Source: Bacillota bacterium (GTDB lineage: Bacteria > Bacillota > Clostridia > Lachnospirales > Lachnospiraceae). Taken from it: a stretch of 64,000 nt of DNA. The stretch covers positions 159,355 to 223,354 of the forward strand of contig JAKPAB010000200.1 of assembly GCA_029779695.1 (NCBI GenBank), given 5' to 3'. Every line of letters begins with the position of its first letter. Positions within the stretch are counted from its first letter, which is position 1. The notes under the pieces were generated by a model that searched no databases, had not been told where the DNA came from, and saw only the letters and a program-made list of their open reading frames with translations. This document shows positions 1 through 64,000 of the stretch, one piece after another. The position numbers and the translations under genes are program-made.

Positions 1-253
1 TCACTGTTGACCTTGACATTATCATTTCTAACTTCCTGAAAAACATTCTCCATGTCATGGGTCAAATGCTGCATCTTCTTGAAGCCCATGGTACCAGCCA
101 TTCCTTTTAATGAGTGAGCTGCTCTAAAAATTTCATTGATAGTGTCTGCATTCTCGGGTTCTTTCTCGAGAATCATGATGTTATCACTGAGGCTCTGAAT
201 GTGCTCGTTGGACTCATCAATAAAGACATCTAGATATTGGCTAACATCCATAC
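1..253 (-). CDS. cheA: Chemotaxis histidine kinase CheA, N-terminal Hpt fragment (truncated by window edge)
   Basis: Reverse-strand translation MDVSQYLDVFIDESNEHIQSLSDNIMILEKEPENADTINEIFRAAHSLKGMAGTMGFKKMQHLTHDMENVFQEV... carries the Hpt motif AAHSLKGMAGTMG; adjacent to cheB. Confidence 0.93.
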
Positions 254-1372
254 TTATACCCCCAATTCCTTTCTTATTACATCTGCTACTTTTTCAATTG
301 GCACCGATATATCAGATAGACCACTTTGGTCAACTGACTTCGGCATGCCATAAACTACACATGTTTCTTTACTCTGTGTAATGACTCTGATGGACTTATA
401 TTTTTTTAAGTACTTAAGTCCATCTGTACCATCACATCCCATTCCTGTTAGTACAACACAGATCAAATTATCAAAGCCTGTGTTTGCAAGTGACCTATAC
501 ATAACATCTGCACATGGTCTCAGACTGTTAACAGGAGGATCATCAAACACTCTTGCATAACTTTTTCCAAGCTTGTCTACAACCTCGAGATGCCTTCCAC
601 CTGGAGCCATATAGACTACATTAGGTAAAAGTTCTTCTCCGTCTGAAACTTCCTTGACTTTGAGATTTGCCTCTGCATTGATTCTCTCACAAAGAGAAAC
701 TGTAAATCCTTTCGGCATATGTTGCACGATCACTACAGGAACGCCCAAATTACCAGGAAGCATAGGCAAAAAATTATGAAGAGCCTGTGGTCCTCCTGTA
801 GAAGACGCAATAGCTACTATTCTTTTCTTGCCATTTCCCTGTAGCTGGGGTATGGGCTTATCCACAGGCAAAGAATATTTATCAATAGTAATATCTTTCT
901 TTTTTTTCGTGGATTCATCCCTAGGTCTATCAATACTTTTCTGAGTAAAATCCATTGGTTTGCCGGTCGGTCCAAGTTCCTTAAAGAGATTGTCTACTGC
1001 TTCATTTAGTTCTCTAGTGAATTTGTCATGTCCTGGTCCAAAAATATGAAATGGTCTGGCCACAAATGCAAAATTGTCATTTTCCGGAATTGTAAGAGAA
1101 GCATCCTTGTCTTCTTGTGCTTCTGTTCCTATCAATACAATCTTGCAAGAGCTTCCCTTCTTACGTAAACGATTTAAAATCTCCATACCGTTTTTTTTAG
1201 GAAGGTACATATATATGATTAGCATATCTGGATTTATTTTTTCATATATATCTAGAGCCTCATCGCCATCCCTGCAAGTACTGATTTCATATTTTTCTGT
1301 ACCTGAACTGATTATATCACACTCTTTCTTTCTCAAGAGTGCAGAGTCATCTGCAATCAGAATCTTTTTCAT
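254..1372 (-). CDS. cheB: Chemotaxis protein-glutamate methylesterase CheB (receiver domain degenerate)
   Basis: 372 aa; C-terminal methylesterase motifs IASSTGGPQAL, VVIVQHMPKGFT, VVLTGMGCDGTDGL; N-terminal receiver fold with ADDSALLR. Confidence 0.93.
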   Translation of the reverse strand: MKKILIADDSALLRKKECDIISSGTEKYEISTCRDGDEALDIYEKINPDMLIIYMYLPKKNGMEILNRLRKKGSSCKIVLIGTEAQEDKDASLTIPENDNFAFVARPFHIFGPGHDKFTRELNEAVDNLFKELGPTGKPMDFTQKSIDRPRDESTKKKKDITIDKYSLPVDKPIPQLQGNGKKRIVAIASSTGGPQALHNFLPMLPGNLGVPVVIVQHMPKGFTVSLCERINAEANLKVKEVSDGEELLPNVVYMAPGGRHLEVVDKLGKSYARVFDDPPVNSLRPCADVMYRSLANTGFDNLICVVLTGMGCDGTDGLKYLKKYKSIRVITQSKETCVVYGMPKSVDQSGLSDISVPIEKVADVIRKELGV

Positions 1373-2115
1373 AGGCCTTGCTCTCTTCTCCGTCTACTTC
1401 TTTCAACTTCAAAAATATATCTGATAATTACTTCCTGGCTCGCTCCATCTGTATATTGAAATTGTATACGGTGTGAATATTTATTTGTATCCTCAATATG
1501 ATCACTATGAATCGGTTTTCCTATAACTTCTATAATTCTGCTTCCACTTTTCATATACAATTCAAATCTAAATAATACATATGAAAAACCTTCGATATTA
1601 AGTGAAGTGGTATACTTCATACCGCCTCCGCTAATATCTATTATAGTTCCATTTCCGCTTAAAACGTTTTCTCCTCTTTCTTCCTTTAGCGCTATCTCCC
1701 GTTTTGCCTCATTTATCGTCGTAAAATTGCCTGCTTGATCAGATAAAACTGTAAATTCTATTGGTATCATACAATCTATTCTAAAGAATTCTCTTCTCTG
1801 ATATTTACTGATTGATCCCAATACCTCAATTTCTGTGAGATAAAAATTTTCTTTTTTATATCGTCTCACTACCTGTCCATCTGCATGTAACAGTCCCTGA
1901 ATTGTAGTAAAGATGAGATTATATTTTCCGCCATCCAGTAAAGGAATAATAATTGTTTCCTCTTGTGGTGTCATGATCTCTATATGATTATTATCCAAAA
2001 TGCTGTATAGCGAACTCTTATATGAATGTTTGAAACCTCTACTATTACCGTCTGTATCTATTTGGGGTTCAATAATATCAAGTTTACATCCAGGAAGTAT
2101 GTCATCAAGTTCCAT
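1369..2115 (-). CDS. PilZ-domain flagellar brake protein (YcgR-like)
   Basis: PilZ c-di-GMP motifs RREFFR and DISGGG; YcgR-like N-terminal region; lies between flhG and cheB. Confidence 0.85.
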   Translation of the reverse strand: MELDDILPGCKLDIIEPQIDTDGNSRGFKHSYKSSLYSILDNNHIEIMTPQEETIIIPLLDGGKYNLIFTTIQGLLHADGQVVRRYKKENFYLTEIEVLGSISKYQRREFFRIDCMIPIEFTVLSDQAGNFTTINEAKREIALKEERGENVLSGNGTIIDISGGGMKYTTSLNIEGFSYVLFRFELYMKSGSRIIEVIGKPIHSDHIEDTNKYSHRIQFQYTDGASQEVIIRYIFEVERSRRRREQGL

Positions 2116-2125
2116 AAGTCCACTC

Positions 2126-2989
2126 CTATTCCTGTGTTTTGGTTAAAAATTTAAAAAATCTGCTTATTCCCTTATCATTTGATTCATATTTCTCACCTAT
2201 TAGGTCAGATGCAATTTCGTAAAAGCATCTCGATGACTTCGATGACGGACTCTCAAGAGAAACAATTTTCTGTTTTCTAACTGCCTTTTCTAAAGCACTA
2301 TCCATCGGAACCATTCCAGCGTAGTCTAACTTACCACCCAAAAAGCGTCTGACAACTGAATCAATTTTTTTGAATACCTGATCAGCCTCCTGGTTAGATG
2401 TAACCTTATTGGCAATCAGTCTTATCCTTGAGTTACCTTCTACAAAATCCGGATTTCTTACCATGGCCTTTACCAATGAATATGAGTCAGTAAGAGAACT
2501 TGGTTCCGGCGTTGTTATCAATAGAACCTCAGGACTGGCTAAGACAAATCGTAAAACATTATCTGCAATTCCCGCGCCTGTATCCACTATCAGTATGTCA
2601 CACATTTCACTTAAAAGCGATAAATTTTCGACCAATAAAGCAATCTGATCGTCTTTCAGATTATTGAGTGCAACTATTCCTGATCCTCCGGAAATAAAGC
2701 CGATATCCATTGGTCCTTTAGTCACAGCCTCACGAATATCCATTCCCTTATATATCACATCGGACAAATCATATTTTGGAATAGTACCAAACATAACTTC
2801 AACATTCGCAAGTCCAAAATCTCCATCAAAAATAATAACCCGTTTGCCCATTCTCCTAAACCAAACGGCAAGGTTAACTGCAACATTGGATTTGCCCACT
2901 CCGCCCTTACCACTTGTAATAGTGAATATCTGCGTAGGTTTTTTATGTCTCAGTTTTACTTCATTTCTAAGGTTTTCAGCCTGATCCAT
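2126..2989 (-). CDS. flhG: MinD-like ATPase FlhG (YlxH/FleN)
   Basis: Deviant Walker A SGKGGVGKSNVAVNLA; directly downstream of flhF. Confidence 0.92.
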   Translation of the reverse strand: MDQAENLRNEVKLRHKKPTQIFTITSGKGGVGKSNVAVNLAVWFRRMGKRVIIFDGDFGLANVEVMFGTIPKYDLSDVIYKGMDIREAVTKGPMDIGFISGGSGIVALNNLKDDQIALLVENLSLLSEMCDILIVDTGAGIADNVLRFVLASPEVLLITTPEPSSLTDSYSLVKAMVRNPDFVEGNSRIRLIANKVTSNQEADQVFKKIDSVVRRFLGGKLDYAGMVPMDSALEKAVRKQKIVSLESPSSKSSRCFYEIASDLIGEKYESNDKGISRFFKFLTKTQE

Positions 2990-4401
2990 TACTTTCCTCC
3001 GAGCAGCTGTTTAACAATTTGCTGGATATTTATTACATTTAAATCATCCGGTACACCCTGACCATTGCAAACATACGACAAATCCGTTCCAGCATATAGC
3101 TTTGTGCTTAGAATGCTTCCATACACGTCTGTTTCATCAAGTTTAGTAAAAATAAGCGAAAAATCTGTAAATGTCTTATAAGTATCAACAATTTCCTTGA
3201 GATCTCTATATTTTGTTGTTGCGCTAAGTACAAGAAAGACTTCCTTATCATAGACAGGATCTACAGTGTTAAGAATATCCTCCATGTCCTTTCTCTGTAC
3301 ATTATTTTTATGTGAAAAACCTGCTGTATCTACAAGAATCAGATCTGTACCACCCATTTTAGCAATTGCTTCATTGATATCGTTCTTGGTAAGTACAATA
3401 TCAAGAGGTATCTCTAAAATATTAGCATAGGTTCTCAGCTGATCCGTTGCTGCAATTCTATATGTGTCCGTAGTCAACAGACCCACTTCCTTGCCATAAT
3501 TAAGCTTATACCTTGATGCAAGCTTGGCAATTGTAGTAGTCTTTCCAACGCCTGTCGGCCCGATCAAAAACACAAGCAATGGTTTAGTGCTTCCACACAC
3601 AATAGTTTTTGGTTTCCCCATCATAAGGACCATCTTCTGATACACATTCGATAAAAGATAATCAAGATTATTTCCGGACTGAATTACTTTTTCCATGTCC
3701 TTTAATACTTGATTTACATATACTTCATCAACCTCATTTGATAAAAGGGAATTGTACAACATACTAACAAATTGCCTGTTTAATGCAGGCTTTTTGTTTT
3801 CTTGTTTCCGAGTATCATTATCCTTATCTGCTTTGTCATATAAAGGAATAAACGTTTTATCATTATTTTCGTTACCGCCAACAACAGCTCCGTCACTTAT
3901 ATGTGATATATTTTTTTTATCATTAAGAACTGTTTTTTCATTATCAAAATTCTCAGCTGACTGAGGACTATTCTTTTTGATCACTTCATTTACAGCCTGA
4001 AAAGCACTTTTCAGAGAATCTTCAGCCAAGAGATCCTTGTCTTTTTCTTCATTACGCACAGAATTTGGATTTGGCTTGACAGAATTAACCTGATTAATCA
4101 TAGAAGCTTTTTGCGAAGAGCCCTGTTTTCTTGCTTCAATATGATTAACTACTCCCTTTTCTCCTGCTAAGGCATCAAAATGTCCACCCTCTCCAAGAGC
4201 TGTTGACAAATTTTTTCTAACAGGCACAGTGTCGTCTTCCAATGCTGCCGTTACTTCATATGTACTTTTTTTGAAAAAGCCTGTCAATCCACTCGGTCTG
4301 ACCTCTTTTACATTCATTATCACAACAGACTGTCCAAGTTCATTCTTGGCATTCTGAATGGCTTCTTCTTTTGTATTTCCTGTAAATTTTTTAATTGTCA
4401 T
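2989..4401 (-). CDS. flhF: Flagellar SRP-type GTPase FlhF
   Basis: SRP GTPase motifs LIGPTGVGKTTTIAKLASRY, DTAGFSHKN, TKLDE; downstream of and overlapping flhA. Confidence 0.93.
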   Translation of the reverse strand: MTIKKFTGNTKEEAIQNAKNELGQSVVIMNVKEVRPSGLTGFFKKSTYEVTAALEDDTVPVRKNLSTALGEGGHFDALAGEKGVVNHIEARKQGSSQKASMINQVNSVKPNPNSVRNEEKDKDLLAEDSLKSAFQAVNEVIKKNSPQSAENFDNEKTVLNDKKNISHISDGAVVGGNENNDKTFIPLYDKADKDNDTRKQENKKPALNRQFVSMLYNSLLSNEVDEVYVNQVLKDMEKVIQSGNNLDYLLSNVYQKMVLMMGKPKTIVCGSTKPLLVFLIGPTGVGKTTTIAKLASRYKLNYGKEVGLLTTDTYRIAATDQLRTYANILEIPLDIVLTKNDINEAIAKMGGTDLILVDTAGFSHKNNVQRKDMEDILNTVDPVYDKEVFLVLSATTKYRDLKEIVDTYKTFTDFSLIFTKLDETDVYGSILSTKLYAGTDLSYVCNGQGVPDDLNVINIQQIVKQLLGGK

Positions 4402-6448
4402 CTATAGTCACCATTCCTACCGAGCGTAGTTCTACATTCGGTTCAACCTCGTTAAAAGATACAACTACAAGATCATTAAAATAATCATGTGTAAGATTCT
4501 TAAAGTACATTCTGACTATCGGTGAACATACTACAATAGGGGTCTGTCCTTTTTCTTCGAACTTATGGATCTCCTGACCAAGAACATCCATGATCTTTCT
4601 GACCGTTTCCGGATCAATAGTGAGATATGCTCCCTGCTCTGTCTGTTTAACTGAACCCATGATTTCCTGCTCAAGCTTTGGATCAAGCGTAATAACGTCT
4701 GATGTCTCATTTGCAGGAAAATATTTTCCTGATATTGCTCTTTTTAATCCCTGTCTTACATATTCAGTAAGCACATCTGAGTCTCTTGTAGTAGCCGCAT
4801 GATCTGCCAAGATCTCAAAAACAGATAGAAGATCTCTTATGGATATTCCCTCACTAAGAAGATTTTGAAGGACCTTCTGTACTTCTCCAAGCCCCATAAG
4901 TTTAGGAACCAACTCATCCACAAGCACAGGATTGGTCTTTTTAAGATTATCCACAAGATTCTGTATATCCTGCCTAGTAAGAAGTTCTGCAATATGTGTT
5001 CTTATGACCTCTGTTAAGTGAGTTGCAATGATCGAGGGTGGATCAACTACAGTATATCCAAGACTCTCCGCTCTCTCCCTCTGTCCCTCTGTGATCCAAA
5101 TGGCAGGGAGATGAAATGAAGGTTCAAAAGTAGGTATACCCGTAATTTCTTCCTCGACATATCCCGGGTTCATAGCCATATAGTGATCAAACAATATCTC
5201 ACCATCAGCAACCTGAATCCCCTTTATCTTAATAATATATTGATTAGGGTTAAGCTGAATATTATCTCTAAGCCTTATTATAGGAACTACAGTACCTAGC
5301 TCAAGCGCAATCTGTCGACGTATCATAACGACACGATCCAATAAATCCCCACCCTGATTCGCATCAGCAAGCGGGATTATTCCATATCCAAATTCAAGCT
5401 CTATTGGATCGACTTGAAGCAACGAAACCACATTTTCTGGTTTTCTAACCTCATCAGCATCCGTTTCTTCCTGTTCCACTGACTCTACTGTCTGAGCTTT
5501 TGTAAGGTTCTTCTCTATGTTGTAACCAGCCAATATAAATGAAACACCTAGGCCTACAAATATAATATGATTCAGCGGTGTAAATATTCCAAGGAATGTA
5601 AGAACTACACCTGTTATAAAAAGTACCCTTGAATTACCAAAAAGCTGTGAGACAAGTGTCACTCCAAAATCATTTTCATTAGATCCCTTTGTTACCAATA
5701 TACCTGTTGATAATGAAATAAGAAGAGAAGGTATCTGCGATGTTAGTCCGTCACCTATGGTAAGGATACCATACTGCGAAATCGCATCTATGGCAGACAT
5801 GCCGCCCCTCATTCCCATGATGGTACCACCAATAAGATTGATAAAAGTAATTATCAATCCGGCATTTGCATCTCCTTTTACATACTTTGTAGCACCATCC
5901 ATATTACCAAAGAAGCTAGACTCATCCTGGAGCTTTTTTCTTCTTACCGCAGCCTCTGTATCGGTTATGGCTCCTGTATTAAGATCTGCATCTATAGCCA
6001 TCTGTTTTCCTGGCATTGCATCAAGTGAGAATCTTGCGGAAACTTCTGCTACTCGTTCAGAACCTTTATTGATAACTATAAATTGGATCAAAATAAGTAT
6101 TGCAAAGACTATGCCGCCGATAACAAGGTCACCGCCACCTACAAAGGTTCCAAATGTCTTAACAACATTACCAGGATTACCTGTCGTAAGAATAAGTCTT
6201 GTAGAACTTACATTAAGTGAAATTCTGAAAATAGTTGTAAAAAGAAGCATTGTAGGGAAAAAAGCCATATCCAGGACTTCCCTCATAACTATTGTATTTA
6301 GAAGAATTATAATAGAAATTCCAATATTAAAAGCAAGGAGAACATCCAATAGAAAGTACGGAATAGGAATGATGAAAAACATTATAGCTGAAAGAAGATA
6401 CATTACTACGCCAATATCCATGCCATTGGTTTTAAGTCTACTCAGCAT
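4391..6448 (-). CDS. flhA: Flagellar export gate protein FlhA
   Basis: Typical FlhA multi-TM N-terminus and cytoplasmic domain. The ORF extends to 6466, but a strong RBS (AAAGGAGGAGTAAG) precedes the internal ATG at 6448 (MLSRLKTNG). Confidence 0.94.
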   Translation of the reverse strand: MLSRLKTNGMDIGVVMYLLSAIMFFIIPIPYFLLDVLLAFNIGISIIILLNTIVMREVLDMAFFPTMLLFTTIFRISLNVSSTRLILTTGNPGNVVKTFGTFVGGGDLVIGGIVFAILILIQFIVINKGSERVAEVSARFSLDAMPGKQMAIDADLNTGAITDTEAAVRRKKLQDESSFFGNMDGATKYVKGDANAGLIITFINLIGGTIMGMRGGMSAIDAISQYGILTIGDGLTSQIPSLLISLSTGILVTKGSNENDFGVTLVSQLFGNSRVLFITGVVLTFLGIFTPLNHIIFVGLGVSFILAGYNIEKNLTKAQTVESVEQEETDADEVRKPENVVSLLQVDPIELEFGYGIIPLADANQGGDLLDRVVMIRRQIALELGTVVPIIRLRDNIQLNPNQYIIKIKGIQVADGEILFDHYMAMNPGYVEEEITGIPTFEPSFHLPAIWITEGQRERAESLGYTVVDPPSIIATHLTEVIRTHIAELLTRQDIQNLVDNLKKTNPVLVDELVPKLMGLGEVQKVLQNLLSEGISIRDLLSVFEILADHAATTRDSDVLTEYVRQGLKRAISGKYFPANETSDVITLDPKLEQEIMGSVKQTEQGAYLTIDPETVRKIMDVLGQEIHKFEEKGQTPIVVCSPIVRMYFKNLTHDYFNDLVVVSFNEVEPNVELRSVGMVTIDDN

Positions 6449-6553
6449 CTTACTCCTCCTTTCCAAGAATCAAACATCTAAACTAGTTATATTAATTGCA
6501 AAATCATACCTTGATTTTATAAAATTATTTAACAAATTGCGAATATTATAATA

Positions 6554-7681
6554 TTACTTCTTCGTATTATAAACTAATGCAAGTATTTCTGCCACCGCTT
6601 CATACAGTTCCGGAGGAATGGCTTCGCCTATTTCAACTGTAGCAAAAAGTGCTCTAGCAAGAGGCTTATTCTCTGTAATCATTACATTATTTTCTCTAGC
6701 CTTATCCTTGATCTTTTGAGCAATATAGCCCTCACCCTTTGCCACTACAATAGGTGCCGGATTCTCATCTACATTATACTTAAGTACCACCGCTATATGC
6801 GTCGGATTGGTAATAACTACATCAGCCTCAGGAACGCTAGACATCATCCTACGCTGTGAGGCCTCCTGCATCTTTTGTTTCTGTCTCTGCTTGATCTGTG
6901 GATCACCCTCTGTATCTTTGTATTCGTCCTTAATCTCCTGTTTTGACATCTTCATGTCTTCAGAAAACTTTCGCTTTTGAAATATCAAATCCAAAAGGCC
7001 AACGGCAAAATATAAAATACTTATCTTTAATCCTGTATCAATTATGATACCACCTATGAGCGCTATTGCACCTGAGAGCTCGATATCATACAAGAGAAAA
7101 ATTTCATTAGCCTTATCCTTAAGATTAAGATAAGCTACTAAAAAAATTACGACAACCTTAATTATGGATTTAAAAAGTTCAAATAATGACTGTTTTGAAA
7201 ACATTCTTTTAAAACCACTTCCAGGATTGATCTTATTAAGATCAGGCTTAATAGGATCAGTACTTGACTGCCATCCAACCTGAATTATGTCTCCCAGAAA
7301 AGAAAGAATAAATCCCGCAATTAAAAAAGGCGCCATAATAAGTATAAGTTGAATAATCACATAAAAAGACAATGTAGTGACAGCCTGAACTGTAACTCCT
7401 CCCCTGTTAGCTGCGACAAAATCTGGAAGCTTGTCAGCATATATCCATGAGAACAAATTGATAAAACGACTTCCCATGGTTCCGGAATAGATTTTCAACG
7501 TCAAAAAAAGAGCAAGAAGTTCAAAAGAGCTTGTAAGTTCCCTGCTCTTAGCAACCTGCCCTTTCTTTCTGGCATCTTGCAGTTTCTTCGGCGTAGCAGC
7601 CTCGGTTCTCTCTCCACCGGGACCCTCTTTTGGTGCAAAGAACTGTAAGTTATATTGTATCATCAGTTCATTATCATACAT
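6554..7681 (-). CDS. flhB: Flagellar export switch protein FlhB
   Basis: GGERTEAATPKKLQDARKKGQVAKS and autocleavage motif NPTH (VVITNPTHIAVVLKY). Confidence 0.95.
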   Translation of the reverse strand: MYDNELMIQYNLQFFAPKEGPGGERTEAATPKKLQDARKKGQVAKSRELTSSFELLALFLTLKIYSGTMGSRFINLFSWIYADKLPDFVAANRGGVTVQAVTTLSFYVIIQLILIMAPFLIAGFILSFLGDIIQVGWQSSTDPIKPDLNKINPGSGFKRMFSKQSLFELFKSIIKVVVIFLVAYLNLKDKANEIFLLYDIELSGAIALIGGIIIDTGLKISILYFAVGLLDLIFQKRKFSEDMKMSKQEIKDEYKDTEGDPQIKQRQKQKMQEASQRRMMSSVPEADVVITNPTHIAVVLKYNVDENPAPIVVAKGEGYIAQKIKDKARENNVMITENKPLARALFATVEIGEAIPPELYEAVAEILALVYNTKK

Positions 7682-8470
7682 CTACTCTAGCAACCTGACC
7701 ATTGAAACTATCATATTACGCATCTCATCAAAAACCATATCTGCGACCTGCGGAAAAATAAATACTATCAAAAAAAGCACTGTAAATCCAAGCAGAATCT
7801 TAAGCTGAACACCTATTGAAAACATATTCATCTGAGGTGCGACCTTGGCAATAACTCCAAGGACAACATTCAACATCATAGTACATGCAAATACCGGAAG
7901 TATGATTCGAAAGGCTATTATAAAAAAATCTGCCATATAAGCCGTGATCAATTTAACCATTCCAGCAGCTTGAAAATTAGCGCCTCCAAGTTTAATAAGC
8001 TTGAAAGAATCCATAATAGCTCTAAATATATATCGATACATACCAGACACAATAAGCATCATACTTATAAAATAGTAATATAACTGTCCTGTCATTGTTA
8101 CAAGACTCCCGGTAGACGGATCAAATTCCGTTGCCATAGAGAGTCCAATATCCATATCGATTATATCACCTGCAAAAATAACGATATATGTACATATATT
8201 AGCTGCAAATCCTATAAGTAGCCCCGTTATAGCTTCCTTAAGTACTAAAACTGAATATCCTGCAACCGTTGCGTAAGTATATGCCTCTACCGGATGCAGT
8301 GCCTGAAAAATAATCACCGCAGCAAAAAAGGAAATGCCTACCTTTACTCTTCTAGGAACATTTTTTGTAGAAAAAAATGGAGCAACAAAAACAAATGTAG
8401 ATATCCTAACAAGAATAAGCAGGAAATATTCAAAATCGACCAATGAAAAGGTAATGTTTACTTCTCTCAT
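7682..8470 (-). CDS. fliR: Flagellar export protein FliR
   Basis: 262-aa multi-TM protein with FliR-type sequence (LVRISTFVFVAPFFSTKNVPRRVKVG), between fliQ and flhB. Confidence 0.93.
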   Translation of the reverse strand: MREVNITFSLVDFEYFLLILVRISTFVFVAPFFSTKNVPRRVKVGISFFAAVIIFQALHPVEAYTYATVAGYSVLVLKEAITGLLIGFAANICTYIVIFAGDIIDMDIGLSMATEFDPSTGSLVTMTGQLYYYFISMMLIVSGMYRYIFRAIMDSFKLIKLGGANFQAAGMVKLITAYMADFFIIAFRIILPVFACTMMLNVVLGVIAKVAPQMNMFSIGVQLKILLGFTVLFLIVFIFPQVADMVFDEMRNMIVSMVRLLE

Positions 8471-8473
8471 AGC

Positions 8474-8743
8474 TTACTTAATATATATCGTAAAATCAGA
8501 CCATAGCTTTGTCATGAAACCTGTAAGATTCGTCATTATAAGTGATCCAAATACAAGCAATGATAAAAAGATACTTAGAAGCTTAGGCACAAAAGTAAGT
8601 GTCTGTTCCTGAATCGATGTAACTGTCTGAAAAATACTTATAACAAGTCCAACAATCAGCGAAATCAAAAGCATAGGTGCAGAATTGATTATAATCTGGT
8701 ATATAGCCGTACGCATTATATCCAGCATATCACCCTGTGACAT
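8474..8743 (-). CDS. fliQ: Flagellar export protein FliQ
   Basis: 89 aa, two TM segments, SLIVGLVISIFQTVTSIQEQTLTFVPK. Confidence 0.94.
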   Translation of the reverse strand: MSQGDMLDIMRTAIYQIIINSAPMLLISLIVGLVISIFQTVTSIQEQTLTFVPKLLSIFLSLLVFGSLIMTNLTGFMTKLWSDFTIYIK

Positions 8744-8766
8744 ACAAACACCTCCAAATCAAACAC

Positions 8767-9615
8767 CTAGTAAAAAGTCCTTACTAAACTACCAATTACA
8801 AGATCCCACCCATCAGCAAGAACAAATAGCAGTATCTTAAACGGCAACGATATCGTAGTAGGCGGTAACATCATCATACCCATAGACATAAGCACCGACG
8901 CTACAACCATATCTATAACAATAAATGGAATATATATCAAGAAACCAATTATAAATGCAGTTCTCATTTCACTTATCATAAATGAAGGAGCCAGAACATA
9001 AAGCGGCACATCATCCAAATCCTTGTATGAAATATCCGCAATATCACAAAGCATCTTGAGATCCTTAGTCTGAGTCTGTCCATACATAAACTCACGAATA
9101 GGTTCCTGGCCTCTTTTTAATGCCTCTTCCTGCGTAATCTCACCCTTATCAAAGGGCTGAATAGCTTTATTGTTGATGCTCATCATCGTTGGCCACATTA
9201 TAAAAATCGTCAAGAACAGAGCCAATCCTATCAATATCTGATTAGGTGGCGATGTCTGTGTTCCTATTGCTGCTCTAACGAAATGAAGCACCACAATAAT
9301 CCTGACAAATGATGTCATCATCATCAAGATTGCAGGTGCCAAAGATAAAATTGTGAGAACCAAAAGAATTCTCACAGTTGAAGTAAGTGTGGCCGATTCA
9401 CCATTAAGTGTCAGATTAAACACCCCGCCATTGCCTGTAACCTGATTACTGGAATTGGGAGCGCCCTTAGTAGAACCATAATTGGAAGACGTATCACCAG
9501 ATGACGTTCCGGTAGCATATACACGTCCTGCTCCAATTCCTGTCAGTGAAAAGACAAGAACAAAAACGGCAAAAGCTATCGCTATACGACAGTACCATTT
9601 TTTTAATTTTAACAT
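8767..9615 (-). CDS. fliP: Flagellar export protein FliP
   Basis: SLAPAILMMMTSFVRIIVVLHFVRAAIGTQTSPPNQILIGLALFLTIFIMWP and GMMMLPPTTISLPFKILLFVLADGWDLVIGSLVRTF. Confidence 0.96.
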   Translation of the reverse strand: MLKLKKWYCRIAIAFAVFVLVFSLTGIGAGRVYATGTSSGDTSSNYGSTKGAPNSSNQVTGNGGVFNLTLNGESATLTSTVRILLVLTILSLAPAILMMMTSFVRIIVVLHFVRAAIGTQTSPPNQILIGLALFLTIFIMWPTMMSINNKAIQPFDKGEITQEEALKRGQEPIREFMYGQTQTKDLKMLCDIADISYKDLDDVPLYVLAPSFMISEMRTAFIIGFLIYIPFIVIDMVVASVLMSMGMMMLPPTTISLPFKILLFVLADGWDLVIGSLVRTFY

Positions 9616-9616
9616 T

Positions 9617-9991
9617 TTAGTCCTTTTTATTAGGAAAGCTATCGCCGAACTTTTTCAAAATATATTGAAAGTTCGAATTAGAATTAACAGTATTATTTTC
9701 CTGCACAGGAAAAATCTCGTTCTCTTTCAACTCACCAAGAAGAACAAGTCCCTCTTTTCCAACGCCTACAATAATATATCTGCCGCTTCCCGCTCTTACA
9801 ATCGAAATATACTTATTCGTAGAAATCTTGATGGTCTCAATAATCTCAAGATTTCTATTAACTGAATGAGCCTTTTGATAATTTGCGATCCATTTGGTTG
9901 AATAATACGTAAGTATCAAAACCGCCACAAATATGAAGAGCGTTATAATGAGCTGCAATAAACTTTCGCTCGTAGAGCTCAAAAATATCAT
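9617..9991 (-). CDS. fliO: Flagellar protein FliO (FliZ-type)
   Basis: Single TM plus FliO-like core (STNKYISIVRAGSGRYIIVGVGKEGLVLLGEL); located between cheY and fliP. Confidence 0.8.
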   Translation of the reverse strand: MIFLSSTSESLLQLIITLFIFVAVLILTYYSTKWIANYQKAHSVNRNLEIIETIKISTNKYISIVRAGSGRYIIVGVGKEGLVLLGELKENEIFPVQENNTVNSNSNFQYILKKFGDSFPNKKD

Positions 9992-9992
9992 T

Positions 9993-10355
9993 TTAGCCGA
10001 TTACTTTCTTAACTGCCTCGAGAACACGTTCAGCCTGAAAAGGTTTAACAATAAAGTCCTTAGCGCCTGACTGAATAGCATCAATAACCATTGCCTGCTG
10101 GCCCATGGCTGAGCACATTATAATAGATGCATTGGGATCATTTGCACGGATTCCCTTAAGCGCCTGAATACCATCCATCTCAGGCATTGTGATGTCCATC
10201 AGAACAAGATCCGGCTTGCACTCAGTATAAACATCAATAGCTTTTTTGCCATTTTCAGCCTCTCCAACAATGTTGTAGCCATTTTTTGTAAGGATATCTT
10301 TAATCATCATTCTCATAAATGCTGCGTCATCGACAATCATAATATTCTTTGCCAT
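9993..10355 (-). CDS. cheY: Chemotaxis response regulator CheY
   Basis: Complete single receiver domain: IVDDAAFMR, PDLVLMDITMPEMDG, IVKPF. Confidence 0.95.
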   Translation of the reverse strand: MAKNIMIVDDAAFMRMMIKDILTKNGYNIVGEAENGKKAIDVYTECKPDLVLMDITMPEMDGIQALKGIRANDPNASIIMCSAMGQQAMVIDAIQSGAKDFIVKPFQAERVLEAVKKVIG

Positions 10356-10370
10356 TGTCTTTTTCTCCTA

Positions 10371-11582
10371 TCAATCATTCAATATTTCAGTTATACGAAT
10401 ACCGAAAGACTCTTCAATTACAACTACTTCGCCTCTTGCAACATACTTGCCATTAACCAATACATCAATAGGTTCACCAGCGATCTTGTTTAATTCTATT
10501 ATAGTACCGGGGGTAAAATCAAGTATCTCCTGAATAGATTTATGAGTTCTTCCCAATTCTACCGTAACTTCTAGCGGTACATCCTTAATAAGATCTATGT
10601 TTTCCTGCAGCGGTATCATCGGGTTGCCACTCGTAAATGATGTAAACTGTGCGGGTTGAACATCCACAGGCGGAACCTGCATCATTGGTTGCTGTGTCAT
10701 TTGTTGTTGCATCATTGGCTGTTGCATCATCTGCTGCTGCATCATCTGTGGCTGTGTCTGCATCTGTTGCGATGGAGCCTGTTGCAGCTGCTGTTGATTT
10801 TGAGTTTCCAAAGACCCTATCTGCATTTCGCTCTGTGGGACTTGCCCTACCGAGCTCGGTGCATCAGCATCACTTGCAGAAGCATCTGAATCTGCTTCCA
10901 TATTGTTCAGCACATCATTACACATCTCATGTACTAAGCTGACAGGATACAACTGCATCATCTTGCTGTCAACCAAATCACCGATTTGTAAATGAAATTC
11001 TATTTTTACAAAAATGCCTGATAGGAAGTCATCTATTACTCCGCCTTCTTTGGCATTGGCAAGGTCAATAAGATTAGATGTGGGCGGGCTTATATCTATC
11101 ACCTTATTCAGCATCGAAGAAAGCGAGGTTGCTGATGATCCCATCATCTGGTTCATAGCTTCGCTGATTGCCGAAAGATGAATCTCTCCCAGCTCACCAG
11201 TAACATTTGTCCCGTCTCCACCCATCATTAGGTCTGTTATGACCTTAACATCTTGTTCCTTTAAAACTAGTTCATTACTTCCGTTTAATCCCTTAGTAAA
11301 TATTATTTTAACAAGAACACAAGGTTTATCATATTCATCAATTATTTGCTGCCAAGTTGCCGATGAAACTACCGGCGTAGAAATCTCTACCTTTTTATTA
11401 ACCAGTGAAAAAAGTGCTGTGGCCGCTGTACCCATGCATATATTTGCGACCTCACCTATAGTATCAGATTCCTGCGTAGAAAGATGATCCGTGGAAGTCT
11501 CTGAAGAATCTCCTCCGCCGGAGGAAGCTCCTCCGTTAAGAAGGGCATCAATCTCTTCTTGTGATAAAGATCCGTCACTCAT
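10371..11582 (-). CDS. fliY: Flagellar switch/CheY-P phosphatase FliY (CheC-like domain plus FliN domain)
   Basis: Two CheC-type ExxN centres (IGEVANICMG, ISEAMNQMMG), a Gln/Met-rich linker and a C-terminal FliN/SpoA domain (IPLQENIDLIKDVPLEVTVELGRT). Confidence 0.92.
   Translation of the reverse strand: MSDGSLSQEEIDALLNGGASSGGGDSSETSTDHLSTQESDTIGEVANICMGTAATALFSLVNKKVEISTPVVSSATWQQIIDEYDKPCVLVKIIFTKGLNGSNELVLKEQDVKVITDLMMGGDGTNVTGELGEIHLSAISEAMNQMMGSSATSLSSMLNKVIDISPPTSNLIDLANAKEGGVIDDFLSGIFVKIEFHLQIGDLVDSKMMQLYPVSLVHEMCNDVLNNMEADSDASASDADAPSSVGQVPQSEMQIGSLETQNQQQLQQAPSQQMQTQPQMMQQQMMQQPMMQQQMTQQPMMQVPPVDVQPAQFTSFTSGNPMIPLQENIDLIKDVPLEVTVELGRTHKSIQEILDFTPGTIIELNKIAGEPIDVLVNGKYVARGEVVVIEESFGIRITEILND
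10675..10800 (-). repeat. Low-complexity Met/Gln repeat encoding the FliY interdomain linker
   Basis: Tandem CAT/CTG/TTG triplets on the plus strand encode MQTQPQMMQQQMMQQPMMQQQMTQQPMMQ. Confidence 0.85.
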
Positions 11583-12567
11583 TCTCTTCTTTTTCCTCTC
11601 TTATCACCTTAGTTACCCTAACCGCATACTGTTTACCATGTGTTCCCGGTAAAGCTTCGAACTTCTTAATATCTCCAACATAGACCTGCAATTCATCATC
11701 AACCTTGGTATCAAGCTTAATTATATCTCCTCTTCTTAATGTTGAGAAGTCATTGATCGATACAATCGAATTACCTAGCACTACATGTACCGGTATAGCT
11801 GATTGATTAATTAATCGTTCTACAGTAGCACTATAGCTTGTGTCATTCTTATCCTGAAGGTTTGAATACCAGAACTTGGTATTTAGATTATCCATAATCG
11901 GTTCTAGTGTAATATATGGCAAGCATATATTCATAAGGCCTTCAACATCACCTATTTTAACATTAACCGTAATTACTGCCGTCATTTCAGACGGTGAAAT
12001 TATCTGAGCAAACTGAGAATTTGTTTCTATCCTATCCAGTCTTGGATTAACATCTATAACATTGCTCCAAGGTTCTCTCAGGAGGTTAACGCAGATATTC
12101 ATTATTCTTTCAATCAAAAGAAGTTCTATTTCTGAAAATTCTCTCAACTTTTCAATAGGTTCTCCGGCTCCGCCTAGTAATCTGTCTACTATAGCGTACC
12201 CCAGTTTTGATGCCATTTCAATAATGATATTTCCCTTTAGCGGAGAAAAATCAACAATTCCCAAGATTACGGGATTAGAAAGTGCATTGGCGAACTCCAT
12301 ATATGAAATAGCCTCGGCATTCATAACCTCGACTGATATATTTTTTCTTAAATAAATCGGGAGATTCGTGGAAAGCAGTCTTCCATAATGTTCAAAAACC
12401 ATCTCTAATGTTCTGAGATGCTCTTTTGAAAACTTGGAAGGTCGGGCAAAGTCATATTGCTTCACCTGATTTTCACTGCTCTTTTTCATCTCCTCTACAT
12501 CAACTTCACCACTGTTCAGCTGTTGTAGGAGACTATCTATCTCGCTCTGTGAAAGTACATCACTCAC
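11575..12567 (-). CDS. fliM: Flagellar motor switch protein FliM
   Basis: MSDVLSQSEIDSLLQQLNSGE, YDFARPSKFSKEHLRTLEMVFEHYGR; overlaps fliY. Confidence 0.96.
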   Translation of the reverse strand: MSDVLSQSEIDSLLQQLNSGEVDVEEMKKSSENQVKQYDFARPSKFSKEHLRTLEMVFEHYGRLLSTNLPIYLRKNISVEVMNAEAISYMEFANALSNPVILGIVDFSPLKGNIIIEMASKLGYAIVDRLLGGAGEPIEKLREFSEIELLLIERIMNICVNLLREPWSNVIDVNPRLDRIETNSQFAQIISPSEMTAVITVNVKIGDVEGLMNICLPYITLEPIMDNLNTKFWYSNLQDKNDTSYSATVERLINQSAIPVHVVLGNSIVSINDFSTLRRGDIIKLDTKVDDELQVYVGDIKKFEALPGTHGKQYAVRVTKVIREEKEENE

Positions 12568-12601
12568 GGCCCAATCTCACCACCTTTCCAGCTTATGTTT
12601 C

Positions 12602-13126
12602 TTACTGTGCTGACATCGCTGCTGTCCAACCAACTGCAGTAATCAGATCTCCGCCAAAGGACTTAGCTAGTTGATCCTTAACTTCATTCTTAGCTTCTTC
12701 TGCCTTTGACTGTAGCTCATCAAATGTATAATTTGCAACTACCTTACTGACTGTATCTGTGATTATACCATTATATTCCTTCATTTTATCTCCGCCATAC
12801 GTCGCATAGTTTTCACTTTTTTTATTGATGGTGATCGTAATCTTACTGATGGAGGCAAAATATGATTTTCCATCGCTACCACTTTTCAGATTTACTGTAA
12901 TTGCATCTGTAATTGTATATGGTTCCTTATCTGCGAGACCTGTATCTCCATTGGCATTAGTAGCCTCTCCCGATGTAAGATCAAGGTCGATGGCTCCTGC
13001 TACCTTTGTAATAAGATCATTAGCCTTTTTGGTTTCTGGAAGAATCGTAAATGTAAGAAGTGCCGTAAGTACAAGATTAATAAGAACCAAAAGTAACGTT
13101 ATTATTGTAATCAAACTCTTTTTCAT
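12602..13126 (-). CDS. fliL: Flagellar basal body-associated protein FliL
   Basis: N-terminal TM and FliL-like periplasmic domain; located between motB and fliM. Confidence 0.85.
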   Translation of the reverse strand: MKKSLITIITLLLVLINLVLTALLTFTILPETKKANDLITKVAGAIDLDLTSGEATNANGDTGLADKEPYTITDAITVNLKSGSDGKSYFASISKITITINKKSENYATYGGDKMKEYNGIITDTVSKVVANYTFDELQSKAEEAKNEVKDQLAKSFGGDLITAVGWTAAMSAQ

Positions 13127-13163
13127 CTAAATTAGAGTCCCCTTTCAGATTGAAACATTTATG

Positions 13164-14162
13164 TCAATTTGCCTTGGTTATATTATTCGTATTATCTGTA
13201 CCTTCGCTCTGACCTGATATTTCAGAACTCAAAGTATTGTATATCTTAATTGTTACTCTTCGGTTAAGTGATCTGCCATCAGCCGTATCATTGGAAGCAA
13301 TTGGATCATATTCTCCTCGTCCCGTTGACACAATGTTACCCGGATTAATTGTCGTCTTGCTTCTAATATAATTGGCAACATATAGTGCTCTATACATTGA
13401 TAACACATCATTACTCTCATACTTAGGACTATGTATTGGAACTGAGTCTGTATGACCCTCTACTTCTATTAGATTATTTCCATATGACCCTATAATATTA
13501 GCCACTTTGTTAAGAAGCGGTTCAGCATCAGAAACGATTTCAGCCTTTCCTGTATTAAATAAAATAGATCCATTAAGGGTTATCGTAACATACTGGCCAT
13601 TAAAATCGAGCTGAACCATATCCTGAATACCAGAAGCTTTAGTTGCATTTTCGATATCCTCTGCCATCTTCTCGCTCTCAGATATGCCTTTTTCTTCATA
13701 TTGATTTTTCAGTTCTTCATTAGAAAGCTTTTCTGAATTATCGGTTTGATCCTTACTTCCCGTATTCTCACCTTCATTATTCTCAGATCCGGAAGATCCA
13801 TCTGAAATACCCTTTGACTGCCCTGTATCTCCGACATTCTCTTTATCTGAATCCGCATTGTTACCGGAATTTTTTTCATCACCTTTTTTTCCAGTCGATT
13901 GATTCATATATGCATCAAACTGTTGAAGTGCACTCACACCTGAGGATATAAGACTTCCATCAGTATTACTAACGGAAGTACCTCCAGCTGGAAGTATACT
14001 GAACTGGCTCGAAAGAGATTGAACAACAACTTCGTACTTTTTGGTATCAACAGATGACATTGAGAAAAGTAACACGAAGAAACATAAAAGCAAATTCATT
14101 AGATCCGAAAATGTACTTTGCCAAAGTGGAAAGCTTTTGGGATCCTCAGGTTTCTTCTTCAT
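13164..14162 (-). CDS. motB: Flagellar motor stator protein MotB
   Basis: PLWQSTFSDLMNLLLCFFVLLFSMSS TM segment and OmpA-like domain (VEGHTDSVPI, LSMYRALYVANYI, NRRVTIKI). Confidence 0.94.
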   Translation of the reverse strand: MKKKPEDPKSFPLWQSTFSDLMNLLLCFFVLLFSMSSVDTKKYEVVVQSLSSQFSILPAGGTSVSNTDGSLISSGVSALQQFDAYMNQSTGKKGDEKNSGNNADSDKENVGDTGQSKGISDGSSGSENNEGENTGSKDQTDNSEKLSNEELKNQYEEKGISESEKMAEDIENATKASGIQDMVQLDFNGQYVTITLNGSILFNTGKAEIVSDAEPLLNKVANIIGSYGNNLIEVEGHTDSVPIHSPKYESNDVLSMYRALYVANYIRSKTTINPGNIVSTGRGEYDPIASNDTADGRSLNRRVTIKIYNTLSSEISGQSEGTDNTNNITKAN

Positions 14163-14977
14163 TAATTCTCACCTCCGCCACCTTCAGACGAGCCAACTCC
14201 TTCGCGCTTAGCAGGGGACAAGAATGTCTTTAACTTTTCTTCTATTATTCTTGGATTTTCACCCGCCTGAATAGAAAGGATACCCTCAACAATAACCTCT
14301 TTAAGTGCTATTTCATGTGAGTTATTATCCTTAAGCTTTTCGGCAGTAGGCCCCGCTATCCAGTTTGCAAGAAGAGAACCATAAAGAGTAGTGATCAATG
14401 CAACCGACATATTTGGTCCTATTGATGAAGCATCAGACAAGTCTTTAAGCATGTTTATAAGACCAATAAGCGTACCTATCATTCCCCATGCAGGGCCCAT
14501 GTCTTTCATTGTTTCTTGAACTGTCCATACTTTTTTATGCCGCTCCTCTATTGCTCCGAGTTCCGTTTCGAGAATTCCTCTTACTAGATTTGGGTCAGTA
14601 CCATCAACGACAAGCATTATGCCTTTTCTTAGAAATGGATCTTCAATATCATGTGTTGCCTCGTCTAAGGCAAGAAGACCTTCCTTACGAGCTACATTGG
14701 ATAATTTGATTATGGTGTTTATAACCTCAGCTGGATCCTGTTTGGAAGGTTCCTTGAGTATAAGTGTCAATCCCTTAAACCCGTTTATGAATTCATCCAA
14801 TTTAAAACATGTCAAAACGCACGCAAAAGAACCACCGAATGTTATTATTATGGAAGGAACATCAATATAAGCAGCAATAGTTGCGCCAGACGACAATATT
14901 CCATATACCACCATGACGCCGCATAGAATAATTCCGGCCAAACTTGCTATATCCAAGGTATACTCCTTCCTATTCAA
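14162..14977 (-). CDS. motA: Flagellar motor stator protein MotA
   Basis: MotA motifs GPAWGMIGTLIGLINMLKDL and SVALITTLYGSLLANWIAGP. Confidence 0.95.
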   Translation of the reverse strand: MNRKEYTLDIASLAGIILCGVMVVYGILSSGATIAAYIDVPSIIITFGGSFACVLTCFKLDEFINGFKGLTLILKEPSKQDPAEVINTIIKLSNVARKEGLLALDEATHDIEDPFLRKGIMLVVDGTDPNLVRGILETELGAIEERHKKVWTVQETMKDMGPAWGMIGTLIGLINMLKDLSDASSIGPNMSVALITTLYGSLLANWIAGPTAEKLKDNNSHEIALKEVIVEGILSIQAGENPRIIEEKLKTFLSPAKREGVGSSEGGGGEN

Positions 14978-15022
14978 GTAAAATATTTATTAAAGCAAAA
15001 AGTAATTTTTAAATTTTAACCA

Positions 15023-15036
15023 ATAAGTGCACTTAT
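15023..15036. promoter_or_regulatory. 14-bp perfect palindrome ATAAGTGCACTTAT upstream of motA
   Basis: Perfect dyad just downstream (minus-strand sense) of a FliA-like -10 candidate AGCGATAA at 15040-15047. Confidence 0.45.
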
Positions 15037-15124
15037 GGATTATCGCTAATTTCACTTTTTAATCTTACTAGATTATGTACTTTTTGTCTACTTTTATTTT
15101 CTACATTTAGTATGAAGCAAACAA

Positions 15125-15160
15125 ACCACATACAAGAAAATTGAATTTCTTGTATGTGGT
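15125..15160 (-). terminator. Terminator downstream of flgE
   Basis: Perfect 15-bp stem ACCACATACAAGAAA/TTTCTTGTATGTGGT with 6-nt loop, followed on the minus strand by TTTGTTTGCTT. Confidence 0.8.
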
Positions 15161-15206
15161 CATAGCTAGTCTAACTATTCAGTCAGCTCTTATATATCTA
15201 CATCAT

Positions 15207-17051
15207 TTATCGTTTCAGATTTACTAATTCTTCAAGAAGTGTATCTGAGGTTGTAATAATTCTTGAATTTGCTTGAAAACCTCTCTGTGTTGTTATCATA
15301 TCCGTAAACTGTCTTGCCAGATCTACGTTTGACATTTCTAGCTGGCCAGTTGTCATCTTGCCACCATCTGCAGTTATCTCTACACCGATTCCGTTAAATT
15401 CTCCTGAGTTTAGTGTTGTTGAATAGCAGTTATTTCCTACGCTCTCAAGACCTGATGGATTGGCAAACTGTGCAACAGCTATTTGTCCCAAAAGAACTGT
15501 ATTACCATTATCGTACGAGCCAAAGATCTTACCATCCTGAGCAATAGAAAGTCCTGTCATAGCTCCAAGTTTTTTTCCTGTTCCAAGAGTCTTTGTTACA
15601 TCGCCCTTTAGAATACCCATTGTTGAGGCAGCCCCATTGTCTGCTGTCTTTACTTGGGAAAAATCAATGTTTACGTTTCTAAAATTAACGCCAAGTGGAG
15701 AAAGATTAAGATCAACAGATTTCTGTCCCGTTTCGCCTACATATGAAAACGAGCCATCTGAAGGATCAAACTTAACTGTATAGTCTGTGGTATCTTTTAC
15801 AACTACCAGTTTATTACCTACGAACTGTAAAGGAGCTGTTATATTGGCTCCATCAACTTTAAGTGTAGTATTTGTTATTGTTTTCGCTTTATCGGAAATA
15901 GCTGTATCAGATACACCATATATCTCTCCAAGAGAGAAAAATTTTGTATCTCCCGAACCATCTGTTGCCGTAAAAACATATCCTAAACTACCATGTGTCG
16001 CATCTGTCTCAGGTTTTCCATCCTTATCAACCAAAGTACCTGGCGCAGTCATATCAAGTTTAAAGTATTTAGATGTACCCGCGCTATTTGTAGATTTGGT
16101 CCATAGAGCATTTGTAGCTGTAGATGTCCCACCTGTACTTGTTGCTGCAGGATCTGTACTTGTAAACTTGCTAGTAGGTGAATAAGATGATACTCTCTGC
16201 GTCTTATTACCAAAAAGTGAGCTCCAATCGTTACTAGTGTCAAGCGTTGTTGTATTATTTCCAGCAGCATCCTTAATATAATCCTTATCGTCTATTGTAA
16301 TACCTGCCTGATTATTTGATTTTGTAAGAATAGTTTTACCGTTAGCATCAGTAATATCCGAAAGTGAAATCGAGTATTCACCTTCATCTGCATCAGTTTT
16401 ATGAAGCGAGAATTTTGCATTATATGAATATCCAAGGTCATCATAGAAGTTCAGGCTCATAATATATCCATTTTCACTATCCACTGCTGGAGTATTCTTA
16501 TCAAGAATTCCACTTACTGTACCCTTGGTTGTAGCTTCCGGTTGTGATGTTCTGTTATCTTCAGACATTACGCGAAGAGGACCTACTGTATTCTGCTGAA
16601 TGGTCATACTCTGTTTATTAACGCCCCAGCCCTGAACCATAAAACCTGTTGTTGTCATGGCAAGGTTACCTGCCTCATCAATATAAAACGATCCAGCACG
16701 AGTAAACATATTCTGGCTTCCATTATTAACAATGAAAAAATTTGTATTCTGTGCATCAGTGAGTTTAATATCTGTTGCATCTCCAGTGCTTTCTGCTGCA
16801 CCGCCTGATGCTATAGATATCTTTGTTGCTCCTGTAGTAACGCCCAAACCGATCTGATTGGCATTTTTTCCACCAAGATTCGCTGTGGGTCCACTAGCTC
16901 CAGAAGTAGTCTGATACATAATATCCTGGAATGTTGTGGATGAAGATTTAAACGCCAACGTGTTAACATTGGCAATATTATTACCGATTACATCCATCCT
17001 AGTCTGGTGTGTACGAAGTCCCGCTACACCAGAGTAAAGTGCTCTCATCAT
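15207..17051 (-). CDS. flgE: Flagellar hook protein FlgE
   Basis: MMRALYSGVAGLRTHQTRMDVIGNNIANVNTLAFKSS N-terminus; C-terminal SNVDLARQFTDMITTQRGFQANSRIITTSDTLLEELVNLKR. Confidence 0.95.
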   Translation of the reverse strand: MMRALYSGVAGLRTHQTRMDVIGNNIANVNTLAFKSSSTTFQDIMYQTTSGASGPTANLGGKNANQIGLGVTTGATKISIASGGAAESTGDATDIKLTDAQNTNFFIVNNGSQNMFTRAGSFYIDEAGNLAMTTTGFMVQGWGVNKQSMTIQQNTVGPLRVMSEDNRTSQPEATTKGTVSGILDKNTPAVDSENGYIMSLNFYDDLGYSYNAKFSLHKTDADEGEYSISLSDITDANGKTILTKSNNQAGITIDDKDYIKDAAGNNTTTLDTSNDWSSLFGNKTQRVSSYSPTSKFTSTDPAATSTGGTSTATNALWTKSTNSAGTSKYFKLDMTAPGTLVDKDGKPETDATHGSLGYVFTATDGSGDTKFFSLGEIYGVSDTAISDKAKTITNTTLKVDGANITAPLQFVGNKLVVVKDTTDYTVKFDPSDGSFSYVGETGQKSVDLNLSPLGVNFRNVNIDFSQVKTADNGAASTMGILKGDVTKTLGTGKKLGAMTGLSIAQDGKIFGSYDNGNTVLLGQIAVAQFANPSGLESVGNNCYSTTLNSGEFNGIGVEITADGGKMTTGQLEMSNVDLARQFTDMITTQRGFQANSRIITTSDTLLEELVNLKR

Positions 17052-17055
17052 AGGA

Positions 17056-17154
17056 CACGACCTCCAATTCGTCGTGCTGTGAAAGGATTACCGCTTCTGT
17101 CATTCGGCGGTAAAAATAAGCCCCCATTAAGGTCCGGCTCTAAGCTATCACAGC
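17056..17154 (-). promoter_or_regulatory. Putative structured RNA leader of flgE
   Basis: Nested complementary segments: 17148-17154 with 17076-17082 (GCTGTGA/TCACAGC), 17107-17113 with 17088-17094 (TTACCGC/GCGGTAA), and 17071-17076 with 17056-17061 (CACGAC/GTCGTG) whose loop contains the GGAG of the flgE SD. Confidence 0.5.
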
Positions 17155-17550
17155 TCCATCAATATTTGTAAAAACATTATTGTCCGTAGTATTCTTTTCA
17201 TCCATGGCGGTAACTACGGTCTGCGTAGGTACATTAACAATAAATGCCAGTGAATCTACCAGCACAAGTGAATCATTAATTCCCTTTGCATCTGCCTGTT
17301 TGACCCCATTAGAAAGTCTCTCACTCTGCTCAGGAGATAGTTCTATCTGCCGTTCAATCAAGCGTGTAGCCGCATGCTTTGAAAAATGTACATCAGAGGA
17401 ATTCCCGATTTTCTCTTCAACTTTTCCCGAAAGCACTTCCGAAAATGGAGTAACTTTATCGGAATAAGGCGAAAGCACTTTGCTATTATTGGGCAGATAT
17501 TTGTTCTGAACCTGTTCTATTGAAGTAAAGTTGTTTCCAATTTTATTCAT
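17140..17550 (-). CDS. Flagellar operon protein of the TIGR02530 (flg_new) type
   Basis: VHFSKHAATRLIERQIELSPEQSERLSNGVKQADAKGINDSLVLVDSLAFIVNVPTQTVVTAMD; position between flgD and flgE. Confidence 0.85.
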   Translation of the reverse strand: MNKIGNNFTSIEQVQNKYLPNNSKVLSPYSDKVTPFSEVLSGKVEEKIGNSSDVHFSKHAATRLIERQIELSPEQSERLSNGVKQADAKGINDSLVLVDSLAFIVNVPTQTVVTAMDEKNTTDNNVFTNIDGAVIA

Positions 17551-17598
17551 TTCAGTTTCTCCTTTCCGTAAAATTAATCCTTCATTAATTATTATCGG

Positions 17599-18279
17599 TT
17601 ATTTTGAATTTTTCTTTAGTTCTTCTAACCGTTTTGTTACAGAAGTAATTTTTTCTGCATCTTTAGCTGATACAAACTGTTTAGCATACGTTGATAGCGA
17701 ATCATATAGTGTTTTAGCTGCAGTAAAGCTATCTTCGTCCTGTAATGTAAAGTTATCAGCTGAAGGTACTTTGGAAAGAAGTGTTGAAAGTGAAGATGCA
17801 GCCAATTTAGCTTCATAATAGCTTGCATCTTTTACTCCGGTAATATTATCTGCTTTGTATTCCTTATCATTTACACCTATATAAATGCCATCATCCTTCT
17901 TAGTATAATAATCAACTATTCCTGTAACATCCCCATTATCTGTTCCGATCGTTACATACTTTCCAACAAGATTAGCTGTTGATATCCCGTTAACGCTGCT
18001 AGAAACACTCTGTGTAGCTTCAACCTGAGAAAATGTTGCCATTTCCGATACATACTGAGAATTTTGTGTGGGTGACATAGGGTCCTGATACTGCATCTCA
18101 GCTGCTAGAAGTTTCAAAAACATATTCTTGTCATAGCTAGTTCCATTTACTGCTTTTGCTGATGCTGCCTCTTTTCCAGTACCTGTACTTTGTGCACGCT
18201 TTGCAGCATTTGTAGAATCAGATATCTGGCCATTTGTAACATTAGCTTGTATAGAAGACATGATTATTCTCCTTTCCAT
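17599..18279 (-). CDS. flgD: Flagellar hook assembly (capping) protein FlgD
   Basis: YDKNMFLKLLAAEMQYQDPMSPTQNSQYVSEMATFSQVE. Confidence 0.9.
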   Translation of the reverse strand: MERRIIMSSIQANVTNGQISDSTNAAKRAQSTGTGKEAASAKAVNGTSYDKNMFLKLLAAEMQYQDPMSPTQNSQYVSEMATFSQVEATQSVSSSVNGISTANLVGKYVTIGTDNGDVTGIVDYYTKKDDGIYIGVNDKEYKADNITGVKDASYYEAKLAASSLSTLLSKVPSADNFTLQDEDSFTAAKTLYDSLSTYAKQFVSAKDAEKITSVTKRLEELKKNSK

Positions 18280-18293
18280 ACTTGATAAAAATT

Positions 18294-20015
18294 TTACGCT
18301 GTGTAATCAACTGTGTTGCCTTGCTCTTTCATGATCTGAGCCGTAAGTAATTCTTCTTCTGTCATCAGACCTCTTAGACCATCTAGACTATTCAAGTTAA
18401 TTCTTCTGGTTGTAGATCTGTTGTCAGCACTACTGTCTGTTTCATTGCCTTCTCCTCTTCTATCCTGAGAAAACATATCAAAGCCTGCACCGTTCTTTTC
18501 CTGATTTTCTTTAAACTGATGAGCTCCAACTGAGATTTCAACTGCATCTATCTTGAATCCTTTCTCATCAAAGTTCTTCTGAAGTATCTGCATTTGATTT
18601 TCAAGAGCAGTCTTAACGCTCTCATTTTCAGTAAAGATCTTTGCCCTTAGTGCTCCGTCCTTGGATGAAACTTCCATAAATATCCTGCCAAGTTCATGAG
18701 GGTTAAGTACCATTTCCATAGTGTGTTCTGTATCTGTAAGCGTAACCTTAGCATTTTGAACAATCTGATTAATTATGTTTTCAGTATTAGTACCCTTGTA
18801 GTTCGAAGTAGAAAAGCTCGTTGCTGTTGTAGCCTGCTGATATACACTCTGGAATGTAACTGATGAATTATTAACATTTACTCCTACTTCAGGAGCCAAT
18901 GCTGTCTCCGACGATTTTGCCGTTTCGGGTGACTTGGTAAATTTCGAAGAATCATTGTTGGATCCATCATCGTTCTGACTAGATTCTAAATTGCCTGTGT
19001 TTTCACCAGTGATAACCCCTGGCAATGTATCATCACTTTTTCCATCAGATGTTGCATCAGTATCGTTTTCTGTTCCAGGTGTTCTGAGATCAACAACCTG
19101 AACCTTTGATCCAGCCCCATCGTTTTGGTTCCCATTAGCATTTGATCCTGTGCTTAAGTTGTTTCCTGCATTCTCAGAACTTGTAAGATCAGCATTACTT
19201 TTGCTCTGCGTACCATATGTTATTGCCTTGTTTTCATCTGATGGCACCGTCATTCCATCTGTAGTTTCAGAAACTGACTGAATCGACGACTGATCTGCGG
19301 CTTTGTCACCACCAGACTGCATAGCAATATCTTTTGATGATGCGCCATTCAGATTATTTAGATTCGCATCGGAAAATATTCCTTTAATATCACTCATAAG
19401 TTCTTTAACGCCATTTGCCAAAAGCAGATTTTGAGTGTTTCCATTTCCAACCAGATAAGTTGCAAGGCTGAGAAGGTTAGACGGATCTTGAAGATCCTCA
19501 TATTTAAGTCCTAACTTTTCCATTGCACTTTCCAGTTGTTCATCGGATACTCCTAACCTCTTCTCAATCACATCTTTAGTATCATTTGTGGTTTTGTCGG
19601 AAAGCTTTGATGTGCTGTTGTCAATCGAATTATATGACGCATTGTCAGAAACAGTTGAAAAAGATTTTTCATCATATGTACCTGTTTTAACTGGTGTCTT
19701 ATCTGTATTAGCTACTGTTTTGTTCTTATTAACTGAAGGTGAACTCTTTTTTGAATCTGCAGACTTGTCTGTTAGATTTATAGATACTTTTGAATTCGTC
19801 GTTAATGAATAGGTAGATATTACAGATTTGAGGGAGCTTATCCCATTAGAAGAGTTTACGCTCTTCACGCTGCTCTGATTTAAATCCTGTACAATATTTT
19901 TAAATTCACTTTGAAAAGACAAAGCATAGGGATTGTCTTTTTTATCTGTGTTTTTGTTATGATCTGATTTGTTCAGATTCTGTACAGGAAGTTTAACAAT
20001 ATTGGCACTGGTCAT
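18294..20015 (-). CDS. fliK: Flagellar hook-length control protein FliK
   Basis: Long Ser/Asn/Asp-rich region plus C-terminal FliK motif MVLNPHELGRIFMEVSSKDGALRAKIFTENESVKTALENQMQILQKNFDEKGFKI. Confidence 0.9.
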   Translation of the reverse strand: MTSANIVKLPVQNLNKSDHNKNTDKKDNPYALSFQSEFKNIVQDLNQSSVKSVNSSNGISSLKSVISTYSLTTNSKVSINLTDKSADSKKSSPSVNKNKTVANTDKTPVKTGTYDEKSFSTVSDNASYNSIDNSTSKLSDKTTNDTKDVIEKRLGVSDEQLESAMEKLGLKYEDLQDPSNLLSLATYLVGNGNTQNLLLANGVKELMSDIKGIFSDANLNNLNGASSKDIAMQSGGDKAADQSSIQSVSETTDGMTVPSDENKAITYGTQSKSNADLTSSENAGNNLSTGSNANGNQNDGAGSKVQVVDLRTPGTENDTDATSDGKSDDTLPGVITGENTGNLESSQNDDGSNNDSSKFTKSPETAKSSETALAPEVGVNVNNSSVTFQSVYQQATTATSFSTSNYKGTNTENIINQIVQNAKVTLTDTEHTMEMVLNPHELGRIFMEVSSKDGALRAKIFTENESVKTALENQMQILQKNFDEKGFKIDAVEISVGAHQFKENQEKNGAGFDMFSQDRRGEGNETDSSADNRSTTRRINLNSLDGLRGLMTEEELLTAQIMKEQGNTVDYTA

Positions 20016-20050
20016 GCCCCATATCTCCTTTCTGTCTGGATATCAGATCC

Positions 20051-20896
20051 TTATGGCTCCATGAGTTTAGTAACCTGAGCAGCGGTTGTCTGCGTCATTT
20101 GGCCTAAGATCTTACCTCTTGATTCGCTATCCATAGCATTAAGGATTTTAGCTACGAGCGGCAGATTATCTGTCATTGTATCAAAAATAGATGCTGCCTG
20201 AGCAGGTTTCATAGCTGAATATGTCTTAACATAGTCATCTAATTGTGACTTATTCTGCTGTTGCTCTATAACTTCCTTGTATATAGCCTGAGCATTGTCG
20301 GGGTCAATACTCTCATAGTACTCCTTATACTTACTTATATCGGGTGCATTTGAAGAAAAAACAACCTCTTCGTCAAATTTTTTCTTCAAAGTTTCAAAAT
20401 TTGCTTCATTATTCTTATAAGTTTTTAATTCTTCCACCTGTGATTGCAGATCCGCTATGGTCGCCTGATCGGCTTTCACCTGATCATTAGATTTCTTTAA
20501 TTCCTTTTCAAGTTCCTTGATACGATTTACAGCATCAGAAAGGTTAGTATAGTTATAGCTTTCATTTCCTGTTTTCTTTGTATCACTATAGTTTGTACTG
20601 TTAGGTAGTATTCTATTGATCACTGGTACATCCTTTAAAACTGGATATAAGACTGTAGATCCAAATCCGCCAACATCCATTTTAATCAATAATCCAAAGA
20701 TAACGAGCCATACAGCAATTATCAGGATTACTGCAATTGCAACTGTCAGTCCGCCTCCTACTGTTTCTTCCTCTTCATTGTCGTCCGTAGGTGTCTCTCC
20801 CTCTTTTCCGACTTTTTTAGCTTCAAGCTTTTGCTTTTTCTTCAGCTCTTTTTGTTCTTTTCTGGAGAGTTTATCTTTTTTTTCGTTGTCAGCCAT
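20051..20896 (-). CDS. YlxF/MotE-like flagellar operon protein (TM, coiled coil, MgtE_N-like C-terminus)
   Basis: Lys-rich N-terminus, TM, coiled coil, then YVKTYSAMKPAQAASIFDTMTDNLPLVAKILNAMDSESRGKILGQM; position between fliJ and fliK. Confidence 0.75.
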   Translation of the reverse strand: MADNEKKDKLSRKEQKELKKKQKLEAKKVGKEGETPTDDNEEEETVGGGLTVAIAVILIIAVWLVIFGLLIKMDVGGFGSTVLYPVLKDVPVINRILPNSTNYSDTKKTGNESYNYTNLSDAVNRIKELEKELKKSNDQVKADQATIADLQSQVEELKTYKNNEANFETLKKKFDEEVVFSSNAPDISKYKEYYESIDPDNAQAIYKEVIEQQQNKSQLDDYVKTYSAMKPAQAASIFDTMTDNLPLVAKILNAMDSESRGKILGQMTQTTAAQVTKLMEP

Positions 20897-21351
20897 TAGT
20901 CTAACTCCTCGCCGTTGTTATGGTAGGTATAAGCCACCAGTTCATCGGTTTCCTTGCCTTCTTTGTATATAATATCAGCTTTGAATTTTTCAAAAGCTCT
21001 TTCCTTTAATTTTTCGTAAGTTTTTCTTTCCTGCATTGCTATATCAAGCTTAACTCGCTCCGATTCAAGTCGCCTCTGAGCTGCATCTACCTTCCTGATT
21101 TGGTCCTTTATCATATTTCCTACTTGATCGATAGCACTTTTCAGAAAATGTATCTCTTTAATATCCAAACTACCAGTTTGTTTTTCCTTGAGCTGGTCTG
21201 TATATCCCTTACGTCTGATGAAAAGTTGAGCCAGTTTATCCTGCTCATCCATAAGTGCAGAATTAGCTCTCGCATATTCTATTTTTTGCTGAGCTTCAAG
21301 CTTTTCCTTGATATTAAGGATATTCTGCATTTTAAAATTAAATGCCGGCAT
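20896..21351 (-). CDS. fliJ: Flagellar export protein FliJ
   Basis: Coiled-coil 151-aa protein immediately downstream of fliI. Confidence 0.85.
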   Translation of the reverse strand: MPAFNFKMQNILNIKEKLEAQQKIEYARANSALMDEQDKLAQLFIRRKGYTDQLKEKQTGSLDIKEIHFLKSAIDQVGNMIKDQIRKVDAAQRRLESERVKLDIAMQERKTYEKLKERAFEKFKADIIYKEGKETDELVAYTYHNNGEELD

Positions 21352-21364
21352 CTAATTGTACCTC

Positions 21365-22708
21365 TTAAGTTTCTTCCTCCGGAAACATAACGCATAATTC
21401 ATTTACAATATCTTCATATTGAAACTTCTCATCTGTTCCCTGTCGTAAAAATTTATTAACTTCATCGATTTTGGAAATGGCAAAATCAATGTTTTTATTA
21501 GAGCCCCTTTTATATGCTCCGATATTAATAAGGTCCTCTGCCTCCTGATACGTAGCCATAACATTTTTTAGCTTTCCCGCAGCCTTTTTATGATTCGAAT
21601 CGGCAACGGCACTCATAACTCTTGAAATGGACTGTAAAACGTCGATAGCAGGATAATGATTAAGCTGTGCTAACCTTCTATTAAGCATAATATGACCATC
21701 TAGAATAGATCTGGCTGTATCAGATATAGGTTCATTAAAATCATCGCCATCTACCAAAACTGTATACAATCCTGTAATACTTCCTGATCGAGCATTACCA
21801 GCTCGTTCTAGTAACTTTGGCATCTCTGAATATACACTAGGAGGATAACCCCTTGTAACAGGAGGTTCTCCTGATGCAAGTCCAATCTCTCTTTGGGCCA
21901 TGGAAAAACGTGTAAGCGAATCCATCATAAGAAGTACATCCTTGCCCTGGTCTCTAAAATATTCAGCAATAGCCGTAGCCGTTTTTGCAGCTTTATTTCG
22001 AATAAGGGCTGGTTTATCTGAAGTCGCAACTACCACAATAGAGTGTCTCATTCCTTCTTCGCCCATATCATTTTCAACGAACTCCCGTACTTCACGTCCT
22101 CGCTCGCCAATAAGAGCAATTACATTGATATCTGCTCTTGTATTTCTGGCAAACATACCCATAAGTGTACTTTTTCCAACACCAGAACCTGCAAATATTC
22201 CTATTCTCTGACCCTTACCAACGGTTATAAGGCCATCTACTGCCTTGACTCCCAGTGAAAGTGGTTCCTTTATGATTACTCTTTCCATTGGATCGGGAGG
22301 CTCAGCCTCTACCGGATATGATGCCTTGAGATCAAGTGATTCATCTTCTCTTAAGTCCGTAGGTCTGCCAAGGCCATCCACTGTATGCCCCAGCAAATCA
22401 TCTCCAACAGATATGCTTAGAGGCTTTCCTGTATTTTGAACTACGCATCCAACACCAACCCCTGTCATATTCTCAAAGGGCATAAGTAGTAGCAAATTGT
22501 CTCTGAATCCAACTACTTCAGCCATGATCTTTCTGTCACCATCGGATGTACTTATTTCGCACAAGTCATTCAAACGTGCTTCCGGACCAATAGACTCTAT
22601 AGTAAGTCCAACGACTTTTGACACTTTTCCAAGGCTGTTAAAATATGTTCTATTGTATAAGACCTTATATTTTTCAGTATCTATGGCCAAATCCCACCTC
22701 GGTTTCAA
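21365..22708 (-). CDS. fliI: Flagellar export ATPase FliI
   Basis: Walker A GIFAGSGVGKSTLMGMFAR, ALIGERGREVREF, LASGEPPVTRGYPPSVYSEMPKLLERAG. Confidence 0.96.
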   Translation of the reverse strand: MKPRWDLAIDTEKYKVLYNRTYFNSLGKVSKVVGLTIESIGPEARLNDLCEISTSDGDRKIMAEVVGFRDNLLLLMPFENMTGVGVGCVVQNTGKPLSISVGDDLLGHTVDGLGRPTDLREDESLDLKASYPVEAEPPDPMERVIIKEPLSLGVKAVDGLITVGKGQRIGIFAGSGVGKSTLMGMFARNTRADINVIALIGERGREVREFVENDMGEEGMRHSIVVVATSDKPALIRNKAAKTATAIAEYFRDQGKDVLLMMDSLTRFSMAQREIGLASGEPPVTRGYPPSVYSEMPKLLERAGNARSGSITGLYTVLVDGDDFNEPISDTARSILDGHIMLNRRLAQLNHYPAIDVLQSISRVMSAVADSNHKKAAGKLKNVMATYQEAEDLINIGAYKRGSNKNIDFAISKIDEVNKFLRQGTDEKFQYEDIVNELCVMFPEEET

Positions 22709-22716
22709 AACAATAT

Positions 22717-23616
22717 TTAAGATGCAATTGATCTAATATCACGTATCAGATTATCCAATTCAGTATCCAGCGAACAATCTATTACTCCATCATCTGTTTC
22801 GATCATACATTTGTCCTGATCCATAAGTGAATCTTGCGTAACCGAAAGACTAATGCCATCCTGTATCGATTCCTTTAGTTCATTTATTTTTTCTAACACA
22901 GCATCATAATTTTCTGTTCCGACTCTTATCAGAATATCCTTGCTTCCATCTGTATGACTAAGTGCCTCATTAATAAGATTAAGCATAATATCTGATTTGC
23001 CTGAGAACTGACACTTGAATACATTTTCGACTACTTCCACCACCACATTCAGGATATCCCTTTCCATGGTGTTTCTCTCTTCATTTATTTTTTTAAGCTC
23101 TGCATGGAGTTCTTCCTCCATTAATGTTCTCTTAACGTTAATTTCATTCTGCGCCTGAATAAGACCAGCTTGATAACCTTCATTTCGTCCATTTTCCTGT
23201 GCATTAGAAAAAGCAGCCTCAGCTTCGCTTTTCGACTCTTCCAATATCCTTTCGGCCTCACTTCTGGCATTGTTAATAATGTCATCCGCTTTTTCCTTAG
23301 CTTCTTCCTCCATCTGTTTCAGTTGTTCTTCTGAAACAAAATCGGCGGGGACATTTTCCTCTCCGCCGAAATTTTCCAATCCAGATTCATCAAAGCTGAA
23401 AACCTGATTGCCTTCTTCATCAAAAACAGGATTGCCTTCCTCATCGAGCACAGGCTGTTTTTCCATCCTCAGCTTGGCGCGAAGAGCTTTTTCCTGCTGT
23501 TGCTTAAGAGCATTCAGTTTTTTCTCCACGAGACTGTTATGGTCTATTTCTCTAGGATTATCCTGATTCTCTCTAATCTGCATATTAAAAATTATATTAG
23601 ACAACCAGATCGTCAC
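22717..23616 (-). CDS. fliH: Flagellar assembly protein FliH
   Basis: Charged coiled coil with FliH-like C-terminus, between fliG and fliI. Confidence 0.85.
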   Translation of the reverse strand: MTIWLSNIIFNMQIRENQDNPREIDHNSLVEKKLNALKQQQEKALRAKLRMEKQPVLDEEGNPVFDEEGNQVFSFDESGLENFGGEENVPADFVSEEQLKQMEEEAKEKADDIINNARSEAERILEESKSEAEAAFSNAQENGRNEGYQAGLIQAQNEINVKRTLMEEELHAELKKINEERNTMERDILNVVVEVVENVFKCQFSGKSDIMLNLINEALSHTDGSKDILIRVGTENYDAVLEKINELKESIQDGISLSVTQDSLMDQDKCMIETDDGVIDCSLDTELDNLIRDIRSIAS

Positions 23617-24604
23617 CTCCGCCTCTTGAAATTATAATTTCACCGGAATCTTCAAGCTTTCTAATGATTCCAACGATCTGCTGCTGAGCCTCTTCAACGT
23701 CTTTCATACGAACAGGTCCCATATAGTCCATATCTTCCTTAATCATGGCAGCCATACGAGTCGACATGTTCTTAAATACAACATTCTGAACTTCTTCGTT
23801 AGTACTCTTAAGTGCAACACCAAGCGTATTGTTCTCTACATCTCTCAAAACTCTCTGGATAGATCTGTCGTCCAGTAGAAGAATGTCCTCGAATACAAAC
23901 ATCTTCTTTCTGATGTCCTCTGCCAACTCTGGTTCATCGATTTCAAGAGATTCCATGATTCTCTTTTCTGTACGTCTGTCTACAGAATTTAAGATTGCGA
24001 CAATAGAGTCTACACCACCTGCACTTGTGTAATCCTGATTAAGAAGAGAAGAAAGCTTTCTTTCCAAGACTCTCTCTACTTCTTTGATCACATCCGGAGA
24101 TGTTCTATCCATGAGTGCTATTCTTTTTGCCACGTCTGCCTGCATTTCAGGGCTAAGTGCACCAAGTATCTGTGCAGACTGTGATGGTGTCAAATATGAT
24201 AATATCATCGCAATGGTCTGCGGATGCTCATCCTGTATAAAGTTCAACACCTGAGCAGGTTCTGTTTTTCTTATGAATTCAAAAGGTCTAACCTGTAATG
24301 ATGCAGTAAGTTTTGAAATAACGTCTTGTGCTTTATCGTTACCAAGCGCTTTTTCAAGCAACTCTTTTGCATAACCGATACCGCCTTCAGCTATATACTG
24401 CTGTGCCAGACATACTTGATAAAATTCACTTATAACGCCTTCTTTTACCTCCGGTGAAACGGATCTGGTATTTGCAATCTCGAGAGTCAGCTCTTCTATC
24501 TCTTCTTCCTTGAGATGTTTAAATATCTCAGCAGACTTCTCAGGACCGAGAGTTATAAGTAATATGGCTGCTTTCTGTACTCCATTCAGCTCTTCATTTG
24601 CCAT
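23597..24604 (-). CDS. fliG: Flagellar motor switch protein FliG
   Basis: GVQKAAILLITLGPEKSAEIFKHL, EHPQTIAMILSYL, MFVFEDILLLDDRSIQRVLRDVE. Confidence 0.96.
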   Translation of the reverse strand: MANEELNGVQKAAILLITLGPEKSAEIFKHLKEEEIEELTLEIANTRSVSPEVKEGVISEFYQVCLAQQYIAEGGIGYAKELLEKALGNDKAQDVISKLTASLQVRPFEFIRKTEPAQVLNFIQDEHPQTIAMILSYLTPSQSAQILGALSPEMQADVAKRIALMDRTSPDVIKEVERVLERKLSSLLNQDYTSAGGVDSIVAILNSVDRRTEKRIMESLEIDEPELAEDIRKKMFVFEDILLLDDRSIQRVLRDVENNTLGVALKSTNEEVQNVVFKNMSTRMAAMIKEDMDYMGPVRMKDVEEAQQQIVGIIRKLEDSGEIIISRGGGDDLVV

Positions 24605-24610
24605 CCGTGT

Positions 24611-26242
24611 TTAACCCCAGTCTTCATTTAGCCAATTCCGAAGAAGGTTTGCAACCGCCTCCGGATTCTCATCAACAAACTTCTCTATTAATAGCCTAGC
24701 CTCTGACTTCACATTAAATCCAATATCCTCAAGGTTCTCTTCAGCCCTTGTATTCTGATTTGCCAGAAGATCTTCAACTGATACTTCTTCTTCAACTTCC
24801 TCTTCCTTTTCACTTCTAAGGGATCTAAATACTACAAATCCAAGTAATGCAAATACTAGAAGAGCAATTATTATCTGAAGATAATCCGTTATTGTCCTGC
24901 CGCCCTTAGACTCCACAAACATGGGAACCTGGTAAGCTAAAATTGAAATATTGTTTGTAGATATTCCCGTTGCTTTTGCGACAGCATTTTTAATGTCTTT
25001 ATTGACCTTAATCTGCTTAGTAGCACTATTCTTAGCTCTAAATTTGTCAAATGTAGTTCCCTTCAGCTGGCCATTCTTGGTCATCTGATCTTCATCATAT
25101 TTAACAATTGTAGTAGCTGTAACAGCTATTGATGAAGTGGCAACATCAACCTTACCAACTTCCCCATCAGTTTTTGTAATAAGCTCATTAGGGAGATAAT
25201 CATCGTTAACAGAGCTTGACTCTGAATGGGTATTCCCGTTATCCGGTGTTACGTAGGTAGTATCATCCTTATTTGATCCGGTACCCGGCTCGCCTCCTGT
25301 ACCACCATCCGATGAGGAACTGTTCTCAGAATGCGAATCCAAATATCCCTGTTCCTTACCATCGGCAACGTAATATTTATAATCAGTTTTCTGCTCTTTT
25401 GAAAAGTCTACAGAAAGATTAACAGCTACATTTACATTATCATATATTGGAGAAATATCCTCATTGCCACTGGCCAAAATTGCCTTGACCTTATTAGACC
25501 ATTTTTTCTCAGCCTCAGCCTTGTATTCCTGATTTGATGTTGCTGTAGAGATATCGGAATTTTCTTCCATACCTGAAAACAGAACAACACCATCATTATC
25601 CGTAACATTAATATTATCAAATGACTTCTTATTCAAGTTTGCCTTAAGCATGTTGGCTATGCCCTTAGCTATCTGTTTCTTATCATAGTCACCTTCCATG
25701 AAAGTAACCATAACTCCTGCCGAAGCTTCTTCCTTGCTGGCAATTATAGTTCCGTCATCATTAGGGACATTAACATTGACAGAAACAGCAGAAACTCCCT
25801 TCATCTTTAGAAAGTCCTGTTCAAATTCGCTTTCAAGATAAGCTCTGTATTTCTTGCTCTTGTCTGCCTCAGTAGTGGCAAGAGAACCTGAAAGAGCTGT
25901 ATCAAGCGTATAGTTATCTGTACTTATATTATTTGTTCCGAGAAGTAAAGACGCTTGATTAGAATCTGCTTCGTGTATCTTAAATGTGTAATTTCCATCA
26001 TTTTGACTAAAATTATATGTGATCTTATTATCTTCCAAAAGGGTCTTGATGGACTCTGCCGACTTGGCATCATCTGTAGCCTTCAGAACAACCCACTTTG
26101 GTCTAGTAACAACAACGCTTAAGATTATAAGAGCGATTATAACAACGGAAACAGAACTGATCAGTATAGCCTTTTGCCTTACGGTAAATTTCAGCCACCA
26201 ATCCTTTATCCTATCCAACATCTTTTGAATTCGTTCCGGCAT
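24611..26242 (-). CDS. fliF: Flagellar M-ring protein FliF
   Basis: Two TM segments, YRAYLESEFEQDFLKMKGVSAVSVNVNVP, C-terminal FliG-binding tail ending VANLLRNWLNEDWG. Confidence 0.95.
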   Translation of the reverse strand: MPERIQKMLDRIKDWWLKFTVRQKAILISSVSVVIIALIILSVVVTRPKWVVLKATDDAKSAESIKTLLEDNKITYNFSQNDGNYTFKIHEADSNQASLLLGTNNISTDNYTLDTALSGSLATTEADKSKKYRAYLESEFEQDFLKMKGVSAVSVNVNVPNDDGTIIASKEEASAGVMVTFMEGDYDKKQIAKGIANMLKANLNKKSFDNINVTDNDGVVLFSGMEENSDISTATSNQEYKAEAEKKWSNKVKAILASGNEDISPIYDNVNVAVNLSVDFSKEQKTDYKYYVADGKEQGYLDSHSENSSSSDGGTGGEPGTGSNKDDTTYVTPDNGNTHSESSSVNDDYLPNELITKTDGEVGKVDVATSSIAVTATTIVKYDEDQMTKNGQLKGTTFDKFRAKNSATKQIKVNKDIKNAVAKATGISTNNISILAYQVPMFVESKGGRTITDYLQIIIALLVFALLGFVVFRSLRSEKEEEVEEEVSVEDLLANQNTRAEENLEDIGFNVKSEARLLIEKFVDENPEAVANLLRNWLNEDWG

Positions 26243-26308
26243 TCTTGTCTCCTCTTACAAACCTATTTCTCAAAACTAAATAACATTCTGCTTTGTGACT
26301 CTCACTTA

Positions 26309-26626
26309 TTAAATCTGCATATTCATGATTTCCTGGTAACCCTGTATAAATCGATCACGTATAGCTACGGTATATTGAAGAGCTGTCAGTGCTTTCTGCT
26401 GTGCTATCAAGAGATCATGAGTGTTATCTGATTCACCCATTGCAAACTTCACTTCTTCATTTTGTGCTGTATGTTGAAGTGTATTGGTTTCATCAACCAC
26501 ATTCATAGCAGAACTTAAAACATCTCCAAAATTCTTAACCTCACCGGTTTCTCCGCTCGGAAGATTTTTTGCTATTGGAGAGATAGGAGTAGAACCATAC
26601 TGTGACTGAACTGCTGAAACATCCAT
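26309..26626 (-). CDS. fliE: Flagellar hook-basal body protein FliE
   Basis: C-terminal HDLLIAQQKALTALQYTVAIRDRFIQGYQEIMNMQI. Confidence 0.93.
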   Translation of the reverse strand: MDVSAVQSQYGSTPISPIAKNLPSGETGEVKNFGDVLSSAMNVVDETNTLQHTAQNEEVKFAMGESDNTHDLLIAQQKALTALQYTVAIRDRFIQGYQEIMNMQI

Positions 26627-26653
26627 TTATTTATCTCCTATTATTACTATTTA

Positions 26654-27103
26654 TCATGAACTGGTTCCTATCGAGATTCCGGCCTGTGCCATAGATTTCA
26701 CCGCATTAAAAGCAGTTACATTGGCTTCATAAGCACGGCTTGCATCAATCAGGTTAGTCATCTCTGTCACTGTATTGACATTTGGTCTGGCAACATACCC
26801 ATCAGCATCTGCATCTGGATTGCTCGGATCATACTCCATGATATAATCGGTTGATTTATCATCATAAACTGATGATACCCTAACTCCATTACCTTTAAAT
26901 TTTTTTGCATATTCAAGAGTATCATTAAATGTAACCGGATTAAGTTGTTTTTCTTCAAAAATTACAGATTTTCTCGTATAAGGAGTTCCATTCGCTGTAC
27001 GAGTCGTATTGACATTTGCTATATTCTGAGCGATCGTATCCATACGAAGACGCTCTGCAGACATACCAGAAGCACAAATATCGAAAGATTGAAATAAACC
27101 CAT
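26654..27103 (-). CDS. flgC: Flagellar basal-body rod protein FlgC
   Basis: FDICASGMSAERLRMDTIAQNIANVNTTRT and MTNLIDASRAYEANVTAFNAVKSM. Confidence 0.95.
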   Translation of the reverse strand: MGLFQSFDICASGMSAERLRMDTIAQNIANVNTTRTANGTPYTRKSVIFEEKQLNPVTFNDTLEYAKKFKGNGVRVSSVYDDKSTDYIMEYDPSNPDADADGYVARPNVNTVTEMTNLIDASRAYEANVTAFNAVKSMAQAGISIGTSS

Positions 27104-27133
27104 TGTTAATCCTCCTTTATCATTTCCTATTCA

Positions 27134-27529
27134 TTATTTAAGAACTGCCTTAAGTCTAGAAAAGTCATTAGATACACTAGTGGTAATTGCCTGATACCTG
27201 AGCTGTTCTGACGCAAGCTCAACATTTTCGGTATCAATATCTACATTATTTTTATCCAGTCTATATGAAAACATAGGAGCATCCACATACTGAACTGCAT
27301 TAAGGTCATCAGTATTAAGAGCAGCTACACGCTGATCCATAGACTTTGTTCCATTTCCGAATTCCATAAGTTTGTTTTTAAGCACATCTTCAAAATTGAC
27401 ATCCTGTCTCTTGTATTGAGGAGTATCAACATTTGAAATGTTATTTGAAAGAACTGTTTCACGGAGATAGCTGGCATCTGCAGCCCTATCCATAACATTG
27501 ATATAATCAAATGCTTGTGAATTAATCAT
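27134..27529 (-). CDS. flgB: Flagellar basal-body rod protein FlgB
   Basis: LRETVLSNNISNVDTPQYKRQDVNFEDVL; first gene of the fla/che cluster. Confidence 0.94.
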   Translation of the reverse strand: MINSQAFDYINVMDRAADASYLRETVLSNNISNVDTPQYKRQDVNFEDVLKNKLMEFGNGTKSMDQRVAALNTDDLNAVQYVDAPMFSYRLDKNNVDIDTENVELASEQLRYQAITTSVSNDFSRLKAVLK

Positions 27530-27564
27530 AATATAACCTCCGATAATATACCTATTCTCTATAC

Positions 27565-27592
27565 ATTATAATAAAAATCATTAAAAACACAA
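27565..27592 (-). promoter_or_regulatory. Sigma-A-type promoter of the fla/che operon (upstream of flgB)
   Basis: Minus strand TTGTGT (27592-27587), 16-nt spacer, TATAAT (27570-27565); 36 nt before the flgB ATG. Confidence 0.65.
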
Positions 27593-27654
27593 GGATATTT
27601 ACGATATTTAGTACATATCAATCTAAACTTATACAACATTTACCCAATATATAG

Positions 27655-27693
27655 AAAAATGAGAAAAGCGACCCGAAAATCCCTTTTCTCATT
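27655..27693 (-). terminator. Terminator downstream of codY
   Basis: 11-bp stem AATGAGAAAAG/CTTTTCTCATT, 14-nt loop, followed by T-run on the minus strand. Confidence 0.7.
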
Positions 27694-27763
27694 AACATCA
27701 TATCCATATATTATTTTTATTATATATTGTAATTTCAAAAAATAACAGTAAATATTTAATACA

Positions 27764-28540
27764 TTAATCTGCTTTTTTTAAAACCTTAAGTTCATCAAAT
27801 ACAAGATCATTAAGGACCTTGATATATGTTCCCTTCATTCCTGAAGACCTAGACTCAATAACACCTGCAGACTCAAATTTTCTAAGAGCATTAACAATAA
27901 CAGATCTTGTTATGCCAACCTTATCCGCAATCTTCGATGCGACAACAACTGATTCATCGCCTTCCATCTCATCAAGGATATGTGTGATCGCCTGAAGCTC
28001 TGAGTAAGAAAGTGTACTGATAGCAGATTTAACTACCTGTTTCTTTCTGGCCAGTTCTTCATTCTCTTCATTTACAGATCTCATCATTTCAAGTCCAACG
28101 ACTGTAGTGCCATATTCACATAGAATAATATCATCTATGTCATAAGATCTTTCATTTCTGTAAAAAAATATTGTTCCAAGTCTCTCACCTGCAATATCAA
28201 TAGGAGTAATTATAGCTGAATACTCAGCTGAGTCCTTATTTTCAAATCCAAGAGTAGAGAGATTGACATTCTCTTTTGTAGAAAGAATACCAAGAAGACG
28301 CTCATTAAGCATCTTGTCAATGTATTCGCCGACATCGCCTGTTACAAGTTCGTTTAATCCTGGAGTCTTAACTTCCTCTGATGATCCGAGAACTTTACCT
28401 TTTTTACTGATAACAAGAACGTTTGACTCTAGTATCTCAGTCAGGACTTCACAGATATCGTTAAAAACAACCTTTGATTTATGGTTGTTATGCAATAACT
28501 GATTGATCTTTCTTGTTTTATCTAATAATTCTACACCCAT
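27764..28540 (-). CDS. codY: GTP-sensing transcriptional pleiotropic repressor CodY
   Basis: LLDKTRKINQLLH..., C-terminal HTH VVASKIADKVGITRSVIVNALRKFESAGVIESRSSGMKGTYIKVLN. Confidence 0.96.
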   Translation of the reverse strand: MGVELLDKTRKINQLLHNNHKSKVVFNDICEVLTEILESNVLVISKKGKVLGSSEEVKTPGLNELVTGDVGEYIDKMLNERLLGILSTKENVNLSTLGFENKDSAEYSAIITPIDIAGERLGTIFFYRNERSYDIDDIILCEYGTTVVGLEMMRSVNEENEELARKKQVVKSAISTLSYSELQAITHILDEMEGDESVVVASKIADKVGITRSVIVNALRKFESAGVIESRSSGMKGTYIKVLNDLVFDELKVLKKAD

Positions 28541-28625
28541 TTTTTCTCCTTAAATAAATTATAACTTACTTCATAAAACAATTTTATTTATTCTATCACA
28601 TATGCCCAAAATATCAAGAATTTTA

Positions 28626-28670
28626 ATTGCAAGTAACTGAGTATTCCATATTTTCAGTTAAATTTGCAAT
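28626..28670 (-). terminator. Hairpin downstream of topA, probable terminator
   Basis: ATTGCAA-gt-AACTGA ... TCAGTT-aaat-TTGCAAT inverted repeat 13 bp after the topA stop; weak T-tract. Confidence 0.45.
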
Positions 28671-28682
28671 AAATAGCATTTT

Positions 28683-30761
28683 TTAGTCATTGTCTGAATT
28701 TTTGTATTCTTCAGAATATCCACAACTATTTTCGGAACATGTTATTTTTTTACCCCTGATTATCATATAGCTTCCACATTTAGGGCACTTTTTGCTAACA
28801 GGTCTCTGCCAGCTCACGAAATCACACTCTGGATAGTCCTCACAGCCATAGAACTTTCTTCCTTTTCTGGTCTTTCTGATTACTATTTCCTTGCCACACT
28901 TAGGACATAGAACACCTATTTTTTCTAAATATGGCTTTGTGTTTCTGCACTCGGGGAATCCCGGACACGCCAGGAATTTACCGTGTGGCCCGTACTTTAT
29001 TACCATGTTTCTGCCACAATTATCACAGATAACATCTGTTTCCTCATCCTGAATCTTGACCTTATCCAGATTTTCTTCCGCTTTTTTCACAAGTTCATTC
29101 AGATCAGGATAAAAATTTCTGATAATGGACTTCCACTCGACCTTGCCTTCTTCAACACCATCCAACAAGCTCTCCATATTTGCTGTGAATTCCGGATTGA
29201 CAATGACGGGAAATGATTCCCTCATTATATTATCGACAGCCTCACCAACCTCTGTCATAAATATATTCTTACCTTCCTTGGTAATATATCGTCTCTTTAA
29301 GATGGTGGCAATTGTAGGAGCATACGTACTTGGACGACCAATCCTCTTTTCTTCAAGAGTATGGACGAGGGATGCCTCGGTAAAATGTGCCGGAGGTTGC
29401 GTAAAATGCTGCTTTTCATCAAAGCTGTCAAGTTTAATCTTAGTCTTATCTGTCAGATTGCCAAGGCTGTTCTTCTTGGCTTCCTTTTCATCATCAGTAT
29501 CTGTGTATACATATCTAAATCCTGCAAATGTCTGCTTGGATTCAGTTCCTGAGAATACATATCCGGCAGAGCTTACCTTAACCGTAACATTTTCAAAAAC
29601 AGCATTGGACATCTGGCTTGCTACGAATCTCTTCCAGATGAGCTGATATAATCTGAACTGATCTCTTGACAGAGATTCTTTAATCTCTGACGGAACACGA
29701 TTTACATCAGATGGTCTGATCGCCTCGTGGGCATCTTGAATATGCTGATTGACCCTTTTCTCTTCCTTTAGATCAAGGTACTCACTGCCATAATTTCCAG
29801 AAATAAACTCGGCACATGCCTCCTTAGCCTCATCAGCTATTCTGACTGAATCTGTTCTAAGATAAGTAATAAGACCTACCGTTCCATGACCCTTAATATC
29901 GACTCCCTCGTAGAGCTGCTGAGCAATCCTCATAGTCTTTTGGGTGGAGAAATTAAGTGCCTTAACAGCTTCCTGCTGAAGTGTACTTGTCGTAAAAGGC
30001 ATCGGGGATTTTCTCTCCCTTTTTGACCTCTGAACAGATTCTACTTTGAATTTGTCTTTTTTAGCTGCATCTCTTATCTCATCAAGAGATTCCTTATCAC
30101 TTATCTCTAGCTTTTTATCCTTGTCACCGTAAAAAGATACCGTAAACGGATTCTTTTCACCTTCTGCCGTAAGAATAGCATCAAGCGTATAGTATTCCCT
30201 TGGGATAAAAGCATCTATCTCAGCTTCTCTGTCTGCAATAAGCCTAAGAGCAACAGACTGAACACGTCCGGCAGAAAGTCCTCTTTTTACCTTTGCCCAG
30301 AGTAGTGGACTGATCTCATATCCAACCAGTCTGTCTAATACTCTTCTTGCCTGTTGAGCATCAACAAGATTCATGTCGATTTCTCTTTGAGCTTTAAAAG
30401 AGTCTTTAACTGCTTTTTTTGTAATCTCATTAAAAGTGATTCTCTTAACATCTCTGTCTGCAAGATTAAGTGCATAAAACAGATGCCATGATATAGCTTC
30501 TCCTTCGCGGTCCGGGTCAGTTGCAAGAAATATATGATCTGCTTTTTTGACTTCCTTACGAAGCGAAGCCAAAAGCTCTCCCTTACCTCTTATTGTTATA
30601 TATTTGGGCTCATAATCGTTATTAACATCTATGCCCATCTGACTCTTCGGAAGATCCCTTACATGCCCAATTGATGCGACAACTTCGTAGTTTTTTCCTA
30701 GAAACTTCTTGATTGTCTTGACCTTGGTTGGGGACTCTACGATCACCAGATTTTTAACCAT
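28683..30761 (-). CDS. topA: DNA topoisomerase I
   Basis: MVKNLVIVESPTKVKTIKKFLGKNYEVVASIGHVRDLP; C-terminal zinc-ribbon repeats. The ORF extends to 30824; start chosen at the MVKN ATG preceded by GGAGTTAAATGT. Confidence 0.95.
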   Translation of the reverse strand: MVKNLVIVESPTKVKTIKKFLGKNYEVVASIGHVRDLPKSQMGIDVNNDYEPKYITIRGKGELLASLRKEVKKADHIFLATDPDREGEAISWHLFYALNLADRDVKRITFNEITKKAVKDSFKAQREIDMNLVDAQQARRVLDRLVGYEISPLLWAKVKRGLSAGRVQSVALRLIADREAEIDAFIPREYYTLDAILTAEGEKNPFTVSFYGDKDKKLEISDKESLDEIRDAAKKDKFKVESVQRSKRERKSPMPFTTSTLQQEAVKALNFSTQKTMRIAQQLYEGVDIKGHGTVGLITYLRTDSVRIADEAKEACAEFISGNYGSEYLDLKEEKRVNQHIQDAHEAIRPSDVNRVPSEIKESLSRDQFRLYQLIWKRFVASQMSNAVFENVTVKVSSAGYVFSGTESKQTFAGFRYVYTDTDDEKEAKKNSLGNLTDKTKIKLDSFDEKQHFTQPPAHFTEASLVHTLEEKRIGRPSTYAPTIATILKRRYITKEGKNIFMTEVGEAVDNIMRESFPVIVNPEFTANMESLLDGVEEGKVEWKSIIRNFYPDLNELVKKAEENLDKVKIQDEETDVICDNCGRNMVIKYGPHGKFLACPGFPECRNTKPYLEKIGVLCPKCGKEIVIRKTRKGRKFYGCEDYPECDFVSWQRPVSKKCPKCGSYMIIRGKKITCSENSCGYSEEYKNSDND

Positions 30762-30983
30762 ACATTTAACTCCTTCTATATTTATGAAACAGCATAAATC
30801 TTCCACAATATACAACAGTAACATTCTCTTTTCAAGAAAATTTTATTTTTTGTTTATAAAAATATCATAAATTTACATATTTGTTTATAAAAAAATCAGA
30901 GAATTTATTTTTGTTAATCATTTGTTTGCATTGATGGATGTTACCATATTTCATGATGATTTTAATGTTCTGAAAGGAGCTAT

Positions 30984-32510
30984 ATGTATTTTTCTGTAAA
31001 AACTTCCGTGCTTCACGGCATAGACAGTATGGTAGTCTCATGTGAATCTGATGTTTCAAATGGGATGCCTGTATTCCTTCTAGTTGGTTTTTTATCTGAA
31101 GAAGTAAAGGAATCCCGAGAACGTGTACGAACCGCACTATCAAATATAGGTATATCACTTCCTGTCAAGAGAATAACCGTCAATATCTCACCGGCTTCTA
31201 TCAAGAAATCAGGAACATCCTTTGACCTTCCTATTGCAATCTCCATTATCGGTGCCATGGGCATGATACAGTCTAAGGATCTAGACCGGTCTCTTATGCT
31301 CGGTGAGATGAATCTTCAGGGCGATATACTTCCTGTAAACGGTGTTCTTCCTGCTGCTCTGTCATGTAAGGAAAACGGAATAGATATAATAATCGTTCCT
31401 GATGAAAACAAAAAAGAGGCTTCCCTCGTCCCAGGTCTAAAGGTCATACCTGTAAAAAGTTTATCTGATCTTATTGCCATTCTTAAGAATCCTCTTCCTG
31501 ATGTATCAGATATTTATTATAAAAATTCTGAAACTGAATATTCCGAAATCCTCGGAAATATTCCTGATTTTAAAAATATAAAAGGTCAGAGACTATTACG
31601 ACGAGCCTTGGAAATTGCTGTTTCTGGCATGCATAATATCCTTATAAGCGGTCCTCCGGGAGCCGGTAAAACTCTGGCAGCAAAGTGTGTTCCCTCTATT
31701 CTTCCGCCTATGACGGAACCTGAAAAAATATTAATTTCCAAAATATACTCAGCCGCAGGTATTTTTCGAGAAGAAGGTTCACTTCTTAGCACAAGACCTT
31801 TCAGGTCGCCTCATCATTCTGTTTCCAAGGCCGGATTGGCCGGAGGAGGACGTAATCCAATGCCTGGGGAGATTACACTTGCAACAGGAGGTGTACTTTT
31901 TTTAGATGAGCTTCCCGAATTTTCTAGAGATACTCTAGAGGTACTGAGACAGCCTCTGGAAAGTCATGACATATATATTTCAAGAGTCAGTCAGTCAGTT
32001 ACTTTCCCTGCTGATTTTATGCTTATAGCATCTATGAATCCTTGTCCCTGTGGGTATTTTCCAGATTTAAACAAGTGTCACTGTAATGAACCTGATATCA
32101 GGCGATATATGAAAAAACTAAGCGGTCCGCTTTTAGACAGGATCGATATGACAACATCAGTAAAAGCACTGTCCTTTGATGAATTAAAAAATGCAGAACT
32201 GTCCGAATCCTCTTATGAAATATATAAACGTATAGAAAAGGTTATGGATATACAGAAAAAAAGATTTAATGGAACTAACATTTTATTCAACAGCAGGATA
32301 CCTGCTGAGAAAATAGAAAAATATTGCGTTTTATCAGATGATGCTGCTCTCTTTGCCAAAGATCGTTTTATAAAATTAGAATTATCTGCCCGCTCATATC
32401 ATAAGATTCTAAAAATCGGAAGAACTATAGCTGATTCCAATGAGCATGAATATATAGAAAATAATGACTTAAAAGAAGCTTTTTTATACAGAGATCTGAC
32501 GTGGAAATGA
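30984..32510 (+). CDS. comM: Mg-chelatase-like AAA+ ATPase YifB/ComM
   Basis: GPPGAGKTLAAKCVPSILPP, RPFRSPHHSVSKAGLAGGGRNPMPGEITLATGGVLFLDELPEF, ASMNPCPCGYF. Confidence 0.93.
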   Translation: MYFSVKTSVLHGIDSMVVSCESDVSNGMPVFLLVGFLSEEVKESRERVRTALSNIGISLPVKRITVNISPASIKKSGTSFDLPIAISIIGAMGMIQSKDLDRSLMLGEMNLQGDILPVNGVLPAALSCKENGIDIIIVPDENKKEASLVPGLKVIPVKSLSDLIAILKNPLPDVSDIYYKNSETEYSEILGNIPDFKNIKGQRLLRRALEIAVSGMHNILISGPPGAGKTLAAKCVPSILPPMTEPEKILISKIYSAAGIFREEGSLLSTRPFRSPHHSVSKAGLAGGGRNPMPGEITLATGGVLFLDELPEFSRDTLEVLRQPLESHDIYISRVSQSVTFPADFMLIASMNPCPCGYFPDLNKCHCNEPDIRRYMKKLSGPLLDRIDMTTSVKALSFDELKNAELSESSYEIYKRIEKVMDIQKKRFNGTNILFNSRIPAEKIEKYCVLSDDAALFAKDRFIKLELSARSYHKILKIGRTIADSNEHEYIENNDLKEAFLYRDLTWK

Positions 32511-33643
32511 TATTGGAGAAAATAAATTCAATGAATGAACTTAAGAATAACAAAACGCCTTATTCTCTATGGCTAAACAGTATCGTGGGAGTAACTGTAA
32601 AAGAGAAAAAAGCCTTGATGGAATATTTTGACAGCGCAGTAAAAATATACAAAGCCAATACAACTGAATTAGAAAGATCTCTTATATTATCTAATGACAA
32701 AATAGAAATCATTAATAAATCCAGGAACGAAATCCCATTGGTAAAGCCTTACAACGATATGACTAAAAGAGGCATATCATATTATGACTATAAAGATAGT
32801 AACTATCCTATTGCTCTAAAAGAGATTCCTGATTATCCTCTAGGCATTTTTCATTATGGCAAACCGATTCCAAATGAAAATATATGTGTCGCAATCGTAG
32901 GTTCTAGAAGATGCACCACTTATGGTTCAAAAGCCGCAGAGGAGCTTGCATATATTCTTGGGAAATCCGGTTTTACAATTGTATCCGGAATGGCTCGCGG
33001 AATCGATTCTCATGCTCACTGCGGTGCCGTAAAAGCGGGTGCATTTACAGTAGCCGTTTTAGGATGCGGAGTAGATGTATGTTATCCTCCTGAAAGCCAA
33101 AAATTATATATGGACATTTCAAAAAATGGATGCATTATATCAGAATACCCTCTTGGTCAATCTCCTCTTCCAAAACTTTTTCCTCAGCGAAATCGAATAA
33201 TAAGTGGCATGTCAAGACATATAATTGTTACAGAAGCCCGGGCAAAAAGTGGTTCTCTTATAACTGCAGATCTGGCTCTTCAGTATAATCGAAATGTATA
33301 TGCTGTTCCTGGAAGAATGTATGATACTCTCAGTGAAGGGACAAATCTTCTTATTGAAAATGGAGCAAATCTGATCACATCACCTGAAAATATGCTTAAA
33401 CTTATTTCTCAAAACAGCTTCCGTAATTTTGAGATTATGGATGAACTATCCCACGAATCCATTGATGAGCTTAATGATAATGAATCCATTGTTTTAAAAG
33501 AAATAGACTATTATTCCATACATCGTGACGATATTGAGAAGAATTCCGGTTTTACAGGTGATAATCTAACTGATATTCTTGATTCTCTTACAGAAAAAAA
33601 TAGAATTAATGAAATATATTCAGGCTACTACGTCAGAAAATAA
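32501..33643 (+). CDS. dprA: DNA-processing protein DprA
   Basis: VAIVGSRRCTTYGSKAAEELAYILGKSGFTIVSGMARGIDSHAHCGAVKAG... FPQRNRIISGMS. Confidence 0.95.
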   Translation: MEMILEKINSMNELKNNKTPYSLWLNSIVGVTVKEKKALMEYFDSAVKIYKANTTELERSLILSNDKIEIINKSRNEIPLVKPYNDMTKRGISYYDYKDSNYPIALKEIPDYPLGIFHYGKPIPNENICVAIVGSRRCTTYGSKAAEELAYILGKSGFTIVSGMARGIDSHAHCGAVKAGAFTVAVLGCGVDVCYPPESQKLYMDISKNGCIISEYPLGQSPLPKLFPQRNRIISGMSRHIIVTEARAKSGSLITADLALQYNRNVYAVPGRMYDTLSEGTNLLIENGANLITSPENMLKLISQNSFRNFEIMDELSHESIDELNDNESIVLKEIDYYSIHRDDIEKNSGFTGDNLTDILDSLTEKNRINEIYSGYYVRK

Positions 33644-33758
33644 GATTAAATGAAGAATATAAATCTGTTATATATTAATCTCTTCTTTTTATATTATATC
33701 TGTTTTATGTAAATCCTTTCTTTGATTCATTATCTGAATTTAAATGTACAAATAAAAA

Positions 33759-33805
33759 TACCGACCTCCAATCGTTAAATTTTAGTCTAACAATTAGGAG
33801 GTCGG
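33759..33805. terminator. Bidirectional terminator between convergent dprA and trpS
   Basis: TACCGACCTCC-AAT... / ...ATTAGGAGGTCGGTA stem with A/T-rich flanks. Confidence 0.75.
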
Positions 33806-33853
33806 TACATATTCATCTGTTTTCTCTTAACTATATAAATTTATTTTTAGATA

Positions 33854-34921
33854 TTATGACAATCTAGGGATATCTGTAAGTCCTATCTTCTTTCTGACCT
33901 TTCGAAGTGTCTTCTCTGCTGCATAAGCTGCCTTTTGATCATTTGTAGCAATGCATTTTTCCAAATATTCCTTATCATTCAGTATTTCATTATATTTCTT
34001 CTGAAGAGGTGCCAATTCATCCGCTACGATCTCACCTACAGCAAGTTTAAAATCTCCATATCCCTTGCCATCAAATTCTTTTTCAATCTCGTCATATCCT
34101 TTACCCGTTATCGAGCCATAAATATTCATCAGATTTGATATACTTGGCTTATTTTCTTCGTCAAATCTTACTACTGTTTCAGAGTCTGTAAGTGCTCTCT
34201 TAAATTTTCTGATTATAGTATCCTTGTCATCAAGTAATAGAATGGTAGAATTGACATTTTCATCCGACTTACTCATTTTCTTGTTAGGATCCTGAAGAGA
34301 CATTATCTTGGCACTTCTTTTACCATAATAGCCCTCAGGTATCTTAAATACATCGCCGTAAATCTTGTTGAATCTATCAGCAATGACACGAGCAATTTCA
34401 AGATGCTGTTTCTGGTCCTTTCCAACCGGTACCAGATCTGTCTGATATAGGAGAATATCAGCTGCCATAAGAGCAGGATATGTAAATAAACCTGCATTAA
34501 TGTTATCCGCATTCTTTTGGGATTTATCCTTGAACTGTGTCATTCTGCTTAGCTCACCTGTGTAAGTATAGCAATCAAGGATCCATCCAAGATATGCATG
34601 AGCGGGAACATGAGACTGAAAATATATACAATTCTTTTCAGGATCGAGACCTCCTGCTATAAAAAGAGCATACAAAGATTTAGCATTTTTTCTAAATGTA
34701 GCAGGATCCTGTCTGACTGTAAGAGAGTGAAGATCCATTACACCAAAGTAACATTCAAATTCATCATGAAGTGATACCCAGTTCTTCAAAGCTCCCAGAT
34801 AATTACCTAATGTAAGCACATTGGTTGCCTGCATTCCACTATATAGAATCGGCTTCTTATCTGTATTCTTTTCAATATCCTTTTTTGTTATTATTGAGTC
34901 GTTATTATCTGTTGTTTCCAT
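33854..34921 (-). CDS. trpS: Tryptophanyl-tRNA synthetase
   Basis: YSGMQATNVLTLGNYLGALKNWV; KMSKS motif NKKMSKSDENVNSTI. Confidence 0.93.
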   Translation of the reverse strand: METTDNNDSIITKKDIEKNTDKKPILYSGMQATNVLTLGNYLGALKNWVSLHDEFECYFGVMDLHSLTVRQDPATFRKNAKSLYALFIAGGLDPEKNCIYFQSHVPAHAYLGWILDCYTYTGELSRMTQFKDKSQKNADNINAGLFTYPALMAADILLYQTDLVPVGKDQKQHLEIARVIADRFNKIYGDVFKIPEGYYGKRSAKIMSLQDPNKKMSKSDENVNSTILLLDDKDTIIRKFKRALTDSETVVRFDEENKPSISNLMNIYGSITGKGYDEIEKEFDGKGYGDFKLAVGEIVADELAPLQKKYNEILNDKEYLEKCIATNDQKAAYAAEKTLRKVRKKIGLTDIPRLS

Positions 34922-34937
34922 TAGTATTATTCTCCTA

Positions 34938-35480
34938 TTACTTTTTTAATACATTTTCACGTATATATTTATACGTATAATTTTCACCATGTTCGGACAC
35001 CATTTTTAAGAGTCTGTCCAAAAGCTCACTCGTATCAGGGTGTAACAAATAATGATGTTTTCCCTTTAAAAAATATTCGTAAGCACTGCTATCTGTATAC
35101 TTGTCTTTTTGATAAGTTTTACATGCGCTTATTCTATCGATCATCATTTCAACAACATATTTTTCCGGCATCTTCATACCACCCATTGCATGAACTCCAT
35201 CCAATGCATAGTCTATCCAATACTCCATATGGTGCTTATTTCTTCCCTTATGATGTAGCCAGGCTGATGAGTAACCCTTATCTTCTCTTTCCTCATTGTT
35301 TGGGCTGTGGTCTCCCTGGAAATATTTAACGCCTACCCAAAACTCCACCGGCGAATATTTTGACAGATCATGAGTCATGCCTTGCCAGTATAGCCCAACC
35401 TTAAAGCATCCCCTTCTCACAAGATTCTTGTGATGACTGATTGTTCTTACGTGTCCATAGAATTTTTGAAATCTATTCAT
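34938..35480 (-). CDS. DUF5662-like family protein, function unknown
   Basis: YGHVRTISHHKNLVRRGCFKVGLYWQGMTHDLSKYSPVEF; family assignment from memory. Confidence 0.7.
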   Translation of the reverse strand: MNRFQKFYGHVRTISHHKNLVRRGCFKVGLYWQGMTHDLSKYSPVEFWVGVKYFQGDHSPNNEEREDKGYSSAWLHHKGRNKHHMEYWIDYALDGVHAMGGMKMPEKYVVEMMIDRISACKTYQKDKYTDSSAYEYFLKGKHHYLLHPDTSELLDRLLKMVSEHGENYTYKYIRENVLKK

Positions 35481-37326
35481 CAGTAACCGGACTCTCCTTT
35501 CCTATCAGAATTGTAAGACTTCCGCCCGGCACCAGGATCAATGTCTGATCTTTTAACAACTTCTCTTCCTTGTTCCAAACTCCATCGGATGTATTTGTCA
35601 CAAAATACCATGAGCGCTTGCTTAACAATCTCGGAATCGAAAAATCTACCTCTCCAAGGAAAAAATTAAACAGAAGCATTACATCCTGCTCTTTATCATC
35701 AACATAAGCACCTGCATACAGTATTCCTATTGCTTTTCTGTCCTCTGACAGCCATGCTGTCCAAGGTTCCTTGCCATGATATGAGAGGTCCGGAAGTCCT
35801 ACATGATTGTAATCTCTCATTTCTTTTGGCCTTATCGTAGACAGAACCGGATGCAAATTCCTAAATGCGATCAGTTCCTTAACATAATTTTTAACGTCTC
35901 TGTCTCTTTTTTTCTTAGAGAAATTAGCCCATCCCTTGACGTTGTCCTGACAATATACATTGTTATTGCCATCCTGACTATTCATTATCTCATCGCCGGA
36001 ATGGATCATAGGTATTCCCTGAGATAAAATGACAGCTCCAAGAGCAGTCCTTATATGTCGCATTCTGATGTTCCAGACAGATCTGCTACCTGTGTCTCCT
36101 TCGACTCCATAATTGTCAGTAAAATTGAAATTATTACCGTCTACATTATTCTCACCATTATCTTCATTGTGTTTTTCAATATATGAAAACGAATCTCTTA
36201 GTGTAAATTCCAATTCAGATGCTGCGTAATTAACAAATCCATATTTTTCATTCTGCCTCTTCATCATATTTGCAAATTCAATGACACTGCCGTCCTTATG
36301 ATTTTGAAGTTTCCTAAGTGTATATAAAAATCTATCATCACAGCAAAACAAATGACGATATCTTGCATTTTCCTGTTGTAAAATATCTTCTGGAAAATGA
36401 TCATAAAAGATTTTAATACAGCTAAGATATGGATCATTGGCAATTCTGCTGACAGGCATATCCATACCGATCAGTCTGAATCCATCAACATGATAATTGG
36501 ATGACCAGTATTTCAAGCTATCCAAAATCTCATCCTCCGGAACATCCTGTGAAAAAGACATTTCCATAATGATTTCCATACCATATCTATGAATAGCACG
36601 AATCATCTCTCTCATATGTACGTCAGGATTTTCACCACCAAAATATGATGCCTTCGGTGAAAAGAACTGTGCATCAGAATAGCCCCAATAATTAACCTTA
36701 TCTATTGGTACATTTGCGATTTCTCTGGTACCATTCTTTTTAATATTCAAATGCTCCCTATATATGATTTCTTCAAAATCATATATTGGTTGAAATTCCA
36801 GCGCATTGATGCCGAGATCTCTTAGATATGAAAGTCTGGATATAACACCAAGATAATTGCCTCTCTTTTTTTCAGGCAACCCGCAATCCATTGTAAATCC
36901 CCGCATATGGAGACTGTATATAATCATTTTATTATCGGGAATATGTGGTCTGTTTTCATCTCGCCATTGTTCATTTTGAGTTGAAAAACCACCAAGTATC
37001 CTAAAATTATTTTTCTTTCTGGTTAAATCGTTCCATTTCTCACGCCCTATTACCACCGGCGCATAAGGATCCATCCTCGACTGACCATCCTCTTCGATTA
37101 AATAACCAGTATTCTTATATGAAATTCCAATAACCGTAATAGAACATATACGACCATATATATAATCGCTTTCTGCATCAATCCTTACGGGTTTGATATT
37201 TTCATTTTCAAAAAATAATAATGCAGGAGATTTCCCATTTTTTAGCTCAAATGTAAACGTAGCGGCCTTGCCACGAACCGAAACTCCAAGTTTTTTAAAG
37301 TCACCTTTTTTGGCAGCCAGTTTCAT
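35473..37326 (-). CDS. GH13 isoamylase/GlgX-like protein with degenerate catalytic motifs (putative pseudoenzyme)
   Basis: Debranching-enzyme-like segments FTLRDSFSYIEKHNEDNGENNVDGNNFNFTDNYGVEG, SQGIPMIHSGDEIMNSQDGNNNVYCQDN; catalytic regions altered (see findings). Confidence 0.8.
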   Translation of the reverse strand: MKLAAKKGDFKKLGVSVRGKAATFTFELKNGKSPALLFFENENIKPVRIDAESDYIYGRICSITVIGISYKNTGYLIEEDGQSRMDPYAPVVIGREKWNDLTRKKNNFRILGGFSTQNEQWRDENRPHIPDNKMIIYSLHMRGFTMDCGLPEKKRGNYLGVISRLSYLRDLGINALEFQPIYDFEEIIYREHLNIKKNGTREIANVPIDKVNYWGYSDAQFFSPKASYFGGENPDVHMREMIRAIHRYGMEIIMEMSFSQDVPEDEILDSLKYWSSNYHVDGFRLIGMDMPVSRIANDPYLSCIKIFYDHFPEDILQQENARYRHLFCCDDRFLYTLRKLQNHKDGSVIEFANMMKRQNEKYGFVNYAASELEFTLRDSFSYIEKHNEDNGENNVDGNNFNFTDNYGVEGDTGSRSVWNIRMRHIRTALGAVILSQGIPMIHSGDEIMNSQDGNNNVYCQDNVKGWANFSKKKRDRDVKNYVKELIAFRNLHPVLSTIRPKEMRDYNHVGLPDLSYHGKEPWTAWLSEDRKAIGILYAGAYVDDKEQDVMLLFNFFLGEVDFSIPRLLSKRSWYFVTNTSDGVWNKEEKLLKDQTLILVPGGSLTILIGKESPVTDE

Positions 37327-37390
37327 GTATCACCCTCGTTTTCGAATCAATTTTTCACGTGGATATTATTCTACAACAAATTACTTATTC

Positions 37391-39196
37391 TTACAATGAA
37401 AGACCCATTTCTCTTATAAATCTCGATGGATATAGTTTTTTATTGTCTCCTGATTTCAAAGTACCCATAATAAGCTTTGATCTGGCTCTTGTAATAGCAA
37501 CATAAACCATTCTTCGTTCTTCCTCAATTGTATCAGTATCCGTTTTTCGAAGAAGTGGCGTAATCCCTTCATTCAAGTCCGGAATATACACATTGTCAAA
37601 TTCAAGTCCTTTTGAAGCATGAAATGTAAATAGACCAACATCTGCCTTATCAAATGGCGTGTTTTTATAAGAATCACTATCATTTTTCAGAAAATCACAA
37701 AAAGAATTAATAGTACGAAATGTCTTTGCTTCTTCCATTATATATCTAAGTCTTTCAAAAAATTCCTCTGGTAGATCCTGTCGTAGTTTACGATTTGTAT
37801 CCATTCCCGTATTTTTAACATAATAGTTAAGTGCTGCATATGGACTTAATCTGCTACACACCTCTAGCATACCTTTTAAATCAGATATGTATCTCTTCGT
37901 GTCAAGGTCATACGAAGCATTTTTTATTATATTATCCCATGTCATTTTATGTTCTGATATTAGAAATCTAGGCACCATAATCCCTGAGAAATTAAACAAT
38001 TTAAGTATTGTATCTCTTCTGATGTCTCCACTTAAGCTATTAAAAAGGCACGTCACAAACGTTTCCGGCAAATTTTTATTTTCTTTTTTTATATCACCCT
38101 TACGATAGATCTTAAGATTTCCTCTGTACAATATTTTTTGTATCATATCGCCTTGATAATTATTTCTATATAAAATAACCGAAGCTGGTCCCAATGAACT
38201 TTTATCTGATTGACGTATAATCACATCCGAAACTATCATTTTTTCAAAATCATGTATTTCATCCATCGGGTCATTATATTCATTAATAAAAAATTCTGTT
38301 TCATTAATAAGCTGAGGACATATCTTTTTTTGAAAACGATTTTTATTATTCCTGATAAGTCTCTCTGCTGTTCCAATTATTTTATTGGGACTTCTATAAT
38401 TATTTTCAAGCTTAAGTAATGTACATCCCGGATACAACTTGGGAAAATCAAGCATAAGAGACGGATCAGAACCTCTAAATCCATATATTGCCTGGTCCTC
38501 ATCTCCTACTGCAAAAATATTATTATTCGGATATACCAAAAGCGACAGAATTCTAAACTGTAGTCTGTTCATATCCTGAACTTCATCTACTAAAACGTAA
38601 TCAAATTTGTTTCTCCACTTTTTTAGTACTTTAGGCTTATCAACGAACAGTTGTAAGGTCAGAAAGAGCATATCGTCAAAGTCTATTCTATGATCCTTTT
38701 TTTTCAAGGCTTCATATTCATCAAAAATAGGCTTGTTTTCCGACTCTTTTTCATCTTTTTTCATACAATTAACTTTATAGCTTAGTTCCTTTTCCAAGAT
38801 GCCATAGAAATCAGATTTTCCCTCGTCTTTTACGCCTCTAATTGCAGCAGCTTTTTTCAGATAATGTTCTTTTTCTTTTCCAAATAAAATATCGGCACTT
38901 TTATATCCGCCTTCCTCCATTAAAATACGGAGAAAAACAGAGTGAAAAGTACCGAAATTCACAGAACAAGAACAATCGGCAGAGATTTGTAAAAATCTCT
39001 GCTTCATATTTTCTGCCGCATCTTTTGTAAATGTAATTACCAAGATGCGATCTTGTTTTACGTTATGTAGGCTAGTAAGTGCCTTGATTCTCTCTGTTAT
39101 AACCGCAGTCTTACCAGAGCCTGGGCCTGCCACTACCAGACATGGTCCATCCATGTGCTCTACTGCATTTTTTTGATATTCATCTAGCATAATCAT
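37391..39196 (-). CDS. UvrD/PcrA/Rep-family superfamily 1 DNA helicase
   Basis: VVAGPGSGKTAVITERI, VLVDEVQDMN, GDEDQAIYGFRG, NYRS, TFHASKGLEFDNVYIPDLNEG, VYVAITRARSKLIM. Confidence 0.9.
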   Translation of the reverse strand: MIMLDEYQKNAVEHMDGPCLVVAGPGSGKTAVITERIKALTSLHNVKQDRILVITFTKDAAENMKQRFLQISADCSCSVNFGTFHSVFLRILMEEGGYKSADILFGKEKEHYLKKAAAIRGVKDEGKSDFYGILEKELSYKVNCMKKDEKESENKPIFDEYEALKKKDHRIDFDDMLFLTLQLFVDKPKVLKKWRNKFDYVLVDEVQDMNRLQFRILSLLVYPNNNIFAVGDEDQAIYGFRGSDPSLMLDFPKLYPGCTLLKLENNYRSPNKIIGTAERLIRNNKNRFQKKICPQLINETEFFINEYNDPMDEIHDFEKMIVSDVIIRQSDKSSLGPASVILYRNNYQGDMIQKILYRGNLKIYRKGDIKKENKNLPETFVTCLFNSLSGDIRRDTILKLFNFSGIMVPRFLISEHKMTWDNIIKNASYDLDTKRYISDLKGMLEVCSRLSPYAALNYYVKNTGMDTNRKLRQDLPEEFFERLRYIMEEAKTFRTINSFCDFLKNDSDSYKNTPFDKADVGLFTFHASKGLEFDNVYIPDLNEGITPLLRKTDTDTIEEERRMVYVAITRARSKLIMGTLKSGDNKKLYPSRFIREMGLSL

Positions 39197-39290
39197 TTTC
39201 TTTTTGGGTCAGAATCAGACATGCTTTAAAAATCATCTTTATATCTAACAGAAATCTTATTATAGCTTATGATTGCTTTCAGTGTTCTCT

Positions 39291-40760
39291 TTAGAGTTCT
39301 TTTTCAAGTTTTTCGATTGCTTTTTGAACTCGCTTTATTGACTCATCCTTGCCCAGGATCTCCATAAGCTGCGTTGCTCCACCTGGAGTGCTTTCTTTTC
39401 CTGATACGGCCGTTCTAAGAGGCCACATTACATAACCATTTTTATATTCATGTTCAGTAGCAAAAGCTTTAAGCATATTAAAAAGTGCATCATTCGAGTA
39501 ATCATCCTGTGCTTCAAGATCAGGAAGCACTTCCTTTAAAACTATAAGAGAATTCTCAGCTGTTGTCTTCATCTTCTTATGCGTATACATAGCTATATCG
39601 TATTCCGGAACCTCTTTTAAGAAATCGATATGTTCTTCAATTTCCGGGAAAGTCTCGATTCTGGTCTGAACCAATTCAGCTACCTTTTTCTTGTTCATTC
39701 CATCCGGGATCACTTCAGAAATATATTTTTCTGCTTTCTCAAAGAAAGCATCAGGTGCCATTTTCTTAATATACTCACCATTCATCCACTTAAGCTTACC
39801 ATAGTCAAAAACAGCCGGTGACTTACCAATGCGGTGATAATCAAACGCTTTTACAAGTTCATCAAGAGTAAATATCTCCTGATTTCCCTCAGGACTCCAT
39901 CCTAAAAGTGCAACAAAGTTAACAATAGCATCTGTCAGGAATCCCTGATCTACTAGATCCTCAAATGATGAATGTCCACTTCTCTTTGAAAGTTTATGAT
40001 GTTCCTCATTCGTAATAAGAGGGCAATGAATATACTTAGGTACTTCCCATCCGAAAGCATCATATAATCTGTTATATTTGGGTGAGGATGAAAGATACTC
40101 ATTACCTCTTACAACATGGGTGATTCCCATAAGATGATCATCTACAACATTTGCAAAATTATATGTGGGATATCCGTCTGATTTGATCAGTATCATATCA
40201 TCAAGTTCTGAATTATCTACTGTAATATCACCATATATCTCATCATGAAAAGATGTTGTTCCCGTTCTTGGGTTATTCTGTCTGATTACATAAGGCATTC
40301 CACTAGATAGATTCTTCTCTACTTCTTCCTTGCTTAAGCTAAGACAATGCTTATCATAAACAGAAATCGTCTTGGTCTCACCATCTACTGTAATGGTCTG
40401 CCTTAAGCTATCAAGTCTCTCCTCATCGCAAAAACAATAATATGCCTCACCATCATCGATCAGTTTCTTGGCATACTCGAGATATAGTCCGTTTGCCTGT
40501 CTCTCAGACTGAACATAAGGTCCAACGCCTTTATCCTTATCAGGTCCTTCATCATGAATAAGTCCGGTTTCCTGAAGTGTTCTGTAAATGATATCTACAG
40601 CTCCTTCGACATAACGTTCCTGATCTGTATCTTCGATCCTCAAAATATAATCGCCATCCTCATGCTTAGCTATGAGATATGCGTAAAGTGCTGTTCTTAA
40701 ATTGCCGACGTGCATCCTTCCGGTAGGGCTGGGTGCAAATCTAGTTCTAACCTTTGCCAT
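39291..40760 (-). CDS. gltX: Glutamyl-tRNA synthetase
   Basis: [37 protein letters not shown]. Confidence 0.96.
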
Positions 40761-40762
40761 TT

Positions 40763-41983
40763 TTAATTTCTCCTTTGTCTCCCGGGTTCAGCTCCCGGAT
40801 TTCTTTTTTTATATTGATTCAGACCGCAGAGCCTGTCAACTGACTGTATTATTTCTATAATCTCAGGGACATAAAAATTATGTTCCTTCATTATCCTGTC
40901 TATTTCATCTCTTTCGAGCTTAACAGCATTCATATTTGAATCGATCTGATCCTTTATTTTTTGTCTTCTTTGGATCAATCGCTGCTTGACCTCAACCATT
41001 TCTTCTTGTCGAACAAGAGCAACCGCTTGAAATCTCCATACTTTAGGATCATATAGATTCTTTTTATTTAAGAATCCCATAACTCGATCGTTGCATACTT
41101 CAATATCTATATTATTTCTATTATATAGTTCCCTGTCCCTTTTCTCATTTTGATAATTATTCCAAAGATATTCAAGTTCTTTTGACGAATCAATGTCATA
41201 ATTTGAATAAACGTAATTGACAGCACTTGTTATATTAACATACTTCATTTTGATTGCATTCAACATTGGGATGATTCTATTTAGATATCTAAGGGAACTT
41301 CTGTTTTTTCTTTTTATATATGAATCTCTCATAAAAATAATTGCAAAAACAGTAGCTGCAAATAATAGAACGATTACCTGAAGCCATTGCAGATCAGTTC
41401 CTGTATAATACTGATATATAAATAATGTTCCGGAAATAAGAAGACAAGAAATTAAAAAAACAATCGAAACAATGCTCTGAAATCTAATTACCTTTTTTAA
41501 TGAATCCCTATCTATTTCTATAGCACTCTTTTCACCTTCGAGATGTCTCATATCCTTGTTCAATGAATCCTGATAAATTTCATTTTGGTTCAGCCTATCT
41601 ATTGTAGCAGGAATGCTATCCTCACTTTCCTCCATAAGCGTATAATTCTTTTCGGAAATTCTTGCTTCTCTATTTTCAAATCCTACTCTCGCCTTTGTAA
41701 GCTCTACCAATGTAGATGCCAATCCGGTAAGTTCGTCTTTTTCTTCTTGGGTAAGGTTTTCCAAAATCTCAATATCCTTGAGATAATTGTTTACTACCCT
41801 GTACTCTTTCTTTTCTGATTCGATTTCTTTAGTCGTGGAAACAATCTGTTCGCTTGAATCTAGGATATATCTCTCAAGCTTTTTAGGATCATTCCAACTA
41901 TCCAATTTGTCTATTTCCTCAAAGGTCTTATCAAAAGCTAAGTCCAGATTATTCTTTTTCTTCTTTTTAAATCCAAACATCAT
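40763..41983 (-). CDS. Uncharacterised coiled-coil protein with two TM segments
   Basis: 406 aa; TM hairpin [26 protein letters not shown]...[21 protein letters not shown] flanked by coiled coils; tightly linked to downstream-coordinate genes. Confidence 0.7.
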
Positions 41984-41996
41984 CTACGCCCTCTGA

Positions 41997-42812
41997 TTAC
42001 ATTCCACTATTTTTTTCATATTCTGACTTCCATATACCTGCAACAGCCATGATCGAAGATGGTCTTTCCTCACATGCTTTTTCAATTTTTTCACCAAAAG
42101 ATACAACATCATTCTGCGTCAGTGAGACATTGTAAGCCTTTTTAACATCGTCCACAATATCAGGTTTCACCAGAAATCTCTCAGTTTCCTCATCAAAAGC
42201 TGATTCATCTTCAGATACAAGACATGTAAGCAAAAGTGACCTTAGGGCAATATCTTTTCTTGTTTTTTCATATGATGTTCTAAAGCATACCAATGCCTCT
42301 TCAAAGAAAAACATCCTTGCATACGATACACCAAGATTGTAAAAAAGTTCTCCCTCTGTCACATTAGATATCTTTAATTTTTTTCGATCCTCTAAAATAG
42401 AAGTATATTCAATAATTGCGTCAGAATATCTACCTATTTTAAACATTCTGTCCCCACGGATCTTTCTGATCTCAGCCTCACTCTTGTTTTCCATAAGGGC
42501 AAGCTTATCCATGCTTATTTTTAACTCATGGTCAGTAAGATACCCGCTTTCACGAAGTACCCTTCCCAAAAAAATGTGAAAAGCTGTACCCTCAGCCAAC
42601 AGATCATCAAGCTCTCTCTTTAGAGATGGAAGTTTCAGTTCCTTTCCAACCCATTCGGTAAAATCTGTTGAAATTAAATCTTCATTCAACAATTCCGTAT
42701 GGTAAAACGCAATGAAACTAAGCTCCTCAAGAGAATATATATTAATTCCCACTGAATCAATATAATAAGGAGTTCCAGCAAGAGGCACCTTGCATAAGAT
42801 TAATTCTCCCAT
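41997..42812 (-). CDS. Uncharacterised protein with TPR-like segment
   Basis: 271 aa; KIGRYSDAIIEYTSILED...GELFYNLGVSYARMFFFEEALVCFRTSYEKT resembles TPR helices. Confidence 0.65.
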   Translation of the reverse strand: MGELILCKVPLAGTPYYIDSVGINIYSLEELSFIAFYHTELLNEDLISTDFTEWVGKELKLPSLKRELDDLLAEGTAFHIFLGRVLRESGYLTDHELKISMDKLALMENKSEAEIRKIRGDRMFKIGRYSDAIIEYTSILEDRKKLKISNVTEGELFYNLGVSYARMFFFEEALVCFRTSYEKTRKDIALRSLLLTCLVSEDESAFDEETERFLVKPDIVDDVKKAYNVSLTQNDVVSFGEKIEKACEERPSSIMAVAGIWKSEYEKNSGM

Positions 42813-44047
42813 TATTCCTCCTTTGGTAATTTAATGACATGAGTCCAGCTCTTGTCTGAGCTAGGAGCTATTTCTCCAAATCCCATGTCCTTGATAACAA
42901 TACTTACTTCACGATCAGAATTTGCAGATGCATTGATCCTTAACCTGGTGGTTCTATCATCTCTTTCAGGCAATCCCTCCAAGTAAAGCTTTTCAACATT
43001 TGCCTTACGACTGTCAGGCTTTTGTATCCAAAATTCCACCTCATGGCTTCCCATCAGAATGACCTCACAGTCTCCTTGACTCTGAAACCAGTTTTCACCA
43101 GCATTCATAAGAGAAATAAACTGCATTTTGCTTCCATCATCAATTTTTAAGGATACATTTAATTTTAACTCATTGTCCCCAATATATATGTAATTCCAGT
43201 TGGATCCATCTGACTTAGCATTTCCAGCAAAGCAAGCTCCTTTGGAATATAGATTCTTGCCTATAAATACCCTTCTATTCTGTAACAGGTATTCCATAGA
43301 CTTTTGCATCCACCCACCGTCAAAGCCATCTCCTACCAAATATACGCTTGACACCTGTCTGTTTTCTAACAGTCCTTTTAAGACATCCAAAAAAGCAATA
43401 TCTCTTCTTCTATCTACTAATTTCTCCGATCCTTCCGACAAGTGAACTGTTATTGGCTTGGTTCCTTTATCCAGACTCAAAAAACTATAATGAATATCCT
43501 GTCTGTCCGCATCTACCAATAATACATCATAGAGATATGTGCTAGGCTGCTGATTAAGTGCGTAATAATAAAAACATTCCATATGATCTAGCAATATCAA
43601 TCTATCTTGTGGTATCTTAAGTTTCCCAGTAATTACAGAGCAAAGTTCTGCAACCTCCAAAGACAGACTTGGAACAGTTATTACAAGCTTCTGCACAGCA
43701 GCCTTTGTGTATGGCTGCCCTGACATTTCAAAAATATTTTTAATAAAAAGAGCCAGAAGATCCCGAGCCGAGTATACAACTCCATCTAAGGTATAATCAT
43801 TATTTGCAATCGCATTCTCAAGAATATTCTCTGCTTCTCTTGCCTTGCCTTCAGATGCATACGTTTTCGCATTTTTACCATAAAACCACTGATCTAATCC
43901 ATTTCTCTTGGATATTGCAGTAGGAATCTGGTATTCCTCGCTGCCCATTACAGTACTGACACTTCCTGGTTCTCGCATTGAAGAACGGTAGAAGCTCACT
44001 ATTGTATTTTTATTTCCAAGATCAATACCATAAAAAATACCATCCAC
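42812..44047 (-). CDS. Hsp70/actin-fold protein (DUF5716-like)
   Basis: FYGIDLGNKNTIVSFYRSS nucleotide-binding phosphate-1-like motif; DnaK-like layout but divergent C-terminus. Overlaps the 271-aa gene. Confidence 0.7.
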   Translation of the reverse strand: MDGIFYGIDLGNKNTIVSFYRSSMREPGSVSTVMGSEEYQIPTAISKRNGLDQWFYGKNAKTYASEGKAREAENILENAIANNDYTLDGVVYSARDLLALFIKNIFEMSGQPYTKAAVQKLVITVPSLSLEVAELCSVITGKLKIPQDRLILLDHMECFYYYALNQQPSTYLYDVLLVDADRQDIHYSFLSLDKGTKPITVHLSEGSEKLVDRRRDIAFLDVLKGLLENRQVSSVYLVGDGFDGGWMQKSMEYLLQNRRVFIGKNLYSKGACFAGNAKSDGSNWNYIYIGDNELKLNVSLKIDDGSKMQFISLMNAGENWFQSQGDCEVILMGSHEVEFWIQKPDSRKANVEKLYLEGLPERDDRTTRLRINASANSDREVSIVIKDMGFGEIAPSSDKSWTHVIKLPKEE

Positions 44048-44069
44048 TTTTATCGCCGTTCCATTCTAT

Positions 44070-47000
44070 CTACAATATCCCAAAAAGTTCCTTGGTCATA
44101 ATATCCAACTTACCATATTCCTTAACTGTATTTTCAAGGTCATTCCATTCACTTAGCATTCCGTCATAGCACATATGGTTTAGCCTGTCATATCTGCTCT
44201 CTTTTTTCTTTTCGAAATAATTAGGACCAGATACAGTACCGGATGCCAATATTTCACCATTCTTTTTATCTATCCTAATATCATAATCGATCAAATCACC
44301 TGTAAAAAGTATAAGTGATTTTGTATATAGTCCCGGATAAACTTCCGGAAGGAATTCGGTTACATCATCAGCATTTTTTCTCTTTAATGTAATATAAAGA
44401 CGCTTTCCTGATTCATAATTATATTCAATATAGGTCTTATCATAGAGATGGTATTTCGTTTTTAGACCGCTTGGTGCATCCTTTAGAAAACCGAATCTCA
44501 TATTTCTATTCATATAATATCTAATAGATCTATCTAAGAGCAGCTTTTCTTCATCATTTAATTCCTGTTTGCCGCACAAATATCTCATAAGAGCGATTCT
44601 CATGCTCTCATTGACATCATCGTCGTAGGCATATGATCTAAGCAGTTCGCTATTAAATATCTGAGGAAGTGATGTTCCATTTAATAAATATTCCCTTGAC
44701 CAAAATGTAAGAACTGCCTCTCTTACCATTCTGTTAGGTTTTCTCGTCAGGAAGATCTTAAATGCCATTTCCGGGAAATGAGTATCATCTCCAGAATACA
44801 GAAGCTGTATTAATATTCTTCCGGCCAGATCTACATTAATAACAGATTCTTTTTCGGAATTTTCCAAAAGCTTTTCCATTATCTCAATAGATCCGGTAAA
44901 ATACTTACCCAGATATGCGATGGTCTGCTGAGAAGAAAAATTTTCCATCATAAGCTTAGCGCATGATGTAAGTAGAAAATCATTTGAATTAAATCCAAAT
45001 TTAACAATCATATAGTTAAATAGATTGAGCAAAAGACCCTTCCCGATATTCTGTCCATTATTGTGGATAAGATAATCATACGCTTCTTCAAAATGCTCTG
45101 TTCTAACACCATAGCTCACCACAATTGGAACAATATCTGATGGGATCATAAACTCTTCTCTTTTATTCCAAAAAAATGAAGCAAGAGTATCTTCTCTCCC
45201 ATTTCTTTTTAAAAGTTCATATATTCCTGAATACAATCCTTTTAGAAATGCTGGATCTAAATCATTATTACTTAATATTGACTCAATAAATGGGATTTCA
45301 TCCTCTGAGTAAATATAATTCTTTTCTTTTCTCGTAAGTTCATGTAAAAGTGAAGGGACCGAATGCTTGAATTTTTCAGAAACTTCATATTCATCATCAC
45401 TAAAATGAAGAATCGGATCCATTGCATAACATGATTCGTCAGCCGTAATCGTTCCATCTGCATCCACTAGGAAGATTTTATAATCCTTATCCACCACTGG
45501 TACATAAGCAATCCCTTTAATTATAGATGACACAACCGGTTTTCTATAACAATTCTGATATAAGACCACCTGTCTAGCTTCCGGTCTAAGAACTGCTACC
45601 CGTTGTATATACATAAACGGGCCAATCAATTCTGCGAAATCGTGATAATTATGGTTTTTAGATATAACTTCCTGATATATTACTGTCAGATTCTCATTAA
45701 TTCTCTCTCTTTGAAGCTGACTTAATGCAAACTCTTCCATACTCGGAACATACTCATTATATAACCTGGGTTTTTTCCACTTCATAGAGATCATATTAAC
45801 AAACAAATATGCTTTTCTATCTTCCTGGAGGTTGTTTGGATATCTAAAATATATCAACACCTGTTCAGGAATATCTGTAACACTGTCTAGTGGTAGCGAA
45901 TTAAGATAAGCTTCATATAATCCATTTACATTAAGCTCTTTATCGATTCCAGCTCTATACCAGATTGAAGCTTCTTCATCAAAGTGCTCATATCTGATCA
46001 AATATTCAATAATAGCAAGCAAGAGCTCATTTGAAGGGACAGCGTTATAGCCTGCCTCTGAAATAGTCAGCACACCTGTTTTAAATTCTTCCTCAGATCT
46101 AAGAAGTTCAGGGATCTGACCTGTAACATCCTTGGTCAGAATCTCTCGTTTTCTTGCGAAATTAAGTACAGCCATTGTAAAACTGTCCATTTTCTGGATA
46201 AGGTAAGGATTGCTTCTGAAAATAGAGTACGCCTCAGCAAGGAGAATCGGGCAATTATATCCGGATACGATCCACTGTCTGATATCCTTAAGCTTTCTTG
46301 CCGGATCATTAACATATTCATTTCTAAGGTATAGGAGAAAAACAAATATCCTATAATCCTCTGGATTCATTCTAAATATCTTTTCGATTTCGTCTGTCAG
46401 TTTTCCCTGATACTGTTCATCAGAATCGATAATAATGCATAGATATAAAAGATATGCCCATTCAAAAGAATTGTGATTGATGATATCTTCCTTCAGGTCT
46501 CTTATCAACCATAGGGCTTTCTGCCTTTCCTTAGACAATATCCTCGAATGACACAAAAGCAATCTGTGAAAAATAGGAAGTCTATATGCCAGATATTCTT
46601 CTTCATCAGATTTTTCAGTTTTAAATTCCCCAAATTTAAAATCTAACTTTTCAAAATCAGCCCTGTCATGAATCTTACCCTCATTGTCAAAATATACAGC
46701 TGGGTCAAAAGTTTTCTTTTTTGATTCTTCAGCCTTATATAATATTATTAAATTGTCATATAATTTCTTAGAGAAAACATGAAGTTCTAGTTTACCTACT
46801 CTGAAGTCAATTAATTCATCATATACTTCTGTTTTAAGATTTGATATTCGAAGGTTAAGCTTTCTTTCCGCATCACTATCATCTGGTAACGTAGCCTTGA
46901 CTTCTAGCTTTTTTGTAGAACTTCCATCATAGAAACTGATACATCCATAATTCTTTCCAGCATGCATCTTATCTTTTCTTATGAAAAAATCATATCCAAA

Positions 47001-47750
47001 TTCACGTCCGAGAAAATCTCCTTCATTTACCGTAGCCTTAGTGATTTCAATAAAAGGAGCATCGCACTTTATTGTAATAAGGAGTCTTCCCCATGTAGTT
47101 CTCTTAATATTAACTGAAGCCTTCTGATCTGCTTCAATTTCTTCAAATGAGATTTCATTTTTATCTAATTCAAAGTCGAGCTTTTCCTTAATACCAGCCT
47201 CTTCGAGGAAATTCTCAAGATTTGCGGCAGAATGGACAGCTTCATAGTATCCTTTATACAATAGTCTGAGATCCGGCTCTTGCTTAATCATAAATCCGGC
47301 AAATCCCTTGCTGTAGAAAACACTCATTCCCTCTGTAAAGTCAACTTCACAGAGTCTTGAAAAATCTTCAAGTGTCTTGATACTTCCTGCTGATGAATTA
47401 ACTGGAAGCCCCTCAAAGCAGAAATTAAATGGGACTTTTTTTCTTCCCATATTATATGTTATGTCAAAGAAACCATTAAATGTATCACCATTCTGGAATC
47501 CTTCAGATATAGTATGAAAAGGAACGGTTATGTCAGTTCCTTCAAATTCTGGTTTGTCACATATCACATAAGGATTGGAAGAATATACAAATCCTTTAAT
47601 GACAACCTTATTAAGAGACATGATTCTAAAGGCACCGTCTATATTCTGCCCTTCATATCCGGTTACACTTATAGAGGACGGTGCAATATCACATTTGGGT
47701 ATTTCATCGTCAAATCTGTCCTCAGATATTCGCCAGATTCTCCTTCTCAA
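44070..47750 (-). CDS. Giant uncharacterised protein (1226 aa, DUF5717-like)
   Basis: Single intact ORF with predicted beta-rich N-terminus and helical-repeat middle; 22 nt upstream of the Hsp70-like gene. DUF name from memory. Confidence 0.7.
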   Translation of the reverse strand: MRRRIWRISEDRFDDEIPKCDIAPSSISVTGYEGQNIDGAFRIMSLNKVVIKGFVYSSNPYVICDKPEFEGTDITVPFHTISEGFQNGDTFNGFFDITYNMGRKKVPFNFCFEGLPVNSSAGSIKTLEDFSRLCEVDFTEGMSVFYSKGFAGFMIKQEPDLRLLYKGYYEAVHSAANLENFLEEAGIKEKLDFELDKNEISFEEIEADQKASVNIKRTTWGRLLITIKCDAPFIEITKATVNEGDFLGREFGYDFFIRKDKMHAGKNYGCISFYDGSSTKKLEVKATLPDDSDAERKLNLRISNLKTEVYDELIDFRVGKLELHVFSKKLYDNLIILYKAEESKKKTFDPAVYFDNEGKIHDRADFEKLDFKFGEFKTEKSDEEEYLAYRLPIFHRLLLCHSRILSKERQKALWLIRDLKEDIINHNSFEWAYLLYLCIIIDSDEQYQGKLTDEIEKIFRMNPEDYRIFVFLLYLRNEYVNDPARKLKDIRQWIVSGYNCPILLAEAYSIFRSNPYLIQKMDSFTMAVLNFARKREILTKDVTGQIPELLRSEEEFKTGVLTISEAGYNAVPSNELLLAIIEYLIRYEHFDEEASIWYRAGIDKELNVNGLYEAYLNSLPLDSVTDIPEQVLIYFRYPNNLQEDRKAYLFVNMISMKWKKPRLYNEYVPSMEEFALSQLQRERINENLTVIYQEVISKNHNYHDFAELIGPFMYIQRVAVLRPEARQVVLYQNCYRKPVVSSIIKGIAYVPVVDKDYKIFLVDADGTITADESCYAMDPILHFSDDEYEVSEKFKHSVPSLLHELTRKEKNYIYSEDEIPFIESILSNNDLDPAFLKGLYSGIYELLKRNGREDTLASFFWNKREEFMIPSDIVPIVVSYGVRTEHFEEAYDYLIHNNGQNIGKGLLLNLFNYMIVKFGFNSNDFLLTSCAKLMMENFSSQQTIAYLGKYFTGSIEIMEKLLENSEKESVINVDLAGRILIQLLYSGDDTHFPEMAFKIFLTRKPNRMVREAVLTFWSREYLLNGTSLPQIFNSELLRSYAYDDDVNESMRIALMRYLCGKQELNDEEKLLLDRSIRYYMNRNMRFGFLKDAPSGLKTKYHLYDKTYIEYNYESGKRLYITLKRKNADDVTEFLPEVYPGLYTKSLILFTGDLIDYDIRIDKKNGEILASGTVSGPNYFEKKKESRYDRLNHMCYDGMLSEWNDLENTVKEYGKLDIMTKELFGIL

Positions 47751-47959
47751 ACCATTGCTCCTTCAAAATTTAAGTCATTAAGTAAAGTATCATTTTTTCA
47801 AGTCTAAAAAATACTGAGACATGAACTAATCTTAATATTGCATGTAACAGTTGAATTATTACTAATTAATAGCTAAAATACATAATCGTATTATATCCCA
47901 CAATATCTAGTATATTTTACCATACTTAAAGCTATTTTTTAATATATTTTGGAGGAAAT

Positions 47960-49054
47960 ATGTCATTAAACGAAAAACATTTTCACGGAAGTGATATGGA
48001 AGAAATCTCACGAGTCTATAATATACCGGAAAACTCCATAATAAATTTTGCATCAAATGTTAATCCATACGGATGTTCTGATAAATTAAAAGAACATTTA
48101 ATTAGTTGTATTGATGTTATTGAACGATATCCTGATCGGGACTATTCAGCGCTTAGATACAGCATTGCGGAATATTGTAATGCTTCTCCCGAAAATATAA
48201 TCGTTGGTAACGGATGTTCCGAACTGATCGAATCTTTTATTAAGGTTATTTCTCCAGATTCTGCAACTATTATTTCTCCAACATATTCTGAATACGCTCA
48301 TGCAGTTGAAATTTCCGGGGGAAAATCAGTTTTTTTTGAGCTAAACAGTGAACATGATTTTGAATTAGATTTAAATGAATTAAAAAAATCATTTTCTAAT
48401 GATACAAATCTTCTGATAATCTGCAATCCTAACAATCCTACCTCAAAGCTCATCTCTCTATCGGGCATAGAAGATATTGTTAAATATTGTTTTAATAAAA
48501 ATATTCAAGTCATAATTGATGAGACATATATAGAATTTGTTGCTGACCACACAAAAATGTCTGCTGCTTCACTTACAGATAGATATAATAACCTGTCTGT
48601 ACTAAGAGGTACTAGCAAATTTTTTTGTTGTCCCGGTCTTAGACTTGGATATGCCATAACCGGAAATGATAATTTAAAAACCAGTCTAAAAAATACTATG
48701 AGTCCTTGGGCTGTTAGTTCTATAGCAGAAGCTGCCGGCCAGTTTATTTTTTCTGACAACGATTATATATCAGAAATATCAGATAAAATGAATCTTGAAC
48801 GAACAAGAATGTTTAATGCCTTCAAAGATTCTAATATTTTTAAAGCATATAAGCCAGAAGCTAATTTTATGCTTTTAAAAATACTTGATAACGACCTATA
48901 TAGTACTGAAATATTTGAAAATGCCATTAAATCTGGGCTAATGATTCGTGATTGTAGCGATTTTATAGGATTAAGCAATCGATTTATCAGATTTTGTTTT
49001 TTGCTTCCTGGTGAGAATGACAGGTTAGTAAAATTATTAAAATCATATAGATAA
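47960..49054 (+). CDS. PLP-dependent aminotransferase, HisC/CobD-like
   Basis: NFASNVNPYG, IIVGNGCSELIESF, ICNPNNPTSKLI, IDETYIEF, RGTSKFFCCPGLRLGYAI (PLP Lys). Confidence 0.88.
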   Translation: MSLNEKHFHGSDMEEISRVYNIPENSIINFASNVNPYGCSDKLKEHLISCIDVIERYPDRDYSALRYSIAEYCNASPENIIVGNGCSELIESFIKVISPDSATIISPTYSEYAHAVEISGGKSVFFELNSEHDFELDLNELKKSFSNDTNLLIICNPNNPTSKLISLSGIEDIVKYCFNKNIQVIIDETYIEFVADHTKMSAASLTDRYNNLSVLRGTSKFFCCPGLRLGYAITGNDNLKTSLKNTMSPWAVSSIAEAAGQFIFSDNDYISEISDKMNLERTRMFNAFKDSNIFKAYKPEANFMLLKILDNDLYSTEIFENAIKSGLMIRDCSDFIGLSNRFIRFCFLLPGENDRLVKLLKSYR

Positions 49055-49096
49055 TTCAAAATTAATTAGTATACATCAAGAAGTTTTGATAATATC

Positions 49097-49129
49097 AAGA
49101 AACTGCACACAAGGAGTGTGCAGTTTCTT
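49097..49129. terminator. Bidirectional terminator between convergent aminotransferase and gltA/nfnB genes
   Basis: Perfect 14-bp stem AAGAAACTGCACAC/GTGTGCAGTTTCTT with 5-nt loop AAGGA. Confidence 0.88.
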
Positions 49130-49157
49130 TTGATTTACATAATATTACTCATTTACA

Positions 49158-50537
49158 TTATCTATTTAGAAATTCGTCGATTCCCTTTGCAGCTGCTTTT
49201 CCAGCTCCCATTGCAAGAATAACTGTTGCAGCACCGGTAACAGCATCACCACCAGCATATACAGCTCGCTTTGATGTCTCACCATTTTCTTCTTTGGCGA
49301 TTATACAGCCTCTTCTATTCACCTCAAGTCCATCAGTTGTTGATGAAATAAGCGGGTTCGGTGATGTTCCAAGGGACATGATCACTGTATCACAATCAAT
49401 CTCATATTCACTGTCAGGTATTTCAACCGGTCTTCTACGTCCTGACTCATCAGGCTCACCAAGTTCCATTTTTATAACCTTAATACTCTTGACCCAGCCC
49501 TTTTCGTCAGCAAATATTTCAATAGGATTTTGAAGAAGATCAAATATTATTCCCTCTTGCTCTGCATGATGAACTTCTTCCTTACGAGCCGGTAGTTCTT
49601 CCATGCTTCTTCTATAAACCACATGGACTTCTCCTCCGAGACGAAGCGCTGTTCTGGCAGCATCCATAGCCACGTTGCCGCCGCCTACAACAACGACTTT
49701 TTTACCTTTCCAAATAGGTGTATCGTAATCCATAAATGCCTTCATCAGATTATTTCTCGTCAAAAACTCATTGGCTGAAAATACTCCATTGGACTGTTCA
49801 CCAGGTATTCCCATGAATTTCGGTAATCCTGCTCCTGATCCGATAAATATTGCATCAAACCCCATATCATTCAGGAGTTCATCCACATTTATTGTTTTTC
49901 CAACTACCACATCAATTTCAATCTTGACTCCAAGAGCCATTACGTTTTCTACTTCTTTTTTGACGACATCATCTTTGGGTAATCTGAATTCAGGAATACC
50001 ATATACCAGCACTCCTCCGGCCTCATGAAGAGCTTCAAAAATAGTAACTTCATAACCTTTTTTGGCCAGATCCCCTGCACAGGTTAGACCCGAAGGGCCA
50101 GCACCGATAACTGCAACTTTCTTTCCGTTTTTTTCAGAAGGAGCTATCGGCTTGATATCATGATTTCTTGCCCAATCTGCCACAAATCTCTCCAGCTTAC
50201 CAATCGAAACAGGTTCGCCCTTGATTCCTCTTATGCATACTCCTTCGCACTGAGTCTCCTGAGGGCATACTCTTCCGCAGACTGCAGGCAGTGTAGATGA
50301 TTCAGATATTATCTGATATGCCTTTTCAAAATTTCTATTTTTTACTTCCTGTATAAATGCCGGAATATTGATAGAAACAGGACATCCTCCTACACATCTT
50401 GGATTTTTACAATCAAGACATCTCTCAGCCTCTAAAACTGCCTCTTCCTCTGTGTATCCAAGACAGACTTCTTCAAAATTCTTTGCTCTTTTAGCTGGAT
50501 CCTGCTCAGCAACCGGAACTCTTTTTAATACGTCCAT
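49158..50537 (-). CDS. NAD(P)H glutamate synthase small subunit-like / NfnB-like flavoprotein
   Basis: CLDCKNPRCVGGCPVSINIPAFI, CGRVCPQETQCEGVCIRG, VAVIGAGPSGLTCAGDLAKKGYEVTIFEA; overlaps the NfnA-like gene. Confidence 0.88.
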   Translation of the reverse strand: MDVLKRVPVAEQDPAKRAKNFEEVCLGYTEEEAVLEAERCLDCKNPRCVGGCPVSINIPAFIQEVKNRNFEKAYQIISESSTLPAVCGRVCPQETQCEGVCIRGIKGEPVSIGKLERFVADWARNHDIKPIAPSEKNGKKVAVIGAGPSGLTCAGDLAKKGYEVTIFEALHEAGGVLVYGIPEFRLPKDDVVKKEVENVMALGVKIEIDVVVGKTINVDELLNDMGFDAIFIGSGAGLPKFMGIPGEQSNGVFSANEFLTRNNLMKAFMDYDTPIWKGKKVVVVGGGNVAMDAARTALRLGGEVHVVYRRSMEELPARKEEVHHAEQEGIIFDLLQNPIEIFADEKGWVKSIKVIKMELGEPDESGRRRPVEIPDSEYEIDCDTVIMSLGTSPNPLISSTTDGLEVNRRGCIIAKEENGETSKRAVYAGGDAVTGAATVILAMGAGKAAAKGIDEFLNR

Positions 50538-51442
50538 TATTTGTCACCTCCGCAACTTCCACAGCCACCATGATGTGTATCACCCTCTTGAACAGCTAGT
50601 GTCTTTCTGCCTTCTTCAGTCTTGTACTGAGACTGTCTCTTCATTGCAAGGTCAAAATCTACCAAATGTCCATCAAACTCCGGCCCATCTACACATGCAA
50701 ATCGAACCTCACCACCTACTATGAGTCTGCAGGCACCACACATTCCGGTTCCATCTACCATTATTGGATTCATGGACACAACTGTATGAATCTCTAATTT
50801 CTTTGTAAGCAGACATACAAATTTCATCATTATCATAGGTCCGATTGCAACACACCAGTCGAATTTTTGACCTGCATCCACAAGAGCCTGTAACTGATCA
50901 GTTCCCATTCCATGAAAACCAAACGAGCCATCATCCGTTGTAATATGAAGGTCTTCGGTTACTTTTTCCATCTTATCTGTGTAGAAAAGAAGCTCTTTGT
51001 TTCGAGATCCCATAATAACTGTGGATTCTATACTATGCTCATGCAACCACTTGACCTGGGGATATATAGGTGCAGTTCCAACGCCTCCGGCTATAAAAAC
51101 AATTTTTTTCTTCTTTATCTCATCAAGATTTTTTTCTCTGCAAAGTTCTGAAGGCTGACCCAGTGGACCAACAAAATCTCTAAACGAGTCTCCTTCACCA
51201 AGCTCTGTCATTCGAAGAGTTGATGCTCCAACCGTCTGAAATACTATTGTTACAGTTCCGTTTTGCCTATCATAATCACAGATAGTAAGAGGAATTCGTT
51301 CACCCTCTTCATCCATTTTCACAATAATAAACTGTCCCGGAAGACAGGATTTTGCAATCAAAGGGGCTTCAACAACATATTCGTAGATCTTTTCCGCTAA
51401 AAGCTTCTTTTTTAAAATCTTGTACATAGTTTTTCCTTCCAT
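50537..51442 (-). CDS. Ferredoxin-NADP+ reductase subunit alpha / NfnA-like FAD/NAD-binding protein
   Basis: PGQFIIVKMDEEGERIPLTICDYD; C-terminal DGTGMCGACRLIVGGEVRFACVDGPEFDGHLVDF (2Fe-2S Cys set). Confidence 0.88.
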   Translation of the reverse strand: MEGKTMYKILKKKLLAEKIYEYVVEAPLIAKSCLPGQFIIVKMDEEGERIPLTICDYDRQNGTVTIVFQTVGASTLRMTELGEGDSFRDFVGPLGQPSELCREKNLDEIKKKKIVFIAGGVGTAPIYPQVKWLHEHSIESTVIMGSRNKELLFYTDKMEKVTEDLHITTDDGSFGFHGMGTDQLQALVDAGQKFDWCVAIGPMIMMKFVCLLTKKLEIHTVVSMNPIMVDGTGMCGACRLIVGGEVRFACVDGPEFDGHLVDFDLAMKRQSQYKTEEGRKTLAVQEGDTHHGGCGSCGGDK

Positions 51443-51521
51443 AACTTAATCATAACAGTTTCATCGTATCATCAACCGAGATATGTTTTGTACGGTTTTA
51501 TATTGGTATATTTCTAAATAG

Positions 51522-52478
51522 CTAATTAAAATAAACCAGCTCATCCTCAGGTTTATCTGCTTCTTCTATGGAAACAGGATATAAAACAGGGCCTTTGCCC
51601 TTATATTCTCTTGAAAATTCGTTTTTAACCTTAGCCCTCAAATGTATCCAACTCTTATGACCGATTTTATCCGAATCCTTATACTTACATTTCAACCCTA
51701 GAAAAGTAATATCCTCCACACAGCATGTCATAGCAAAACGTCCAGGGACAATTGTTCCCGACTTAAGCTTACCATCTCCGTCCTTTGGATTATATACAAG
51801 TGCAAGGAAAGACACGATCTTGCCGTCATATTTCTTGGGATTATCCATTACATCCGTAAACCAAATTGCATAATCTGAATCACTGATCTCGATTTCATCC
51901 TTGGAAATATCAAAGGGAAGTTCATCAGGTCTGTCATCAATTGTTCCGTCTTCTCTCTCATAAGCGATCTGAGCAGGTCTATTAAATGCCTTGATTCCTG
52001 TTCTAAACTTGGCTCTAGGAGTATCATCGGTACATCTGTTAAAGATAACGACCTCTGCTTTTTTCAGCTGATTGACCATCATCTGTCTCATGTTAAGAAG
52101 ATACATGTCAAAAGTAGTCGCATCCACAGTAGCAAGAGATTGAACAATCATCCAATCCTTAGGAAGAAAACCTTCCTCATAAACCTTCTCAGGATCCCAT
52201 GTTCCATTATATTCAATAAAAACAGAATCAGGCAGATATTCCTTATCCAGTTTTTCTAGACTATCCAGATTAAAAGTATCTTCGCCAAGGTTTACGACCT
52301 TAGCATGTATCTTGTCCATCTCAGCTAAATCATATTCTTCATCTCCATCTTCAAGAGAAATAATTAGAATACTATCTAGATCCTCTGCGAATCCATTTTG
52401 GATCAATGTCTGTTGAATAAGAGATGTTTTACCACTGTCCATGAATCCTGTAAAAAAATATACGGGGACTTCTGCCAT
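51522..52478 (-). CDS. CobW/P47K-like GTPase with YcgQ/TIGR03943-like C-terminal domain
   Basis: P-loop GFMDSGKTSLIQQTL; C-terminal NPKKYDGKIVSFLALVYN...VPGRFAMTCCVEDITFLGLKCKY...WIHLRAKV resembles YcgQ-type C-termini. Confidence 0.7.
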   Translation of the reverse strand: MAEVPVYFFTGFMDSGKTSLIQQTLIQNGFAEDLDSILIISLEDGDEEYDLAEMDKIHAKVVNLGEDTFNLDSLEKLDKEYLPDSVFIEYNGTWDPEKVYEEGFLPKDWMIVQSLATVDATTFDMYLLNMRQMMVNQLKKAEVVIFNRCTDDTPRAKFRTGIKAFNRPAQIAYEREDGTIDDRPDELPFDISKDEIEISDSDYAIWFTDVMDNPKKYDGKIVSFLALVYNPKDGDGKLKSGTIVPGRFAMTCCVEDITFLGLKCKYKDSDKIGHKSWIHLRAKVKNEFSREYKGKGPVLYPVSIEEADKPEDELVYFN

Positions 52479-52544
52479 TTGCTATTCCTCCAAATTACTG
52501 TCTTTCATCGATTATCTGTAAAAATAAATCTAGTAGCTAATACT

Positions 52545-53657
52545 TTATAGTCCAAAAAGTTCAAAAAGTTCATGTTCCTTAAGATCAGTTCCAATTACTA
52601 CAATTCTTCCTGTTACATCCGGTGATCCTTCTCTTATCTCATATTCTCCTGCTACGAAGTCAAAATAAGCCCACTTTCCATCGGTTGTAGGGAGCATTCC
52701 CTTAGATCTAAGGATATTTCCATATTCATCAGTCTCAGAAAGAGTTTTAAGCGCTGATTCAATCCTTGCTTTTTCAAAAATATGAGCTGTCTCTTTTCCG
52801 ATACTGTCAAAAATATCATCAGCATGATGATGACCGTGATGATGATGTTCATGTTCTTCTTCATCATGGCGATGATTCTCATGTTCTTCTTCATCATGGT
52901 GATGATGTTCATGTTCTTCTTCGTCATGGTGATGATGTTCATGTTCTTTTTCGTCATGGTGATGATGTTCATGTTCTTCTTCGTCATGATGATGATGTTC
53001 GTGTTCTTTTTCATCAGCCTCATGTGCCTCAAGTGCTTTAATACTTACTTCAAGGTTCTCTTTACCTTCAATTGCAGATAATATCTTAGCGCCATCCAGC
53101 TTGACAAGAGATGTTGTTACGAGGAGTGCCTTGTCATTTTTTTCTTTAAGAATGGCTACAGTTTCATCCAATTTTTCCTGATTCATCTCTTCCGAACGGC
53201 TAAGGATTATTGTTGTAGCATACTCAATCTGATTATTAAAGAACTCGCCAAAAGCCTTCATCTGTTTCTTGGCTGTTTTAGCATTGACAACAGTCACAAG
53301 AGCATTGAGCTTTGTGTTGTCATTCTCTTTTGAAAAATCGATAACAGATGTCATTACATCTGAGAGTTTGCCAACCCCAGATGGTTCAATAATGATTCTG
53401 TCCGGATTGAATCTATCCATTACTTCTCTTAGATTCTTTGCAAAATCTCCAACCAAAGTACAGCATATACATCCGGAATTCATTTCTGTGATCTCAATAC
53501 CTGTATCCTTGAGAAATCCTCCATCAATTCCTACTTCTCCAAATTCATTCTCAATAAGTACAACCTTTTCACTTTTTAGAGATTCCTCTAAAAGTTTTTT
53601 TATCAGTGTAGTTTTTCCAGCTCCTAAGAATCCGGAAACTATATCAATTTTAGTCAC
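52545..53657 (-). CDS. CobW-family (COG0523) GTPase with His-rich metal-binding insert
   Basis: VSGFLGAGKTTLIKKLL, MNSGCICCTLVGDF (CxCC motif), His-rich repeat insert. Confidence 0.92.
   Translation of the reverse strand: MTKIDIVSGFLGAGKTTLIKKLLEESLKSEKVVLIENEFGEVGIDGGFLKDTGIEITEMNSGCICCTLVGDFAKNLREVMDRFNPDRIIIEPSGVGKLSDVMTSVIDFSKENDNTKLNALVTVVNAKTAKKQMKAFGEFFNNQIEYATTIILSRSEEMNQEKLDETVAILKEKNDKALLVTTSLVKLDGAKILSAIEGKENLEVSIKALEAHEADEKEHEHHHHDEEEHEHHHHDEKEHEHHHHDEEEHEHHHHDEEEHENHRHDEEEHEHHHHGHHHADDIFDSIGKETAHIFEKARIESALKTLSETDEYGNILRSKGMLPTTDGKWAYFDFVAGEYEIREGSPDVTGRIVVIGTDLKEHELFELFGL
52831..53010 (-). repeat. Six tandem 30-bp repeats encoding (E/D)HEHHHHDE(E/K)-type His-rich units
   Basis: 30-nt periodic unit such as tcgtcatggtgatgatgttcatgttcttct; encodes EHEHHHHDEE x6 with variants EHENHRHDEE and EHEHHHHGHH. 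Confidence 0.93.
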
Positions 53658-53830
53658 TTTAAATGTCCTTTCTTATCCTAATTTCATCTTAATTATATCT
53701 TATTCTTATTTAACTCTTGTTCTGCTCTTGTCTTACTTTTATCCCTACCTTTGCTTAACCGCCAGTATCTAGATTTAACATTAAAAATTTCACATATCAA
53801 ATCCTTCATATCAAGTCTTAAGCAAAAATT

Positions 53831-53872
53831 CATCAAAAACCATGCTGAATGCATTCAGCATGGTTTTTGATG
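53831..53872 (-). terminator. Terminator downstream of argS; perfect 42-bp palindrome
   Basis: CATCAAAAACCATGCTGAATG/CATTCAGCATGGTTTTTGATG. Confidence 0.82.
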
Positions 53873-53887
53873 CTTTGATATTTGTTT

Positions 53888-55657
53888 TTACATACGATCA
53901 GGAGCATTGAATCCTAACAGATCTATACAACAAAGAAGAAGTCTCTCTGTCACTTCTAGAAGTCTGATATATTCTCCCTTAACATTCGAATCTTCCTCTG
54001 CCATAATCTTGGTCTCATGATAGAAATGATTGAATGCATCACATACAGAATATACATATGAACAAATCTTATGTGGTGCTTTCTCATCATAAGATGATTT
54101 CATTACTTCTGAGAATCTAGACAGTGTAAGCATCAGATTCTTATCACTTTCTCCCTGAGGTTCTGTGATCTTCTTAACAGGATTTTCACCACATTCTTCC
54201 AAATAACGTCTAAGGATAGATCTGATCCTTACTATTGTATATAAGATATAAGGGCCTGTGTTTCCTTCAAATGAAGTGAAACGATCCATATCAAATATAT
54301 AATCCTTGGAAGCCTGATTCGAAAGATCACCATACTTAAGCGCAGCCAGACCAACTATCTTTGCAGTTTCTCTTGCCTCATCCTCTGACATTGACTCATT
54401 AGATTTAATCTTTTCAAACATTGTATTGTCAATCTCATCAAGAAGAGATTCCAGACGCATAACTCCGCCCTCTCTTGTCTTGAAGGGCTTACCATCCTTG
54501 CCGTTCATAGTACCAAATCCGATAAACTGGAGTTTTTCGTTCTTAGGTACTATTCCAACCTTTTTAGCACAACGGAAAAGCTGAACGAAATGAAGATCCT
54601 GTCTCTTATCAACAACATAAACCACCTCATCAGCGTGATAATCCTGCATTCTCCATACAAGAGTTGCCAGATCTGTTGTATTATAGTTAGCAGCTCCGTC
54701 CGACTTGAGCACCATTATAGGAGGCATATCTACCTTGTCTTCAGGTTCATCTACATCTACTACAAGAGCGCCTTCACTCTCATAAGCATATCCATCGTCC
54801 TTAATTTTCTGGATCATATCTTTTATATAAGGATCTGCATCAGACTCGCCCTTCCACATTTCAAAGTGTACATTAAGTCTGTCGTAGATTCCTCTCATAT
54901 CACTTACGGATACATTGATTATATGCTTAAAGATCTCGGTATATCCTATATGACCATTCTGTAATAGATATGTAGCTTCAAGAGCTCTTTTATGAAATTC
55001 TTCATCAGTCTTAGATTTTTTTGAGCCTGTAGGATAAATGTCTTCAAGCTCACCAATTGTAAATGGAGCCTCTTTAGGATATTCTCCCTTAAAATCAGGA
55101 TCAAAGTAAGGAAGTTCAGGATGTCTATCCTGAAGCTCACATATAATCTGTCCTAGCTGTGTACCCCAGTCTCCGAGATGGATATCTCCATAAACATTAT
55201 TGCCGGCGAATTTAAGTATTCTCTTAATCGATTCACCTATAACTGCTGCTCTAAGATGCCCTACATGAAGCGGCTTTGCCACATTAGGACCACCATAATC
55301 AACAAATATCGTTGTAGGATTTGCAACTTTTTCATATCCAAGTCTCTCACGATCTCTTCTCATCGCATCGACATAATCACCTAAAAAAGCACTTTGAAGC
55401 TTGAGATTGACAAATCCAGGTCTCACTGCCTCAGCTTCTGAAAATATATTGCTTGATTCAAGATTCTTTGCAATTGTCTCTGCAATATCCATTGGATTTT
55501 TCTTGTACTGCTTAGCCGCAGCAAGAGCACCATTACATTGATATTCGCAGAGGTCAGGACGATTTGAGACAGAACACATGGCAAACTTTTCATCATAGCC
55601 AGCTTCTGTAAAACCTCTCCTCATCTCTTCTGTTATAAGTTGAAGAATTGTTTTCAT
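53888..55657 (-). CDS. argS: Arginyl-tRNA synthetase
   Basis: VDYGGPNVAKPLHVGHLRAAVIGES, HLGDWGTQLG, GKPFKTREGGVMRLESLL. Confidence 0.95.
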   Translation of the reverse strand: MKTILQLITEEMRRGFTEAGYDEKFAMCSVSNRPDLCEYQCNGALAAAKQYKKNPMDIAETIAKNLESSNIFSEAEAVRPGFVNLKLQSAFLGDYVDAMRRDRERLGYEKVANPTTIFVDYGGPNVAKPLHVGHLRAAVIGESIKRILKFAGNNVYGDIHLGDWGTQLGQIICELQDRHPELPYFDPDFKGEYPKEAPFTIGELEDIYPTGSKKSKTDEEFHKRALEATYLLQNGHIGYTEIFKHIINVSVSDMRGIYDRLNVHFEMWKGESDADPYIKDMIQKIKDDGYAYESEGALVVDVDEPEDKVDMPPIMVLKSDGAANYNTTDLATLVWRMQDYHADEVVYVVDKRQDLHFVQLFRCAKKVGIVPKNEKLQFIGFGTMNGKDGKPFKTREGGVMRLESLLDEIDNTMFEKIKSNESMSEDEARETAKIVGLAALKYGDLSNQASKDYIFDMDRFTSFEGNTGPYILYTIVRIRSILRRYLEECGENPVKKITEPQGESDKNLMLTLSRFSEVMKSSYDEKAPHKICSYVYSVCDAFNHFYHETKIMAEEDSNVKGEYIRLLEVTERLLLCCIDLLGFNAPDRM

Positions 55658-55692
55658 GTTGAGTACATCCTTTTCTATTAGTTACAATTATT

Positions 55693-56583
55693 TTACTTTT
55701 TCACCGTCTGAACTTCAGATGCCTCTTTGGCCTTCTGTTCTTTTACTACTGCAAGTATTTTATCTTTCAAGTCCCGGGACTTATCCTTGACCCTTGAAGG
55801 GGTCGACGGATTACCTAGGAGATTAGCGACCAGCTTTGATGCCACATCGTACTTTTTGAAATAAATAGCCATATTAGCAAGCATAAATTCCAATGTTGAT
55901 GTCTGCATTCCGCAAAAAGGAGGGATTTCAGTACTTATAGCCTGGATAAATCCTTCATATGCCTGCTTGTAAAAAACGTCATATTCAGCTTTTTTCTGCT
56001 TTAATAAAGCCTTATCCTCGTCTGTTTCTCTTGGAAGCTCTTTCATCTGTCCTCGTAGAAGCCATGCAATCTTTAGACATATATATGCCTTATCTGACAG
56101 TTTGGCTCTTTTTGCCATATCACATATAAGAGCGAGCCTGAGGCGATCGATTGCCACATCATAAGAGTAGGTTTCTTCATCTTTAACCTCTCCTGGCTTA
56201 TATTTTGATGTTACCTCTTCTCTTATCAACCTTCTCTGAGTAGGCGACAAATGTTCAAATTCCTTATTAAGAGCTGCATATCCACAATAAGGACAAACAG
56301 TGGTGTCATACTTTACAGTATCTACACCATCAAAATTAGGCCTTAGATCCTCATCCGCCTCTTTTCTCTTTATCTTACCTGTTTTAATCTGTTTAGTATT
56401 AAAAGTTTTATCACAAATAGGGCATGTACACTTATGGTCAAGCAAAAAATCTTTTTCTTCTAGAATCTTGACCTCAGCCGTACCCTTTTTTTCCTTCTTT
56501 TGGGCAGTCTTCTCATCACTGGTAATATCTAATTCCTTGTTGCCAGAAAATCCAAACTTTTCCAAACCAGAAAATAAGTTCAT
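55693..56583 (-). CDS. DUF2225-type zinc-ribbon protein
   Basis: CTCPICDKTFNTKQIKTGK ... YDTTVCPYCGYAALNKEFEHL. Confidence 0.82.
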   Translation of the reverse strand: MNLFSGLEKFGFSGNKELDITSDEKTAQKKEKKGTAEVKILEEKDFLLDHKCTCPICDKTFNTKQIKTGKIKRKEADEDLRPNFDGVDTVKYDTTVCPYCGYAALNKEFEHLSPTQRRLIREEVTSKYKPGEVKDEETYSYDVAIDRLRLALICDMAKRAKLSDKAYICLKIAWLLRGQMKELPRETDEDKALLKQKKAEYDVFYKQAYEGFIQAISTEIPPFCGMQTSTLEFMLANMAIYFKKYDVASKLVANLLGNPSTPSRVKDKSRDLKDKILAVVKEQKAKEASEVQTVKK

Positions 56584-56613
56584 ATATTTCTCCTTAATTT
56601 CTAAAAATTGGTC

Positions 56614-58287
56614 TTACTTTGCTGTTTCGGGTAATTTAAAACTGCTCTTTAATGATACAACTCTATTAAATACCAGACTCTCAGGGTTTGAATCCTTAGA
56701 ATCTACACAATAAAACCCATCTCTTACAAACTGAAAACCATCATAAGCCATCGATCCGTTCACACATGGTTCAATGTAACAATCCTTAAGTACAACCTTA
56801 GAGTTAGGGTTTAGGTTGATAGAACCATCCTCATTATATACTCCTAGCTCTTCATTAACCAGATTTTCATACAATCTTACTTCCGCCTTGACTGCAGTAG
56901 GACATGAAACCCAGTGAATCGTTCCTCTTACCTTACGTCCGTCCGGAGTATCTCCTCCTCGGCTCTCAGGATCATAATCAGCATGAACTACTGTTACTTC
57001 TCCGTTTTCATCTGTTTCATAACTTGTACATGTTACATAATATGCATTCATCAGACGAACTTCATTGCCTACAAACAGTCGTCTATACTTAGACGGAGGT
57101 TCAACCATAAAGTCATCTCTCTCTATATAAAGCTCTCTTGAGAAAGGAACTTCTCTGTCCCCCAGCTCAGGATTTTCAACATTATTTGCAATTTTCACAA
57201 GTTCTGTTTCACCCTCAGGATAATTGTCAATAACAAGTTTGACCGGATGAAGAACTGCCATTATTCTTTTGTCCTTATGCTTGAGATCTTCTCTCACGCA
57301 ATATTCAAGCATAGCATAATCAGCAGATGCATTGCTCTTTGTGATTCCAAGAAGTTCTACAAACTTTCTGATCGATTCAGGAGTAAATCCTCGTCTCTTA
57401 AGACCTGCGATAGATACAAGTCTAGGATCATCCCAACCATCAACGATACCATCCTCTACGAGTTTTTTGATGTATCTTTTTCCAGTGACAACATTTGTAA
57501 GATATAGCTTTGCAAATTCAATCTGTCTAGGAGGCATTTCCCATTCAGTTTCATTCACGACCCAATCATACAGTGGTCTGTGATCTTCAAACTCCAAGGT
57601 ACAAAGAGAATGTGTGATTCCCTCAACAGCATCCTCAATAGGATGAGCAAAATCGTACATAGGATAGATACACCACTTATCGCCTGTTCTCTGATGAGAC
57701 ATATGGGCAACCCTATATATAATAGGATCTCTCATATTGATATTAGGTGATGACATATCGATTCTTGCACGAAGCACCATCTCACCATCAGCATATTTTC
57801 CAACCTTCATATCCTCAAATATCTGAAAATTTTCATCAACTGATCTATTAATATTAGGATCGTCCTTACCTGGTTCCGTAAGTGTGCCTCTATATTCTCT
57901 TATCTGATCTGCGGTAAGATCTGAACAATAAGCCTTACCCTTCTTTATGAGAAGAACAGCCTTCTCATACATAATGTCAAAATAATCGGAAGCATAATAT
58001 ATCTTGTCTCCGAAATCCGCTCCAAGCCATTCGATATCAGACCTGATCGATTCAACAAATTCAGACTTTTCCTTGGTAGGATTAGTGTCATCGAATCTCA
58101 TGTGGAATACTCCACCATACTCTTTAGCTATACCGTAATTCAATATTATTGACTTGGCATGTCCAATATGAAGATAACCATTGGGCTCCGGCGGAAAACG
58201 TGTCACAACATGATCATAAATTCCGTCTTCAAGATCCTTATCAATAGCTTGCTCAATAAAATTTTTGGTTTTTATCTCTTCTTCCAT
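56614..58287 (-). CDS. glnS: Glutaminyl-tRNA synthetase
   Basis: TRFPPEPNGYLHIGHAKSIILNYGIAKEYGG, MRFDDTNPTKE; ~550 aa. Confidence 0.95.
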   Translation of the reverse strand: MEEEIKTKNFIEQAIDKDLEDGIYDHVVTRFPPEPNGYLHIGHAKSIILNYGIAKEYGGVFHMRFDDTNPTKEKSEFVESIRSDIEWLGADFGDKIYYASDYFDIMYEKAVLLIKKGKAYCSDLTADQIREYRGTLTEPGKDDPNINRSVDENFQIFEDMKVGKYADGEMVLRARIDMSSPNINMRDPIIYRVAHMSHQRTGDKWCIYPMYDFAHPIEDAVEGITHSLCTLEFEDHRPLYDWVVNETEWEMPPRQIEFAKLYLTNVVTGKRYIKKLVEDGIVDGWDDPRLVSIAGLKRRGFTPESIRKFVELLGITKSNASADYAMLEYCVREDLKHKDKRIMAVLHPVKLVIDNYPEGETELVKIANNVENPELGDREVPFSRELYIERDDFMVEPPSKYRRLFVGNEVRLMNAYYVTCTSYETDENGEVTVVHADYDPESRGGDTPDGRKVRGTIHWVSCPTAVKAEVRLYENLVNEELGVYNEDGSINLNPNSKVVLKDCYIEPCVNGSMAYDGFQFVRDGFYCVDSKDSNPESLVFNRVVSLKSSFKLPETAK

Positions 58288-58365
58288 TTATATGCTTCCC
58301 TTAATAATTAGTATATTTATCAATCAGTTTCTTTTTGGTTCAATTTATTTTACCATCATATGTCA

Positions 58366-59244
58366 TCAGCTCTTATGCACATGAGTAAATAAATGATCCT
58401 GGCAATATTCATAATTACCATTACACTTAGAACAAAATCTAAATTCAAGTTCCGGATTAGTTATATCCGTTCTTCCACATATGCAACATTTATGCTTGGG
58501 AATGGGTCCCGAACTGCCTGACTTGCCCATATTACCATAGGCCCGCTTAAATGCAGCCTTTCTTTTACGCTCCTTGGGAGCGATCCGGTAATAATCTCTT
58601 GTAGACAGATAATAAATCGCAAAGTTAAGAAGTGAAGATACAATAACTATTCTATCTCCGGCTCCTCCTGTGGCAAGATCAACTATGATAAAAGCAGCAT
58701 ATACAAGTGCCAGCCATTTCATCTTTATAGGGATAATAAAATACAGCATTATCTGCATATCAGGATAGCACAGTGCAAAAGCCAGGAAAATGGACAGATT
58801 AATATAATTTGTAGTAAACGCATAGCTCATAGCATATGAAGAAGTTACATCGCCACCTGTAAGTGCAAACAGTATAAATGCTCCGATTATTGTGAAAATT
58901 ATTCCACCGAATATATATACATTAAATCGGAATACTCCCCATGTTCTCTCCAGAACCATTCCCAACTGCCAATAAAATATCATCATGATAATACCTAATA
59001 TCAGATGATTTTGATCCGGTGGCACCAACAGCCATGATATAATTCTCCAAAACTGCGGTATCGGAAAACCATTGGTAGCATGAATTATCTGATAAGGATC
59101 CAATGTCAGATATGTCAGAAAATCCACACCGGTAATATATCTCCCGAAATGAAGGAGGTACCCGATTATGTAACCTCCGATCATGTAATTCATTAGTCTG
59201 GGAATAGCAAATCTCCCAAACTTTCTTTCAAGTTTGTCCCACAT
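58366..59244 (-). CDS. Rhomboid/Derlin-like integral membrane protein with C-terminal zinc-binding tail
   Basis: Multiple TM segments; cytosolic tail CCICGRTD...FRFCSKCNGNYEYCQDHLFTHVH. Confidence 0.65.
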   Translation of the reverse strand: MWDKLERKFGRFAIPRLMNYMIGGYIIGYLLHFGRYITGVDFLTYLTLDPYQIIHATNGFPIPQFWRIISWLLVPPDQNHLILGIIMMIFYWQLGMVLERTWGVFRFNVYIFGGIIFTIIGAFILFALTGGDVTSSYAMSYAFTTNYINLSIFLAFALCYPDMQIMLYFIIPIKMKWLALVYAAFIIVDLATGGAGDRIVIVSSLLNFAIYYLSTRDYYRIAPKERKRKAAFKRAYGNMGKSGSSGPIPKHKCCICGRTDITNPELEFRFCSKCNGNYEYCQDHLFTHVHKS

Positions 59245-59484
59245 TAAATAGCTCCTAAATAATCATATTTTTTCACTCTGAATAAAATATTATAGCAAGG
59301 TCAGTGATAAAATACAAATATATGTATGAAATAATTGATCTTAATAGTGTTCAAAAATCAATATTATTTTATAGTAGGCCTAAAAAGGTCTTTGATTCTG
59401 TCTCTACAAAATTGGTTATCTGTCTCTTTACCTTTACTCTTCTCAATGTTGTAATAGTTTAAGTTAAATTACAAAAAATTTTAT

Positions 59485-59513
59485 TTGATATATATGCTAT
59501 CAAATTGTATAAT
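59485..59513 (+). promoter_or_regulatory. Sigma-A-type promoter of the activase gene with overlapping inverted repeat
   Basis: TTGATA (59485-59490), 17-nt spacer, TATAAT (59508-59513); ATTTGATA-N7-TATCAAAT at 59483-59505. Confidence 0.7.
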
Positions 59514-59548
59514 CCATACTTGGTTTTAATAGGAAAGGAAATTCTTTA

Positions 59549-62500
59549 ATGTCTAAAAATGAACTTTATAAATTTGGAATCGATATTGGTTCCACTACTG
59601 TAAAGATTGCCGTACTTTCACCCGATAACAAATTAATATTTTCTGATTACGAGAGGCATTTTGCCAATATCAGAGAAACTCTTCATTCTCTTGTAAAAAA
59701 AGCATATGAAGTAACCGGGGAATGTATAGTAGCCCCTGTTATCACAGGCTCAGGCGGGTTAACTCTTGCGAAACATCTTGGAATAACTTTTGTTCAGGAA
59801 GTTATCGCTGTATCCACCGCTTTAACCAATTATGCACCACAGACAGATGTCGCCATTGAGCTCGGTGGAGAAGATGCCAAAATCATTTATTTTGAAAATG
59901 GTAATGTAGAACAGAGAATGAATGGAATCTGTGCCGGTGGTACAGGCTCTTTTATTGACCAGATGGCTTCTCTCCTGCAGACTGATGCTGAGGGTCTAAA
60001 TGTCTATGCCAAGGATTATAATGCTATATATACCATAGCTTCACGCTGTGGCGTTTTTGCAAAAACAGATATTCAGCCTCTTATAAATGAAGGTGCTTCT
60101 CACGAAGATCTGGCTGCATCTATTTTTCAAGCTGTCGTCAATCAAACAATAAGTGGACTTGCATGTGGCAAGCCTATCAAAGGTCATGTTGCCTTTCTAG
60201 GTGGCCCTCTTCACTTTTTGGATCAGTTAAGAGAAAGCTTTATCCGTACTCTTAAGCTAGATGAAGAACATACTATCATCCCTGAGAATTCTCACCTGTT
60301 TGCCGCTATTGGTTCAGCTCTTTCCTACAAAGAAAATGAGACCAAGACCATGAGTACTCTTATGGATGAGCTGTCCCACAATATAAAAATGGAATTTGAA
60401 GTTGCCAGACTCGATCCTCTTTTTAATAATGGAGAAGAATTTAAAACATTTTCAGAGAATCACAAAAAAAGTCATGTAGAGCAGAAAGACCTAACCCAGT
60501 ATCATGGGAAATGCTTTTTAGGAATCGATGCAGGAAGTACTACTACAAAACTTGCTCTAATAAGTGAAGACGGAGATCTTCTCTATTCATATTATTCAAG
60601 CAACAATGGAAGTCCTCTTAAAACAGCAGTGACTTCTATTAAAGAAATATATTCTAAGCTTCCGTCAGATACAAAAATCGTTCATTCATGTTCAACAGGA
60701 TATGGCGAAGCTCTTCTGAAATCTGCTTTAAAGCTTGAGGAAGGTGAGGTAGAAACTGTATCTCACTACTATGCTGCAAAATTCTTCAATCCAAACGTTG
60801 ATACAATTCTTGATATTGGCGGTCAGGATATGAAGTACATTAAGATCAAAGATCATGCTATAGACAGTGTTCAGCTCAATGAATCCTGTTCTTCCGGATG
60901 TGGCTCATTTATCGAGACTTTCGCTAAATCTCTTAATTTCTCCGTTCAGGATTTTGCAAAGGAAGCACTTTTCGCCGAGCATCCGATCGATCTTGGAACC
61001 AGATGTACTGTTTTCATGAATTCCAAGGTTAAACAGGCACAAAAAGAAGGCGCTTCTGTTGCCGATATTTCTGCAGGCCTAGCATACTCTGTTATAAAAA
61101 ATGCTCTTTTTAAGGTTATCAAACTGGCAGACCCCAAAGATCTCGGTGGAAATATCGTAGTCCAGGGTGGTACTTTCTATAACGACGCTATTCTCCGTGC
61201 TTTTGAAAAAATATCAGAGCGCGAGGTAACTCGTCCGGATATTGCCGGACTTATGGGTGCTTTTGGTGCAGCACTTATTGCCATGGAAAGATATAATTTT
61301 CAGCCTTATACTACTATGCTAAATATTGATGAGATTGATGATCTGACCTACGAGACCAAGCTTCAGAGATGTCAGCATTGTAATAACCACTGTCTCCTGA
61401 CCATCAACATGTTCAATGATGATCGACAGTTTATAACAGGAAATCGCTGTGAAAGAGGACTTGGTCTGGAAAAGAATAAGGATAACCTTCCTAATCTCTA
61501 TGAGTATAAGTTAAAAAGGGTATTCCAGTATAAACCACTTTTAAAAGATGAAGCTCCAAGAGGAAATGTTGGTATCCCAAGAGTACTTAATATATATGAG
61601 AATTACCCGTTTTGGGCAACATTTTTTAAGTCACTTGGTTTTAGAATCATCCTCTCTCCTCAGTCTAATCGTAAAGTATATGAGCTGGGTATTGAATCGA
61701 TCCCAAGTGAATCAGAATGTTATCCTGCCAAAATTGCTCATGGTCATGTACAGTGGCTGATCAATCATGATGTGGATTTTATTTTCTACCCTTGTATACC
61801 ATATGAGAGAGATGAATTTCCGGACGCCAATAACCACTACAACTGTCCTATCGTGACTTCTTATGCTGAAAATATTAAAAATAATATTGAAGAAATTGCC
61901 AATGGTGAAGTGCGTTTTATGAATCCTTTCGTTGCATTTACCAACGAAAAGATATTGAGCGATCAGCTGGTCAAGATATTCAAATTTGAATTCGATATTT
62001 CAGAAGATGAAGTCAAAAACGCTGCTCATTTAGGATGGGAAGAACAGGGCGCATTTAAAAAAGACATTGAAAATAAAGGCGAGGAAACTCTTCGATATCT
62101 ACAGGAAACCGGTAAGCACGGAATCGTACTTTGCGGACGTCCTTATCATATAGATCCTGAGATAAACCACGGAATACCTGACGTGATCAATTCTTATGGA
62201 ATGGCTGTTCTAACAGAGGATTCTATTTCACATTTAGGTGAATTAGAGAGGCCTCTTATCGTAATGGATCAGTGGATGTTCCATTCAAGAATGTATTCAG
62301 CTGCTAATTTTGTCAAGAAAACCGATTATCTTGACGTAATCCAGCTTAACTCCTTTGGATGCGGACTCGATGCTGTAACCACTGACTGTGTAAAAGATAT
62401 TTTAAATAACAGTGGAAAAATATATACATGTTTAAAAATTGATGAGGTCAATAACCTTGGCGCAGCAAGAATAAGGATAAGATCTCTTATTGCTGCCATT

Positions 62501-63805
62501 AATGTCAGAAAGCATAAAAAAGAGCAAGAAGAAATAGATATAGCTCCTGCTAATTATAATCGTGTAGAATTTACTGATGAGATGAGAAAAAACTATACTA
62601 TTCTTGCTCCTCAGATGTCTCCTATACACTTTGACCTTATTGCTCCCGCATTTAATGCCGCCGGTTATAATCTAATCGTTCCGGATATTCCTACGAGAGA
62701 ATGTATCGATCAGGGACTCCGCTATGTCAATAACGATGCTTGCTATCCTTCTCTTATGGTTGTCGGACAGCTTATGGCTGCTATTAAAAGTGGTGACTAC
62801 GATCTAAATAAAACTGCTCTTCTGATATCTCAGACAGGCGGTGGTTGCCGTGCTTCAAATTACATAGGATTTATACGTAGAGCACTCGATAAGGCAGGAT
62901 ATCCCAATGTGCCGGTTATATCGATAAGTGCACAGGGACTGGAGAAAAACTCCGGATTCAAGATTACTCTTTCTCTTCTTCAGCATGCTCTTTATGCATT
63001 GGAATTTGGAGACATTTTCTTACGATGTGTGCTTAGAACTAGACCATATGAAGCAGTTCCAGGTTCTACAGATATGCTTCATGAGAAGTGGAAAAAGAAA
63101 GTTATTGAATTTGTAACTCAAGAGCACATGCTTTCTCATACTAAGTATAAGAAGATGTGCCGTGATATTATCAAAGACTTTGACAATCTTCCAATTAATG
63201 AAAATCTTAAAAAGCCAAGAGTCGGTATTGTAGGCGAGATACTGGTTAAATTCCTACCGGCTGCCAATAACCATCTTGCCAAGCTTCTGGAATCAGAAGG
63301 TGCCGAGGCAGTTATTCCTGACCTTACAGATTTCCTCTTATATAGTTTTTACAACACAAACTTTAAAGAAGAAAATCTCGGAACCAGCAAGCGTGTAATG
63401 AGAAGATCAAATCTTGCCATTCATTTCTTTGAATGGTTGAGATCTGCCGCAAGAGTTGAATTCGACAAGAGTAAGCATTTTGAGGCTCCCTGCCATATAG
63501 ATAAGTTGGCAGAAATGGCAAAACCTATTGTATCTCTTGGTAATCAAACAGGTGAGGGATGGTTCCTTACCGGTGAGATGATGGAGCTCATGGATACAGG
63601 TTCTAACAATATCATCTGTATTCAGCCTTTCGGATGTCTTCCTAACCATATTGTAGGTAAGGGAGTTATCAAGAAAATAAGAAGTGAACATCCTGAGTCC
63701 AATATTGTAGCCATTGACTATGATCCCGGTGCCTCAGAAGTTAATCAGCTTAATCGTATCAAGATGATGCTTACCAATGCTGTCAAAAACATGAATCAGG
63801 AATAA
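59549..63805 (+). CDS. Acyl-CoA dehydratase activase-type protein (two BadF/BadG/HgdC-like ATPase domains plus DUF2229-like C-terminal region)
   Basis: FGIDIGSTTVKIAVL and FLGIDAGSTTTKLALI, GICAGGTGSFIDQMA, NESCSSGCGSFIETFA; long C-terminal Cys-containing region. Confidence 0.92.
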   Translation: MSKNELYKFGIDIGSTTVKIAVLSPDNKLIFSDYERHFANIRETLHSLVKKAYEVTGECIVAPVITGSGGLTLAKHLGITFVQEVIAVSTALTNYAPQTDVAIELGGEDAKIIYFENGNVEQRMNGICAGGTGSFIDQMASLLQTDAEGLNVYAKDYNAIYTIASRCGVFAKTDIQPLINEGASHEDLAASIFQAVVNQTISGLACGKPIKGHVAFLGGPLHFLDQLRESFIRTLKLDEEHTIIPENSHLFAAIGSALSYKENETKTMSTLMDELSHNIKMEFEVARLDPLFNNGEEFKTFSENHKKSHVEQKDLTQYHGKCFLGIDAGSTTTKLALISEDGDLLYSYYSSNNGSPLKTAVTSIKEIYSKLPSDTKIVHSCSTGYGEALLKSALKLEEGEVETVSHYYAAKFFNPNVDTILDIGGQDMKYIKIKDHAIDSVQLNESCSSGCGSFIETFAKSLNFSVQDFAKEALFAEHPIDLGTRCTVFMNSKVKQAQKEGASVADISAGLAYSVIKNALFKVIKLADPKDLGGNIVVQGGTFYNDAILRAFEKISEREVTRPDIAGLMGAFGAALIAMERYNFQPYTTMLNIDEIDDLTYETKLQRCQHCNNHCLLTINMFNDDRQFITGNRCERGLGLEKNKDNLPNLYEYKLKRVFQYKPLLKDEAPRGNVGIPRVLNIYENYPFWATFFKSLGFRIILSPQSNRKVYELGIESIPSESECYPAKIAHGHVQWLINHDVDFIFYPCIPYERDEFPDANNHYNCPIVTSYAENIKNNIEEIANGEVRFMNPFVAFTNEKILSDQLVKIFKFEFDISEDEVKNAAHLGWEEQGAFKKDIENKGEETLRYLQETGKHGIVLCGRPYHIDPEINHGIPDVINSYGMAVLTEDSISHLGELERPLIVMDQWMFHSRMYSAANFVKKTDYLDVIQLNSFGCGLDAVTTDCVKDILNNSGKIYTCLKIDEVNNLGAARIRIRSLIAAINVRKHKKEQEEIDIAPANYNRVEFTDEMRKNYTILAPQMSPIHFDLIAPAFNAAGYNLIVPDIPTRECIDQGLRYVNNDACYPSLMVVGQLMAAIKSGDYDLNKTALLISQTGGGCRASNYIGFIRRALDKAGYPNVPVISISAQGLEKNSGFKITLSLLQHALYALEFGDIFLRCVLRTRPYEAVPGSTDMLHEKWKKKVIEFVTQEHMLSHTKYKKMCRDIIKDFDNLPINENLKKPRVGIVGEILVKFLPAANNHLAKLLESEGAEAVIPDLTDFLLYSFYNTNFKEENLGTSKRVMRRSNLAIHFFEWLRSAARVEFDKSKHFEAPCHIDKLAEMAKPIVSLGNQTGEGWFLTGEMMELMDTGSNNIICIQPFGCLPNHIVGKGVIKKIRSEHPESNIVAIDYDPGASEVNQLNRIKMMLTNAVKNMNQE

Positions 63806-63875
63806 AGTCTGATATAATATTTCTAGTTATAGCTATATTTATTATTTAATTAAAATAATATATAGCCAGAAACAC

Positions 63876-63913
63876 AAAAATGACTTCCAGCCTTGAGCCG
63901 GAAGTCATTTTTT
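63876..63913 (+). terminator. Terminator downstream of activase gene
   Basis: AAAAATGACTTCCaGC CTTGA GCcGGAAGTCATTTTTT stem-loop with T-run. Confidence 0.85.
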
Positions 63914-63946
63914 AGTATTAGATAAAATATACTTTTATATTTTGAA

Positions 63947-64000
63947 TTATTGTTCCAATATTTCCAGACTATCAAATACACGCTCATAATCACTTCGTTT
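63947..64000 (-). CDS. C-terminal end of a minus-strand CDS cut by the window edge (product unknown)
   Basis: Reverse-strand frame ...KRSDYERVFDSLEILEQ-stop running off the window; convergent with the activase gene across a terminator. Confidence 0.4.
   Translation of the reverse strand, partial: KRSDYERVFDSLEILEQ

What the first reader, a model, noticed from the sequence alone, without database searches (positions are those of the whole stretch)
40763..47750. Uncharacterised four-gene cluster: giant 1226-aa protein, Hsp70/actin-fold ATPase, TPR-like protein, 2-TM coiled-coil membrane protein
Seen: four co-directional minus-strand genes spaced 22 nt or less (one overlapping start/stop): 44070-47750, 42812-44047, 41997-42812, 40763-41983, leading into gltX with a 2-nt gap. 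The 411-aa protein begins FYGIDLGNKNTIVSFY, typical of Hsp70/actin ATPases, but lacks a recognisable substrate-binding domain. The giant protein has no motif I recognise beyond a DUF5717-like resemblance. Inference: a dedicated chaperone- or cytoskeleton-like ATPase with a giant client/scaffold and a membrane anchor, plausibly envelope- or stress-related. This is the best candidate in the window for an undescribed system.
Basis: partly seen in the sequence, partly recalled or inferred. Interest (0 to 1): 0.68.

Follow-up and report, generated by a model that had tools for sequence, protein, structure and literature searches.

The report
Dead Hsp70 with giant scaffold operon
Almost every genus of the gut-bacterial family Lachnospiraceae carries, side by side, a giant scaffold-like protein, an Hsp70-type chaperone that has lost the residues needed to burn ATP, and a TPR adaptor, and relatives suggest this is the stripped-down remnant of an undescribed machine with four Hsp70s and its own exchange factor.

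Summary
In detail: four minus-strand genes at the stated coordinates, gaps 22, -1 and 13 nt, then 2 nt to gltX. They encode DUF5717, DUF5716, a TPR protein and a two-TM coiled-coil protein. DUF5716 and DUF5717 occur, usually once and side by side, in about 97% of Lachnospiraceae genera (195 and 196 of 200). The trio with TPR was present in 40/40 loci read (DUF5716-TPR fused in three); the 2-TM gene in only 17/40. An AlphaFold model (pLDDT 91) matches whole Hsp70s, including SBD-beta. The catalytic lysine, glutamate and threonine are gone and subdomain IIB is missing: it looks like a lidless pseudo-Hsp70. In sister families of the order, DUF5717 (often split) heads an operon with three catalytically intact Hsp70s, one carrying a VWA domain, a GrpE-domain protein, the already degenerate DUF5716 ortholog, and the TPR gene. 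Lachnospiraceae apparently lost the active Hsp70s and kept the dead one under strong purifying selection. Best reading: a non-ATP-driven scaffold/docking complex, membrane-tethered in part of the family. The cellular role is untested. No paper found describes either version.

The parts
44070..47750 (-). DUF5717 giant protein, 1226 aa: two N-terminal beta-sandwich (ASH/hydin-like) domains, long TPR-like alpha-solenoid with a beta insertion, C-terminal beta-sandwich and helices
   Evidence: Pfam PF18984 1.4e-177 and PF18983 5.6e-60; AF2 model of residues 27-1226, pLDDT 85, pTM 0.55; Foldseek
47376..47693 (-). DUF5717 beta-sandwich domain 1 (about residues 20-125)
   Evidence: strands at model residues 2-98; ASH/hydin-type ciliary hits about 5e-6
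46890..47174 (-). DUF5717 beta-sandwich domain 2 (about residues 193-287)
   Evidence: strands at model residues 167-261
44229..44438 (-). DUF5717 C-terminal beta-sandwich (about residues 1105-1174)
   Evidence: within PF18983
42812..44047 (-). DUF5716: lidless pseudo-Hsp70, 411 aa, GTG start
   Evidence: PF18980 2.8e-95; AF2 pLDDT 90.7, pTM 0.84; Foldseek top 50 hits are Hsp70-type chains and complexes, best 4.5e-18; catalytic residues lost
43196..44047 (-). Hsp70 NBD-like region (residues 1-284) without subdomain IIB
   Evidence: segment between phosphate-2 and adenosine motifs is 56-74 aa versus 139 in DnaK
42815..43195 (-). SBD-beta-like domain (residues 285-411), no SBD-alpha lid
   Evidence: eight strands in the model; alignment to the DnaK '[12 protein letters not shown]' block; whole-chain Foldseek matches
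41997..42812 (-). TPR protein, 271 aa, start overlaps the DUF5716 stop (TAATG); fused to DUF5716 in three other genera
   Evidence: fusions in L072, L074, L088; outgroup ortholog TPR 3.5e-20
40763..41983 (-). Two-TM coiled-coil protein (TMCC), 406 aa; accessory, lineage-variable
   Evidence: hydropathy; 17/40 loci; absent elsewhere in most genomes lacking it
41327..41488 (-). the two predicted TM helices of TMCC (about residues 166-190 and 197-219)
   Evidence: KD19 peaks 2.67 and 2.53
39291..40760 (-). gltX, downstream neighbour in this sub-clade only; other genera have valS, purine genes or an ABC transporter there, so not part of the system

Best explanation
The cluster is the reduced, Lachnospiraceae form of a dedicated multi-Hsp70 machine of the order Lachnospirales. 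SHOWN by sequence or structure prediction: (a) DUF5716 is a divergent Hsp70 with an NBD and SBD-beta but no lid, no IIB lobe and no catalytic residues; (b) it is encoded next to the DUF5717 solenoid protein and the TPR protein almost throughout the family; (c) in sister families the same genes sit in one operon with three catalytically intact Hsp70s (one with a C-terminal VWA domain) and a GrpE-domain protein; (d) the dead Hsp70 was already degenerate there. INFERRED: DUF5716, DUF5717 and TPR form one complex. DUF5717 is the scaffold (solenoid plus ASH-like beta-sandwiches), and DUF5716 is a structural or adaptor subunit whose SBD-beta docks a peptide or partner segment constitutively, without an ATP cycle, much as Ssz1 serves in RAC. 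In the ancestral machine the active Hsp70s, with the dedicated GrpE, acted on or through this scaffold; Lachnospiraceae dropped the ATP-driven part and the IIB lobe of DUF5716 together, and kept the scaffold. Where TMCC is present it anchors the complex to the membrane.
For: Hsp70 identity: AF2 pLDDT 90.7, pTM 0.84; Foldseek top 50 all Hsp70-type, DnaK 4ani 4.5e-18, 7kru 1.1e-17 with TMq 0.54, Ssz1 6sr6 and Sse1 2qxl about 1e-15. Sequence bridge: outgroup protein L104:14735-16228 hits both PF18980 (1e-16) and PF00012 (5e-12); L094:3013-4497 hits PF18980 at 3e-74. Loss of catalysis: DnaK (6), Hsp70-1 (11), -3 (11) and full-length -4 (10) keep D8, T11, T12, K70, E171, D194, GGG, T199 and D201 in every sequence; DUF5716 (19) keeps D8 in 17 and D194 in 12 but K70, E171, T11, T199 and D201 in none; outgroup Hsp70-2 (11) keeps K70, T199 and D201 in none. 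IIB: 139 aa in DnaK, 122-148 in outgroup Hsp70-2, 56-74 in DUF5716. Operon in sister families read in 11 joined loci plus several partial ones. Orthology: DUF5716 groups with Hsp70-2 of G444 at 100/100 and holds the same place in the gene order. Reduction rather than gain: in the DnaK clade of the Hsp70 tree, full-operon genome G444 is sister to Lachnospiraceae (96/95) with full-operon G551, G475 and G481 outside. Family-wide retention. Coupling: TAATG overlap and fusions. Purifying selection.
Against: No biochemical or interaction data; no complex was modelled. DUF5716 keeps Asp8 in 17/19 and Asp194 in 12/19, so nucleotide binding without hydrolysis is not excluded. The SBD-beta fold does not prove peptide binding. 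Deep placement of Hsp70-2/DUF5716 rests on long branches, and Hsp70-2 is not one clade in the tree. The DUF5717 model has pTM 0.55, so its overall shape is unreliable; its ASH-like and TPR-like matches are fold-level (E 1e-4 to 1e-6). TMCC is missing from more than half of the loci read, so membrane tethering cannot be the universal function.
Confidence: 0.62

Rival explanations
1. DUF5716 is still a nucleotide-dependent Hsp70-like switch: it binds (or slowly hydrolyses) ATP with a re-invented active site, and DUF5717/TPR are its co-chaperones.
For: The phosphate-1 Asp is kept in 17/19 and the phosphate-2 Asp in 12/19 sequences, and the NBD core fold is confidently predicted.
Against: Lys70, Glu171, Thr11, Thr199 and the IIB lobe that closes over the nucleotide are gone in every ortholog checked; no obvious substitute set of invariant residues in the alignments A1 and A4.
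Confidence: 0.2
2. The unit works together with the cell's general DnaK/GrpE/DnaJ: the pseudo-Hsp70 and TPR protein act as a nucleotide-exchange factor or holdase partner of DnaK (Hsp110/Sse1-like).
For: Sse1 and Hsp110 are among the structural neighbours; every Lachnospiraceae genome checked keeps a DnaK-type gene; the larger operon has its own GrpE.
Against: From general knowledge, Hsp110 exchange activity needs an ATP-bound NBD with lobe II and lid helices; DUF5716 lacks IIB and the lid. No linkage to dnaK was seen.
Confidence: 0.12
3. It is a cytoskeleton-like (actin/MreB-type) polymer with a membrane anchor.
For: Actin-type fold; a two-TM coiled-coil partner in part of the family.
Against: The best structural matches are Hsp70s with SBD-beta, not actins or MreB; no MreB_Mbl match for the window protein.
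Confidence: 0.04
4. It is a defence or conflict system of the Hsp70/GrpE/vWA kind (Kaur et al. 2020, PMC7159879).
For: The larger operon shares HSP70, GrpE, TPR/beta-sandwich, vWA and membrane components with the GAP1-N2 HSP70 theme; weak PADLOC hits to candidate proteins PDC-M61B and PDC-M71B.
Against: GAP1-M is absent from 20/20 genomes, no J-domain was found in the operon, no convincing PADLOC hits in the window, and it is a near-universal gene set at family level, unlike patchy defence islands.
Confidence: 0.02

Closest known systems
Ssz1 of the eukaryotic ribosome-associated complex (RAC)
   Same: Hsp70 with NBD and SBD-beta, no SBD-alpha lid, no ATP hydrolysis, acts as a permanent partner (PMC7083937); structural neighbour at 1.6e-15
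   Different: Ssz1 still binds ATP and pairs with a J-protein on ribosomes. DUF5716 lacks subdomain IIB, has no J-domain partner in its operon and is paired with DUF5717/TPR
DnaK-GrpE chaperone system
   Same: The sister-family operon carries three catalytically intact DnaK-like Hsp70s and a GrpE-domain protein
   Different: Four Hsp70s in one operon, one dead and one fused to VWA, a GrpE domain on a 280-640 aa protein, no DnaJ, plus DUF5717 and TPR proteins; the Lachnospiraceae form has no active Hsp70 in the operon
GAP1-N2 GTPase systems, HSP70/GrpE theme (Kaur et al. 2020, PMC7159879)
   Same: HSP70 + GrpE + a second truncated HSP70 + beta-sandwich/TPR protein in one neighbourhood, with vWA and TM components in related themes
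   Different: No GAP1-M in 20 genomes; here the extra HSP70 keeps SBD-beta and loses catalysis; family-wide core genes
Pfam DUF5716 / DUF5717
   Same: The window proteins are members by gathering score
   Different: Pfam gives no function; the Hsp70 identity of DUF5716 and the larger operon are added here
ASH/hydin-type domains of ciliary central-apparatus proteins
   Same: N-terminal beta-sandwiches of DUF5717 match them by fold
   Different: Fold-level only; no sequence relationship tested or claimed

Membership tests
Hsp70 (PF00012) | Actin-type NBD fold joined to SBD-beta | tested here: met
   AF2 and Foldseek, whole-chain matches to two-domain Hsp70s
Hsp70 (PF00012) | Catalytic residues Lys70, Glu171, Thr199, GGG loop | tested here: not met
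   Lys70, Glu171 and Thr199 in 0 of 19 DUF5716 sequences; present in all DnaK, H1, H3 and full-length H4
Hsp70 (PF00012) | NBD subdomain IIB (GrpE-binding lobe) | tested here: not met
   56-74 aa versus 139 aa segment
Hsp70 (PF00012) | SBD-alpha lid | tested here: not met
   The chain ends after SBD-beta; 54 aa after the GIP motif versus about 187 in DnaK
Hsp70 (PF00012) | Pfam match above cut-off | tested here: not met
   The window protein hits only PF18980; linked to PF00012 through outgroup intermediates
Hsp70 (PF00012) | ATP-driven peptide binding and release | not testable with these tools
   needs biochemistry
DUF5716/DUF5717 (Pfam) | Profile match above the gathering score | tested here: met
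   319, 593 and 204 bits
MreB/bacterial actin | MreB_Mbl profile match and actin-only architecture | tested here: not met
   No MreB match for the window protein; SBD-beta present
GAP1-N2 GTPase conflict systems | GAP1 protein | tested here: not met
   PF20014 (GAP1-M) in 0/20 genomes, control positive in Corynebacterium
GAP1-N2 GTPase conflict systems | HSP70 + GrpE with DnaJ- or TPR-fused repeat protein | tested here: inconclusive
   HSP70, GrpE and TPR present in the sister-family operon, no DnaJ
Known anti-phage defence systems | PADLOC profile hits | tested here: not met
   Only weak partial hits: MTase 5e-4 and DndA 0.01
TPR proteins | Tetratricopeptide repeats | tested here: met
   Window protein 2.7e-5 (below the Pfam cut-off); ortholog L115:2804-3964 3.5e-20

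The most novel reading that the evidence does not exclude
An undescribed order-specific multi-Hsp70 machine (three active Hsp70s, one dead Hsp70, dedicated GrpE, VWA, ASH/TPR giant scaffold) evolved in Lachnospirales, and in Lachnospiraceae it was stripped of all ATP-driven parts while the dead Hsp70-scaffold core became a near-indispensable structural complex: an Hsp70-based assembly whose main job is no longer ATP-driven chaperoning.
Probability: 0.4. Interest if true: 0.8.

Novelty: new variant of a known kind. Interest (0 to 1): 0.64.

Why it matters
DUF5716 and DUF5717 are near-universal signature genes of one of the most abundant gut-bacterial families, yet no paper was found that describes them. 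Recognising DUF5716 as a pseudo-Hsp70, and finding its intact multi-Hsp70 relatives, gives a concrete hypothesis and a natural experiment: the same machine with and without its ATP engines. It would be a bacterial parallel to Ssz1-type Hsp70s and would make it testable why a dead chaperone is under purifying selection at least as strong as a tRNA synthetase gene.

Tried and rejected
DUF5717 outside Lachnospirales: class and phylum searches gave only partial hits at E 5e-5 to 3e-4; the one examined (G780, L139) carried no system gene and was dropped as chance, the others were not opened. An antisense 460-aa ORF at DUF5716 of L053 is an ORF-calling artefact (the domain is found there). gltX, valS, purine genes, the ABC amino-acid transporter, the divergent aminotransferase and malic enzyme were considered as partners and rejected: they vary between genera. 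No tRNA or Rfam feature in the window. Promoter scan no better than shuffles. J-domain search by HPD motif negative apart from two chance hits inside Hsp70-3. L107's 385-aa upstream gene was suspected to be a split DUF5717 N-part; it is SAM synthetase.
Full report
OBSERVATION. Recognisable ribosome-binding sites precede most starts, and the DUF5716 stop and TPR start overlap as TAATG. Pfam names ORF1 DUF5717_N + DUF5717 and ORF2 DUF5716_C; ORF3 has a sub-threshold TPR match; ORF4 has none above threshold. NCBIfam and PADLOC give nothing convincing. A literature search found no paper naming DUF5717 and one irrelevant mention of DUF5716.

DISTRIBUTION. In an even draw of 245 genomes of the class, DUF5716_C was found only in the nine genomes of the window's own family, all nine positive. 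Within the family (one genome per genus), 195/200 have DUF5716_C (162/165 of the good-quality genomes) and 196/200 have DUF5717_N, nearly always one copy. Named relatives include Pseudobutyrivibrio, Roseburia, Agathobacter and Butyrivibrio fibrisolvens 16/4; 572 candidate loci were confirmed, of which 80 were kept, and 65 of those 80 carry all four genes; most of the rest are on short contigs. The family is therefore Lachnospiraceae.

NEIGHBOURHOOD. In 40 loci from genomes of the family the order DUF5717-DUF5716-TPR is constant; in 39 of 40 measured loci (window included) the DUF5717-DUF5716 gap is 89 nt or less, and one locus has an inserted gene. In three genomes DUF5716 and TPR are one ORF of 685-723 aa, a strong sign of direct partnership. 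TMCC is present at 17 of 40 loci; of 23 genomes lacking it at the locus, 21 have no match elsewhere and two have only marginal ones. What lies beyond varies: valS, purine genes, an ABC amino-acid transporter, or gltX, so gltX is a neighbour, not a partner. Purifying selection between the window and its nearest genome is as strong as in gltX or stronger for the core three: dN/dS 0.06, 0.02, 0.03; TMCC 0.11; gltX 0.06.

WHAT DUF5716 IS. AF2 with 70 sequences gives a confident model (pLDDT 90.7, pTM 0.84): an actin-type core (about residues 1-284) followed by an eight-stranded beta-sandwich. Against the PDB the first 50 matches are all Hsp70-type chains or assemblies that contain them, and the alignments run over the length of two-domain Hsp70s. 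So the substrate-binding beta domain is there; the lid is not. Sequence support is independent: in sister families the ortholog matches both PF18980 and PF00012, and the C-terminal block 'LYLEGLPERDDRTTRLRINASANSDREVSIVIKDMGFGE' lines up with DnaK '[40 protein letters not shown]'.

WHY IT IS PROBABLY NOT AN ATPASE. Aligned to DnaK, none of 19 DUF5716 representatives keeps Lys70, Glu171, Thr11, Thr199 or Asp201, one keeps Thr12, and the glycines of the GGG loop survive only in scattered cases; Asp8 stays in 17/19 and Asp194 in 12/19. The stretch between the phosphate-2 and adenosine motifs, which contains subdomain IIB, is 56-74 aa instead of 139. That IIB is the lobe GrpE grips is established knowledge of the DnaK-GrpE complex, not tested here.

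THE LARGER MACHINE. A search of the order found DUF5717 in about 60 of 131 genomes outside the family, often as two genes of about 400 and 900 aa. Reading those loci showed one operon: DUF5717-N, DUF5717-solenoid, Hsp70-1 (557 aa; PF00012 1e-70), a GrpE-domain protein (280-640 aa; GrpE down to 3e-13, with one member giving no match), Hsp70-2 = DUF5716 ortholog (about 500 aa), Hsp70-3 (about 545 aa; 7e-59), Hsp70-4 with a C-terminal VWA domain (about 695 aa; PF00012 5e-92, VWA 2e-10, DTTGSMD-type metal site), TPR (about 387 aa), and in several genomes TMCC and valS. Hsp70-1, -3 and full-length -4 keep every catalytic residue checked; Hsp70-2 had already lost most of them. No J-domain protein was found in the operon. 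Lachnospiraceae genomes keep DnaK and in many genera a second DnaK-like gene, but the operon Hsp70s are missing from the locus; that the second gene is not Hsp70-1, -3 or -4 was judged by length and score, not by a tree.

DIRECTION OF CHANGE. In the tree DUF5716 is one clade and joins Hsp70-2 of G444 at 100/100; Hsp70-1, -3, -4 and DnaK are each one clade. In the DnaK part, G444 (full operon) is sister to the two Lachnospiraceae (96/95) with three other full-operon genomes outside. Loss of the active Hsp70s and GrpE on the Lachnospiraceae stem is the simplest reading; few genomes were used and some branches are long.

DUF5717. The model (pLDDT 85, pTM 0.55) has two N-terminal beta-sandwiches, a long helical solenoid with a beta insertion, and a C-terminal beta-sandwich. 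Foldseek matches a part of about 270-290 columns to ASH/hydin-type proteins of the ciliary central apparatus (about 5e-6) and longer stretches to TPR/PPR-type solenoids (about 3e-4). This is the anatomy of a scaffold; no sequence homology to ciliary proteins is claimed.

MECHANISM. Shown: fold, lost residues, gene association, conserved order, the larger operon. Inferred: a DUF5717-DUF5716-TPR complex in which the pseudo-Hsp70 is a constitutive docking subunit, as Ssz1 is in RAC: Ssz1 lacks the lid, does not hydrolyse ATP and works through its SBD-beta (PMC7083937). The loss of IIB together with the loss of the operon's GrpE fits this. Membrane tethering through TMCC can hold only for part of the family.

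RELATION TO KNOWN SYSTEMS. The nearest published parallel is the HSP70/GrpE theme of GAP1-N2 GTPase systems (PMC7159879), but GAP1-M was found in none of 20 genomes, so membership is not supported. Searches for papers on such an Hsp70 operon returned none or one general DnaK-paralog study that does not mention Clostridia or Lachnospiraceae; the library is not complete, so 'undescribed' means 'not found here'.

CONFIDENCE. Divergent Hsp70 identity about 0.95; loss of ATP hydrolysis about 0.85; common complex about 0.75; reduction from the larger machine about 0.8; scaffold/docking role as stated about 0.5.

Noticed in passing
L115:700-2790 (and orthologs in G517, G475, G551, G481, G462, G466, G529, G520, G558): Hsp70 fused to a C-terminal VWA domain with a nearly invariant DTTGSMD motif; an unusual architecture that deserves its own study.
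   Followed up: partly
L103:9828-11150 and orthologs upstream of DUF5717 in several sister families: About 440-aa membrane protein with a long coiled-coil tail directly upstream of the operon; weak matches to ZorA (2.9e-5) lie only in the tail part.
   Followed up: partly
G444: L119/L094, the Hsp70-4 and TPR genes: In the sister-family genome G444 Hsp70-4 and TPR appear broken into two ORFs each (198+494 aa and 123+195 aa); decay or assembly error was not resolved.
   Followed up: no
G272, G334, G341 (Lachnospiraceae): Good-quality genomes without a DUF5716_C match (G341 still has DUF5717); possible natural losses worth checking for phenotype.
   Followed up: no
L107 (G440): DUF5717 lacks its N-terminal beta-sandwich part (853 aa) and the upstream gene is SAM synthetase, so the N-terminal part is dispensable or elsewhere.
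   Followed up: partly
L081, between DUF5717 and DUF5716: One genus has an extra ~270-aa gene inserted inside the otherwise invariant core; not identified.
   Followed up: no
window 51522-53657: Two adjacent CobW/G3E GTPase genes, one with a DUF1980 C-terminal domain.
   Followed up: no
window 59549-63805: Large plus-strand ORF of 1418 aa, not examined.
   Followed up: no
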